Origin: Methanothrix sp. | GTDB lineage: Archaea > Halobacteriota > Methanosarcinia > Methanotrichales > Methanotrichaceae | Assembly (NCBI GenBank): GCA_026394565.1 | Contig: JAPKYA010000094.1 | Span: forward strand, 1-38,387 | Direction: 5' to 3' | DNA: 38,387 nt | In this document: one piece after another, positions 1 to 38,387 of the stretch | How the letters are laid out: every line of letters begins with the position of its first letter | How positions within the stretch are numbered: position 1 is the first letter of the stretch | The notes under the pieces: model-generated | Databases searched by the model: none | The model's input: only the letters and a program-made list of their open reading frames with translations | Told to the model about the DNA's origin: nothing | Position numbers and translations under genes: made by a program

Positions 1-49
1 CGCCAATCTTCATAACGAGGTCCCGAAGCTGATCAGTCCTGCCACTCAT
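1..49 (-). CDS. Start of a leftward gene of unknown function (partial)
   Basis: The complement opens with ATG at 49 and reads MSGRTDQLRDLVMKIG before leaving the window. A GGGGTGAG ribosome-binding sequence lies at 60-67, upstream of the ATG in the reading direction, and a TATA-like TTTATACT lies near 87-94. Those two signals are the main reason to call it real. Only 16 residues are visible, so no family can be assigned. It is divergent from the spt5 operon. Confidence 0.5.
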   Translation of the reverse strand, partial: MSGRTDQLRDLVMKIG

Positions 50-117
50 TTAAGATACTCACCCCTTGGAAACACCTCCGTTTATAGTATAAAGAGATTT
101 CCATGGTATTACAAACC

Positions 118-125
118 TTTTTATA
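118..125 (+). promoter_or_regulatory. TATA box of the spt5-ribosomal protein operon
   Basis: The sequence TTTTTATA is centred about 29 nt before the spt5 ATG. Archaeal TATA boxes lie about 25-30 nt before the transcription start, so the mRNA is predicted to begin at or just before the start codon. Confidence 0.5.
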
Positions 126-150
126 CACGGCCTTCGTCTAAAGAGGCGGA

Positions 151-606
151 ATGTCCGAGACCAGCATATATGTTGTGAAGACCACGGCAAATCAAGAACG
201 ATCGGTGGCCAACATGATCGCCCAGATAGCACGCAAGGAAAAGTATGATATAAGGGCACTGCTGGTACCAGATGTGCTGAAAGGCTACGTTCTCGTGGAA
301 TCACCAGCTCCTGAGATCGTAGATCAGGCGATTCAAGGAATACCCCACGCACGCTCTGTGATAAAAGGGGCCTCCAACATCGGAGAGGTTGAGCACTTTC
401 TCACCCCCAAACCGGCAGTAATCGGAATTAATGAAGGGGCCATCATCGAGCTCATATCCGGGCCGTTCAAGGGAGAGAAGGCAAGGGTCAAACGCGTGGA
501 CGTTGCCAAGGAAGAGATAACTGTGGAACTCTTTGAAGCCATGGTGCCTATCCCCATCACTGTGCGGGGAGATCACGTGCGCGTGCTCAGCAAAGATGAA
601 ACTTAA
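151..606 (+). CDS. spt5: Transcription elongation factor Spt5 (NusG family)
   Basis: This is the archaeal Spt5, which binds the RNA polymerase clamp with Spt4 and promotes processive elongation. The 151-residue length and architecture fit the family: an NGN domain over about residues 5-85 ([10 protein letters not shown] opening, GYVLVE strand), then a KOW domain from about 93 to 148 with [28 protein letters not shown] lies directly before the ATG. It heads the operon spt5-rpl11-rpl1-rpl10-rpl12, a conserved archaeal arrangement. No secE gene is visible in the 100 nt upstream, where it often sits in other archaea. Confidence 0.97.
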
Positions 607-627
607 TAAATTTTGAGGTGACAAGTA

Positions 628-1104
628 TTGGCTAATGTCGTAGAAGCATTGGTCCCCGGCGGAAAGGCCAGCGCGGGACCACCTTTGGGCCCGGCCCTAG
701 GACCTCTGGGCGTAAATGTAGCCCAGGTGGTTGCCAAGATCAATGAGCAGACCAAAGATCTCAATGGAATGCAAGTTCCTGTAAAAGTTATAGTGAAGTC
801 CAGAACCGAATTTGAAATCGAAGTCGGAACGCCTCCTACCTCGGCCCTGATCATTAAAGAGATGGGCGTAGAGAAGGGCACTGGCGACAAAACCATCGTC
901 GGGAACCTAACTATGGAGCAGGTCCTCAAGATTGCAAACATCAAGCGAAAAGGGCTTCTCTCCAAAACCCTGAAGCATGCGGCCAGCGAGGTCATCGGCA
1001 CAGCAGGGTCTGTAGGCGCGACCATTGATGGTATGCAAAGCAAAGAGGCTCAACTGGCTATAGCCAGCGGCAAATACGATGAGATATTATTATCTGAATT
1101 CTAA
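628..1104 (+). CDS. rpl11p: Large ribosomal subunit protein L11 (uL11)
   Basis: uL11 binds the GTPase-associated region of 23S rRNA at the base of the P-stalk. The protein (158 residues) carries the hallmark N-terminal segment GGKASAGPPLGPALGPLGVN and a C-terminal RNA-binding domain. The start is TTG at 628; GAGGTGA at 615-621 is correctly spaced and the family begins at this point (M)ANVVEAL. It lies 21 nt after spt5 and before rpl1 in the same operon. Confidence 0.97.
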   Translation: MANVVEALVPGGKASAGPPLGPALGPLGVNVAQVVAKINEQTKDLNGMQVPVKVIVKSRTEFEIEVGTPPTSALIIKEMGVEKGTGDKTIVGNLTMEQVLKIANIKRKGLLSKTLKHAASEVIGTAGSVGATIDGMQSKEAQLAIASGKYDEILLSEF

Positions 1105-1155
1105 TTCTCTTTTTTGAGAAGCCGTAGAAGACCAACGCGTCGTAGACTACGGAGG
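1105..1155 (+). promoter_or_regulatory. Structured leader before rpl1 that can mask its ribosome-binding site
   Basis: A small hairpin TTCTC-TTTTTT-GAGAA occupies 1105-1120. CCGTAG (1122-1127) can then pair with CTACGG (1147-1152), enclosing a GAC/GTC inner stem. The 3' arm overlaps the GGAGG (1151-1155) that serves rpl1. A local CGTAG-A-CTACG pairing at 1141-1151 is an alternative. Autoregulation by L1 protein is known for the equivalent operon in methanococci, so a regulatory fold is plausible here, but it has not been shown. Confidence 0.4.
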
Positions 1156-1162
1156 ATTGAAA

Positions 1163-1795
1163 ATGGATATAGAAGAAGCCGTTAAACAGGCTATCACTGA
1201 GGCACCTGCCAGAAAGTTCAGCGAGAGCGTGGATCTGGCTATAAACCTTCATAACATCGACCTCGCCCAGCCGGGAAACAGAGTCGATGCCGAGGTTATC
1301 CTACCCCACGGACTTGGCAAACCAACCAAGATCGCTGTATTCGCTGCCGGAGAGACTGCCTTGCGAGCCAAGAGCGCCGGCGCAGACCGGGTTATTTCCG
1401 CGGACGAGATCAAAGAGCTCGCCGGAGATAAGAGGGCTGTGCGCAAATTGGCGGACGAGTATAAGTTCTTCATAGCAGAGACTCAGTTCATGCCCGTCAT
1501 AGGTAAGAGCCTGGGTTCCATTCTCGGCAAGAGGGGCAAGATGCCCACACCTCTGCCGCCCACACAGGACGTAACCCCACAGGTACAGAGGCTCAAGAAC
1601 ATGATCAGGATCAGGTCACGAGACAGGCCGACCTTCCACCTGACTGTTGGGAACAGAAATATGAATACCAAAGAGCTGGCCGAAAACATTGAAGCGGTCG
1701 TCGTCAAGCTCGAGCAGACCCTAAAGGACGGTCGACATAATCTGAAGTCGGTTTACGTCAAGACCACCATGGGGCCTTCTATAAAGGTGATTTAA
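1163..1795 (+). CDS. rpl1p: Large ribosomal subunit protein L1 (uL1)
   Basis: uL1 forms the mobile L1 stalk that handles deacylated tRNA at the E site, and often represses its own mRNA. The 210-residue product has the family core, including GKRGKMPTPLPPTQDV and the C-terminal VYVKTTMGPSIKV. ATG at 1163 is preferred over an in-frame TTG six bases upstream because GGAGG at 1151-1155 is 7 nt away. Its TAA abuts the ATG of rpl10, suggesting translational coupling. Confidence 0.96.
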   Translation: MDIEEAVKQAITEAPARKFSESVDLAINLHNIDLAQPGNRVDAEVILPHGLGKPTKIAVFAAGETALRAKSAGADRVISADEIKELAGDKRAVRKLADEYKFFIAETQFMPVIGKSLGSILGKRGKMPTPLPPTQDVTPQVQRLKNMIRIRSRDRPTFHLTVGNRNMNTKELAENIEAVVVKLEQTLKDGRHNLKSVYVKTTMGPSIKVI

Positions 1796-2764
1796 ATGGC
1801 AGAGACTCGTCACACTGCCCACATACCTGAGTGGAAGGTTAAGGATGTAGAAGAGCTTGTCGAAATGATAAGCAATAGCCGCGTTGTCGGTGTTGTAGGC
1901 GTGCGGGAGATCCCTGCCGACAATATGCAGCAGATGCGAGGCAGTCTCAGAGGCAATGTCGAGATTAGAATGGTGAGAAACACCATTGCTCGCCGCGCTC
2001 TGGAGGCCTCTGCCCCGGAGATCAGACCGCTGGCCGATTTCATTGAGGATCAGACTGCTTTGATCTTCAGCAATGATAATCCCTTCAAGCTGAACGGCCT
2101 CTTGGAGAAGGGCAAGCAACCCATGCCCATCAAGGCCGGTGCACGTGCTCCCAAAGACATAGTGATTGAGGCTGGAGAGACGGCGTTCTCGCCTGGACCG
2201 ATGGTCGGCAAGCTTCAGGCAGCCGGTATCCCTGCCGCCATTAAGAGCGGAAAGGTGGTCATCAACCAGAAGATCACTTTGGCCAAAGAGGGAGAGGTCG
2301 TTTCTTCCAAGACTGCGGACATTTTGAAGACCATGGAGATCTTCCCCAGAAACGTAGGCCTGGAACTAAGAGCGGCCTACGAGGGCGGCTTGATCTTTAA
2401 AGCCAAGGATCTTTCCATCAATGTGGATGCGCAGATCTCAGAGCTGTTCGCGGCTTATGTCAAAGCATTCGGCTTTGCTGTTGAGATTGGTTATGCTACG
2501 CCAAAGACCATCGGACCCATGCTGCAAAAAGCTCAGACCAAGGCCAGAGCCCTGGTACTGGAAGCGGGAATACCCGTGCCCAGCATGATGGCGATGGTTT
2601 TAGCTAAGGCGGCTGCCAATGCCCGGGCTATCGCCCGACTGGCCAGTGGAGAGGCAGCCCCTGCTGCTGCCGCAGCAGCGCCCCCCGCGAAGGCCCAGGA
2701 AAAGAAAGAAGAGAAGAAAGATGAAGGAGATACCGCCGCGGGACTAGGCGCTCTCTTCGGATAA
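1796..2764 (+). CDS. rpl10p: Large ribosomal subunit protein L10 / stalk protein P0 (uL10)
   Basis: This is the P-stalk base that anchors L12 dimers and contacts translation factors. At 322 residues it has the archaeal P0 layout: an rRNA-binding N-terminal domain with RMVRNTIARRALE, an insertion domain, an L12-binding helical spine, an Ala-rich hinge (about 285-300), a charged EKKEEKKDEG run and the terminal GLGALFG factor-binding tail. It starts directly after the rpl1 stop codon and is followed 33 nt later by rpl12, which ends in the same tail. Confidence 0.97.
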   Translation: MAETRHTAHIPEWKVKDVEELVEMISNSRVVGVVGVREIPADNMQQMRGSLRGNVEIRMVRNTIARRALEASAPEIRPLADFIEDQTALIFSNDNPFKLNGLLEKGKQPMPIKAGARAPKDIVIEAGETAFSPGPMVGKLQAAGIPAAIKSGKVVINQKITLAKEGEVVSSKTADILKTMEIFPRNVGLELRAAYEGGLIFKAKDLSINVDAQISELFAAYVKAFGFAVEIGYATPKTIGPMLQKAQTKARALVLEAGIPVPSMMAMVLAKAAANARAIARLASGEAAPAAAAAAPPAKAQEKKEEKKDEGDTAAGLGALFG

Positions 2765-2797
2765 ATTTGATTAAAGGTAAATTAGAGGTTGATTCAA

Positions 2798-3115
2798 ATG
2801 GAATATGTATACGCTGCATTACTGCTTCACAGCGCAGGCAAAGACGTTAACGAGGATGGAATCAAGAAGGTCGTCGAGGCATCCGGCGTGGCTGCTGACG
2901 AGGTCAGAATCAAGGCACTGGTGGCCGCTTTAGAAGGCGTGGACATCGCCACGGTCCTCTCCCAGGCAGCCGCAGTGCCCATAGCCGCCGCAACCGCAGC
3001 CCCTGTCGCCGCAGCATCTGCCGCCAAGGGCGCTGCCAAGGCAGAAGAGCCAGAAGAGGATAAGGAAGCAGCAGAGGAGAGCGGTGTAGAGGGCCTGGGC
3101 GCCCTTTTCGGCTGA
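2798..3115 (+). CDS. rpl12p: Large ribosomal subunit protein L12 (P1/P2-type, aL12)
   Basis: This is the acidic stalk protein that dimerises through its N-terminus on L10 and recruits GTPase factors. The sequence (105 residues) has the typical [20 protein letters not shown] start, an Ala-rich linker at about 65-85, an acidic [13 protein letters not shown] stretch and the terminal GLGALFG. ATG at 2798 is chosen over an in-frame TTG at 2789, which lies inside the AGAGGTTGA ribosome-binding sequence. It is the last gene of the operon. Confidence 0.97.
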
Positions 3116-3118
3116 ATC

Positions 3119-3147
3119 TCCTTCAGCTTTTTTTTCATTTTTTTGTT
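3119..3147 (+). terminator. T-rich terminator of the ribosomal operon
   Basis: Just after the rpl12 stop there are three closely spaced T-runs (a nine-T run, then seven, then four). Archaeal intrinsic termination depends mainly on such U-tracts. The convergent MC1 gene ends at 3160, so the stretch may serve both directions. Confidence 0.7.
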
Positions 3148-3159
3148 TTAAAAATTATA

Positions 3160-3432
3160 TTAAAGTTCTTCCAGCATCTCGACGCCCAGCTTCTTGACTT
3201 TCGGCTTCCAGATATTGGCGGGCATCCAGGCGGGAGCATTGGCGGGCTTGGGCATTTGTATCCGCTCACCCTGGAATATATGCACCTTTTTAGTACCTCT
3301 CTCCCGCAGCCGGATGTCGGTGAATCCGCGGTTCGCCGCCTTTAAGGCCGCTTGCCTGGGCTGTTTTCCGGAAAAGACGCCGATCTCATTACCATCCTTG
3401 TCCCGCAATGCGAAATTTCTTTTTTCTATCAT
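3160..3432 (-). CDS. Non-histone chromosomal protein MC1
   Basis: MC1 is a small abundant architectural protein of Methanosarcinales and haloarchaea that bends DNA sharply. The 90-residue sequence matches the family throughout: RNFALRDKDGNE, the GKQPRQAALKAANRG core, RLRERGTKKVHIF and the Trp-containing PAWMPANIW segment near the basic C-terminus. A GAGGTC ribosome-binding site precedes the ATG. The upstream 150 bp are AT-rich and hold candidate TATA boxes for this gene. It is monocistronic and convergent with rpl12. Confidence 0.96.
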   Translation of the reverse strand: MIEKRNFALRDKDGNEIGVFSGKQPRQAALKAANRGFTDIRLRERGTKKVHIFQGERIQMPKPANAPAWMPANIWKPKVKKLGVEMLEEL

Positions 3433-3580
3433 ATTTTAGACCTCGCCTTAAGCCGTGTGCAGTGAATCATAAAGTTTACTGCATATCTATATATGAAATA
3501 CGCTTATATTAATCTTTTGTTTGATTTCGCAATATATCAAAGGAATGGTTTTTTATTCAGGAGGCCATTTTCTATAAATT

Positions 3581-4126
3581 ATGGCATGGGTCATGTGGTT
3601 CACTGGCCTTCCAGGCTGCGGGAAGACCACCATCGCAGATAAAGTGTTGACGATTCTATCGGAAAAGGGAATTCGCGTCAGGATCCTGCAGCTGGATGAG
3701 ATCAGAAGAGCGATAACTCCAAAGCCAAAATACACAGAAGAAGAAAGAGATATCGTTTATGCCAGCTTAGCCTATATGGCCAAGCTTCTGGCAGATGAGG
3801 GAGTAAACGTCATCATAGATGCTACCGCCAATAGACGCCGCTATCGCGATTTTGCCCGCCTCTTGATCCCCAATTTCGCCGAGGTCTTTATCCGAGCGCC
3901 TCTGCCTGTGTGCATGGAAAGAGAAGCGAAGCGCAAGGCCAAATTCTCTCCCAAGGACATCTATAAGAAAGCGGCTGGTGAAAAGGCCGCCGTGCCCGGT
4001 GTAAACGTAGCCTACGAAGAGCCGCTCTCTCCCGAGATAGAGGTTGATACTACGAGCATGAACCTGGAAGAGAGTGCCGGGTTTGTCGCCTATAGAATCT
4101 TGGACCTCTATGTATCAAAGAGCTAA
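3581..4126 (+). CDS. cysC: Adenylylsulfate kinase-like P-loop kinase (CysC family)
   Basis: CysC phosphorylates adenylylsulfate (APS) at the 3' position to give PAPS. The 181-residue product has a Walker A GLPGCGKTT (residues 9-17), a DEIRR segment near 39-43, an ATANRRRYRD segment corresponding to the DATNANR-type region of the family, and a C-terminal EVDTTSMNLEESA typical of APS kinases. No ATP sulfurylase or other sulfate gene lies nearby, so substrate assignment is by family only. GGAGG lies 16 nt before the ATG, unusually far, with an in-frame stop between, so no earlier start is possible. Confidence 0.8.
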   Translation: MAWVMWFTGLPGCGKTTIADKVLTILSEKGIRVRILQLDEIRRAITPKPKYTEEERDIVYASLAYMAKLLADEGVNVIIDATANRRRYRDFARLLIPNFAEVFIRAPLPVCMEREAKRKAKFSPKDIYKKAAGEKAAVPGVNVAYEEPLSPEIEVDTTSMNLEESAGFVAYRILDLYVSKS

Positions 4127-4194
4127 GATTTGAACACAGTCCCGGAAAGATTAAAATATGGTCACTTAGACTCCCATTAAGGAAGTGAAGATGC

Positions 4195-5349
4195 TTGAAG
4201 TCAAATGCTGGTTTTGTGGGTTTTGATGGAACAGAGAATAAGCGAACTCTTTTGGCTTTGGCGCAGGTCAAAAAGGCCGCCGGCATCCAGGGCGACTTGA
4301 ATGTCCTGCTCAGAAAGCCCCATGGCCGGGCCTTGTCTATTGTATCCAAGTTCAACCGCATGTTTGGCGTAAAGGCCTTCGTCAGCGACAATGCCAATAA
4401 AGAGAAGTGGGAGAAGGCGGGAGTCAAGATCGAGGGCGGCTATGATGACTTCTTTGCGGCATCAAATTTCGTGATGGTGGGCGCTCCGGGCGATGAGGAG
4501 CTCCCTTATGTTGAGGCAGGCCTCTCTCACGGCTGCTTTGTCTCTCTCATGGGCGGAGCGGATCGGCCCGAGCTTCTGAAGGGGCTGACAGAGGGCGGAA
4601 AGGTCAAGATCTCGGATGAGCTGAAGGCCGACTTCGCCCGCGAGTTCTTCTTCGGCCTGGAGAACTACGAGATGTTCCAGAAGGCCAAGCCCTGGCTGGT
4701 GCAGTGCACCAGTTGCAACACCACCGGCCTTTCCCGTCTGGCCTTGGCGGCGCGGCCTTTAGGCCTGACTGCCGTTTTGGGCAACATAGACCGCAGGCAT
4801 GGCGATCCGCACACGGTGGTCAAGGCCTCTCCCAGCGCCATCCAATTCGGCAAGGGCGCCGGGCACCAGGGCACGGACGCAGGAACTGTCTTCGAAGAGG
4901 TCAAGTTTGCTGTGCGCGCCAGCAAGGTGCCCACAACTGTGCCCCACACCAATTTCCTGAACCTGGTATTCAAGGGAGATGTAACCCCGGCGCAATTGGT
5001 TGAGCAATTAGCTAAGACCCGCGAGGTCGTGGTCATGCCCTATCAAGATGAAGGCAAGAAGCATGATTGGACCAGCGAGATCCTGGAGGCCTTTCTATCC
5101 GCAGTGGAGCGGCCCATCAGCCCGGAGATCTTCGAGCTGATCGTCTCCGACGCCATCATTCCCTTCAAGCTGGGAGACAACACCATTCTGCAGACGGTCT
5201 CCATGGTGGAGCAGATGTCCATAGCCGTGCCCAACCACGTTGAATCCTATCTGCTCTCTGCCGGCTATCCGGCGGCTGAAGTGCACGGCCTGGTGGACAA
5301 ATCTCTGGGCGTCATGCACGGCATCTGGCCGGACAAGCTCGCCTGCTAA
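4195..5349 (+). CDS. Type II glyceraldehyde-3-phosphate dehydrogenase-like protein (divergent)
   Basis: The 384-residue product resembles the archaeal (type II) GAPDH fold: active-site SCNTTGL with Cys174, DRRHGDP after it, GHQGTD with His224 in the place of the catalytic His, and VPTTVPHTN. The N-terminus (residues 1-35) lacks the usual Rossmann GxGxxG, and the protein is about 40 residues longer than typical archaeal GAPDH, so cofactor and substrate may differ. The start is TTG at 4195, 6 nt after GGAAGTGA. An out-of-frame ATG at 4191 would make only an 11-residue peptide. Its stop overlaps the ATG of endA, so the two are probably translated together. Confidence 0.7.
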   Translation: MKSNAGFVGFDGTENKRTLLALAQVKKAAGIQGDLNVLLRKPHGRALSIVSKFNRMFGVKAFVSDNANKEKWEKAGVKIEGGYDDFFAASNFVMVGAPGDEELPYVEAGLSHGCFVSLMGGADRPELLKGLTEGGKVKISDELKADFAREFFFGLENYEMFQKAKPWLVQCTSCNTTGLSRLALAARPLGLTAVLGNIDRRHGDPHTVVKASPSAIQFGKGAGHQGTDAGTVFEEVKFAVRASKVPTTVPHTNFLNLVFKGDVTPAQLVEQLAKTREVVVMPYQDEGKKHDWTSEILEAFLSAVERPISPEIFELIVSDAIIPFKLGDNTILQTVSMVEQMSIAVPNHVESYLLSAGYPAAEVHGLVDKSLGVMHGIWPDKLAC

Positions 5350-6401
5350 TGTCCGAGGAAATAATAGGCCGGCTTATTGGCGATAAGATCATTTTGGGCC
5401 CGCAGGCCCAAGATGATCTCTATGAGCAGGGTTACTTCGGCCGACCCAAGGGCAAGGGCCTGGAGCTCTCCCTGGTGGAAGCTGCCTATCTCCTGGACCG
5501 ATCCAGGATCAAGGTGCAATCCGTTGGAAAAGAGCTGGACTTTCAGGCCTTTTTCCAGGCGGCATCTTCTCTGGAAAAGGGCTTTGAGTTTCGCTATGTG
5601 GTCTACAAAGACCTGCGAGAGCGCGGCTACTATGTGCAGCCCGGCCGCCCCGATTTTCGCGTCTATCCCCGGGGCGGCCACCCGGGAAAGAGCCCTGCCG
5701 AGTTTTATGTTCTAGTCATCTCTGAACGCATGCCCCTTCCCCTGCAAGAGATCATGCAGCCCGTGAGGGTCGCTGGCCAGATGAGAAAGAAACTTATGCT
5801 GGCCATCGTCGATGAGGAGAGCGACATCACCTTTTACGAGGCCAGGGAGAAGGCCATGTCCGGCCTGATGGGGCAAGAGGAAGAGGGCGGCATGGCTACT
5901 CTCTTGGAGGATCGGGTGGTGCTCTGGGACGCGGCGGCTTCCCGCCGGCTTCATGAGCACGGATTTTACGGAAAGCCCGTTGGCGAGCGCCTTCAGCTCT
6001 CCCTGGTCGAGTCGGCCTATCTCCTGGATAGAGGGGTAATTTCCCTGGTCGATCGCTCCGGTGAGGGCCTGAACCTGGAGAGCTTTGCGGCTTTGGCGAG
6101 GCAGATCGAGAGCGACTTCGATCTGAAATTTTCCGTTTATAAGGATCTGCGGGACAAGAGCCTGGTTGTGAAGACGGGCTTCAAGTTCGGCACTCATTTC
6201 CGGGTCTACAAGCAGGTGCAGGGCCCCGGCAAGGTGCCCCACTCCGAGTACCTGGTGCATACCGTGTCCGTTGACCACGTCTTCCTGCCCCCTGTGCTCT
6301 CCCGCGCCGTGCGCCTTGCTCATTCAGTGCGAAAGCAGATGATCTTTGCCTATGCCGGCGATGAGGTACGATACCTGGAGATAAGAAGGCTCAAGCCCTG
6401 A
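5349..6401 (+). CDS. endA: tRNA-splicing endonuclease EndA, two-repeat (alpha2) form
   Basis: EndA cuts bulge-helix-bulge motifs in pre-tRNA. The 350-residue chain is an internal duplication: repeat 1 (about 1-170) and repeat 2 (about 185-350) share the LSLVE(A/S)AYLLDR and YKDLR segments. Repeat 2 has the full catalytic triad Tyr287 (HFRVY), His298 (VPHSEY) and Lys329 (SVRKQ). Repeat 1 keeps Tyr106 and a Lys at 147-148 but has Ala117 where His is needed, as expected for the structural half in alpha2 enzymes. It overlaps the preceding gene by one base. A tRNA with a canonical intron lies 1.2 kb downstream. Confidence 0.95.
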   Translation: MSEEIIGRLIGDKIILGPQAQDDLYEQGYFGRPKGKGLELSLVEAAYLLDRSRIKVQSVGKELDFQAFFQAASSLEKGFEFRYVVYKDLRERGYYVQPGRPDFRVYPRGGHPGKSPAEFYVLVISERMPLPLQEIMQPVRVAGQMRKKLMLAIVDEESDITFYEAREKAMSGLMGQEEEGGMATLLEDRVVLWDAAASRRLHEHGFYGKPVGERLQLSLVESAYLLDRGVISLVDRSGEGLNLESFAALARQIESDFDLKFSVYKDLRDKSLVVKTGFKFGTHFRVYKQVQGPGKVPHSEYLVHTVSVDHVFLPPVLSRAVRLAHSVRKQMIFAYAGDEVRYLEIRRLKP

Positions 6402-6415
6402 ATTATCGAAAACTA

Positions 6416-6427
6416 AGTATTAATACT
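6416..6427. promoter_or_regulatory. Perfect palindrome over the promoter of the ribbon-helix-helix gene
   Basis: AGTATTAATACT is a 12-bp perfect palindrome. Its centre is about 26 nt before the ATG at 6448, the position of a TATA box for a leaderless mRNA. A symmetric site on the TATA element of a gene for a dimeric DNA-binding protein suggests an autoregulatory operator. Confidence 0.45.
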
Positions 6428-6447
6428 ACCTTGGCTCATGAGAAATT

Positions 6448-6615
6448 ATGCCTAAAATCGAGGTGGAGCTGAGTTCAGAATTAAGCGACCGGTTAATGAG
6501 CTTTGTCGTTAGAAGCAGGGGCTCCCTCTATGTGCAACGCTCGGACGTCGTGGTTGAGGCCATAAAGGAATACCTTGATAGAAATGAGCGCAAAGTGCGC
6601 AGAGCCAACGGCTGA
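6448..6615 (+). CDS. Small ribbon-helix-helix (CopG/NikR-type) DNA-binding protein
   Basis: The 55-residue product reads MPKIEVELSSELSDRLMSFV..., continues with RSDVVVEAIKEYLDR and ends RRANG. The pattern is a short beta-strand with alternating residues (KIEVELS), helix A (SELSDRLMSFVV) and helix B (RSDVVVEAIKEYL), matching the ribbon-helix-helix fold of Arc/CopG-type dimeric repressors. The gene is monocistronic, faces the DUF504 gene and has no Shine-Dalgarno sequence, so it is probably leaderless. It could be a solitary autoregulator or an antitoxin; no toxin-like gene is next to it. Confidence 0.75.
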   Translation: MPKIEVELSSELSDRLMSFVVRSRGSLYVQRSDVVVEAIKEYLDRNERKVRRANG

Positions 6616-6683
6616 GAACGGACGAATCTCATGCTCTTGCTCCGGATCTAACCGAATGATTTTATCCGAAACAGTTTTTCCTT

Positions 6684-6974
6684 TCACTCACTGTCTCTGG
6701 CCGGCCCCTCCGACCCCGGCTTCGGCTCTTCTCTCTTCTCCCACATAATCGTCCCGTCGTAAGTGATGCGTCTGATGCGGTGGAATGGTATGAACTTGGT
6801 CTTCATATCCGACACGATCTCCATCCAGCCCTGCTCCAGGCTGACGATTTTGTCTCCCCGGACAGCAGACCTGTCGCCCGGAGCCCCCCTATCGACAAAT
6901 TCTACGCCGGCTTTGCTGAAATCGAAATGGGGATCATGCCGCAAACGCAGGAGAAGGGCGTGACTGGTCCTCAT
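6684..6974 (-). CDS. UPF0248 / DUF504 family protein
   Basis: The 96-residue product matches the archaeal DUF504 family: MRTSHALLLRLRHDP, then FVDRGAPGD and VRGDKIVSLE, then FIPFHRIRRITYDG. The family is small, basic and widespread in archaea; its biochemical role is not settled, though RNA-related functions have been suggested from its context. The C-terminal tail (about 80-96) is Glu/Pro/Gly-rich and specific to this copy. It is the third gene of a leftward trio, 15 nt after the zinc-ribbon gene. Confidence 0.85.
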   Translation of the reverse strand: MRTSHALLLRLRHDPHFDFSKAGVEFVDRGAPGDRSAVRGDKIVSLEQGWMEIVSDMKTKFIPFHRIRRITYDGTIMWEKREEPKPGSEGPARDSE

Positions 6975-6989
6975 AACTTGACCATTTCG

Positions 6990-7145
6990 CTATCCCACTC
7001 GCCAGGCTCCGTTCTTCAGGTCGGGATGAGGCAGCCGTCCCTCATAGCCGCACATCTTGCAGCGCACATTCACAGACACACCATCATCGCTCCAGGCCTC
7101 TGCTACGTAGCCGCACCTGGGACAGTTGTTCAGGAAACGAGTCAT
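6990..7145 (-). CDS. Small zinc-ribbon protein
   Basis: The 51-residue product contains CPRC (8-11) and CKMC (29-32) followed by GYEGRLPHP, a two-knuckle zinc ribbon. Such proteins act as RNA- or protein-binding modules. The start is ATG at 7145; an in-frame TTG two codons earlier is an alternative, with GGGGAT further upstream. It lies between the Cys-rich gene and DUF504 on the same strand with short gaps, so the three probably share one transcript. Confidence 0.75.
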   Translation of the reverse strand: MTRFLNNCPRCGYVAEAWSDDGVSVNVRCKMCGYEGRLPHPDLKNGAWRVG

Positions 7146-7187
7146 TGTCAATATCAATCCCCTGCTGCTCTTCAGCTTAGTTTGGAT

Positions 7188-7505
7188 TTATTTATCAGCG
7201 TTGATCCCAACCTCGGCCAGCTCGGAAGAGATCAGCTCGTCCAGGAGTCCGGCCCGAAGCTGCTGAGCAAAGCTGAACAGCTCCGGACCGCACTTGCCGC
7301 AGTCCTGTGCTGTCTCCTCCATGATGCGAACCATATCGAGCAGAGATCTGTACATCAGCGGCGCGACGTTCATCAGCTCTTGCTCAAAAGCGCTGGGACG
7401 GTTTCTATCAGGAATAAGGCGGCAGGCTCTTTGCCTCCAGGCCAAGCAGCCCTCCTGCAGGCACTCTCTGGCCACGAAAGGACAGGCTTTGGGAGAAAGA
7501 TTCAT
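7188..7505 (-). CDS. Cys-rich protein of unknown function
   Basis: The protein has 105 residues and I do not recognise the family. Four cysteines lie in the first 28 residues (C8, C15, C20, C28: KACPFVARECLQEGCLAW then RACR), and a CGKC pair lies near residues 69-72. Both sets could bind a metal or an iron-sulfur cluster. The rest is helical and acidic. ATG at 7505 is preferred over an in-frame GTG at 7517 because AGGTGAT ends 8 nt before the ATG and overlaps the GTG. It is the first gene of the leftward Cys-rich/zinc-ribbon/DUF504 group. Confidence 0.7.
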   Translation of the reverse strand: MNLSPKACPFVARECLQEGCLAWRQRACRLIPDRNRPSAFEQELMNVAPLMYRSLLDMVRIMEETAQDCGKCGPELFSFAQQLRAGLLDELISSELAEVGINADK

Positions 7506-7599
7506 TTTAACTATCACCTCTCATCACCTTAATACCATATCGCTCTTGGCATATTATTCTTTTCAAGCAGGACTAGAATTCTTGCGGGAAAGGTTAATA

Positions 7600-7607
7600 G
7601 CCTATAA
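7600..7607 (+). promoter_or_regulatory. TATA box of the tRNA-Arg gene
   Basis: A TATAAG element (within CCTATAAGC) lies about 23-27 nt before the mature 5' end of the tRNA, the normal archaeal distance. Confidence 0.5.
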
Positions 7608-7626
7608 GCAAACAAGACTCGTCAAT

Positions 7627-7715
7627 GGGCTCGTAGGGTAGTGGACATCCTAGCGGGCTTCGGTGGCTATGGTCGAAGATACCCGCTGACCTGGGTTCGA
7701 GTCCCAGCGAGTCCG
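7627..7715 (+). tRNA. tRNA-Arg (anticodon UCG) with a 17-nt intron
   Basis: The 7-bp acceptor stem is GGGCTCG/CGAGTCC with one G-U pair and discriminator G. The D-arm is GGGT-AGTGGACA-TCCT, with A14, G18G19 and A21 present. The anticodon stem is GCGGG/CCCGC, the T-arm CTGGG-TTCGAGT-CCCAG, and the variable loop has 4 nt. The mature anticodon loop is CTTCGGA with anticodon TCG at 7660-7662. No CCA is encoded. Confidence 0.93.
7664..7680 (+). other. tRNA-Arg intron (canonical bulge-helix-bulge, position 37/38)
   Basis: The 17-nt insert lies after position 37. CTTC of the exon pairs with GAAG of the intron to form the 4-bp central helix. It is flanked by 3-nt bulges GGT (5') and ATA (3'), and GGC/GTC closes a TATG loop inside the intron. 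Cutting after the second base of each bulge gives exactly this intron and a 7-nt anticodon loop. Confidence 0.9.
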
Positions 7716-7739
7716 TTGCTTTTTTTAGCAAAAAAAAAA
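7716..7739 (+). terminator. Hairpin and T-run after tRNA-Arg
   Basis: TTGCT (7716-7720) and AGCAA (7727-7731) flank a T-run directly after the tRNA 3' end. The following A-run gives a U-tract to transcripts of the leftward gene that ends at 7768, so the site may serve both directions. Confidence 0.6.
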
Positions 7740-7767
7740 TAGAAAGCTGCGTGGGAGCCTAAAAAAT

Positions 7768-9306
7768 TTATCCGGAGGGATCAATCTCCGTGGAATTTTG
7801 CTCTTCTACGCCAGCCCTTGCTTTTATTTTTGTGTACGTTACGGCATGGTTATTTGAGTTGTCGGGATCGTATTGTGCACCGTACACGTATGCCGTATTG
7901 TAGATCTGTCCTGCTGTCGCAACCGATGGTGCTCTCACTGTAAGCACGAGCTTTGCGCTGCGATATTTGGTCAGACCTCCCACATTCCATAGCCCAGTGG
8001 CATTTTTATATTTGCCCTGGCTGGCCTTTTGGGAGACGAAACTCATTTCAGACGGCAGGAAATCCTCCACAGTAACATCGGATGCGCTATCCGGTCCTCT
8101 GTTGGTCACAGTGATCACGTAATTCAGCAATCCGCCTGCAGGCACAGGATTTGGCGAACATGTCTTGGTTATGGCCAGATTGGATTTGCTGAGGGGCTTA
8201 GCCGGTACCACTACCACCAGAACGGATTCGGAATAGGCCGACACCAAACGATCCGAGGCCTTTGCCACCAGTTTATATACACCAGGCATTGCATCATGCC
8301 AGACAACCGAATAGGGTGACTCCGTCTCACGGGCCTTGCCCAGGCTCTTTGAGTTCGCAAAGAACTCCACGCTTCTCACAGGACGGCTGTCGGTGACATC
8401 TGCCGTAATGGTGATGTCTGCAGGGGCTGTGAATATCTCTCCTGCCAGGGGACTTGTGATTTCCACCATGGGTTCAGGTGGATTGACGGTTATTACTACA
8501 GGCAACGATGAACAGGTTTTTCCATTGGAATCCGTGGCTCTGGCTGTCAAGGTGTGAGGACCTATTAACAGCGATGCGATGAAGGTAACTGCACAATCGG
8601 CCGCCCCTATTTCACAGAAATCTCCACCTAGATGGGTCAGACCATCATAGAATTGAATCCCTCCCACAATATCTCCTGTGGAGGTGGCACGGATGGGGAC
8701 CAAAGCCACCCCGGTAAGTGGATCGGCCGTGAATATCTCCCCGTTCATAGGGCGGCGGATTCTCACGGACGGCGGATGGTAAAGCAAGAGCACGTCAATA
8801 GAGACGGTGATATTCTGCAGATGACCTGTCCCATCATCGACTGCAATGACGATCGAATCATTGCCCACATAGCCCTCTTCAGGGACGTAGATGATATTAG
8901 GCCCTGTTCCGCTTATGTTTCCGTGGCTGGGCAAACCGACGACTGTGTAGCTCAATAGATCGTTATTGACATCGTTTGCCGTTAGTTTAATGAATTGAGC
9001 GGTATCATTTCCAGTTACTACTCTTTGCACCACGGCAGAAGATGATCTATTCAGATTCAGGTAACCGAAAGCTACCGTTTCCGTGTTAAAAGCGCTCTGC
9101 TCGCCGGCGAGATATTCTCCGTTGCTGTCGTAGGCCAGTGCCGATCCATCATCAACCTCGGCCATCAAGTTCCACTGTTGTTCACAGGTTTGATTCACGT
9201 CGTCGCATGGCGCTTGACTGCCCGATGCGATTGTCAAAAATAGTGCCATGAGCAATATCGTCTTGAAAATCGCCCCTGGAACCTTGAACACCAATCCAAC
9301 ACCCAT
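7768..9306 (-). CDS. Secreted surface protein with Ig-like and DUF11 repeats
   Basis: The 512-residue product has an N-terminal signal peptide (hydrophobic core about 15-29, before GSQAPC). A cadherin-like Ig domain follows at about 95-170 (LTANDVNNDLLSYTVVGLPS to DSIVIAVDDG). Two Ig-like units follow with the recurring opening V(R/E)I(R/T)xPxxGEIFTA. The last is a DUF11-type domain at about 375-490 (TKTCSPNPVPAGG, then VEDFLPSEM). No C-terminal membrane anchor or PGF-CTERM signal is visible, so it is probably released or bound non-covalently to the envelope. ATG at 9306 is used because GGAGA ends 6 nt before it; an ATG at 9312 is too close. Confidence 0.8.
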   Translation of the reverse strand: MGVGLVFKVPGAIFKTILLMALFLTIASGSQAPCDDVNQTCEQQWNLMAEVDDGSALAYDSNGEYLAGEQSAFNTETVAFGYLNLNRSSSAVVQRVVTGNDTAQFIKLTANDVNNDLLSYTVVGLPSHGNISGTGPNIIYVPEEGYVGNDSIVIAVDDGTGHLQNITVSIDVLLLYHPPSVRIRRPMNGEIFTADPLTGVALVPIRATSTGDIVGGIQFYDGLTHLGGDFCEIGAADCAVTFIASLLIGPHTLTARATDSNGKTCSSLPVVITVNPPEPMVEITSPLAGEIFTAPADITITADVTDSRPVRSVEFFANSKSLGKARETESPYSVVWHDAMPGVYKLVAKASDRLVSAYSESVLVVVVPAKPLSKSNLAITKTCSPNPVPAGGLLNYVITVTNRGPDSASDVTVEDFLPSEMSFVSQKASQGKYKNATGLWNVGGLTKYRSAKLVLTVRAPSVATAGQIYNTAYVYGAQYDPDNSNNHAVTYTKIKARAGVEEQNSTEIDPSG

Positions 9307-9352
9307 AATCATTCTCCGTATTTTGTTTAAGTGATAGATAATGTTGGATGCG

Positions 9353-9360
9353 AGTATAAG
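9353..9360 (-). promoter_or_regulatory. TATA box of the surface-protein gene
   Basis: On the complement TTATACT lies about 50 nt before the ATG at 9306, giving a short 5' leader that contains the GGAGA. This indicates separate transcription from the upstream dys gene. Confidence 0.4.
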
Positions 9361-9419
9361 TAACTATTGTAGAAAATTTGCAATTTGCAAAAAAGTGTAA
9401 TCAATGCCAAATAGCTTAA

Positions 9420-10469
9420 TCACCGCTTTTCGTACCTCAGCTTCAGCCCCTCTTCCTCCCAGTCAAAGACGGGAACGCTCCTCCGCGGGTGGCCCGACTC
9501 CCGCAATGCCTGCACCACGAGCGGCACGGTGATCGTGGCATCGGAGAAGACCTGCACCTTGCTTGCCTCCTTCTTGACCTTGCCCCAGGAGACAGCCTCC
9601 TCGAAGGTGCAGCCGGACAGGCCTCCCCAGTGAGGAGCGTCGGTGGTGTATTGAATGGCATAGCTGTGGCCTCCCGAGTAGTCGCCTATCAGCTCCGCTA
9701 TGACCTCTGTTTGCTGGATGAAGTTCTTGGGAACACCTCCGCCGATGTAAATGACGCCGGTCTGGGCGGACTTTTCCACCATCCGGGTGATCTCGTCCAC
9801 ATCCTTGATCCCATCGACCATGACGCTATGTCCTTCGCGCAATGCCATGACCATGCCTATTCCCCAGGAGCTGTCTCCGAAGGCCGGCACGAAGATGGGC
9901 ACTCCTGTCTTATGGGCCGCGCCCAGGATGGTTGTATCGGGCAGGTCTTTTCCTACCATGTACATCAGCTCGCGTGATGAATAGCGCCGGGCCGGATCCA
10001 GGCTTTTGACGAAGTTCATTATGTGATTGTCGGCTTTATGCAGCTCGATCTCCGACACGAATACGTCGTAGATCCTGTCGATCTTGCATTCATTGAGATA
10101 GGCATCATCTGCGCAGGCGCTGCCCTGGTAGTGAACGATGCCCAGTCCCTCGCACAGGTCGTGAAATAGATTGGCGCCCGTGCTGACCAGGCAGTCCACT
10201 TTCCTCTCTCGCAAGAGGTAGGCGATGAACTCGCCCAGGCCCGCAGGCACCATGGCCCCGGCGAGACCGAGGAAGATGGTGACATCCTCGTCGTGCATGC
10301 GCTTCCAGACCTTCAGAGATGTGCCGAGCTGGCCTCCCTGAAAGCCCATCTTGCTCATATCCGCAACCAGATCGGCAACACCCCTTTCTTTCATGGGAAT
10401 CGTCGTCCTTATCTTCTCGCCATTGCAGATAAAATCATGACTGTGACTGTGATCCATTCCATCCCTCAA
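9420..10469 (-). CDS. dys: Deoxyhypusine synthase
   Basis: This enzyme moves the aminobutyl group of spermidine to a lysine of aIF5A, the first step of hypusine formation. The 349-residue sequence has the NAD-binding and catalytic features of the family: LVSTGANLFHDL, VPAFGDSSWGIG, YIGGGVPKNF, and EAVSWGKV with Lys297 as the predicted covalent lysine. A His-rich N-terminal segment (MDHSHSHD) is unusual. The TTG at 10469 has GGGAGG 7 nt upstream; ATG at 10457 with GAGGG 6 nt upstream is an equally possible start. Other members of this family act on agmatine-type substrates, so exact specificity is inferred. Confidence 0.88.
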   Translation of the reverse strand: MRDGMDHSHSHDFICNGEKIRTTIPMKERGVADLVADMSKMGFQGGQLGTSLKVWKRMHDEDVTIFLGLAGAMVPAGLGEFIAYLLRERKVDCLVSTGANLFHDLCEGLGIVHYQGSACADDAYLNECKIDRIYDVFVSEIELHKADNHIMNFVKSLDPARRYSSRELMYMVGKDLPDTTILGAAHKTGVPIFVPAFGDSSWGIGMVMALREGHSVMVDGIKDVDEITRMVEKSAQTGVIYIGGGVPKNFIQQTEVIAELIGDYSGGHSYAIQYTTDAPHWGGLSGCTFEEAVSWGKVKKEASKVQVFSDATITVPLVVQALRESGHPRRSVPVFDWEEEGLKLRYEKR

Positions 10470-10515
10470 GATTTTTCCTCCCTAGTGTCGGTCTGTATAC
10501 GTTTAAAGATTATCC

Positions 10516-10764
10516 ATCGGAAGCTGTCCAGCCTGTTGCACCGGTGTTCTTGAGGCGAACCTGAACAGCAACGTCATCGGCGTAGCCCACATCGGCTGGA
10601 TCTCTCGCGATCCCCTGGCTGACAATCAGCTCAAGGGTCGTCATGCCGAGTATGGGCGATCGGTCGAGGATCTGACTGGCGTTTTTTCCATCGAGAAGTT
10701 CATCCAGCTCTGGGGTAACTCCACATGCGTAGCCATCAGCGCTGACTGGCTACCGTGCGTGTAA
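10516..10764 (+). pseudogene. 5'-truncated copy of the secreted Cys-rich gene at 36863-37666
   Basis: This is 83 codons in one open frame ending in TAA. They encode CPACCTGVLEANLNSNVIGV and continue to STCVAISADWLPCV, almost identical to the C-terminal third of the protein at 36863-37666. There is no start codon, ribosome-binding site or signal peptide, and homology fades at about 10505-10520 within the dys promoter region. DNA identity is high, with most differences in third codon positions. It is therefore the 3' end of a once functional gene, on the opposite strand to its relatives. Confidence 0.85.
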
Positions 10765-10891
10765 TCGTTGATAGTCCCATCTCCTTTTTTATCAATTTAG
10801 ACTGCGTCCGGATCTTGCATAATGATTTTAAAAGGAGGAGGGAATGGCCTGGAAGGCGGCCCTCGATTGTGCCGGCAAGCCGATCGCGTCT

Positions 10892-11173
10892 TCAGACGGC
10901 AATTGTGCAGAGTCCTGGAGCCGAACCATTGGGGGTGAGCTTGCAGATGCGGCCCCCCAAGCCGACCTCTACATAGCCGCCGATGGGTTTCGCATCGAAG
11001 TCATGGGTTGCCAGATAGAAGGCCAGATCCTGCGCGTCCATGTGGGGATCATCGAAAGACGATATTGCGGACTTCAAGTCCGAGAGGGAGGCTTTCGATG
11101 CGCTGACCGTTGGCAGCGCCAGCATGATCACAATCGAGATGAGACATATTGCACTTATTTCCTTCCAAGCCAT
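10892..11173 (-). CDS. Small secreted protein of unknown function
   Basis: The 93-residue product starts MAWKEISAICLISIVIMLAL, a good signal peptide with a likely cleavage after TVSAS. The mature part (about 68 residues) contains SDLKSAISSFDDPH and two cysteines (one each in GGRICKL and GLCTIAV) that could form a disulfide. The family is not recognised. ATG at 11173 is chosen over an upstream ATG at 11230 because AGGTG lies 5 nt before it and CTATATAC sits about 25-30 nt upstream. A gene of similar length can be read on the other strand but has no signals. Confidence 0.65.
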   Translation of the reverse strand: MAWKEISAICLISIVIMLALPTVSASKASLSDLKSAISSFDDPHMDAQDLAFYLATHDFDAKPIGGYVEVGLGGRICKLTPNGSAPGLCTIAV

Positions 11174-11429
11174 AGTTACACCTGAGCACTTCAAGAGTAT
11201 ATAGACGATTGAGTACAACTTAGACGCCAAATTTTAACAGATCCGACCGCAATAGCTGCCACCTGAATTTGATAGATGGCTGGGGCAGCATACATTTGGG
11301 ATTTCGCGGCTTCGCGTTATACCCTGGTATATCGCACAAAGCCGCTAAGGGCGCGTAGAAGGCAACCAGGATAGTTGTGCGGACAGTGTCTGCACTGTCA
11401 TCTTGTTTTCAAAAAAGCTGCATCTCTCC
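11174..11429. other. Intergenic region with inverted repeats
   Basis: No gene is supported here. GCGGCTT (11306-11312) and AAGCCGC (11339-11345) form a 7-bp inverted repeat with a 26-nt loop. ACAGTG (11383-11388) and CACTGT (11393-11398) form a tight 6-bp hairpin downstream of the leftward deaminase gene that could help terminate its transcript. The TATA box of the small secreted-protein gene lies near 11194-11204. Confidence 0.45.
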
Positions 11430-11888
11430 TCACATACTCCATTCCTTCACCCTTACTACCTCAATTCCCGCCTGCTGCAAAAAATTCAGCGCCGTCCCAT
11501 CCGGGTAGCTCTGCTGGTAGACCACTTTTGTCACCCGGGCATTGATCATCATCTTGGCGCAGAGGACGCAGGGCTGGTGAGTGCAGTAGAGCGTCGCCCC
11601 CTCAATGCTGATGCCGTGCAGCGCCGCCTGAATGATGGCATTCTGCTCCGCATGCACCGCCCGGCACAGCTCGTGGTGCGTGCCGCTCTCGACATTCTCG
11701 CGAGCGCAGCCCACCAGGTCACAGTGCTCCAGGCCGGAGGGCGCGCCATTGTAGCCGGTGCTGAGAATGCGCTTGTTCCTCACGAAGAGCGCACCCACCT
11801 GATTTCGCAGACAGGTGGAGCGCTTGGCCACTACCGTGGCAATCTCCATGAAGTACTGATCCAAGGTGGGGCGGATGAGGGGAGACAT
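11430..11888 (-). CDS. dCMP deaminase-like zinc enzyme
   Basis: This is a member of the cytidine/deoxycytidylate deaminase family, which makes dUMP for thymidylate synthesis. Zinc and catalytic motifs are VHAEQNAI (His and proton-shuttling Glu) and QPCVLCAKM (two zinc cysteines). The TGYNGAPSGLEHCD segment is typical of dCMP deaminases and ComEB. ATG at 11888 (MSPLIRPTLDQYFMEIA) fits the usual family start. The frame is open 13 codons further (GTG at 11927, TTG at 11912), with GGGGTGA close to the GTG, so the start is uncertain. AT-rich TTCTTAATC lies at the right distance for a leaderless mRNA from 11888. Confidence 0.85.
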   Translation of the reverse strand: MSPLIRPTLDQYFMEIATVVAKRSTCLRNQVGALFVRNKRILSTGYNGAPSGLEHCDLVGCARENVESGTHHELCRAVHAEQNAIIQAALHGISIEGATLYCTHQPCVLCAKMMINARVTKVVYQQSYPDGTALNFLQQAGIEVVRVKEWSM

Positions 11889-12059
11889 CTGGTGTGGGAT
11901 TTGATTCTTCAAGATTAAGAATATCACCCCAGGAAGAAGGCTTCGGGATGATGAGGATATTCTGTGTGGCCACTGGAGGCCGTTTGCCTTTTAGGCTAAA
12001 TTTAATTAGCTAGAGATGCAGTCTATACACAGAAGGCATAGTTTCTGGGTCGAATATGG

Positions 12060-13658
12060 ATGATCATCCTGGCAGCTCTCTTACTCTTGATTGGGCTGTC
12101 TGCAGGAGTGCCGGATAATCGAGTCGTTTCGGCGAGCGAGGTACGGGCTACCATAAAAGCAGGTGATCCTGCGGATTTCGACAACTACATTGTTAAAGGC
12201 GATTTGGACCTCAGTGGAATGAAAATAGAAGACGAGATTCACTTTAACCATACCAGTTTTCGAGGTTCAGCGAATTTTGCATCCACGACCTTCAATGGCG
12301 ATGCCAACTTCAATGGTGCAGTCTTCATTGGCACTGCCGACTTCGGTGATGCGATCTTTTGCCGCTATGCTGATTTCCGAAAAACTGAATTTGAAGGCGA
12401 AGCTTACTTCTGGGACGCCATCTTCAATGGTACTGCCTACTCTGTAGACAAGGACTTAAGCTACGATGCAACCAACGGATTCGTAATCATTACCTTTGAT
12501 GGCACTAACCGGGATACATTCCCGAATGGTGATGTTGACTTCAGCGGTGCGAACTTCAAACGTGATTCTTGGTTCTCAAACGCAGACTTCAACGGCACTG
12601 CCAACTTTAGGGACGTGGTTTTTAGTGGCGAAACCAACTTCTATGAGGCAGACTTCAACGCTTCTACATACTTCAGTAATTCAAGCTTTAACAACAATGC
12701 AGAATTCGAGAACTCGACCTTTGAGGGCATTGTCTACTACCAGGATGCGAATTTCAAACGCTATGCATGGTTCTCAAATGCAGACTTCAACGGCTCTGCG
12801 GAGTTTGAGGATGCAACCTTCGACGATGCAGCCTGGTTCTTGAAAGCGGATTTTAGAGGCAATGCGAACTTCCCTGACGCAATCTTCGATGGCCGTGTAT
12901 CATTCAGGGGCACTAGATTCAATATAACTGATTTCTCTGCAACGCAATTCAATGAAGCGACTCAATTTGACGATTCAAAGTTCAATGGAATAGCAAGCTT
13001 TAATGGGAGTCGGTTTAAGGGAGATGCGCTCTTTGAAAACACAACGTTTCACGGTGAGCTTTCATTAACAAAGACGAGATATGATAAGTTATTTATTAGA
13101 TGGCATAATATTAAAAGCGGCATTAACTACGACGATACGGCTTATCTGTCCCTCATGAAGAACTTCAAGGACCTGGGCTACTACGAGGATTACGATAGCT
13201 GCTACTTCCAGTACCGCAAGGCGCATAGAGGCCAACCTTGGCCTGCGGTAAGCGGCTGTGAGGCGTCCATAAGAAAAGCCATAGATTATCCCATGGAGTT
13301 GTTCTATGGCTACGGCACAAAGCCATTCAATGCCTTTTCATTCTCCCTGGTAATTGTGGTAGTCTTTGCCCTATTCTGGTGGGCTCTGGGACTGGGCGGG
13401 CCAAAGGACAGGACCCAAGCCAGCCTTCCGCCGGGCGAGGAGTGGCTGGACGGCGACATCACCGACATCCTGGGCTTCAGCGTCACCGTCTTCCTGTCCG
13501 GGACGCGGTTTTTCATCGATCCGCCGGCTTTGCCCAGAATAGAAGGGCGATCGAGATCAATGATCAAAAAGGCCTTCATACTGGAGAGGCTGCTTGGAGC
13601 GCTGTTTTCCATCCTGTTCTTCATCGCCATCAGCGGAACGATAGTGAGGTCATCCTGA
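12060..13658 (+). CDS. Pentapeptide-repeat protein with a C-terminal membrane (channel-like) region
   Basis: The 532-residue protein starts with a signal or anchor helix (about 2-17). Residues about 40-345 form a long run of pentapeptide repeats, seen as recurring A(D/N/E)F, G(T/S)A and (T/A)xF every five residues, predicted to fold as a right-handed square beta-helix outside the cell. After a Cys-containing linker (about 380-405) come two hydrophobic helices (about 420-440 and 508-528). Between them DILGFSVTVFLSGTRFF could be a re-entrant pore-like segment. Related archaeal proteins carry an ion-channel-type domain here, but no selectivity filter such as TVGYG is present. No clear ribosome-binding site precedes the ATG. 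Confidence 0.7.
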   Translation: MIILAALLLLIGLSAGVPDNRVVSASEVRATIKAGDPADFDNYIVKGDLDLSGMKIEDEIHFNHTSFRGSANFASTTFNGDANFNGAVFIGTADFGDAIFCRYADFRKTEFEGEAYFWDAIFNGTAYSVDKDLSYDATNGFVIITFDGTNRDTFPNGDVDFSGANFKRDSWFSNADFNGTANFRDVVFSGETNFYEADFNASTYFSNSSFNNNAEFENSTFEGIVYYQDANFKRYAWFSNADFNGSAEFEDATFDDAAWFLKADFRGNANFPDAIFDGRVSFRGTRFNITDFSATQFNEATQFDDSKFNGIASFNGSRFKGDALFENTTFHGELSLTKTRYDKLFIRWHNIKSGINYDDTAYLSLMKNFKDLGYYEDYDSCYFQYRKAHRGQPWPAVSGCEASIRKAIDYPMELFYGYGTKPFNAFSFSLVIVVVFALFWWALGLGGPKDRTQASLPPGEEWLDGDITDILGFSVTVFLSGTRFFIDPPALPRIEGRSRSMIKKAFILERLLGALFSILFFIAISGTIVRSS

Positions 13659-13724
13659 AGGATAATCCCGCCGTAGGCCCGCAACAACAAGCTTAATATT
13701 CCCTTCCCGCCTCGAATTGAGGCT

Positions 13725-15221
13725 ATGTCTATTCATTGGGCTGACGTCATCGCCGAGAAGCTCGAGAAGAGCGGCCCTCACACCATTGCCACGGGCATAA
13801 CACCCTCCGGGCCGGTCCATATCGGAAACATGCGCGAGGTCATGACGGCAGAGGCCGTCTACCGTGCCCTGCTTGACCGGGGTGTAGAGGCAAAGCTCAT
13901 CTACATCGCCGACACCTACGATCGCCTGCGAAGGCTCTACCCCTTCCTGCCGGAGAGCTTCACCGAGCACATCGGTAAGCCGCTCTCGGAAATACCCTGC
14001 CCCCTGGGATGCTGCGCCAGCTACGCCGACCATTTTCTTAATCCCTTCTTGAAAAGCATGGAGAGGCTGGGCATCAAGCCCCAGGTCTACCGCGCCGATG
14101 TGCTCTACAAGGAAGGCAAGTACAATGAGGCCATCAAGACCGCGCTGCGGCGCAAAGACGACATCGCCCGCATCTTAAAAGAGGTCTCAGGCCGCGATGT
14201 TCCGGCGGGATGGAGCCCCTTTGATGCCATCTGCCCCACATGCGGCCGCACCAACACCACCCACGTCACGGGCTTTGATCTGGAAGGCGAGACGGTGGAC
14301 TACGAATGCTCCTGCGGCTCGAAGGGCACCGTCTCCATGAGCGGCGGAGGGAAGCTGGTCTGGCGGGTGGACTGGCCGGCCCGCTGGCCCATTTTTAATG
14401 TTACTGTGGAGCCCTTTGGCAAGGACCACGCCACATCCGGCGGCTCCTACGACACCGGCAAGCGCATCAGCGAAGAGATCTACGGCTACCCTGCTCCCTT
14501 CCCCATGGTCTACGAGTGGATCCACCTCAAAGGCGTGGGCGCCATGCACAGCTCCACGGGAATTGTGGTCACCATTCAGGAGATGCTGGACGTGGTGCCC
14601 CCCGAGGTCCTGCGCTACCTGATCATCAGGAACAAGCCAGAGAAGCACATCGAGTTTGATCCAGGACTGCCGCTGCTTTCCCTGGTGGACGAGTACGACC
14701 AGCGAAAGGGCGATGAGAGGGCCATTGAGCTATCCAATATCAGTAAGAGCGGGCCCTTCGAGATTCCCTTCCGCCACATGGTCACGGCAGTGCAGATCGC
14801 TCGCGGTGACGAGGACGGTCTCTTCGTAGCCCTGAAAAGATCCGGCTACGATGTCATCACCAGGCGCGAAGAGATCTTAGGCCGGGCAAGAAATGTGCAG
14901 ACCTGGCTGGACAAATATGCGCCGGCCTACGTAAAGTTCCAGGTGCAAGAGACGCTTCCTGTCGCGGTCAAGAATCTCACGCCCCAGGAAAGACAGGGCC
15001 TGGGCATCTTGGCCGAGCAGGTAGAGGAGAAAACGGCAGCCGACATTCACGAACTGGTCTATGCCGTGGCCAAGGAGCAGGGCCTCGACTCCAAGAAGTT
15101 CTTCCAGGCCATCTACTTGGCATTCCTGGGCGACCGGCAGGGCCCCAAGGTGGGCTGGTTCTTGGCCAGTCTGGAGAGAGGCTTTGTGAAAGCCAGGCTG
15201 AAGGAAGCGGCTACTGCTTAG
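13725..15221 (+). CDS. lysS: Lysyl-tRNA synthetase, class I
   Basis: This enzyme charges tRNA-Lys and is the archaeal-type class I enzyme, unrelated to bacterial and eukaryotic class II. The product has 498 residues. The HIGH-type motif is HIGN at 32-35 within SGPVHIGNMR, and the KMSKS-type signature is MHSSTG at 274-279. A Cys cluster (CPTCG, then CSCG) is inserted at about 168-206. The C-terminal half is the helical anticodon-binding domain. The ATG follows TTGAGGCT. A deoxyribosyltransferase-like gene and a phosphoesterase follow on the same strand. Confidence 0.96.
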   Translation: MSIHWADVIAEKLEKSGPHTIATGITPSGPVHIGNMREVMTAEAVYRALLDRGVEAKLIYIADTYDRLRRLYPFLPESFTEHIGKPLSEIPCPLGCCASYADHFLNPFLKSMERLGIKPQVYRADVLYKEGKYNEAIKTALRRKDDIARILKEVSGRDVPAGWSPFDAICPTCGRTNTTHVTGFDLEGETVDYECSCGSKGTVSMSGGGKLVWRVDWPARWPIFNVTVEPFGKDHATSGGSYDTGKRISEEIYGYPAPFPMVYEWIHLKGVGAMHSSTGIVVTIQEMLDVVPPEVLRYLIIRNKPEKHIEFDPGLPLLSLVDEYDQRKGDERAIELSNISKSGPFEIPFRHMVTAVQIARGDEDGLFVALKRSGYDVITRREEILGRARNVQTWLDKYAPAYVKFQVQETLPVAVKNLTPQERQGLGILAEQVEEKTAADIHELVYAVAKEQGLDSKKFFQAIYLAFLGDRQGPKVGWFLASLERGFVKARLKEAATA

Positions 15222-15230
15222 ATATGAAAT

Positions 15231-15292
15231 TTCTTTGCGTCTTTGTGGTTGGGTGCAACTTACGGTCACCACAAAGGCACAAAGACACGAAG
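15231..15292. repeat. Imperfect inverted repeat of CTTTGTG-type units
   Basis: CTTTGCGTCTTTGTGGT (15233-15249) is answered by ACCACAAAGGCACAAAGACACGAAG (15268-15292 in total), with ACCACAAAG exactly complementary. It lies between lysS and the next gene. The CTTTGTG/CACAAAG composition resembles dispersed intergenic repeats seen in many prokaryotes; a related TCTGTG/TCCGTG stretch lies at 25395-25432. Confidence 0.5.
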
Positions 15293-15309
15293 GCTTCGAG
15301 GCAGATGTC

Positions 15310-15669
15310 ATGATGCACAAGATCTACCTCTCCGGCCCGCTCTTCTCGCAAGGCGAGATCGCCTGGGGCGAGCGCGTCAAGTCCTTCCTAAAAGATCGGC
15401 TGGAAAATGTTGAGATCATCTGGCCCCATGAGATCGTTCCCTGCCTTGCATTGCCGGCGCAGATCTTCCAGGCTAATTTGCAGGCGTTAAGCGAATGCGA
15501 TGTCATGGTGGCCATGCTGGACGGACCTCAGGTGGAAGACGGCACCGCCTGGGAGATAGGCTACTTCTTCATGCAGGGCAAAAAAATCCTGGGGCTAAGA
15601 ACTGACTTTCGCCGCGCCGGAGAGACGGACAATTCGCGCGTCAACCTCATGAAGAGGCTATTGGATTGA
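15310..15669 (+). CDS. Nucleoside 2-deoxyribosyltransferase-like protein
   Basis: The 119-residue product has the family's IYLSGPLF opening, an internal ECDVMVAMLDGPQVEDGTAWEIG with the expected catalytic Glu in AWEIG, and a GKKILGLRTDFRR tail. The fold breaks or exchanges N-glycosidic bonds of deoxynucleosides; archaeal members may act in nucleotide salvage or cleaning, so the substrate is not certain. ATG at 15310 has GAGG 8 nt upstream; the frame is open further back through the inverted repeat but without family similarity. It overlaps the next gene by four bases. Confidence 0.8.
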   Translation: MMHKIYLSGPLFSQGEIAWGERVKSFLKDRLENVEIIWPHEIVPCLALPAQIFQANLQALSECDVMVAMLDGPQVEDGTAWEIGYFFMQGKKILGLRTDFRRAGETDNSRVNLMKRLLD

Positions 15670-16433
15670 TCTCGCCCGTCTTTGATGCGCCCCTTCTCCT
15701 GGTGGAGGGAGAAGAACGCGTCCTGGTGGCTGCCGATCTTCACCTGGGCCTGGAGCATGAGCTGTGGCTGGGAGGTGTTTCTATTCCCAGCCAGACCGAG
15801 AAAATTTTAGTGCGGCTGCTGGGCTTTCTGGCCGAGATAAAACCGGACAGGCTCTTGCTCCTAGGGGACATAAAGCACAATGTTCCCAGGACGAGCTGGC
15901 AGGAGAAGAGGGAGATCCCCGAATTCCTGCGCCGGCTCTCTGCCCAGGTTTTGGTGGAGATCGTGCCGGGAAATCACGACAGCAACCTTGCCGACATGGC
16001 CCCCCTGGGTACGCGGGTGCGCCCGTCCTCCGGGTTTGTGCTCGACGGCGTGGGCTATTTCCACGGCCACACCTGGCCGGATGAAAAGGTCATGCACGCG
16101 GACAGCCTGGTGGCGGGGCACCTGCATCCGGCGATAAGGCTCAAGGACCCCCTGGGCCACTCTCCTTCCCGCCCCGTTTGGGCAAAAGCGCTGCTGATGA
16201 GTCGCGTGGTGCAAGAGCATTACGGCTTTGCCAGTGGAAGTGAGATCATCATTGCCCCCGCCTTCAACATTCTTTGCGGCGGACTGCCTCTCAATGAGCC
16301 GGTCGAGGAAATGCGCGGGCCTCTCTTAGCCATGGCCGATTGGGATGGGGCGCGCATCTATCTGCTGGACGGAACCGACCTAGGCACCCTGGCGGAGATA
16401 AAAGCGGCCCAAAGAAAGCCGGCAGAGAAGTAA
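15666..16433 (+). CDS. Metallophosphoesterase (calcineurin-like)
   Basis: The 255-residue product has all the metal-binding motifs of the superfamily: DLHLG (about 24-28), LLGDIKH (about 64-70), GNHDSN (about 99-104), a GHTW segment and GHLHP (about 146-150). It belongs to the archaeal/bacterial group of ICC-like phosphoesterases often annotated as DEAD/DEAH-helicase-associated; the substrate is unknown. The start is TTG at 15666, overlapping the TGA of the previous gene, which implies coupling. Its 3' end sequence is repeated in front of pyrE at about 18940-18955. Confidence 0.85.
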   Translation: MISPVFDAPLLLVEGEERVLVAADLHLGLEHELWLGGVSIPSQTEKILVRLLGFLAEIKPDRLLLLGDIKHNVPRTSWQEKREIPEFLRRLSAQVLVEIVPGNHDSNLADMAPLGTRVRPSSGFVLDGVGYFHGHTWPDEKVMHADSLVAGHLHPAIRLKDPLGHSPSRPVWAKALLMSRVVQEHYGFASGSEIIIAPAFNILCGGLPLNEPVEEMRGPLLAMADWDGARIYLLDGTDLGTLAEIKAAQRKPAEK

Positions 16434-16475
16434 GAATTATTACCGTGCGATTATTACAGGAAAGGGGATAACGAA

Positions 16476-16613
16476 GTGAATGATAAAGAAAAGCCGATGC
16501 GTGGGATGACCCGGCCGGAGACTTCCGCTGCAAGAGGACTCAGCTTGGGCGCGTTATGGAACGCGAATTTAAGCTTCAAAGCATTATTCTCGCACGATGA
16601 TTTGGGTATATAA
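16476..16613 (+). pseudogene. pyrE: Decayed pyrE copy (internal deletions and frameshift)
   Basis: The 46-codon frame starts GTG with VNDKEKP (intact pyrE: MNDKER). It then matches pyrE residues 55-70 (MTRPETSAARGLSLGA against MIRPEVSAVGGLTLGA) and finally the last residues (ALFSHDDLGI against ALFTRDDLDI, after a one-base shift). At least two internal blocks are missing, leaving 138 of 543 bases. The upstream 50 bases also match those before intact pyrE, including the TTATTACC segment and the GGGGATAA-GAAGTGAATGATAAAGA start region. It therefore marks an old duplication of the mpe-pyrE junction. Confidence 0.85.
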
Positions 16614-17279
16614 ATGTTTATTTCAATAATAATCCCCATAAAAAATGAACCTGCAATTCAAGAGCTAATCGATGAAATAAATGATTCCATAAAACAAAAA
16701 CATGAAATAATCGTAGTCGACAAGAGCATAGTCATACCTGAAGTTGTGGGCGCGAGAGTCATAATCCAGGAATCGGATGGTTTGGGTAATGCATTTTTAG
16801 AAGGATTATCCCATGCCCGTGGGGATATAGTCGTCCTCATGGATGGTGATGGCTCTCACCGGCCCCAGGACCTTCTTAATATGCTGAATAATATCGGTGA
16901 ATACGACATAGTATTGGGCTCCAAGCTGGTCCGAGGCGGAAAAAGCTGCGATGCCTTGGGAAGAAAGATTGTCACGATTGCCTTTGCTTGGATAACGAGG
17001 CTAATACTAGGGAAAGATATAAAAGATCCCATGACCGGCATGATGGCCACAAAACGAGATGTATTGAGCAATATGAAACTTAAGCCCAGAGGATTTAAGA
17101 TAGCAATCGAGGTCGTATATAAATCGAAGGCGAAAACAGTTGAAGTTCCCATTTCATTTTGCCGGAGGAAAGCGGGTTATACAAAAGCCGGCTTCAACAT
17201 GAATGGTGTTAGGGAAATATGCAGGATATTCATGCTGTTGTTGGAACTCAAATGGGGAAGGATGCGCGGCTACTGGTGA
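16614..17279 (+). CDS. Family 2 glycosyltransferase (dolichol-phosphate mannose synthase type)
   Basis: The 221-residue product has the GT2 opening ISIIIPIKNE, the nucleotide-sugar site DGDGSH (about 78-83; DxD type) and ARGDIVVLMDGDGSHRPQDL, typical of polyprenyl-phosphate mannose/glucose synthases. No C-terminal membrane pair is present, so the following GtrA protein may provide membrane attachment or flipping. The ATG follows the TAA of the pyrE remnant directly. The base composition is more AT-rich than the genes before it, in line with transfer of the module. Confidence 0.88.
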   Translation: MFISIIIPIKNEPAIQELIDEINDSIKQKHEIIVVDKSIVIPEVVGARVIIQESDGLGNAFLEGLSHARGDIVVLMDGDGSHRPQDLLNMLNNIGEYDIVLGSKLVRGGKSCDALGRKIVTIAFAWITRLILGKDIKDPMTGMMATKRDVLSNMKLKPRGFKIAIEVVYKSKAKTVEVPISFCRRKAGYTKAGFNMNGVREICRIFMLLLELKWGRMRGYW

Positions 17280-17292
17280 TGGGGCGGGGCCA

Positions 17293-17718
17293 ATGAAGAT
17301 CATCAAAGCCGCAATAGGCACTGATTGGCAAAATTTATTAATGTTCGCCTCTGTCGGAGCGAGTGGAGCAATTATTAATTTGCTTACAATTTGGATTTTG
17401 ACAAGTCACGAGCATCTGTATTACATGTCATCTGCAATGATCGCAATCGAAATTAGCATACTATGGAACTTCATTTTAAACACAAGAATAACATTTGAGT
17501 ACAAGTTCCTAACCGTTGGCCATCTCTTGGATTCGGTGATGAGATACCATCTAGCATCCCTTCTGGGAATATGCGTAAATTTATCTACGCTTTTTGTTTT
17601 AACTGAATTTATAAAAATAAATTATGTTATATCTGAAGCCGTCGCTATTCTGCTCGCGTTTGGATTCAACTATACGCTAAGCAAAAAATATGTATGGCGT
17701 GTTCCTTCTCAGTCCTAA
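17293..17718 (+). CDS. GtrA-family membrane protein
   Basis: The 141-residue product has four hydrophobic segments and the GtrA-like features FASVGASGAIINL at the N-terminus, WNFILNTRITF in the middle and FGFNYTLSKKYVW at the end. GtrA proteins are thought to move polyprenyl-linked sugars across the membrane or aid their transfer. ATG at 17293 gives a normal family length; the frame continues upstream inside the glycosyltransferase but without membrane features. It is 13 nt after the glycosyltransferase, so the two form a transfer/flip pair. Confidence 0.85.
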   Translation: MKIIKAAIGTDWQNLLMFASVGASGAIINLLTIWILTSHEHLYYMSSAMIAIEISILWNFILNTRITFEYKFLTVGHLLDSVMRYHLASLLGICVNLSTLFVLTEFIKINYVISEAVAILLAFGFNYTLSKKYVWRVPSQS

Positions 17719-17735
17719 AGGCCATCTCAGCCTCG

Positions 17736-18884
17736 TCAGATAATTACCGGGAAGCCATTGCTCCAGAATACCATTAAACATCCCTGCAATAAGGCAAGAA
17801 ATATGACAAGCACCTGATCCGTATTGGATTCTTTTGTCATTTGAGCCAATAATATAAAAAGAGGAAAAATCACCAGCGCAAATCTGGGCATAGAATACAA
17901 TCCCGACAACAGCGGAACTATGATTGAATACATGCCGAAGATCCAATAGGAGAATCTAATTTTTTTATAAAATAATATCATCATTGATAAAGAAATTATT
18001 GTGAATAATCCCGGAAAGATATTGGCATTTCCTGAGCCGATCAATCCTTCATATAATGTCCTAAGAGGATTGGCCAGTGATCTACCCCATGCCGATTGTG
18101 TGTGCATAAAAGCCAGAAAATCCCCAGTCAAGTAATAATTATAGATCATGAATAGCAAAAGACCAAATGGTATCATAAGCAGGTAAAAAACATCCCTGCT
18201 AATTGGTTTTGATTTCAGATATTCATATAGTGCTGGCACTATAATTAAGACGCCTAGTGATCTCGTGAGCGACAAGAAAAAACCCAATAACCCGACCAAA
18301 AGCCAGTTTCCCTTCCGGGCATAATAAAAGCAAGCCAGGGCCAGGGCGAGAAAAAGGGATTCAGTGAATACGCCTGATAAGATAAAAGCCGTAGGAAACA
18401 AAAACATGTATTTGACCGACCTGATGGCGGTATCACTGCTTTCGTCCAGTTTCACTAGATCATATAAAAATATACATGAGATTAATAAACAGATATTTGA
18501 TATAATAATTCCTGTGATGTATATATTATTAATATCGAAACTGAAAAGTCTCATAAGCAGTGGGTAAAGCGGAAAGAATGCGTAATTTGCCTGGTTATTT
18601 AAAAACGCAGCAGTCGTTGCCGAGTAACCATTCGCTGCAATCCCCAAATACCAACCTGTATCCCAAACGCCCCAAATGTCCAACCACAGTTTATCAGAAT
18701 AAATCCATACATATTCTTTGCCGTGATAGGGTTCTAAGAAGATACGGGATTGCACTCCAATAAATGTCAAAATAATTCTTGTGCTCAAAAATAATAAAAA
18801 AATATATTTCAGTTCCTGAATGGCAATTTGTGGTATAATCTTCTTTAATTTACATTCTATTACTCTTGCATATTGATCTAACAT
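17736..18884 (-). CDS. PIG-V-like polytopic mannosyltransferase
   Basis: The 382-residue product has about nine or ten hydrophobic segments. A first extracytoplasmic loop holds WDTGWYLGIAANGY (about 74-87), which resembles the WD-GWY active-site region of PIG-V/GT-C enzymes using lipid-phosphate mannose. FFPLYPLLMR follows. It converges on the GtrA gene and is equally AT-rich. A plausible role is to use the lipid-linked sugar made by the GT2 enzyme to glycosylate a surface lipid or protein. The acceptor is unknown. Confidence 0.75.
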   Translation of the reverse strand: MLDQYARVIECKLKKIIPQIAIQELKYIFLLFLSTRIILTFIGVQSRIFLEPYHGKEYVWIYSDKLWLDIWGVWDTGWYLGIAANGYSATTAAFLNNQANYAFFPLYPLLMRLFSFDINNIYITGIIISNICLLISCIFLYDLVKLDESSDTAIRSVKYMFLFPTAFILSGVFTESLFLALALACFYYARKGNWLLVGLLGFFLSLTRSLGVLIIVPALYEYLKSKPISRDVFYLLMIPFGLLLFMIYNYYLTGDFLAFMHTQSAWGRSLANPLRTLYEGLIGSGNANIFPGLFTIISLSMMILFYKKIRFSYWIFGMYSIIVPLLSGLYSMPRFALVIFPLFILLAQMTKESNTDQVLVIFLALLQGCLMVFWSNGFPVII

Positions 18885-18939
18885 TTACACTACGGTTAGA
18901 TATCAAATATTTAATTCTATTGCGAGGCACAGTGATATC

Positions 18940-18996
18940 ATCAGAGCAGTAAGGATTATTACCATAGCTATTCTTACAAGATAGGGGGATAAAGAA
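18940..18996 (+). repeat. Second copy of the mpe-3'-end/pyrE upstream sequence
   Basis: The stretch CAGAGCAGTAAGGATTATTACC onward to the pyrE GTG matches 16423-16475 at roughly 80% by eye, including what would be the last codons and stop of the phosphoesterase gene. This shows that pyrE originally followed the phosphoesterase directly. Confidence 0.75.
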
Positions 18997-19539
18997 GTGA
19001 ATGATAAAGAGAGGCTATTAGAATTGCTCAAGGACAAGTCCCTTGAGGTAAGGCCGGTCATCCTGTCCTCCGGCAAAACCAGCGATTATTACATGGACTG
19101 CAAGCGCGTTACCTTAAGTCCGGAAGGGTCCTATCTCGCGGGCAAGCTGCTGCTGGAGATGATCCGGCCGGAGGTATCCGCCGTAGGTGGGCTCACCCTG
19201 GGTGCAGACCCCATTGTATCATCCATTTCCGTTCTAAGCCATCTGCAGAAAAGAGGGCTGTCCGGCCTGATTGTGCGAAAAGAGCCTAAGAAGCACGGCA
19301 CCATGAGCTATGTGGAGGGACCGGCTCTGCAAAAGGGAGCGATGGTCGCGGTGGTGGAAGACGTGGTCACCTCGGGCGCATCCCTTCTCAGAGCCATCGA
19401 TCGCATTGCCGCGGCAGGTTATCGGCCTGTGCAGGCTCTGACCATATTAGACCGCCAGGAAGGCGGAAGAGAAGCCATCGAAGAGCGGGGATTTGTGCTG
19501 CAAGCGCTCTTTACTCGCGACGATTTGGATATAAAATAA
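18997..19539 (+). CDS. pyrE: Orotate phosphoribosyltransferase
   Basis: PyrE converts orotate and PRPP to orotidine monophosphate in pyrimidine synthesis. The 180-residue product has the PRPP-binding loop VVVEDVVTSGASLLRAI (about 112-128), the GKTSDYYMDCKRV segment and KEPKKHG of the flexible loop. The start is GTG at 18997 with GGGGGAT upstream; an overlapping ATG at 19001 is out of frame. This is the intact partner of the pseudogene at 16476. No other pyrimidine genes are adjacent. Confidence 0.95.
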   Translation: MNDKERLLELLKDKSLEVRPVILSSGKTSDYYMDCKRVTLSPEGSYLAGKLLLEMIRPEVSAVGGLTLGADPIVSSISVLSHLQKRGLSGLIVRKEPKKHGTMSYVEGPALQKGAMVAVVEDVVTSGASLLRAIDRIAAAGYRPVQALTILDRQEGGREAIEERGFVLQALFTRDDLDIK

Positions 19540-19541
19540 AA

Positions 19542-20189
19542 TTATTGCCCCTCAGGGGGCCGTTCTCCCAAGCCGGAGACATGGTTAAAGCCTTCCTGCC
19601 GCATATCTCCAGGAAATCCGCTTCCATGCTGTGTCCCGTTGTTGTCGGGTTGCCTGTTATCAGGCGGCGTCTCGCGCGGCGATACTCCGTCGGGCAGCAC
19701 ACCGCCCGGTGGCACGGCGAAGGGGTCCGTCCCCATTGGATTTGTGCCGTTCGGCCCTACATTATCCGGTGTTGTTGCTCCCGGCGTTGGCTGCGCCTGG
19801 GGCACAGCAGAAGGTGTAGCCGTAAAAGGCGCTTCCAGTCGAAGATTGCGCCAGGTTCCGTCTTCCGCGTAAGATATCTCAGAAACGATCCAATAATTCC
19901 CGCTCTGCTGCGCCGTGAGGGGGTAGCTGATCTGCTGCGTGACCCCGGGGTATAGCTGTGTGCTCTGCCCTCCCCCGTTCGCGACAATACCTGGAGGAAG
20001 ACTGGGCGCGACCACGGCTTGTGTGGAGTTCAGGCCATTGTAGGTCAGAGATACTGTTACAGTTACCATCTGTCCAACCTCCGCAGTGGGTATCAGATTC
20101 TGGTAGGCCGTAAGCTCTGCCGCCGCCGTACCCATTAATAGCCCCACCCCAAGGAGCAGAAGAATGTGCACCAATCCCAAATGCTTCAT
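19542..20189 (-). CDS. Secreted protein with a Pro/Gly-rich tail
   Basis: The 215-residue product has a signal peptide (HILLLLGVGLLMGTAAA), then an Ig-like beta domain of about 100 residues (VGQMVTVTVSLTYNGL, YPGVTQQISYPL), then a long disordered tail rich in Pro, Gly, Asn and Thr (about 115-215). The tail has no sorting signal. ATG at 20189 is chosen because TTTAAA lies about 28 nt before it, suggesting a leaderless mRNA; an ATG at 20234 would put 15 charged residues before the signal peptide. The family is unknown. It is convergent with pyrE. Confidence 0.65.
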   Translation of the reverse strand: MKHLGLVHILLLLGVGLLMGTAAAELTAYQNLIPTAEVGQMVTVTVSLTYNGLNSTQAVVAPSLPPGIVANGGGQSTQLYPGVTQQISYPLTAQQSGNYWIVSEISYAEDGTWRNLRLEAPFTATPSAVPQAQPTPGATTPDNVGPNGTNPMGTDPFAVPPGGVLPDGVSPRETPPDNRQPDNNGTQHGSGFPGDMRQEGFNHVSGLGERPPEGQ

Positions 20190-20349
20190 CGGATCTCTAT
20201 TGTTCTGCCTGCGAGATTTAAAGATACCTGTCATACGAGATTGATATGAGATCTATTCGATGCCTTGATACCTATTTCCAATATTTTGCAGACATCAGGA
20301 CATTTTCCATACATAAAATACTTATTCGGTTTGGAGATATGATCCTCTG

Positions 20350-21570
20350 ATGGACGTCTCTTTCTCTGCCTGGCGGCATTCGCGAGAAGAGAGCTTGCAG
20401 CTCAAAGGAGATAGCTTCTCCTTTCTCTTCGATAGGCGCTACACCAATCGGCTCAACCGAATGAGCCGTGTTTTCTTTGAAGCCTATGTCGTGGCCACTA
20501 AAGAGCTGGCCGCGCAGGAGGACCGCTTCCCCAGCCTTAGCGAGATAGACGCCAAGATGGAAAGCGGGGCAGTTTATGCCTTCAAGGATCGTTTGACGAA
20601 GAATACAGAGTTCTTCGAAGAGGTCAAGATTTCCGGCGTCTCCTACCTGGTCCCGCGCGCACTCAAGTTCGTGGATGTTAGCGGTACGTATACCGATTTG
20701 ATCTTGAACTTCGAAGAGGGCAGCGTGGTGCTGCCCACGCGAAGGAAGACCACCTCCCTCCCGGACAGCCCTATGCCGGTAGAAGTGGAAGAGCAAGAGC
20801 CAAGAGCTTCTCTCGTGGATGAGACCGCAAATAAAGCGCCCGCCTTTGCCGAAGATACGGCGGGGCTGAAGGACGCAGCAGCAAAACCGCAGTCGTATCC
20901 ACTGCACACTCCTGAGGCCTTCGAGGAGATCTCCCCGGCAACGGAGACGGTAGAGGCGGCATCTCCAAGCGAGCCTGCCGAAAAGATAATAGTAACTGCC
21001 ACATCCCCAGCAAGAGAGCCGTACAAGCCCCCATTGACCAAGAAGAAGATGGCAATGCCGCCAAAAACAGTCACCTTGCTTGGCGCGGCCATCTTGCTGG
21101 CTCTTCTTGCCGTTGTATCCATCTATGGCCCAACGCCAGTACAGGCACCAGTACAGCCAACGTCCCTGGTTTCGTATTCCGTATACCTTTCCAATTCCAG
21201 CAACGAAAGCTATCTTGGCCTGGACATCACCAACCCCCAGGCAATGGCCAATGATATGGAGATGGCTCTGCCCCCGGATATCGACCGGAGCATCAGTGCC
21301 CGAGGCGGAATTGTGACCATCTCACATGGAGAGAATACACTGGTGCGAATGAACTCCACCGGAGACGCCAGCGTGAAGATATATCTGCAGGGCAACTGGA
21401 CAACAATTCCTGTCGGCCTCAGCTTTTATGCGCCGCAAGGCTTCGATACCAACCTGCTGGTTCACGGACTAGCATCGACTGTCACGCGCAAGAATGAGAC
21501 CTCGGTCTTGATGTTCAACCTGACGGGAGATGGGGTAAGCTTTGAGCAGAGCTACACCCGGAAAAACTAG
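20350..21570 (+). CDS. Membrane-anchored protein of unknown function
   Basis: The protein has 406 residues. The first 115 or so form a soluble, charged domain (SFSFLFDRRYTNRLNRMSRV, YLVPRALKFVDV) that I do not recognise. Residues about 120-230 are a low-complexity linker rich in Pro, Glu and Ala. A single membrane helix lies at about 238-258 (TVTLLGAAILLALLAVVSIY), followed by an external domain of about 145 residues with several N-glycosylation sites (NSSNES, NSTG, NWT, NET). The layout suggests an intracellular-to-surface connector. It overlaps or directly precedes taw2 on the same strand. Confidence 0.6.
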   Translation: MDVSFSAWRHSREESLQLKGDSFSFLFDRRYTNRLNRMSRVFFEAYVVATKELAAQEDRFPSLSEIDAKMESGAVYAFKDRLTKNTEFFEEVKISGVSYLVPRALKFVDVSGTYTDLILNFEEGSVVLPTRRKTTSLPDSPMPVEVEEQEPRASLVDETANKAPAFAEDTAGLKDAAAKPQSYPLHTPEAFEEISPATETVEAASPSEPAEKIIVTATSPAREPYKPPLTKKKMAMPPKTVTLLGAAILLALLAVVSIYGPTPVQAPVQPTSLVSYSVYLSNSSNESYLGLDITNPQAMANDMEMALPPDIDRSISARGGIVTISHGENTLVRMNSTGDASVKIYLQGNWTTIPVGLSFYAPQGFDTNLLVHGLASTVTRKNETSVLMFNLTGDGVSFEQSYTRKN

Positions 21571-21571
21571 A

Positions 21572-22576
21572 TTGGCGGTAAGGGCAGAGAAAAAGGATGC
21601 AAATGCAGCTCTGGAAAGGGTTGTCTCTTTGGGTGTTTTTGATAGGAGCCGCAAGGTAACAAAGAGACAAAGCCATGTAGAAATCCCGGTTATCAGGTCC
21701 GTCTCCGGTTGCGAGATCGTCATGCAAGAAGATCCGGTCTTCTACAAGAAAAAGCCGGATCTCTTCCATGCCTTGCAAGGAAAGATTCCCGACGAATGCA
21801 TCCATCTTATTCCGCGCGGCTGGTTCATAATGGGAGAGGTAATCGTAGTCAAGATTCATCCCGACCTGAAGCCGTATGAGCAGCATATCGGCCAGGCTCT
21901 TTTAGACTTTTATCCTCGCTGCTGCACTGTCTTAGCCGATGATGGCATCTTCGGCCCCTTTCGCGAGCCTGCGCGCAGAATCATCGCAGGAAACAAGACT
22001 CAGACGGTGCATAAAGAAAATAAAGTGGTCTTCAATTTAGATGCGAGCCTGGTGATGTTCTCGCCGGGCAACCTCAGGGAGCGCATAAGGATGAGCCGTC
22101 TCGGCAAGGGCGAACATGTAGTGGACATGTTTGCCGGGATTGGCTACTTCACTCTTCCCATGGCAGTTCATTCCCGGCCGAGGAAGATCACGGCCATTGA
22201 GCTGAATCCCAACGCCTACCATTTTCTTTGCCAAAATATTCGGCAAAACCATGTGGAAGAGATAGTAGAGCCGATCTATGGTGACTGCGCGAAGGTAACT
22301 CCAGAGGGCGTCGCCGACAGAGTGGTGATGGGCATGGTCCAGGTAACCGACCAGTACCTGCAAACGGGCATTTCCGCTCTGAGGCCGGGGGGCATACTGC
22401 ATTACCATCAGACCATTGCTTCTCGCATGTATCCGGCCGCGGCCATTAAAGATGTGACAGAGGCAGCTGCGGCTTTGGGCTGCCGGGCCGAGATCCTGAG
22501 CTGTGTGCTGGTAAAGAAGTACTCTCCCGGTGTAGTTCATGCCGTGATCGATGCACGAATCGATAGGGATTTTTAG
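21572..22576 (+). CDS. taw2: tRNA wybutosine-synthesis aminocarboxypropyltransferase Taw2
   Basis: Taw2 transfers the aminocarboxypropyl group of S-adenosylmethionine to the tricyclic base imG-14/m1G-derived residue at tRNA-Phe position 37. The 334-residue product has a Trm5-like N-terminal region and the Rossmann motifs VVDMFAGIGYFTLPMAV and AIELNPNAYHFLCQNI. RVVMGMVQ followed by GGILHYHQ replaces the NLP motif of Trm5 methyltransferases, favouring Taw2. TTG at 21572 gives the family-like start (M)AVRAEKKDA; an earlier TTG at 21542 lies within the preceding gene. Confidence 0.82.
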   Translation: MAVRAEKKDANAALERVVSLGVFDRSRKVTKRQSHVEIPVIRSVSGCEIVMQEDPVFYKKKPDLFHALQGKIPDECIHLIPRGWFIMGEVIVVKIHPDLKPYEQHIGQALLDFYPRCCTVLADDGIFGPFREPARRIIAGNKTQTVHKENKVVFNLDASLVMFSPGNLRERIRMSRLGKGEHVVDMFAGIGYFTLPMAVHSRPRKITAIELNPNAYHFLCQNIRQNHVEEIVEPIYGDCAKVTPEGVADRVVMGMVQVTDQYLQTGISALRPGGILHYHQTIASRMYPAAAIKDVTEAAAALGCRAEILSCVLVKKYSPGVVHAVIDARIDRDF

Positions 22577-22596
22577 CGGGAGATTTATTTGCAGCT

Positions 22597-23262
22597 ATGA
22601 TTGTCACTTGGCTCGGACACTCCTGCTTTCATTTGAAGGGCGAGGAAGGCCTTTCTATCCTCCTGGATCCTTTTCATGAGAACGATGTGGGATATGTCAT
22701 GCCCATAGTTGAGGCGGACATTGTGATCATAAGCCATGACCACTTGGATCACAACAATGTCGACGCCGCAGGAAGCAATCCGGATGTGATCTTCGACCCC
22801 GGCTATTACATCAGCATGGGAATGGATATCACAGGCATAAAGTCGTATCATGACGCAAAGAGAGGAAAGCTGCGAGGCGAAAACACCATCTTCTGCTTCG
22901 TGCTGGACGACATAAGAGTCTGTCACCTGGGCGATCTTGGGCATACTTTGACCCCGCACCAGGTAAAGGCCATCGGTCCTGTGGACCTGCTCTTTCTGCC
23001 GGTTGGCGGAAGATATACCATCGATGCCGCCGGTGCGAACACGGTGATGAAACAACTGCATCCAAAGGTGGTTGTGCCCATGCACTACCGCACAGGGGCC
23101 CTGGGCTTTGAGCTTGATCCTGTAGACGATTTTCTCAAAGGCCGGGAGCCTGTAAAGCCGCAAGATGAACTGCAACTGGCCAAAGAGGATCTGTCGGGCG
23201 AGGGCAGGGTGGTGCTCCTCACCTGCCCAGGGGCAGAAGGGTCCAGCCAATCGATAGATTAA
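22597..23262 (+). CDS. UPF0173 metal-dependent hydrolase (metallo-beta-lactamase fold)
   Basis: The 221-residue product has WLGHSCFHLKG at its start, the SHDHLDHN metal motif (about 46-53), a later HLGDLGH and a C-terminal VPMHYRTGA, all standard for UPF0173 hydrolases. The physiological substrate of this family is not established. It follows taw2 by 20 nt with GGGAGAT upstream, so it may be cotranscribed. The tRNA-Gln gene follows. Confidence 0.9.
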   Translation: MIVTWLGHSCFHLKGEEGLSILLDPFHENDVGYVMPIVEADIVIISHDHLDHNNVDAAGSNPDVIFDPGYYISMGMDITGIKSYHDAKRGKLRGENTIFCFVLDDIRVCHLGDLGHTLTPHQVKAIGPVDLLFLPVGGRYTIDAAGANTVMKQLHPKVVVPMHYRTGALGFELDPVDDFLKGREPVKPQDELQLAKEDLSGEGRVVLLTCPGAEGSSQSID

Positions 23263-23290
23263 TAACTACCTGCTGCGAGGTTAGTGGCGA

Positions 23291-23363
23291 AGCCCGGTAG
23301 TGTAGCGGTCAATCACAGGAGGCTCTGGACCTCCCCACCCAGGTTCGAATCCCGGCCGGGCTA
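23291..23363 (+). tRNA. tRNA-Gln (anticodon CUG), intronless
   Basis: The acceptor stem is AGCCCGG/CCGGGCT with discriminator A. The anticodon stem is GGAGG/CCTCC around loop CTCTGGA, giving anticodon CTG. The T-loop is TTCGAAT and no CCA is encoded. The T-stem CCAGG/CCCGG contains an A-C mismatch at its middle pair. A TATA-like TTAATA lies about 30 nt upstream and T-runs follow. Confidence 0.92.
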
Positions 23364-23421
23364 CTTTTCCTGTATTTTCCGTTTTTCATTCGGCATGAGT
23401 AGACACGGTCATCCTGGGAAC

Positions 23422-23449
23422 TATCTGACTTATCAGAAGATTATCTGAC
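23422..23449. promoter_or_regulatory. Repeated TATCTGAC motif upstream of the AIR-synthase-like gene
   Basis: TATCTGAC occurs at 23422-23429 and 23442-23449. TCTGA-CTTA-TCAGA between them forms a short inverted repeat. The arrangement of three half-sites about 40-65 nt before the gene could bind a regulator; no such factor is known. Confidence 0.3.
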
Positions 23450-23486
23450 ACAAGATCTTTACTAGAGGAGAGGACAACACCGCCTC

Positions 23487-24797
23487 ATGGATCTGGAAGG
23501 TTTTGCCAAGCGGGGCCTGCTGCGAAAGGATCCCGAAATAAAGTCCAAGCTCATCTCACTGATCAGAGAGGTTAAGAGAATACCTGAGGATAAAGCCCTC
23601 ATCCTGGCGGAGGCGGTAATAGAAGAAGCGGCAGCGACGCTGCATCCCCGTGGCGAAGTCTTCCGGCTGGAGAGTGTGGGCGTCTCCATGGGCGACTATG
23701 GAGTGGGCTCGCGAGGCTCAGGCGATTTTTATACGCACACCAAGATTGCCGAGGTTATCGGTCGCACCAATGCTGTGGTGGACTCCCGCCAACTGGACGA
23801 CTCAGGCGTGGTCAAAGGCAAAGGACAGTACATAACCGTCACCGTAGACGGCATGCACTCCCGCCTCAGCGACTATCCATTTCTGGCCGGCTTTCATGTA
23901 ACTCGCGCAGCTCTACGCGATGTCTATGTCATGGGCGCAAAGCCCGTAGCTCTTCTCTCCGATGTTCATTTGGCCGATGATGGGGATGTCTCCAAGCTCT
24001 TCGACCACATCGCCGGCATCGCCACCGTCTCGGAGCTGATCGGCGTTCCTCTCATCACCGGAAGTACTCTTCGCATCGGCGGAGATATGGTCATCGGCGA
24101 CCGGCTGACCGGTTGCGTGGGAGCTGTAGGCGTCTCCGACAAGCTCACGCCCAGAAAAGGGGCCCGTCCTGGGGACGTGATCATGATGAGCGAGGGTGCC
24201 GGAGGAGGAACGGTCTGCTCGGCTGCCCTTTATTATGATCGGCATGAGGTAGTGGAAGAGACCCTGAACATCAAATTCCTGGAGGCCTGCGAGGCTCTGC
24301 TCAAGGAAGACCTTGCCATCCACGCCATGACCGATGTGACCAACGGAGGCATTCGCGGCGATGCCAAGGAGATCTCCTACACAGCCGGGGTGAAGCTGCT
24401 CTTCGAGGAGGAGAGGATGCGCCGCCTGGTAAATGCGCGGGTTTTGGAGATGCTCGACGACCTGTTGATCGATTATCTGGGCGTCTCCATCGATGCTCTG
24501 CTTATCATTGCTCCCCAGGAAGAGGCGGAAGAGATCGCTCGCACCATTCGCCGGGCCGGAGTGGCAGTGGATGAGATCGGCACTGTCGAGGCGGGAGAGG
24601 GCGCAAAGCTGCAGATGGACGGCAATGTGACTGACTTCGCCCCGCGCTTCCGGGAAGCTGCCTACACGCCCATAAAAAAGGCAGTGGGCCAGGACGCGAA
24701 AAGAGATGTGGCGGAGATGACGGCCAGAGTGGACCGGGCAGCTATGAATGCTGTGAAAAAAAAGAGGCAATTTGTCGAGAAGATAAAAAGAAGATAA
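23487..24797 (+). CDS. AIR synthase-related protein (PurM/HypE/SelD superfamily)
   Basis: The 436-residue product has a short helical N-terminus (1-60), then the PurM-like N-domain (DSRQLDDSGVVKG; YITVTVDGMHSRLSDYP; MGAKPVALLSDVHL) and C-domain (GDVIMMSEGAGGG; MTDVTNGGIRGDAKE). These are ATP-binding folds found in PurM, PurL, SelD, HypE and ThiL. The C-terminus is basic (KKKRQFVEKIKRR) and lacks the Cys tail of HypE, so it is not a hydrogenase maturase of the usual type. Its exact reaction is unknown. GGAGAGG lies about 15 nt before the ATG. Confidence 0.8.
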   Translation: MDLEGFAKRGLLRKDPEIKSKLISLIREVKRIPEDKALILAEAVIEEAAATLHPRGEVFRLESVGVSMGDYGVGSRGSGDFYTHTKIAEVIGRTNAVVDSRQLDDSGVVKGKGQYITVTVDGMHSRLSDYPFLAGFHVTRAALRDVYVMGAKPVALLSDVHLADDGDVSKLFDHIAGIATVSELIGVPLITGSTLRIGGDMVIGDRLTGCVGAVGVSDKLTPRKGARPGDVIMMSEGAGGGTVCSAALYYDRHEVVEETLNIKFLEACEALLKEDLAIHAMTDVTNGGIRGDAKEISYTAGVKLLFEEERMRRLVNARVLEMLDDLLIDYLGVSIDALLIIAPQEEAEEIARTIRRAGVAVDEIGTVEAGEGAKLQMDGNVTDFAPRFREAAYTPIKKAVGQDAKRDVAEMTARVDRAAMNAVKKKRQFVEKIKRR

Positions 24798-24880
24798 TCA
24801 AATTTTTACAAAGTTATTTATTTTTAATGCATTTGCCGAATGTAGTAATAATAGTAAAAATTTTTTTAACATAAATAAAC

Positions 24881-24889
24881 TATTTATAT
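24881..24889 (+). promoter_or_regulatory. TATA box of the winged-helix regulator gene
   Basis: TATTTATAT lies about 55 nt before the ATG at 24942 in a very AT-rich stretch (24800-24900), predicting a leader of some 25 nt that contains GGGAG. Confidence 0.55.
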
Positions 24890-24941
24890 CATAAGGTACT
24901 TCATTTATTGCAAGGGAGTAAAAATAAGGGAGAAGATAACA

Positions 24942-25331
24942 ATGAAGGAATCGTTCGTAATGAGATTTGACGAAAAAGATATTGAAGTGGTAGAAACGCT
25001 GAAAAGCCTGGGAGTGCCGAGGAAGGTCTCCAATATGATCGCCTATCTGGCCAGCGGCACAGAGGCCACCTCCCGCGAGATTGAGCGGGGCTCAGATCTG
25101 CGCCAGCCGGAGGTGAGCATTGCTCTGCGCACGCTTCGGAAGAACAACTGGGTGGAGGAAAAGATGAGCCGGAGCGATGGCACCGGCCGGCCCATGAAGA
25201 TCTACCGTCTCAAAGCACCTATTGAGGATATCCTTCAGTACTACGAGCAGGAAAAGCTCAATGAGGCCAACTTGGCTTTGCAATCCATACAAAAGCTCAA
25301 GATCCTTCTTGGGGAGGCAGGGTCGAGCTGA
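24942..25331 (+). CDS. Winged-helix transcriptional regulator
   Basis: The 129-residue product has an HTH core over about 25-85: MIAYLASGTEATSREIERGS, recognition helix RQPEVSIALRTLRKNNWV, and a wing with SDGTGRPMKIYRL. A C-terminal helix (about 90-125) could mediate dimerisation. Similar small regulators are common in Methanosarcinales and targets are unknown. GGGAG precedes the ATG by 9 nt and a clear TATA box lies upstream, so it has its own promoter. Confidence 0.8.
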   Translation: MKESFVMRFDEKDIEVVETLKSLGVPRKVSNMIAYLASGTEATSREIERGSDLRQPEVSIALRTLRKNNWVEEKMSRSDGTGRPMKIYRLKAPIEDILQYYEQEKLNEANLALQSIQKLKILLGEAGSS

Positions 25332-25581
25332 GTGCCTGGAATCCCAGAATGAAACTTTAATATATATTTTTTAAGTTTAGGTAATTTTTCTGCAAATGTC
25401 TTCTGTGAGTCCTCCGTGCGCTCTGTGTCTTGCAATAACCTGAGGTTAGCAGCCGGAAATACGAAGAGTCACTTTCACTTACCGAAAAAAATCTTCACGA
25501 TGGGGATATATAGAAGGAAAGCCCAATATAAATCTAAAGCAAATACAGTATTAGCAAGCTTATATCCCAGGTAGTGATTCA
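25332..25581. other. Intergenic region with tfe promoter and repeat-like stretch
   Basis: No gene is supported. A T-run after the regulator can terminate its transcript. Bases 25395-25432 contain repeated TCTGTG/TCCGTG units, similar in style to the repeat after lysS. AATATAAAT at 25524-25532 is a likely TATA box for tfe, with a start near 25555. Confidence 0.45.
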
Positions 25582-26082
25582 TTGACGATCATCGAAGAGT
25601 CTATTCATAGAGCATATCTCAACAAGCTTGTAGGAGAAGACGGCTTACGCATTGTGGAATGCATACCCGGCGAGGAGATCACTGACGAAAAACTGTCTGA
25701 GCTTACCGGCATCAGCCTGAATACCGTAAGACGCACTCTTTACCTGCTTTACGAGCACAGGCTGGCCATATATCGGCGCAAGCGCGATCCTGATTCGGGC
25801 TGGCTCACCTATTTGTGGCAACTGTGTCCCGCGAATTTTTTTGAAAAGGCCCTGGAATCGGAAGCCAAAAGACTGCTGCGCAAATTAGATGAAAGGCTGG
25901 CCTATGAGAAGGAGAACATCTTCTATGCCTGCACCGAAGGCTGTGCCCGGTTCATCTTCGATGAGGCGAGCGAGGCCAATTTCCTCTGTCCCTTCTGTCA
26001 GGGCAGCCTGGAGTTTATGGAGAATGCCAAAGTGGTGGAGACAATAGAAAAGCAGATGACTGAATTAAAAGCTTGCTTATAG
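25582..26082 (+). CDS. tfe: Transcription initiation factor E, alpha subunit (TFE)
   Basis: TFE helps open the promoter and stabilises the TBP-TFB-polymerase complex. The 166-residue product has the winged-helix domain (about 1-85; LSELTGISLNTVRRTLYLLYEH), a coiled linker (about 88-112) and a C-terminal zinc ribbon with C117, C121, C136 and C139. The start is TTG at 25582 behind AGGTAGTGA. Its last six bases overlap the end of the convergent gene at 26077. Confidence 0.95.
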   Translation: MTIIEESIHRAYLNKLVGEDGLRIVECIPGEEITDEKLSELTGISLNTVRRTLYLLYEHRLAIYRRKRDPDSGWLTYLWQLCPANFFEKALESEAKRLLRKLDERLAYEKENIFYACTEGCARFIFDEASEANFLCPFCQGSLEFMENAKVVETIEKQMTELKACL

Positions 26083-26478
26083 GTTCTCCAGGTTGTTGCC
26101 AAGAACCGCCGTCCACCACCAGCGAGCCATGTCCATCAGATCGCGGCTGAACATTCCGGATAGCCGGTACTCACCGCCTTTGTTTGTGATTAGTCCTGCT
26201 CCAAGCAGCTTGTTTCTCATGGCGTAAAAGGCAGACCGACTAACATTCAGCACTACCAGAAGCTGCTCCCACTCTTCAGTCTTCAATGGATCGCCGCTCT
26301 TCTGCCTTTCCTCCACCATTGCAAGGAATTTCCCACCACGCTCTGCCGTTGTTTCCTCCTGAAAAAGCCGGAGCATCAGCTCATGATACGGATCACGACA
26401 ACGACTTATTGCATACTCCGATTTAGAGCGGACCTTGAGCGTAGTGGCGGTCCGGGGAGCCTTCTTAACATTGGTCAT
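26077..26478 (-). CDS. Predicted winged-helix DNA-binding protein
   Basis: The 133-residue product is not a family I can name. It has a basic N-terminus (KKAPRTATTLKVRSKSE), a helical middle, and a probable helix-turn-helix at about 68-103 (WEQLLVVLNVSRSAFYAMRN followed by LLGAGLITNKGGEYRLS, where the last part resembles a wing). It ends with a Trp-rich segment (ARWWWTAVLG). Its ATG overlaps the TGA of the upstream gene (ATGA), so the two are translationally coupled. It converges on tfe with a 6-bp overlap. Confidence 0.65.
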   Translation of the reverse strand: MTNVKKAPRTATTLKVRSKSEYAISRCRDPYHELMLRLFQEETTAERGGKFLAMVEERQKSGDPLKTEEWEQLLVVLNVSRSAFYAMRNKLLGAGLITNKGGEYRLSGMFSRDLMDMARWWWTAVLGNNLENL

Positions 26479-26780
26479 AAAGTAGCCAGTACTGCTCTGG
26501 CTATATCTGCATATTCATCCCTTAAAATATAACTCTTGGGCGCACGATAAGACTTTTTATTGACATGCAATATTCCCAGGCGTGAGCAAATGTAGCCGAT
26601 CATGGAGGCTACCACCTTCCTGGAAACATCAATTCTCTTGCTAACGCTTTCATGAAGAGAAGCAACCGTAAACTCTCGAGCCTCGACTATCGACTCAATC
26701 ACAACTCGCCTCAGACCATCTGTGTCCAGATTGAGGAACCTGATCATCCGGCCTAATATCTCTGACCGCTGTGGTTTCAT
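26475..26780 (-). CDS. DUF2551-like small DNA-binding-type protein
   Basis: The 101-residue product resembles the methanogen DUF2551 family, with DTDGLRRVVIESIVEAREFT, then VSRKVVASMIGYICSRLGIL and a C-terminal YILRDEYADIARAVL. The pattern of helices with a VSRKVVASMIG turn suggests a winged-helix-like fold. It is the first gene of a two-gene operon with the HTH gene. The name rests on recalled family motifs only. Confidence 0.65.
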   Translation of the reverse strand: MKPQRSEILGRMIRFLNLDTDGLRRVVIESIVEAREFTVASLHESVSKRIDVSRKVVASMIGYICSRLGILHVNKKSYRAPKSYILRDEYADIARAVLATL

Positions 26781-26905
26781 CGTACTCCTCCCAAAACTAC
26801 CCCCTTAGACATTTGCCAATAGTTTAGTAATATGTATAATATATACTTTACTATATTTCACCGGAAACCCCAATTGCACCGCCATGAGTTTAAGCTGACA
26901 ACAAA

Positions 26906-27667
26906 ATGGTGATGATGATAAAGAGCTTGCGGCCCGGAATTGATATGCCAGAAGATGAAAATGCAAACGCTGAGGGCCACTATGCCCAGGGAAATTATGA
27001 GGAGGCGGTGTCGGCCTGGGAGAAGGCCGAGAGCGCTGGTGCACGCAGCTTCGCCCTTTTCTATAAAAAAGGCATTGCCCTGAGAAAGCTGGGCAGGTAT
27101 GATGAGGCAGCGGCTGCCCTGGAAAAGGCACTATTGCTCGACTCTAAGAATGCCGACGCCTGGAGGGCTCACGCTATGGCTTGCAGCCAGATGGATAGGA
27201 ATGACGAGGCAGTATCGTCCTGCAAAAAGGCCCTGGCCCTCGATCCATGCAATGCCCGAACCTGGATAGTAAGAGGCTTTGCCCTGCACCGACTGGGACA
27301 ATACGAGAAAGCGGTGGAAAGCTATGCCCGGGCCATTGAACTGAATCCTCTCGGGGGCGACGGCAGAAGGGCCTGGAATAACCGGGGCGCGGCTCTGGAC
27401 AACCTGCAAAGACATGAGGAGGCTATCGAGAGCTATGAGGAGGCGCTCATGATCGATCCCTTCGATATATACGCATGGAACAACAAAGGCGTGGCCTTAG
27501 GGGTTTTATCCAGGCACGAGGAGGCGATAAGCTGCTTTTTAAAGGCCATAGAGATCGAGCCGGAATATGCTACGGCCTGGAAGAACCTGGGGCTTGCCTA
27601 CCAGTCACTACATCGCGATCATGAGGCGAAAGAGGCATTTTTCCGGGCCAAGGAATTGGGGCTCTGA
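26906..27667 (+). CDS. Tetratricopeptide-repeat protein
   Basis: The 253-residue product contains about six TPR units in tandem from about residue 25 to the end. The consensus is visible in each, for example GNYEEAVSAWEKAES, GRYDEAAAALEKALLLD, GQYEKAVESYARAIELNP, RHEEAIESYEEALMIDP and RHEEAISCFLKAIEIEP. There is no signal peptide or membrane helix, so it is probably a cytoplasmic protein-interaction scaffold. No good ribosome-binding site precedes the ATG at 26906; ATG at 26945 is another possible start. No partner is evident. Confidence 0.85.
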   Translation: MVMMIKSLRPGIDMPEDENANAEGHYAQGNYEEAVSAWEKAESAGARSFALFYKKGIALRKLGRYDEAAAALEKALLLDSKNADAWRAHAMACSQMDRNDEAVSSCKKALALDPCNARTWIVRGFALHRLGQYEKAVESYARAIELNPLGGDGRRAWNNRGAALDNLQRHEEAIESYEEALMIDPFDIYAWNNKGVALGVLSRHEEAISCFLKAIEIEPEYATAWKNLGLAYQSLHRDHEAKEAFFRAKELGL

Positions 27668-27672
27668 TTGAT

Positions 27673-28188
27673 CTATTTCTTGCCCGAAAGAGCTTTGGCG
27701 ATCTCATCGACGAGAACCTCACGATTCTCTCGGGTTACGGTTATCAACTGAAATGTGCTGCGGATTTTCTTGGCCAGACGGTGATTGGACCACTCATGCA
27801 ACACCACGAGCATGGGCCTCGATGAGGCTATGGCCATTTCTACGGCTGAGACGAATCTGCGGCTGGACAGCTCCATGGGACCAACCTCGTCTACCACGAT
27901 CAGCTCGCATTTCAGGGCGTTTTCCACTGCCCGCGCTCCGATGCCGTCCAGGTCTTCCGGATGGATGCGATACTTCCCCAATTGCGGCCCGCTGCCCGTC
28001 TCATCTGCCAGCATGCCCACGTCCCCCGAGGCAAGGTCGAGCAGCTCAAAGCCGATGCGCCGATCTTTGTAACGCTTATCTCGTGCCAGCACACCCCCCA
28101 CGCGCCTGCCTGCGGCGGCGGCCACTTTCGCGACCAATGTGGATTTGCCGATGCCTGGAGACCCGGTGACTGCTATCCTAAATACCAT
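27673..28188 (-). CDS. Nucleoside-triphosphatase THEP1
   Basis: The 171-residue product has Walker A GSPGIGKST (9-17), a GGVLARD segment, and Walker B LIVVDEVGPMEL, the hallmark of THEP1-type NTPases. These hydrolyse a broad range of NTPs in vitro; the cellular role is unknown. Its start overlaps the end of the Toprim gene by 11 bases, and the operon order is DUF167, Toprim, THEP1. Confidence 0.92.
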   Translation of the reverse strand: MVFRIAVTGSPGIGKSTLVAKVAAAAGRRVGGVLARDKRYKDRRIGFELLDLASGDVGMLADETGSGPQLGKYRIHPEDLDGIGARAVENALKCELIVVDEVGPMELSSRRFVSAVEMAIASSRPMLVVLHEWSNHRLAKKIRSTFQLITVTRENREVLVDEIAKALSGKK

Positions 28189-28609
28189 ATTGCTCCCTCA
28201 TCCTTTCCGCGTAGCGGCTCAGGCTCTCTACGTCCTTTATCTCTTTTTTGACCAGCTTTTTAAGGCGACTTCGGATCTCTTTGTCCGGTCGCGAGCCTGC
28301 GGAGCGCAGGTGGCGCTCGATCGTCTTGCACATCTCATCGCCTTTGCCGTCCCAGTCGGTTAGGAGTATGATCTGGGAATAGCTGCGGGCTGCTTCCTCT
28401 GCGATGTCCAGAGCCCTGCGGCGCGAGGCCATGATCACCGGTCCCGGCAGCCCCAAAGCACGCAGGGCCAGAAGGTCGCGCCTTCCTTCCACAATGACGG
28501 CGGCACCCTGATAGGAAGCATCGAGAAGGGAAGCAATCAGCTCCTCCAGGGCCTCCAGATCATAAGTCCTCTTGGGACGGCTCTCCTGATCATCTCTTCT
28601 CGTAACCAT
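28178..28609 (-). CDS. Toprim-domain protein (UPF0292 type)
   Basis: The 143-residue product has a Toprim fold: VIVEGRRDLLALRALG (catalytic Glu at about 41) and a LLTDWDGKGDEM acidic motif supplying the D-x-D. Toprim domains are used in primases, topoisomerases and nucleases. This stand-alone form (UPF0292) is archaeal and uncharacterised. It lies 7 nt downstream of the DUF167 gene and overlaps THEP1. Confidence 0.88.
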   Translation of the reverse strand: MVTRRDDQESRPKRTYDLEALEELIASLLDASYQGAAVIVEGRRDLLALRALGLPGPVIMASRRRALDIAEEAARSYSQIILLTDWDGKGDEMCKTIERHLRSAGSRPDKEIRSRLKKLVKKEIKDVESLSRYAERMREQYGI

Positions 28610-28616
28610 CGGATTT

Positions 28617-28931
28617 TCAGCTCAATTTTTGCTTTAATGCCGAGACGGCCTCATCCTTTGCCATGCCTTTTACCAAAAGAAGCTTTCTTGCGCTCTTGTG
28701 GCCGCTTAAGACCTCTACATTTAGCTCGGAAATGCCTAGCGTTCTGGCCAACTCCTCTGTCAGTTGCCGGTTAGCCCGTCCTCGCGACGGCTCCTCAGTC
28801 AGATGGGCTTCCAATGACCGCCTCCAGGGATTGAAGCCGGAGGGCACAGCCAGCCGGGAGGAGCCGGGAACCACCTCAAAGCTGATGATGCAGCCCAGGG
28901 GATGAGGCTTGACCGCCTCGCAAAGGTCCAT
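28617..28931 (-). CDS. UPF0235 / DUF167 family protein
   Basis: The 104-residue product matches the YggU-type family: PSGFNPWRRSLEAHLTEEPS, RGRANRQLTEELARTLGI and VEVLSGHKSARKLLLVKG. The fold is known from structures of relatives but no function is established. It is the promoter-proximal gene of the leftward three-gene operon, divergent from purH. Confidence 0.88.
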   Translation of the reverse strand: MDLCEAVKPHPLGCIISFEVVPGSSRLAVPSGFNPWRRSLEAHLTEEPSRGRANRQLTEELARTLGISELNVEVLSGHKSARKLLLVKGMAKDEAVSALKQKLS

Positions 28932-29039
28932 TAATCATAAAAGAGGCGTCCAGGAGCTTAAAGCTTATCTCTGGCATCCGATAAATAGCGCTTTGGCAAC
29001 AAGTTAAAATAGCGCCAGCGATGAAAGGAGAGAGGTTCG

Positions 29040-30386
29040 ATGAAGATCAAGCAAGTCGTCGTCCTGGCAGGTCAGGCTCAGGTGGCAAGATCCATTCTTT
29101 GCGGCTTGGAGCAGCTTGGCCTGCAAATCTGCGACCGGCTCCCTGGCATTGGAAAGGATTGCCTTTTGATATGCGACAAGGGATATGAAACCACCCCCGC
29201 AGGAGCGCTCCTCATTCGCCAGGCTCTGGCCAATGGAAGTCCTGTTTTATTAGACAACGCCCAATTGTCATCGGCTTTAGAAGAGATCAAGCAGACGGGC
29301 AGCCTTTCTTTAGAGACAAGAAATAACCTGGAGGCTTATGCCCTCTATAGGTGTCTGCAAAGCGACACGCAAAGACTGGCTGCACTCCAAGCCGACGTGA
29401 ACGCCATGCCCCGCTATGCAGTGGCGGCCTATGAAAAGGTACAGGATCTTCGCTACGGAGAGAATTGGCACCAGAGGGCTGCACTCTACAGCAAGCAGAA
29501 TGGTCTGGGCCTGCACATAGCCAAGAAGCTGAATGGACGTGAGATGTCCTATAACAACATGGTTGATGCGGAAACGGTGCTTGAGATGCTGATAGACCTA
29601 TCGGAGTACGACGGCATCCCCGTCGAAAAGCCCCTCTCTGTCATTGTGAAGCATGCCAATCCCTGTGGTGTAGCCTATGGCGAAAGTCTTGCTGATGCCT
29701 ATCGTCTCTCTTTCGCCACCGATCCCAAGTCCGCCTTTGGAGGCGTCATAGGATTCAATCGGCCTGTGGACGCAAACACAGCTCGCGCCATCGGCGACAG
29801 CTTCGTTGAGGTTCTTCTGGCCCCGGGCTTTGAGCCAGAGGCCCTAAAGCTGCTCATGGATAAGAAGCCGAACCGCAGAATATTAGATATTGGAGATCTG
29901 CTGGCCAGAAAGGATGAACTTTATCGGGGCTTCTATCAAAGAAGCATCTTCGGGGGCATGATGCTCCAGGATTATGATACCGGCGATCTTAAGGAATGGA
30001 AGGTAGTGACCAAGAGGGCTCCCACAGATGTGGAGAGCAAAGCTCTTCGATTTGCCTGGAAGGTCTCCAAGTATGTCAAGTCCAATGCCCTGGTTTATGC
30101 CTCGGAGTGCCAGACCATAGGCATAGGATCGGGCCAGGTGAGCCGGGTGGATTCAGCGCGCTTTGGTGCAGAAAAGGCAGAGGAGCACGGCCTTAGCACC
30201 CAAGGGACGGTAGCTGCCACGGATTCATTCTTCCCCTTCCGAGACGGGCTGGATCAAACCTTCCAGGCCGGAGCTGTTGCAGTAATTCATCCCGGCGGTT
30301 CCATACGGGATGCAGAGGTGATTGATGCCGCCAATGAACACGGCATGGCCATGGTCTTCACAGGCATGCGCCATTTCCGACACTAA
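29040..30386 (+). CDS. purH: AICAR transformylase (PurH) with a reduced N-terminal domain
   Basis: The transformylase part (about 125-448) is intact: [12 protein letters not shown] with catalytic Lys204-His205, [24 protein letters not shown] and [12 protein letters not shown]. It formylates AICAR in purine synthesis. The N-terminal part is only about 120 residues against about 200 in bifunctional PurH. It lacks the GRVKTLHPK-type IMP cyclohydrolase signature, keeping only the end of the domain ([16 protein letters not shown]). Cyclohydrolase activity is therefore unlikely, and a separate PurO would be needed. A GAGAGG precedes the ATG. Confidence 0.9.
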
Positions 30387-31836
30387 AATTGCTTTTGCGC
30401 TTCTCGCTCTTGTGCTTTTCATTTACCTGCCGTTTGATCCGGCCTCGGCAAGCGTTATCCAGGCGGGAGCGGATATCCAGACGGCTATAGACTCGGCCAA
30501 TGCGGGAGACACGATAGTAGTGGGTCCGGGTGAGAAGAGCAGCTTCGAGGTGGACCGGCCGCTAACCATTGAGGGGCAGGGCGGCCCCATTATCTCTGCC
30601 GCCCTGCAGAAACCTGCGATAAAAGTGAACAGCTACGGCGTCACCATCATTGGATTTCGAATAATTGGCGTGGGCAAAGATGAGAGTGCCAAGTTCAATT
30701 ACTACATGCAAAATCCCGCGGCTGCTGCGGGTGTTCGCTTCGATGAGCCCAATTCGGCCATCGTTGTGAGAGGCGACGGCTTTTCTCTGAAAAATTGCAG
30801 CATCTTTGGGGCGCAATTGGCAATTTCTGCGGAGAATGTGCGGGACCTGCTCATGCAAAATACGACCATAGAAGGCTGCGATATAGGAGCGTCTATCCTG
30901 GAAAGCAGCCGGCTAAAAGTTGCTGCCTGCCGCATTACGAGCTGCAAAAAATACGGGCTCGATATTGAAAGGTCTCGCGATGTGGTGCTTGACAATAACA
31001 GCATTGTAAACAACACCAACGGCGGCATTCTCCTTAAAGAGACGAACGGAGGCATTGTTCAGGATAATATACTCTCCATGAATACCTTTGGGCTGTCTCT
31101 TTGGAATGCATCGTATAACCAGGTGAGAAGAAATCGTGCCGATCATAATTATTACGGAATCCTGGTGACGTCCTGGTCCAACTACAACAACATCACTGAG
31201 AACGTGGCCGAGGATAACAGCAGAAGCGAGATCGTGAAAGGATTTGGCATCGGCATCAGCCTGCAAGAGAACAGCAGCAACAACCTGCTGAAGGGAAACA
31301 CCGCTAAAGGCAACTTCAACGGCCTTGAACTCTCCCGAGGCTGCAAGTTCAATGCCGTCTACGACAACAACGCCTCTGACAACAAACACGGAATAAGGCT
31401 CAATGAGAACAGAAATAACCTCATCTTCGGCAATAGCTTCTTCAGAAACGATATCAATGCCTATGAGAATACCAGCCTCAATATATGGAATACCACAACT
31501 ACCGGCAACTACTACAACGATTATCAGGGCAAAGACGAGAATAATGACGGCATAGGCGATCAGCCCTATTCCCTTCCGGGACCCGAGTCGCGTTCCTTTG
31601 ACTACCGGCCCCTCATCCGTCCCGATCAGGAGGCGGCATTGAACGGCACGCAGATAAGGGATGAGGTTAAGAAATATGCCGTATATGGGCCGGCTGATGA
31701 TGAGTATCCCACCATTAGCAAGCAAAAAGGCGTCATGGTGATATCTCGGAGGACTCCCAGCACCCCGCCCAAATGGTCCGACTCAAGGGCCTTTGATGCC
31801 AGCGCTCCGCCTTTCCAGAAAGAGAATGATTTCTAA
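30334..31836 (+). CDS. NosD-like secreted parallel beta-helix protein
   Basis: The protein (500 residues from this ATG) has a signal peptide (about 17-40, ending FDPASAS). It then has a right-handed beta-helix with PbH1 repeats of about 22 residues, rich in N-N/S ladders such as [33 protein letters not shown] and [10 protein letters not shown]. The NosD-type ending is [20 protein letters not shown]. Related proteins bind or process carbohydrates in the envelope. The start is uncertain: the frame begins inside purH and no ribosome-binding site is visible. Its TAA overlaps the trm1 ATG. Confidence 0.85.
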
Positions 31837-32891
31837 TGGATCTCATAACTGAGGGCGCCGTCACCTTTGAGACCGAGGGCGCCTTCTACAATCCCAAGAT
31901 GCTTCTAAACCGGGATATCGGTGTAGCCATGGCCGGCTGCCTGGGCATCTCCGACTATCTGGACGCTCTGTCCGCCAGCGGCATTCGCGGGCTAAGAGTA
32001 GCAAAGGAAGCGGGCGCAGAAAAGGTGACCCTAAACGACGTCAGCCCCCAGGCTTGCCGGCTCATGGAAAAAAACCTGGCCCGAAATGGTCTGGCCGGCA
32101 CTGTAACCTGCTGCAATGCCAACGTTCTCCTGCACGAGCAGCACTTCCAGGCTGTGGACCTGGATCCCTTCGGCTCACCCTCTTCTTATCTTTCAGCAGC
32201 CAGCCGGTCCGCTCTCTCTTATCTTTTTATCACCGCCACCGACACGGCGCCTCTCTGCGGTGCCCATCTTATGAGCGGTATCCGCAAGTACATGGCAGTT
32301 CCACTGCGCACAGACTATCACAGGGAGATGGGGGCCAGGATTCTGCTCGGCCTGGCGGCGCGGGAGCTGGCCCGCCTGGATAAAGCCGTGCAGCCCATGC
32401 TCACCCACGTTACCGATCACTATGTGAGAACTTACCTGCGTGTGATCAAGGGAGCAAAAGCAGCGGACAAATGCCTGGAAAAACTGGGTTATATCGAGCA
32501 TTGCAAAAGCTGCGGCAGCTTTGTTCTCCTGGAAAAGCCCGGGCCCGGAGGAGTGTGCTATCACTGCTTTGGCAAGACGACCTTGGCCGGCCCTCTGTGG
32601 CTCGGCGAGATACAGGAGGCGCAGACGATCGAGAAGGCCCTGGCTTGGGCGAGCTTGAGCCCTCGGGCCAGAAAACTTCTCAGCACATGTGCGAGCGAAG
32701 CGGAGGTGCCCATGTACTATGATCATCATAGCATCTGCGAGAGGCTGCACATCACCCCAGGCAAGATAGAGGAGGCAATAGAGCGGCTGCGCTCTTGCGG
32801 GCATCGGGCTTCTCGCACTCATTTTTATGGACTTGGCATCAAGACCGATGCTGCAATGGCGGAGGTAGAGGCGGCCATAAGACCTGCTTGA
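31836..32891 (+). CDS. trm1: tRNA (guanine-26-N2)-dimethyltransferase Trm1
   Basis: Trm1 makes m2,2G at tRNA position 26 using S-adenosylmethionine. The 351-residue product has the Trm1 opening ITEGAVTFETEGAFYNP, the motif ALSASGIRGLRVAKE, the catalytic VDLDPFGSP (Asp110 to Gly113) and a zinc-binding CKSCG...CYHC cluster near 225-250. It is translationally coupled to the preceding secreted beta-helix gene by a TAATG overlap, although the functions seem unrelated. Confidence 0.96.
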   Translation: MDLITEGAVTFETEGAFYNPKMLLNRDIGVAMAGCLGISDYLDALSASGIRGLRVAKEAGAEKVTLNDVSPQACRLMEKNLARNGLAGTVTCCNANVLLHEQHFQAVDLDPFGSPSSYLSAASRSALSYLFITATDTAPLCGAHLMSGIRKYMAVPLRTDYHREMGARILLGLAARELARLDKAVQPMLTHVTDHYVRTYLRVIKGAKAADKCLEKLGYIEHCKSCGSFVLLEKPGPGGVCYHCFGKTTLAGPLWLGEIQEAQTIEKALAWASLSPRARKLLSTCASEAEVPMYYDHHSICERLHITPGKIEEAIERLRSCGHRASRTHFYGLGIKTDAAMAEVEAAIRPA

Positions 32892-32917
32892 TTTCTATCT
32901 GTTTTTCAACCTAAAAC

Positions 32918-32926
32918 TTAATAAAG
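32918..32926 (+). promoter_or_regulatory. TATA box for the structured leader before the small membrane protein
   Basis: CTTAATAAA lies about 27 nt before the first base of the hairpin at 32951, consistent with transcription starting at the hairpin. Confidence 0.4.
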
Positions 32927-32950
32927 GAGAAGAGACCTAATAGTGATAGC

Positions 32951-33038
32951 TGCATTATGATAGGATAATGCAGGAAATCGCGGCACGAGGTGACGTTTAT
33001 TACCCCCTTCATTGCTACTCCCTTTCGCATCTCGTGCC
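32951..33038 (+). ncRNA. Candidate structured RNA or 5' leader (two hairpins)
   Basis: Hairpin 1 is a perfect 8-bp stem TGCATTAT (32951-32958) / ATAATGCA (32965-32972) with loop GATAGG. Hairpin 2 pairs GGCACGAGGTG (32982-32992) with CATCTCGTGCC (33028-33038), 11 bp with one G-U pair, enclosing about 35 nt that include a CCCCC run. It ends about 30 nt before the start of the membrane-protein gene. It could be a cis-acting leader or a separate small RNA. Confidence 0.45.
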
Positions 33039-33068
33039 ATCCCTTGTTATATTTTAGCAGGTCATAAA

Positions 33069-33449
33069 ATGCAATTGGCACCCTACTTGGCTTATTTGGC
33101 GGGCTCCGACCTGCGTCTGGTGATATACTTCCTCCTGGGCGGGACTGTGACGGCTCTCACCGCCTACTTCGCCAGCCAGGGTCGGGGCATGCTCTCCGCC
33201 TTCATCACTACCCTGCCCTTGCTCACGGTTTTCAGTTTTTTGCTCATCTATGCCGAAGGCGGCAGCAAGACGGTGGAAGAGTATGCCAAGAGCCTTTTGA
33301 TATTTACTCCTCCCTGGCTCTGCTATGTCTCCATCGTTCTCCTGGGAGTTAATCGAATGGGAATAGTCAAGAGCCTGGGCCTGGGGGTTCTTATCTTCGT
33401 GATCATGTCCATCCTGATGCAAAAGATGCTGCCCGGCACAAAACTGTAA
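33069..33449 (+). CDS. Small membrane protein, GlpM/DUF3147-like
   Basis: The 126-residue product has four hydrophobic segments (about 12-30, 38-60, 75-95, 100-122) and the start MQLAPYLAYLAGSDLRLVIY. Similarity to DUF3147/GlpM-type proteins is suggested by the GGTVTALTAYFASQGRG and FTPPWLCY segments. The function is unknown. ATG at 33069 is preferred: AGGT is 7 nt upstream, and the frame extending to 33012 would run into the hairpin region. The candidate leader lies directly before it. Confidence 0.65.
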   Translation: MQLAPYLAYLAGSDLRLVIYFLLGGTVTALTAYFASQGRGMLSAFITTLPLLTVFSFLLIYAEGGSKTVEEYAKSLLIFTPPWLCYVSIVLLGVNRMGIVKSLGLGVLIFVIMSILMQKMLPGTKL

Positions 33450-33476
33450 AATAATAGAGGGTAAATTCATAAGTCC

Positions 33477-34139
33477 ATGAAAATTGCTCTCGTTGGCGGA
33501 ACCGGCGATATCGGCACGGGATTTGCCGTGCGCTTGGGGCAAAAGAATGAGATCATCATCGGCTCACGAAATGTTGATAAAGCCAGGGAGAGCGCGGCCG
33601 CTGTATTGCAGCTTTTAGGGGAAGCAGCTGATGTGCGAGGCACGGACAACGCCGGAGCCGTTGCTGCGGCTGATGTGGTTGTGCTGTGCGTGCCCTACGA
33701 GCATCTGGTTTCTGTTACAGCAGACTTGAAAGACTCCTACAAGAGCCAGCTCGTCATCTCGCCCGTGGTGCCCATGATCTACAATGGCTCGTTCTTCATG
33801 TACCAACCCCCTGCCGAGGGAAGTGCAGCCCTGCAGGCGAGGAGTCTGCTCCCGGATGACGTTAAAGTGGTCTCTGCCTTTCATACCATCTGCGCCTCAG
33901 CTTTGCAGGATATTGAGAGGGTGATGAAGGCGGATGTGTTCATCTGCGGCGATGATGCGCAGGCCATCGACATCGCTATGGAGCTGGCCGGTGAGATAAA
34001 GAGCCTGCGGCCATTGAAAGCCGGCCCTCTGGCTGCCTCCTCCATGGTAGAAAGCCTGACGCCATTTCTGCTCAATGTAGCGCGCAAGAACAAGATCAAG
34101 GATGCGGGAATTGCAGTCGTTTCCGAGCGAAAATCATGA
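33477..34139 (+). CDS. NADPH-dependent F420 reductase-like protein
   Basis: The 220-residue product matches the F420:NADP oxidoreductase family (Fno/NpdG). It has the Rossmann motif IALVGGTGDIGTGFAVRLG (GxGxxG-type), the NADP-binding IIGSRNVDKARE with Arg at the strand end, and DVVVLCVPYEH, PVVPM and the SAFHTICA segment. The enzyme moves hydride between F420H2 and NADP, linking methanogenic electron carriers to biosynthesis. It follows the membrane-protein gene by 27 nt and converges on the TraB gene. Confidence 0.9.
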   Translation: MKIALVGGTGDIGTGFAVRLGQKNEIIIGSRNVDKARESAAAVLQLLGEAADVRGTDNAGAVAAADVVVLCVPYEHLVSVTADLKDSYKSQLVISPVVPMIYNGSFFMYQPPAEGSAALQARSLLPDDVKVVSAFHTICASALQDIERVMKADVFICGDDAQAIDIAMELAGEIKSLRPLKAGPLAASSMVESLTPFLLNVARKNKIKDAGIAVVSERKS

Positions 34140-34142
34140 TAT

Positions 34143-35438
34143 TCAAAAATAGTTAAGAATTAAAGAATAGCCATTTTTTATCATCTCCCAGATCATATCT
34201 GCCGATATGTTCAGTCCCAGCCGCTGCCAGATGATATAGACGCCGATGAACATCCCGGCCATGGCCCCCAGATTGGATAGTGCCGCTACCAGGATGACCT
34301 TGAAGAGAGGATTTTTCATCATCTGCGCAAAGCTGTCTGCAGCAGCCAGCTTTTTCAGGTCGGATACTGTCGGCTTGAGCTTCCAGGCCTCCACCATTCC
34401 TGCAAACCAGCCCGCTGCCACAAAGGGATTGAGGGTCGTCATCCAGGCCACCATGAGCGCAGTCAGGGCGGAGAGCGGATGGCCTCTGGCCAGGAGCACG
34501 CCTAAAGCCGACAGCCCGCCAGTTACCACAAACCAGATGATACAGGCCTGGAGAATGATCTCGCTGGACTGGGCCGTGATCAGCACTAAAGCAATGGTGG
34601 CCAGGATGAGCAGGCTCACAGCTACCCCAAATATCTTGACGAAGCTGATCTTTTTGCCGGGCTTCTCATTGAGGCCCTCCAGGGCGGGAATATTCTCCGG
34701 ATGCTCCAGGTGCCTGACTATGCCCTCTCTGTGGCCTGCCCCTACAACGGCCAGCACCCGGCCCTGTTTGGAGAGCAAGTGCAGATTTCGAGCCAGGAAG
34801 GCGTCGCGCTCATCTACCAGCACATTCGCTGCCCCCGGGGAGATCTTCCTAAACTCCGAGATCATCTGGGAGACTATATCCGCCTGGGTTATGCTGTCGA
34901 TATCAATTTCTTCAACATCTCCCCAGCCAAGAGCCGCCGGGACCAGGGATCCGACCAATCTGATCTTATCAAAAAATCCCATAGCCGACCAGAAGCGTTG
35001 GATGGTAATGCCTATGTCCCTGTCGACCAGCGCCACCCGCGCGCCTGCTCTCTTGGCTGCTTCGATCGCCGCCAGCATCTCAGATCCGGGTTTGACCCCC
35101 AGTTCCTCGCCGATCTTTCTCTGAATGTAGGCCAAAAACAACTGCACCAGGAAGAAAAAGAGCTTTCCGCCACTTAAAAGCTCACTGATCTTGATCTCCT
35201 TCTCTACCTCCTGGCCGGTAAGAGCCCGATAGCGAGCAAGACACAGCTCCACAGCCACGATATCGGGCCGCGTCTCCTCTATTTTGCTGATTACTTCCTG
35301 CACGCTTTTTTCTGAGACATGGGCCGTTCCTACTATTATGATCTCATGGGACTCGCTCTCTGCGGGCCTTTCCTCCGGCTCCACCAGCAGGCAAGAAGAA
35401 GCGTCGTCTCCCTTTATATTTTCCGTCGTATTCTCCAA
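34143..35438 (-). CDS. TraB/PrgY-family membrane protein
   Basis: The 431-residue product has the TraB N-domain (about 28-215): IIIVGTAHVSEKSVQEV with the GTAH motif, and PDIVAVELCLARYRAL. Further on GAGHREGIVRHL resembles the conserved distal motif. About five membrane segments follow (about 250-420). TraB and PrgY proteins may be proteases or metal-dependent hydrolases acting on peptides, but activity is unproved. The start is TTG at 35438 with GAGGTAAT upstream. It lies 12 nt after the S2P gene on the same strand, so a joint membrane-proteolysis function is possible. Confidence 0.85.
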   Translation of the reverse strand: MENTTENIKGDDASSCLLVEPEERPAESESHEIIIVGTAHVSEKSVQEVISKIEETRPDIVAVELCLARYRALTGQEVEKEIKISELLSGGKLFFFLVQLFLAYIQRKIGEELGVKPGSEMLAAIEAAKRAGARVALVDRDIGITIQRFWSAMGFFDKIRLVGSLVPAALGWGDVEEIDIDSITQADIVSQMISEFRKISPGAANVLVDERDAFLARNLHLLSKQGRVLAVVGAGHREGIVRHLEHPENIPALEGLNEKPGKKISFVKIFGVAVSLLILATIALVLITAQSSEIILQACIIWFVVTGGLSALGVLLARGHPLSALTALMVAWMTTLNPFVAAGWFAGMVEAWKLKPTVSDLKKLAAADSFAQMMKNPLFKVILVAALSNLGAMAGMFIGVYIIWQRLGLNISADMIWEMIKNGYSLILNYF

Positions 35439-35450
35439 ATTTATTACCTC

Positions 35451-36563
35451 TTAATGTTCCCGCTCACTGCACAGCTCAATGGCCCTCACCAGGTCCTCCC
35501 TGGAGACTATGCCCACCAATCGACCCTCATCCATCACAGGCAGCCGGCGAATTTGCATGTCGTTCATCATCTTCATGGCAGTCGATGCCTCCTCCTCAGG
35601 GCCGATCAAATATAACTTTCTTGCCATCACCTGATCGACGCGAGTTGTGGGGCGCTCAGCTTCGGGAACCTTCTGCAGATCGGTCAAGGTGACAATCCCC
35701 ACCAGGGCCCCGCCGGACAGCACCGGATAGCCTCTATGCTTTTCCCGGAACATCAGCTCTTTTAGCTCCTCAAGCGTCATTTCCGGAGAGATGCTGCAAA
35801 CCCTGGCGGACATAATGTTTCTGACTAGTATTCCCTCCAGGCTTACGCTTATTTCGGTAGCTTTCTCCTCCTCGGATGCGCCTACATAAACGAAGAACGC
35901 TACAAAGAGGAGCATGAAATTTAGGGAGGACAGGCCGAGGAGAAACATGAGTGTCGCGAAGATCTTTCCGATATCGGCAGCACGCCGGGTAGCTTTTACA
36001 TAAGGCATGCGAGTGGCAAACCAGGCCCTTAACAGGCGGCCCCCATCCATGGGAAAGGCGGGGAGGAGATTGAAGGCCATGAGGATGAGATTCATGATGC
36101 CCAAAGTCCAGAGCATAATGGCCAGAGCATTGCCTGCACCGGCAAGAGCGGCCGCCGGCCCGGCTAAGTAAACCGAGACAAATCCCAGCACGCCGCTTAC
36201 AGCCGGCCCGGCAAAGGCCATCTGCAGCTCCAGGCCGGGATTTCTGGGGATCTCCTCCATGGAGGCCACCCCGCCGAAGAAGTAGAGAGTTATGCTCTTT
36301 ATGCTGATGCCGTTCTTGTGGGCGACATAGGAATGGCCCAGCTCATGCAGGGCCACGCATGCGAAGAGAACCACGGCAAAGAGCAGAGAATAGAGCCATC
36401 GCATCTGTGCCGGCTCAATGCCGCCGAAACCATAGGTCTTTCCGTAGACGGTCTGGCTGAAAGAGGCAAAAGCCCAGGCAACATAAAGGATGACCAAAAG
36501 AAACGTCCAGTGCAGCCGCACGGGTATGCCCATGATCTTTCCAAGCTCCAGAGAAGAGTTCAT
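35451..36563 (-). CDS. Site-2 protease-type metalloprotease with two CBS domains
   Basis: The 370-residue product is an M50 intramembrane protease. The zinc motif HELGH is at residues 73-77 in the second membrane segment, and the third ligand Asp173 is in NLLPAFPMDGGRLLRA. Two C-terminal CBS domains (about 248-303 and 313-366) usually sense adenosine nucleotides and may gate activity. The substrates of archaeal S2P proteins are unknown. AAGGTTT precedes the ATG and a TATA-like CTATTAATG lies further upstream. The TraB-like gene follows. Confidence 0.93.
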   Translation of the reverse strand: MNSSLELGKIMGIPVRLHWTFLLVILYVAWAFASFSQTVYGKTYGFGGIEPAQMRWLYSLLFAVVLFACVALHELGHSYVAHKNGISIKSITLYFFGGVASMEEIPRNPGLELQMAFAGPAVSGVLGFVSVYLAGPAAALAGAGNALAIMLWTLGIMNLILMAFNLLPAFPMDGGRLLRAWFATRMPYVKATRRAADIGKIFATLMFLLGLSSLNFMLLFVAFFVYVGASEEEKATEISVSLEGILVRNIMSARVCSISPEMTLEELKELMFREKHRGYPVLSGGALVGIVTLTDLQKVPEAERPTTRVDQVMARKLYLIGPEEEASTAMKMMNDMQIRRLPVMDEGRLVGIVSREDLVRAIELCSEREH

Positions 36564-36862
36564 AGGAAACCTTTGACCTTCGGCATTAATAGATCTTTTG
36601 ACATTGAAAAAGCGATATGCTGAAAAATGGAATTGTTATTAATTTTTTAAGTGAGCGGGTAGGAGAGTGGGGGTTCAGTGTGGATTTCAAAAACTAGGAT
36701 TACCCGCTCGAATTAATGAAGTAGCGGTGAAGATATAAATTTTTCCCCTGGAGGGGCAAGAATGTGCGGTCCCGAAATTTTTGACTGCTACACCCAAGAA
36801 TAAAAATAATATGTGCTCCGGGGATTCCCGCCCGGAGCCGGATTCTAATGTAGATCTTTTAT
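36564..36862. other. Intergenic region with inverted repeat
   Basis: No gene is supported. Bases 36638-36717 hold a composite inverted repeat: ATTAATT (36638-36644) and GAGCGGGTA (36653-36661) are answered by TACCCGCTC (36701-36709) and AATTAAT (36711-36717). CCCCTGGAGGGG follows near 36745. The stretch might encode a small structured RNA or be a miniature element remnant; no direct target duplication was seen. Confidence 0.45.
36816..36837 (-). terminator. Terminator of the Cys-rich secreted-protein gene
   Basis: Perfect 7-bp stem CTCCGGG/CCCGGAG with an 8-nt loop, 26 nt past the stop codon on the complement, followed in the reading direction by a T-rich CACATATTATTTTTATTC. Confidence 0.75.
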
Positions 36863-37666
36863 TTACACGCAGGGCAGCCAGTCAACGCTGATTGCGCCGC
36901 ATGTGGAGTTGCCCCAGAGCTGGATGAACTTCTCGATGGAGAAGACGCCAGTCAGGTCCTCGACGGATCTGCCGTACTCGGCATGGCGGCCCTTGAGCTG
37001 ATTGTCAGCCAGGGGATCGCGGGAGATCCAGCCGATGTGGGCAACGCCGATGACGTTGCTGTTCAGGTTAGCTTCGAGAACACCGGTGCAGCAAGCCGGG
37101 CAGCCATCTATAAATTGGATCTGGATGTCGCCAATGGCATTAATGTTGCTGTATCCTCTGGTCTTGACCTCGGTGGTCTTCTGCAGGTGCTCGGCATGAG
37201 TGTACATCTCAGTCAGCACAGCGCCGATTCTGTAGTTCTGCACGCACAGTTTCTCTACCCACTTCTGGTCGTAAGTGCCGGTCTGGTAAGAGACGGGCAT
37301 GTACTCGAACTCAGCTTCTTTGGTGAAGTTAATGTAATCCATGGGACAATTTCTGCCGGTAGGCCAGATGCAGCTGCTCCAAAAAATTGGGCGTCCGTCG
37401 ACTATTCTTGCACCAATCCATGTATAGTTTCTGTTGAGTTGCCTCTCGGCCTCGAGCTCAGTCCTCTCGGTGATGACGTTACCGGACCCGGACTCCTTCT
37501 CTACCAGCTTCTGGCCGTTAAAGCCAGTCTGGGTGGAAATGATCATCTCTACGTTCTTGTATCCAACGCCCTTGACCGATGCCTTTTCGTACATGTAGTT
37601 GGCAGCTCCTGCCATACCTACTACGGCCATGGCGATAATAACCAAAACAGCTATCAATTTTCTCAT
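36863..37666 (-). CDS. Secreted Cys-rich protein (family with three copies in the window)
   Basis: The 267-residue product has a classic signal peptide (MRKLIAVLVIIAMAVVGMAG) and a mature part with several cysteines (IWPTGRNC, KLCVQNY, GCPACC, NSTCGAI, LPCV), probably paired outside the cell, plus N-glycosylation sites NYT, NFT and NST. The family is not recognised; structural or envelope roles are possible. GAGGAGGG lies before the ATG and TTTAAATG about 30-40 nt upstream serves as TATA box. A tandem copy starts upstream at 38213 and a truncated one is at 10516. Confidence 0.75.
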   Translation of the reverse strand: MRKLIAVLVIIAMAVVGMAGAANYMYEKASVKGVGYKNVEMIISTQTGFNGQKLVEKESGSGNVITERTELEAERQLNRNYTWIGARIVDGRPIFWSSCIWPTGRNCPMDYINFTKEAEFEYMPVSYQTGTYDQKWVEKLCVQNYRIGAVLTEMYTHAEHLQKTTEVKTRGYSNINAIGDIQIQFIDGCPACCTGVLEANLNSNVIGVAHIGWISRDPLADNQLKGRHAEYGRSVEDLTGVFSIEKFIQLWGNSTCGAISVDWLPCV

Positions 37667-38158
37667 TTATTTCCCTCCTCTATTCATCAGGATCAAGAGC
37701 TGCATTTAAAGCAATAATCCCTGATGCATCACCGCGATGGGACATCGAACCGGCATTGCAGCACCCGAAGGCAAAATTGCCAGTTATCCTACGCGGCATG
37801 AGACGCCTGGCCCCATGATTTTGATCGGGCAATTTAAAACGTTTCTCAGGCACGGTTTTACTTCTTAGGCTAATAGCATATAAATTTATCGAGCTAATAG
37901 CAATGTGTGTAGTCCCGAAACCTTCTTGGTGTCCATGATCTGTTATCCAATTTAGGCAGATCCTGTCGCAAGATACCGATTTTCCATCTGAATCTGCGGA
38001 CGTGTCTTTATGGCCGCAGCTTGCGGCTTTCATGCATTTGCGTAATACAGCAAGGACACTAAGAAACATTCGGGACAACACAAGCTAATAGCAATGCGAC
38101 AAAATCAAAAAAATATCATCATTTGCCAATGCTTTTAAGAACGATTATAAAAAACATG
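37667..38158. other. Intergenic region with repeated GCTAATAGCA sites
   Basis: No convincing gene. It is the upstream region of the secreted Cys-rich gene. GCTAATAGCA occurs at 37869-37878, 37893-37902 and 38084-38093; copies two and three share the 14-mer AGCTAATAGCAATG. The core GCTA-A-TAGC is itself an inverted repeat, so it resembles a repeated protein-binding site. The TATA box near 37697-37706 serves the gene at 37666. Confidence 0.5.
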
Positions 38159-38197
38159 AACTCCGGGCTCAAGAGCCCAAAGCCCGATTCCGGAGTT
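38159..38197 (-). terminator. Terminator of the partial secreted-protein copy
   Basis: AACTCCGG (38159-38166) pairs with CCGGAGTT (38190-38197). Inside is GGGCTC-AA-GAGCCC (38165-38178), a second strong hairpin. In the leftward direction it is followed by TTCATGTTTTTTATAATCG. It lies 15 nt past the stop of the gene at 38213. Confidence 0.75.
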
Positions 38198-38212
38198 GCA
38201 GGTTTTATCAAT

Positions 38213-38387
38213 TTACACGCAGGGCAGCCAGTCAACGCTGATTGCACCGCATGTGGAGTTGCCCCAGAGCTGGATGAACTTCTCGATGGAGAAGACGCCA
38301 GTCAGGTCCTCGACAGATCTGCCGTACTCGGCATGGCGGCCTTTCAACTGTAGGTCAGCGAGCGGGTCGCGGGAGATCCATCCGATG
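38213..38387 (-). CDS. C-terminal end of a tandem copy of the secreted Cys-rich protein (partial)
   Basis: The complement reads GWISRDPLADLQLKGRHAEY through to STCGAISVDWLPCV and TAA, nearly identical to the C-terminus of the protein at 36863-37666 (one visible change, N to L, after PLAD). The 5' part lies beyond the window edge. It is upstream of, and on the same strand as, the intact copy, with its own terminator, so the two are separate transcripts of a tandem family. Confidence 0.8.
   Translation of the reverse strand, partial: IGWISRDPLADLQLKGRHAEYGRSVEDLTGVFSIEKFIQLWGNSTCGAISVDWLPCV

Follow-up and report, generated by a model that had tools for sequence, protein, structure and literature searches.

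A glycosylation cassette between a decayed and an intact pyrE in Methanothrix: the probable mark of an insertion that duplicated its target gene

How do three genes of apparent glycosylation function come to stand between a ruined and a working copy of the housekeeping gene pyrE in a methanogen? The locus belongs to Methanothrix sp. assembly GCA_026394565.1, and the window, by which we mean the whole stretch of DNA analysed, comprises positions 1-38,387 of contig JAPKYA010000094.1. On the left stands mpe (15666-16433, plus strand), an intact gene for an SbcD-related archaeal calcineurin-like phosphoesterase (Pfam Metallophos 3.1e-6, above the cut-off; TIGR00024 1e-24, below that model's cut-off). 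On the right, intact pyrE (18997-19539, plus strand) encodes a predicted orotate phosphoribosyltransferase of 180 amino acids with a full-length domain above the curated cut-off (TIGR00336, 125.2 bits against 106.8; Pfam Pribosyltran, 25.1 bits, slightly under its cut-off of 26.3). It is followed by hyp (19542-20234, minus strand), a conserved hypothetical protein gene that forms the native right flank. No RNA family reached the gathering score within 14000-21000.

A sequence-only reading of this DNA had proposed that the mpe-pyrE junction was duplicated around an AT-rich three-gene module, that one pyrE then decayed, and that the 5' end of pyrE served as the recombination point. The repeat itself is real. 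Searched against its own genome at the DNA level, the stretch 18900-19600 matches again at 16423-16489 with 86% identity (query 43-111, E 1.3e-13), a repeat of 18942-19010, and the roughly 50 bases before intact pyrE do recur at 16423-16475. Local alignment scored 84, whereas 300 first-order Markov shuffles reached no more than 33, and the decayed part on its own reached 62.0 (null mean 7.9, null maximum 36.1). Long direct repeats of host sequence are therefore present at both ends of the module. The left copy (16423-16475, plus strand) joins the mpe end to a pyrE promoter-like region, and the right copy (18942-18996, plus strand) carries the same promoter-like region. What had been described as a vestigial 3' end of mpe amounts to about 8 coding nucleotides plus the stop; leftward of 18942, into mpe coding sequence, there is no significant further homology, since 260 to 341 shuffles out of 500 did as well as the best score. 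This part of the repeat is mainly a conserved promoter-like element of pyrE that overlaps the mpe stop, rather than a remnant of mpe. The repeat takes in the whole pyrE unit, from promoter-like region to stop, or some 600 bp.

The element measures 15 nt (16430-16444 and 18949-18963), is conserved before pyrE in the genus, and has these two copies as its only exact matches in the genome. It was rejected as a genome-wide site, with 23 two-mismatch hits against 48 for the reversed control. A sigma-70-type promoter scan of 16300-19700, a scan type unsuited to archaea, gave 8 sites compared with 8.4 in shuffles. We infer that the element is a promoter, one that this locus has brought to notice in Methanothrix.

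The decayed copy (16476-16613, plus strand) is a 45-residue open remnant running from GTG at 16476 to TAA at 16613, 46 codons counting the stop, and its TAA directly abuts the ATG of the next gene. By itself it matches no Pfam or NCBIfam model. Aligned with intact pyrE it falls into three main blocks far above chance, all in frame: the first has 14 identical nucleotides beginning at the start codon, the second covers residues 49-70 with 63 nt, and the third, of 35 nt, covers about residues 169-180. Between the second and third lie a few bases whose alignment is doubtful. The block coordinates give net gaps of 132 nt (44 codons) and 270 nt (90 codons), or two net in-frame losses. The earlier description of a 46-codon relic keeping the N-terminus, a middle stretch and the last residues was sound overall, save that the middle block covers residues 49-70 rather than 55-70. 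Changes found only in the relic number 5/34, 9/36 and 3/23 at codon positions one, two and three, and in neutral, substitution-only simulations the frame stays open in 42% of runs. Selection on the frame is unneeded, given the lack of a third-position pattern and this share of open neutral simulations; the decay is neutral.

The site in relatives was read in 25 further genomes of the genus and 11 others of the family, five of the genus genomes being unreadable there. In the remaining 20 of 25, mpe stands next to pyrE on the same contig with no module, at a distance of 50-149 nt in 19 and 694 nt in one (G022), whose gap shows nothing significantly similar to the module proteins (best E 0.45). 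The two genes also share a contig without the module in 9 of the 11 other family genomes. Because relatives hold mpe and pyrE side by side, the module, with a GC content of 37-43%, is an insertion, and its place between two pyrE copies is as the sequence-only reading had it. The two flanks have a native look: pyrE has hyp as its neighbour in 18/25 genus genomes, mpe and intact pyrE each have G007, G017, G020 and G021 as their nearest genomes (intact pyrE stands at 91% to all four), and their trees agree as far as they are resolved.

The inserted genes differ from their surroundings in composition (GC3 39-46%, against GC 61% and GC3 73% in mpe) and are patchy in distribution. A family 2 glycosyltransferase, GT2 (16614-17279, plus strand; Pfam Glycos_transf_2 1e-16), is probably a dolichyl-phosphate hexose transferase of AglJ-like type, its matches to TIGR04182 and NF041391 both lying below cut-off. 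It is followed by a GtrA/DPMS transmembrane protein, GtrA (17293-17718, plus strand; Pfam GtrA_DPMS_TM 8e-23), and then, convergent with these two, by MT (17736-18884, minus strand), a polytopic, GT-C-like glycosyltransferase candidate (PMT_2/PIG-V-like). Among 11 aligned members of the MT family, seven match PMT_2 and four PIG-V, while the window's own protein matches neither, and its profile found no sequence match among solved structures. The predicted model (pLDDT 81.8) has oligosaccharyltransferases, ALG9, ALG12, ArnT and PimE among its first 30 Foldseek matches (best E 1.7e-4, TMq 0.34-0.57), a moderate match that suggests a polytopic GT-C fold. Relatives of MT occur in Methanosarcina, Altiarchaeales, Uhrbacteria and Poribacteria and, among the matches listed, in seven plasmid records that are distant (25-32% identity); a viral scan with MT as the only query found none. 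Of the 60 genomes searched, those nearest to GT2 belong to the same family, with relatives at 65-67% in other places of G003, G019 and G026. Three Methanosarcina loci (L091, L092, L095) carry the same three kinds of protein adjacent, as MT-GT2-GtrA runs, whereas MT is inverted and convergent in Methanothrix. GT2 and GtrA match the Methanosarcina versions at only about 30-42% but those of G003 and G019 at 51-65%, which gives the cassette a composite look. The three main ORFs include no integrase or transposase, which agrees with the earlier claim of a module without a transposase.

We favour single-crossover homologous integration of DNA carrying both a pyrE unit and the cassette, followed by decay of the redundant copy, and would put its probability only slightly below even. 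In Campbell-type integration of circular DNA, homologous recombination leaves the target duplicated on both sides of the insert. Here an ancestral order ndt-mpe-pyrE-hyp would have been opened by foreign DNA in which a surface-glycosylation cassette (GT2, GtrA and the GT-C-like enzyme) lay beside a copy of the pyrE transcription unit, taken from the same or a close lineage. One crossover within pyrE, as for a circular molecule, would leave the cassette flanked by mpe-promoter-pyrE to its left and promoter-pyrE-hyp to its right. Of the two pyrE copies the right one, keeping its own promoter region and native right neighbour, would have stayed intact, and the redundant left one would have decayed neutrally through the two net in-frame losses. 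The left promoter-like element survives 169 nt upstream of GT2-GtrA and may now drive those genes. This course is favoured by the ends of the repeat, which coincide with those of a complete pyrE unit, and, with weak support, by the best tree, in which the relic stands beside the intact copy. The likeness to Campbell integration lies in target sequence on both sides of the insert, with one copy redundant and free to decay; the difference is that the module genes here are not replication or transfer genes, and no donor was found.

The same arrangement could have arisen in two steps, by tandem duplication of the roughly 600-bp pyrE unit from promoter to stop and later entry of the cassette between the copies, where a redundant gene would have made the insertion harmless. 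This deserves serious consideration but is somewhat doubtful. That the repeat amounts to one transcription unit speaks for it, as does the best tree, which pairs relic and intact copy with an advantage of only about 2 log units; it needs, however, a second event at or near the relic stop, which GT2 abuts, unless a later deletion intervened. A less probable course is capture of linear DNA from a sister strain, bearing cassette, promoter and pyrE, through homology at pyrE on one side and end-joining on the other, which would make the relic the old native gene and the intact copy the newcomer. The relic is scarcely nearer to the intact copy than to G021 (149/190 aligned columns agree, against 144/189), which means that the duplication may be old or that intact pyrE may have been acquired from another strain. 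At six informative sites it shares the intact copy's new state in three, one of them in the doubtful block, and the relatives' state in three, and tree tests do not reject capture: with the near clade held together, alternative placements of the relic are worse by just 1.8-2.1 log units (AU p 0.22-0.37). Against capture, intact pyrE is nearest to the same four genomes as native mpe, and the best tree makes relic and intact copy sisters. An assembly artefact joining unrelated pieces is very improbable; the genome is in 124 contigs and 79% complete, but two false joins would be required, the repeat copies are probably too divergent for easy assembler confusion, and GT2 is nearest to genomes of its own family.

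What of the 5' end of pyrE as a recombination point? This part of the earlier reading found no support: as the repeat takes in the whole unit, the crossover could have fallen at any point of about 600 bp, nothing marks out the 5' end, and the search for another case brought up no clear one. In its strong form, a specific integration point for mobile cassettes, we consider it most unlikely. The break does lie at pyrE, and in G011 one contig ends inside pyrE while another begins at its start, the copies being 95% alike, which makes this genome a possible second case. Yet none of the 20 readable genus genomes has a cassette in the mpe-pyrE gap, and the GT2 copies of G003, G019 and G026 lack comparable direct repeats on their flanks, the one in G026 being truncated by a contig end. 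Other contig breaks in pyrE were rejected as signs of a hotspot: the break in G018 is a 127-nt exact overlap and likely an assembly effect, the contig of G025 leaves pyrE after about codon 21 for unrelated GC-rich sequence in chimera-like fashion, G016 has NN in pyrE, and the contig of G024 starts inside the gene. With G011, these bring the genus genomes broken in pyrE to as many as five, several looking like assembly effects, against 1.52 expected for a gene of its size (Poisson tail 0.02).

In Haloquadratum, GI 3 is described as an island at tRNA-His that has an intact target gene on one side, a partial one on the other, and a phage integrase (PMC3119063). The insert likewise lies between intact and broken target copies here, but no integrase was found, a protein gene was the target, and duplication took in the whole of it with its promoter-like region. 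The same source reports deletion-coupled insertions in which host DNA was lost at the site (PMC3119063); there too foreign genes, some for surface functions, entered a conserved gene order, whereas in Methanothrix a host gene was duplicated. Titles and abstract openings among the literature matches listed disclosed no pyrE duplication in Methanothrix. As the mark of an insertion that duplicated its target, the locus is neat but fairly ordinary and leaves the general picture unchanged; its value is that of a readable fossil of a methanogen gaining surface-sugar genes by way of homology to a housekeeping gene, the cassette apparently having no integrase of its own. Quite improbably, the relic could serve as a transcription and translation leader through which pyrimidine-gene control extends to foreign sugar genes; pyrE units would in that case be a recurrent landing and wiring place for cassettes in Methanothrix. 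That idea draws on the kept promoter-like element, the open 45-codon frame and the stop that abuts the GT2 start.

The three-gene module, comprising GT2 (16614-17279, +), GtrA (17293-17718, +) and the convergent membrane protein gene MT (17736-18884, -), lies between an intact copy of pyrE (orotate phosphoribosyltransferase; 18997-19539, +) and a decayed relic of the same gene (16476-16613, +), and the locus represents one horizontal insertion, fairly ordinary and of modest interest, whose target was duplicated. In a DNA search of 18900-19600 against its own genome (2.29 Mb in 124 contigs, 79% complete, the window being contig C62), the sole match besides itself was 16423-16489 (86%, E 1.3e-13). 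The relic keeps three in-frame pyrE blocks: the opening 14 nt, then residues 49-70, and a last stretch at roughly residues 169-180. Its decayed part alone aligns with a score of 62.0, against a maximum of 36.1 among 300 shuffles. The flanking of the module by decayed and intact pyrE, proposed by the sequence-only reading, is thus borne out. The repeat begins about 8 coding bases ahead of the stop codon of mpe (SbcD-related calcineurin-like phosphoesterase gene, 15666-16433, +), beyond which homology to the mpe end scores no higher than in shuffles, and it ends at the pyrE stop codon, the next base being the GT2 start. The repeated unit is therefore pyrE plus its own promoter region and, because the whole gene was duplicated, the special recombination role once suggested for the pyrE 5' end is unsupported.

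Comparison with relatives agrees with an originally uninterrupted mpe-pyrE order: both genes have matches on the same contig in 20 of the 25 other Methanothrix genomes. The spacing is 50-149 nt in 19 of these and reaches 694 nt in G022, and module genes are absent from the interval in all 20. The remaining five are unreadable here, G004, G006 and G009 having neither an mpe match nor a pyrE ortholog match, G024 having a contig that starts within pyrE, and G025 one that departs from pyrE early. Elsewhere in the family the pair shares a contig in 9 of 11 genomes (43-161 nt apart) and lies on separate contigs in G029 and G032; outside the family, the adjacency was not seen in the 23 other genomes belonging to the class. 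The conserved hypothetical gene on the right (hyp, 19542-20234, -) adjoins pyrE in 18 of the 25 genus genomes. In the mpe tree the source genome joins G017, G020, G021 and G007 in a five-genome group (an open fork), and in the pyrE tree the intact copy falls in a wider, unresolved ten-genome group containing these four, which also supply its nearest proteins (91%). The G022 gap (L084, 2701-3396) holds a small membrane-protein-like ORF, and an apparent alanyl-tRNA synthetase gene, judged by eye, follows pyrE in place of hyp. The G025 contig (C425, L088) leaves pyrE after about codon 21 for unrelated GC-rich sequence and looks chimeric. In G011 one contig (C77, L046) ends within pyrE, after mpe, and another (C68, L019) starts at the pyrE start, before hyp; these ends, 95% alike over 367 nt, may represent strain variation or alleles, or a second, split pyrE locus.

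The decay of one pyrE copy is likewise upheld. At sites where four near relatives agree, 24 are changed in the relic only and 3 in the intact copy only; the two copies share a new state at 3, of which one lies in a doubtful block, and a single further site differs in both. Relic-only changes number 5/34, 9/36 and 3/23 at codon positions one, two and three, whereas third positions account for 9/11, 7/11, 12/16 and 6/9 of the differences between the intact copy and G021, G020, G017 and G007 in the same blocks; because the relic lacks this third-position excess, its decay looks neutral. That its frame is open is not surprising, as it stays open in 42% of substitution-only simulations.

Ahead of both pyrE copies lies a 15-nt element, roughly GYAAGRRTTATTACC (16430-16444 and 18949-18963), which starts 46 nt (relic) and 48 nt (intact) before the start codons and overlaps the mpe stop in the window. 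Exact occurrences in the source genome are confined to these two, from which the pattern was derived, their perfect scores being by construction. The element scores at least 13/15 in 15 of 21 relatives scanned and 10 or 11 in G010, G011, G012, G014, G022 and G023; 41 of 4600 base shuffles reach 12. From its place and conservation we infer a promoter. The element, conserved across much of the genus and near-palindromic when judged by eye, is likely a promoter or operator.

The module itself looks like a composite newcomer. Its GC content is 43, 37 and 37% (GT2, GtrA, MT) versus 61% in mpe. Pfam identifies GT2 as Glycos_transf_2 and GtrA as such; MT itself has no Pfam match, and of 11 aligned members of its family 7 match PMT_2 and 4 PIG-V, while its predicted model (pLDDT 81.8) moderately resembles GT-C enzymes. 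Relatives of GT2 (65-67%) occur at other places in G003, G019 and G026, beside GtrA relatives (51-53%) in the first two. The only MT relative in the genus is a fragment on G005 contig C234 (MT residues 1-108, 67%) with an in-frame stop; further relatives (29-57%) occur in 12 other loci, including Methanosarcina, one over just 46 residues, and MT, GT2 and GtrA adjoin one another at L091, L092 and L095. The G005 fragment (L083/L100, the stop in one match) is perhaps a remnant of another cassette.

Over aligned columns, doubtful short blocks counted in, the relic shares 149/190 bases with the intact copy and 144/189 with G021, and the intact copy 168/190 with G017. Relic and intact pyrE group in an unconstrained tree and again, as the best arrangement, when near relatives are held together; since four alternatives cost just 1.8-2.1 log units (AU p 0.22-0.37), their sisterhood is a lean, not a result. 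A donor molecule carrying pyrE and the cassette could have undergone a single crossover with the chromosome, which would give the whole layout in one step and leave the hyp-side copy intact. The main rival places duplication first and cassette insertion second, and the third explanation is capture of a foreign cassette-pyrE stretch. The sequence-only reading, with its duplicated junction, was sound in observation and mostly right in interpretation, the role of the pyrE 5' end excepted. As a possible outcome, GT2-GtrA have come to lie downstream of a spare, putative pyrE promoter. Further upstream, a short inverted repeat (15232-15285; 18-nt arms, 89% complementary) sits between a class I lysyl-tRNA synthetase gene and its next neighbour.
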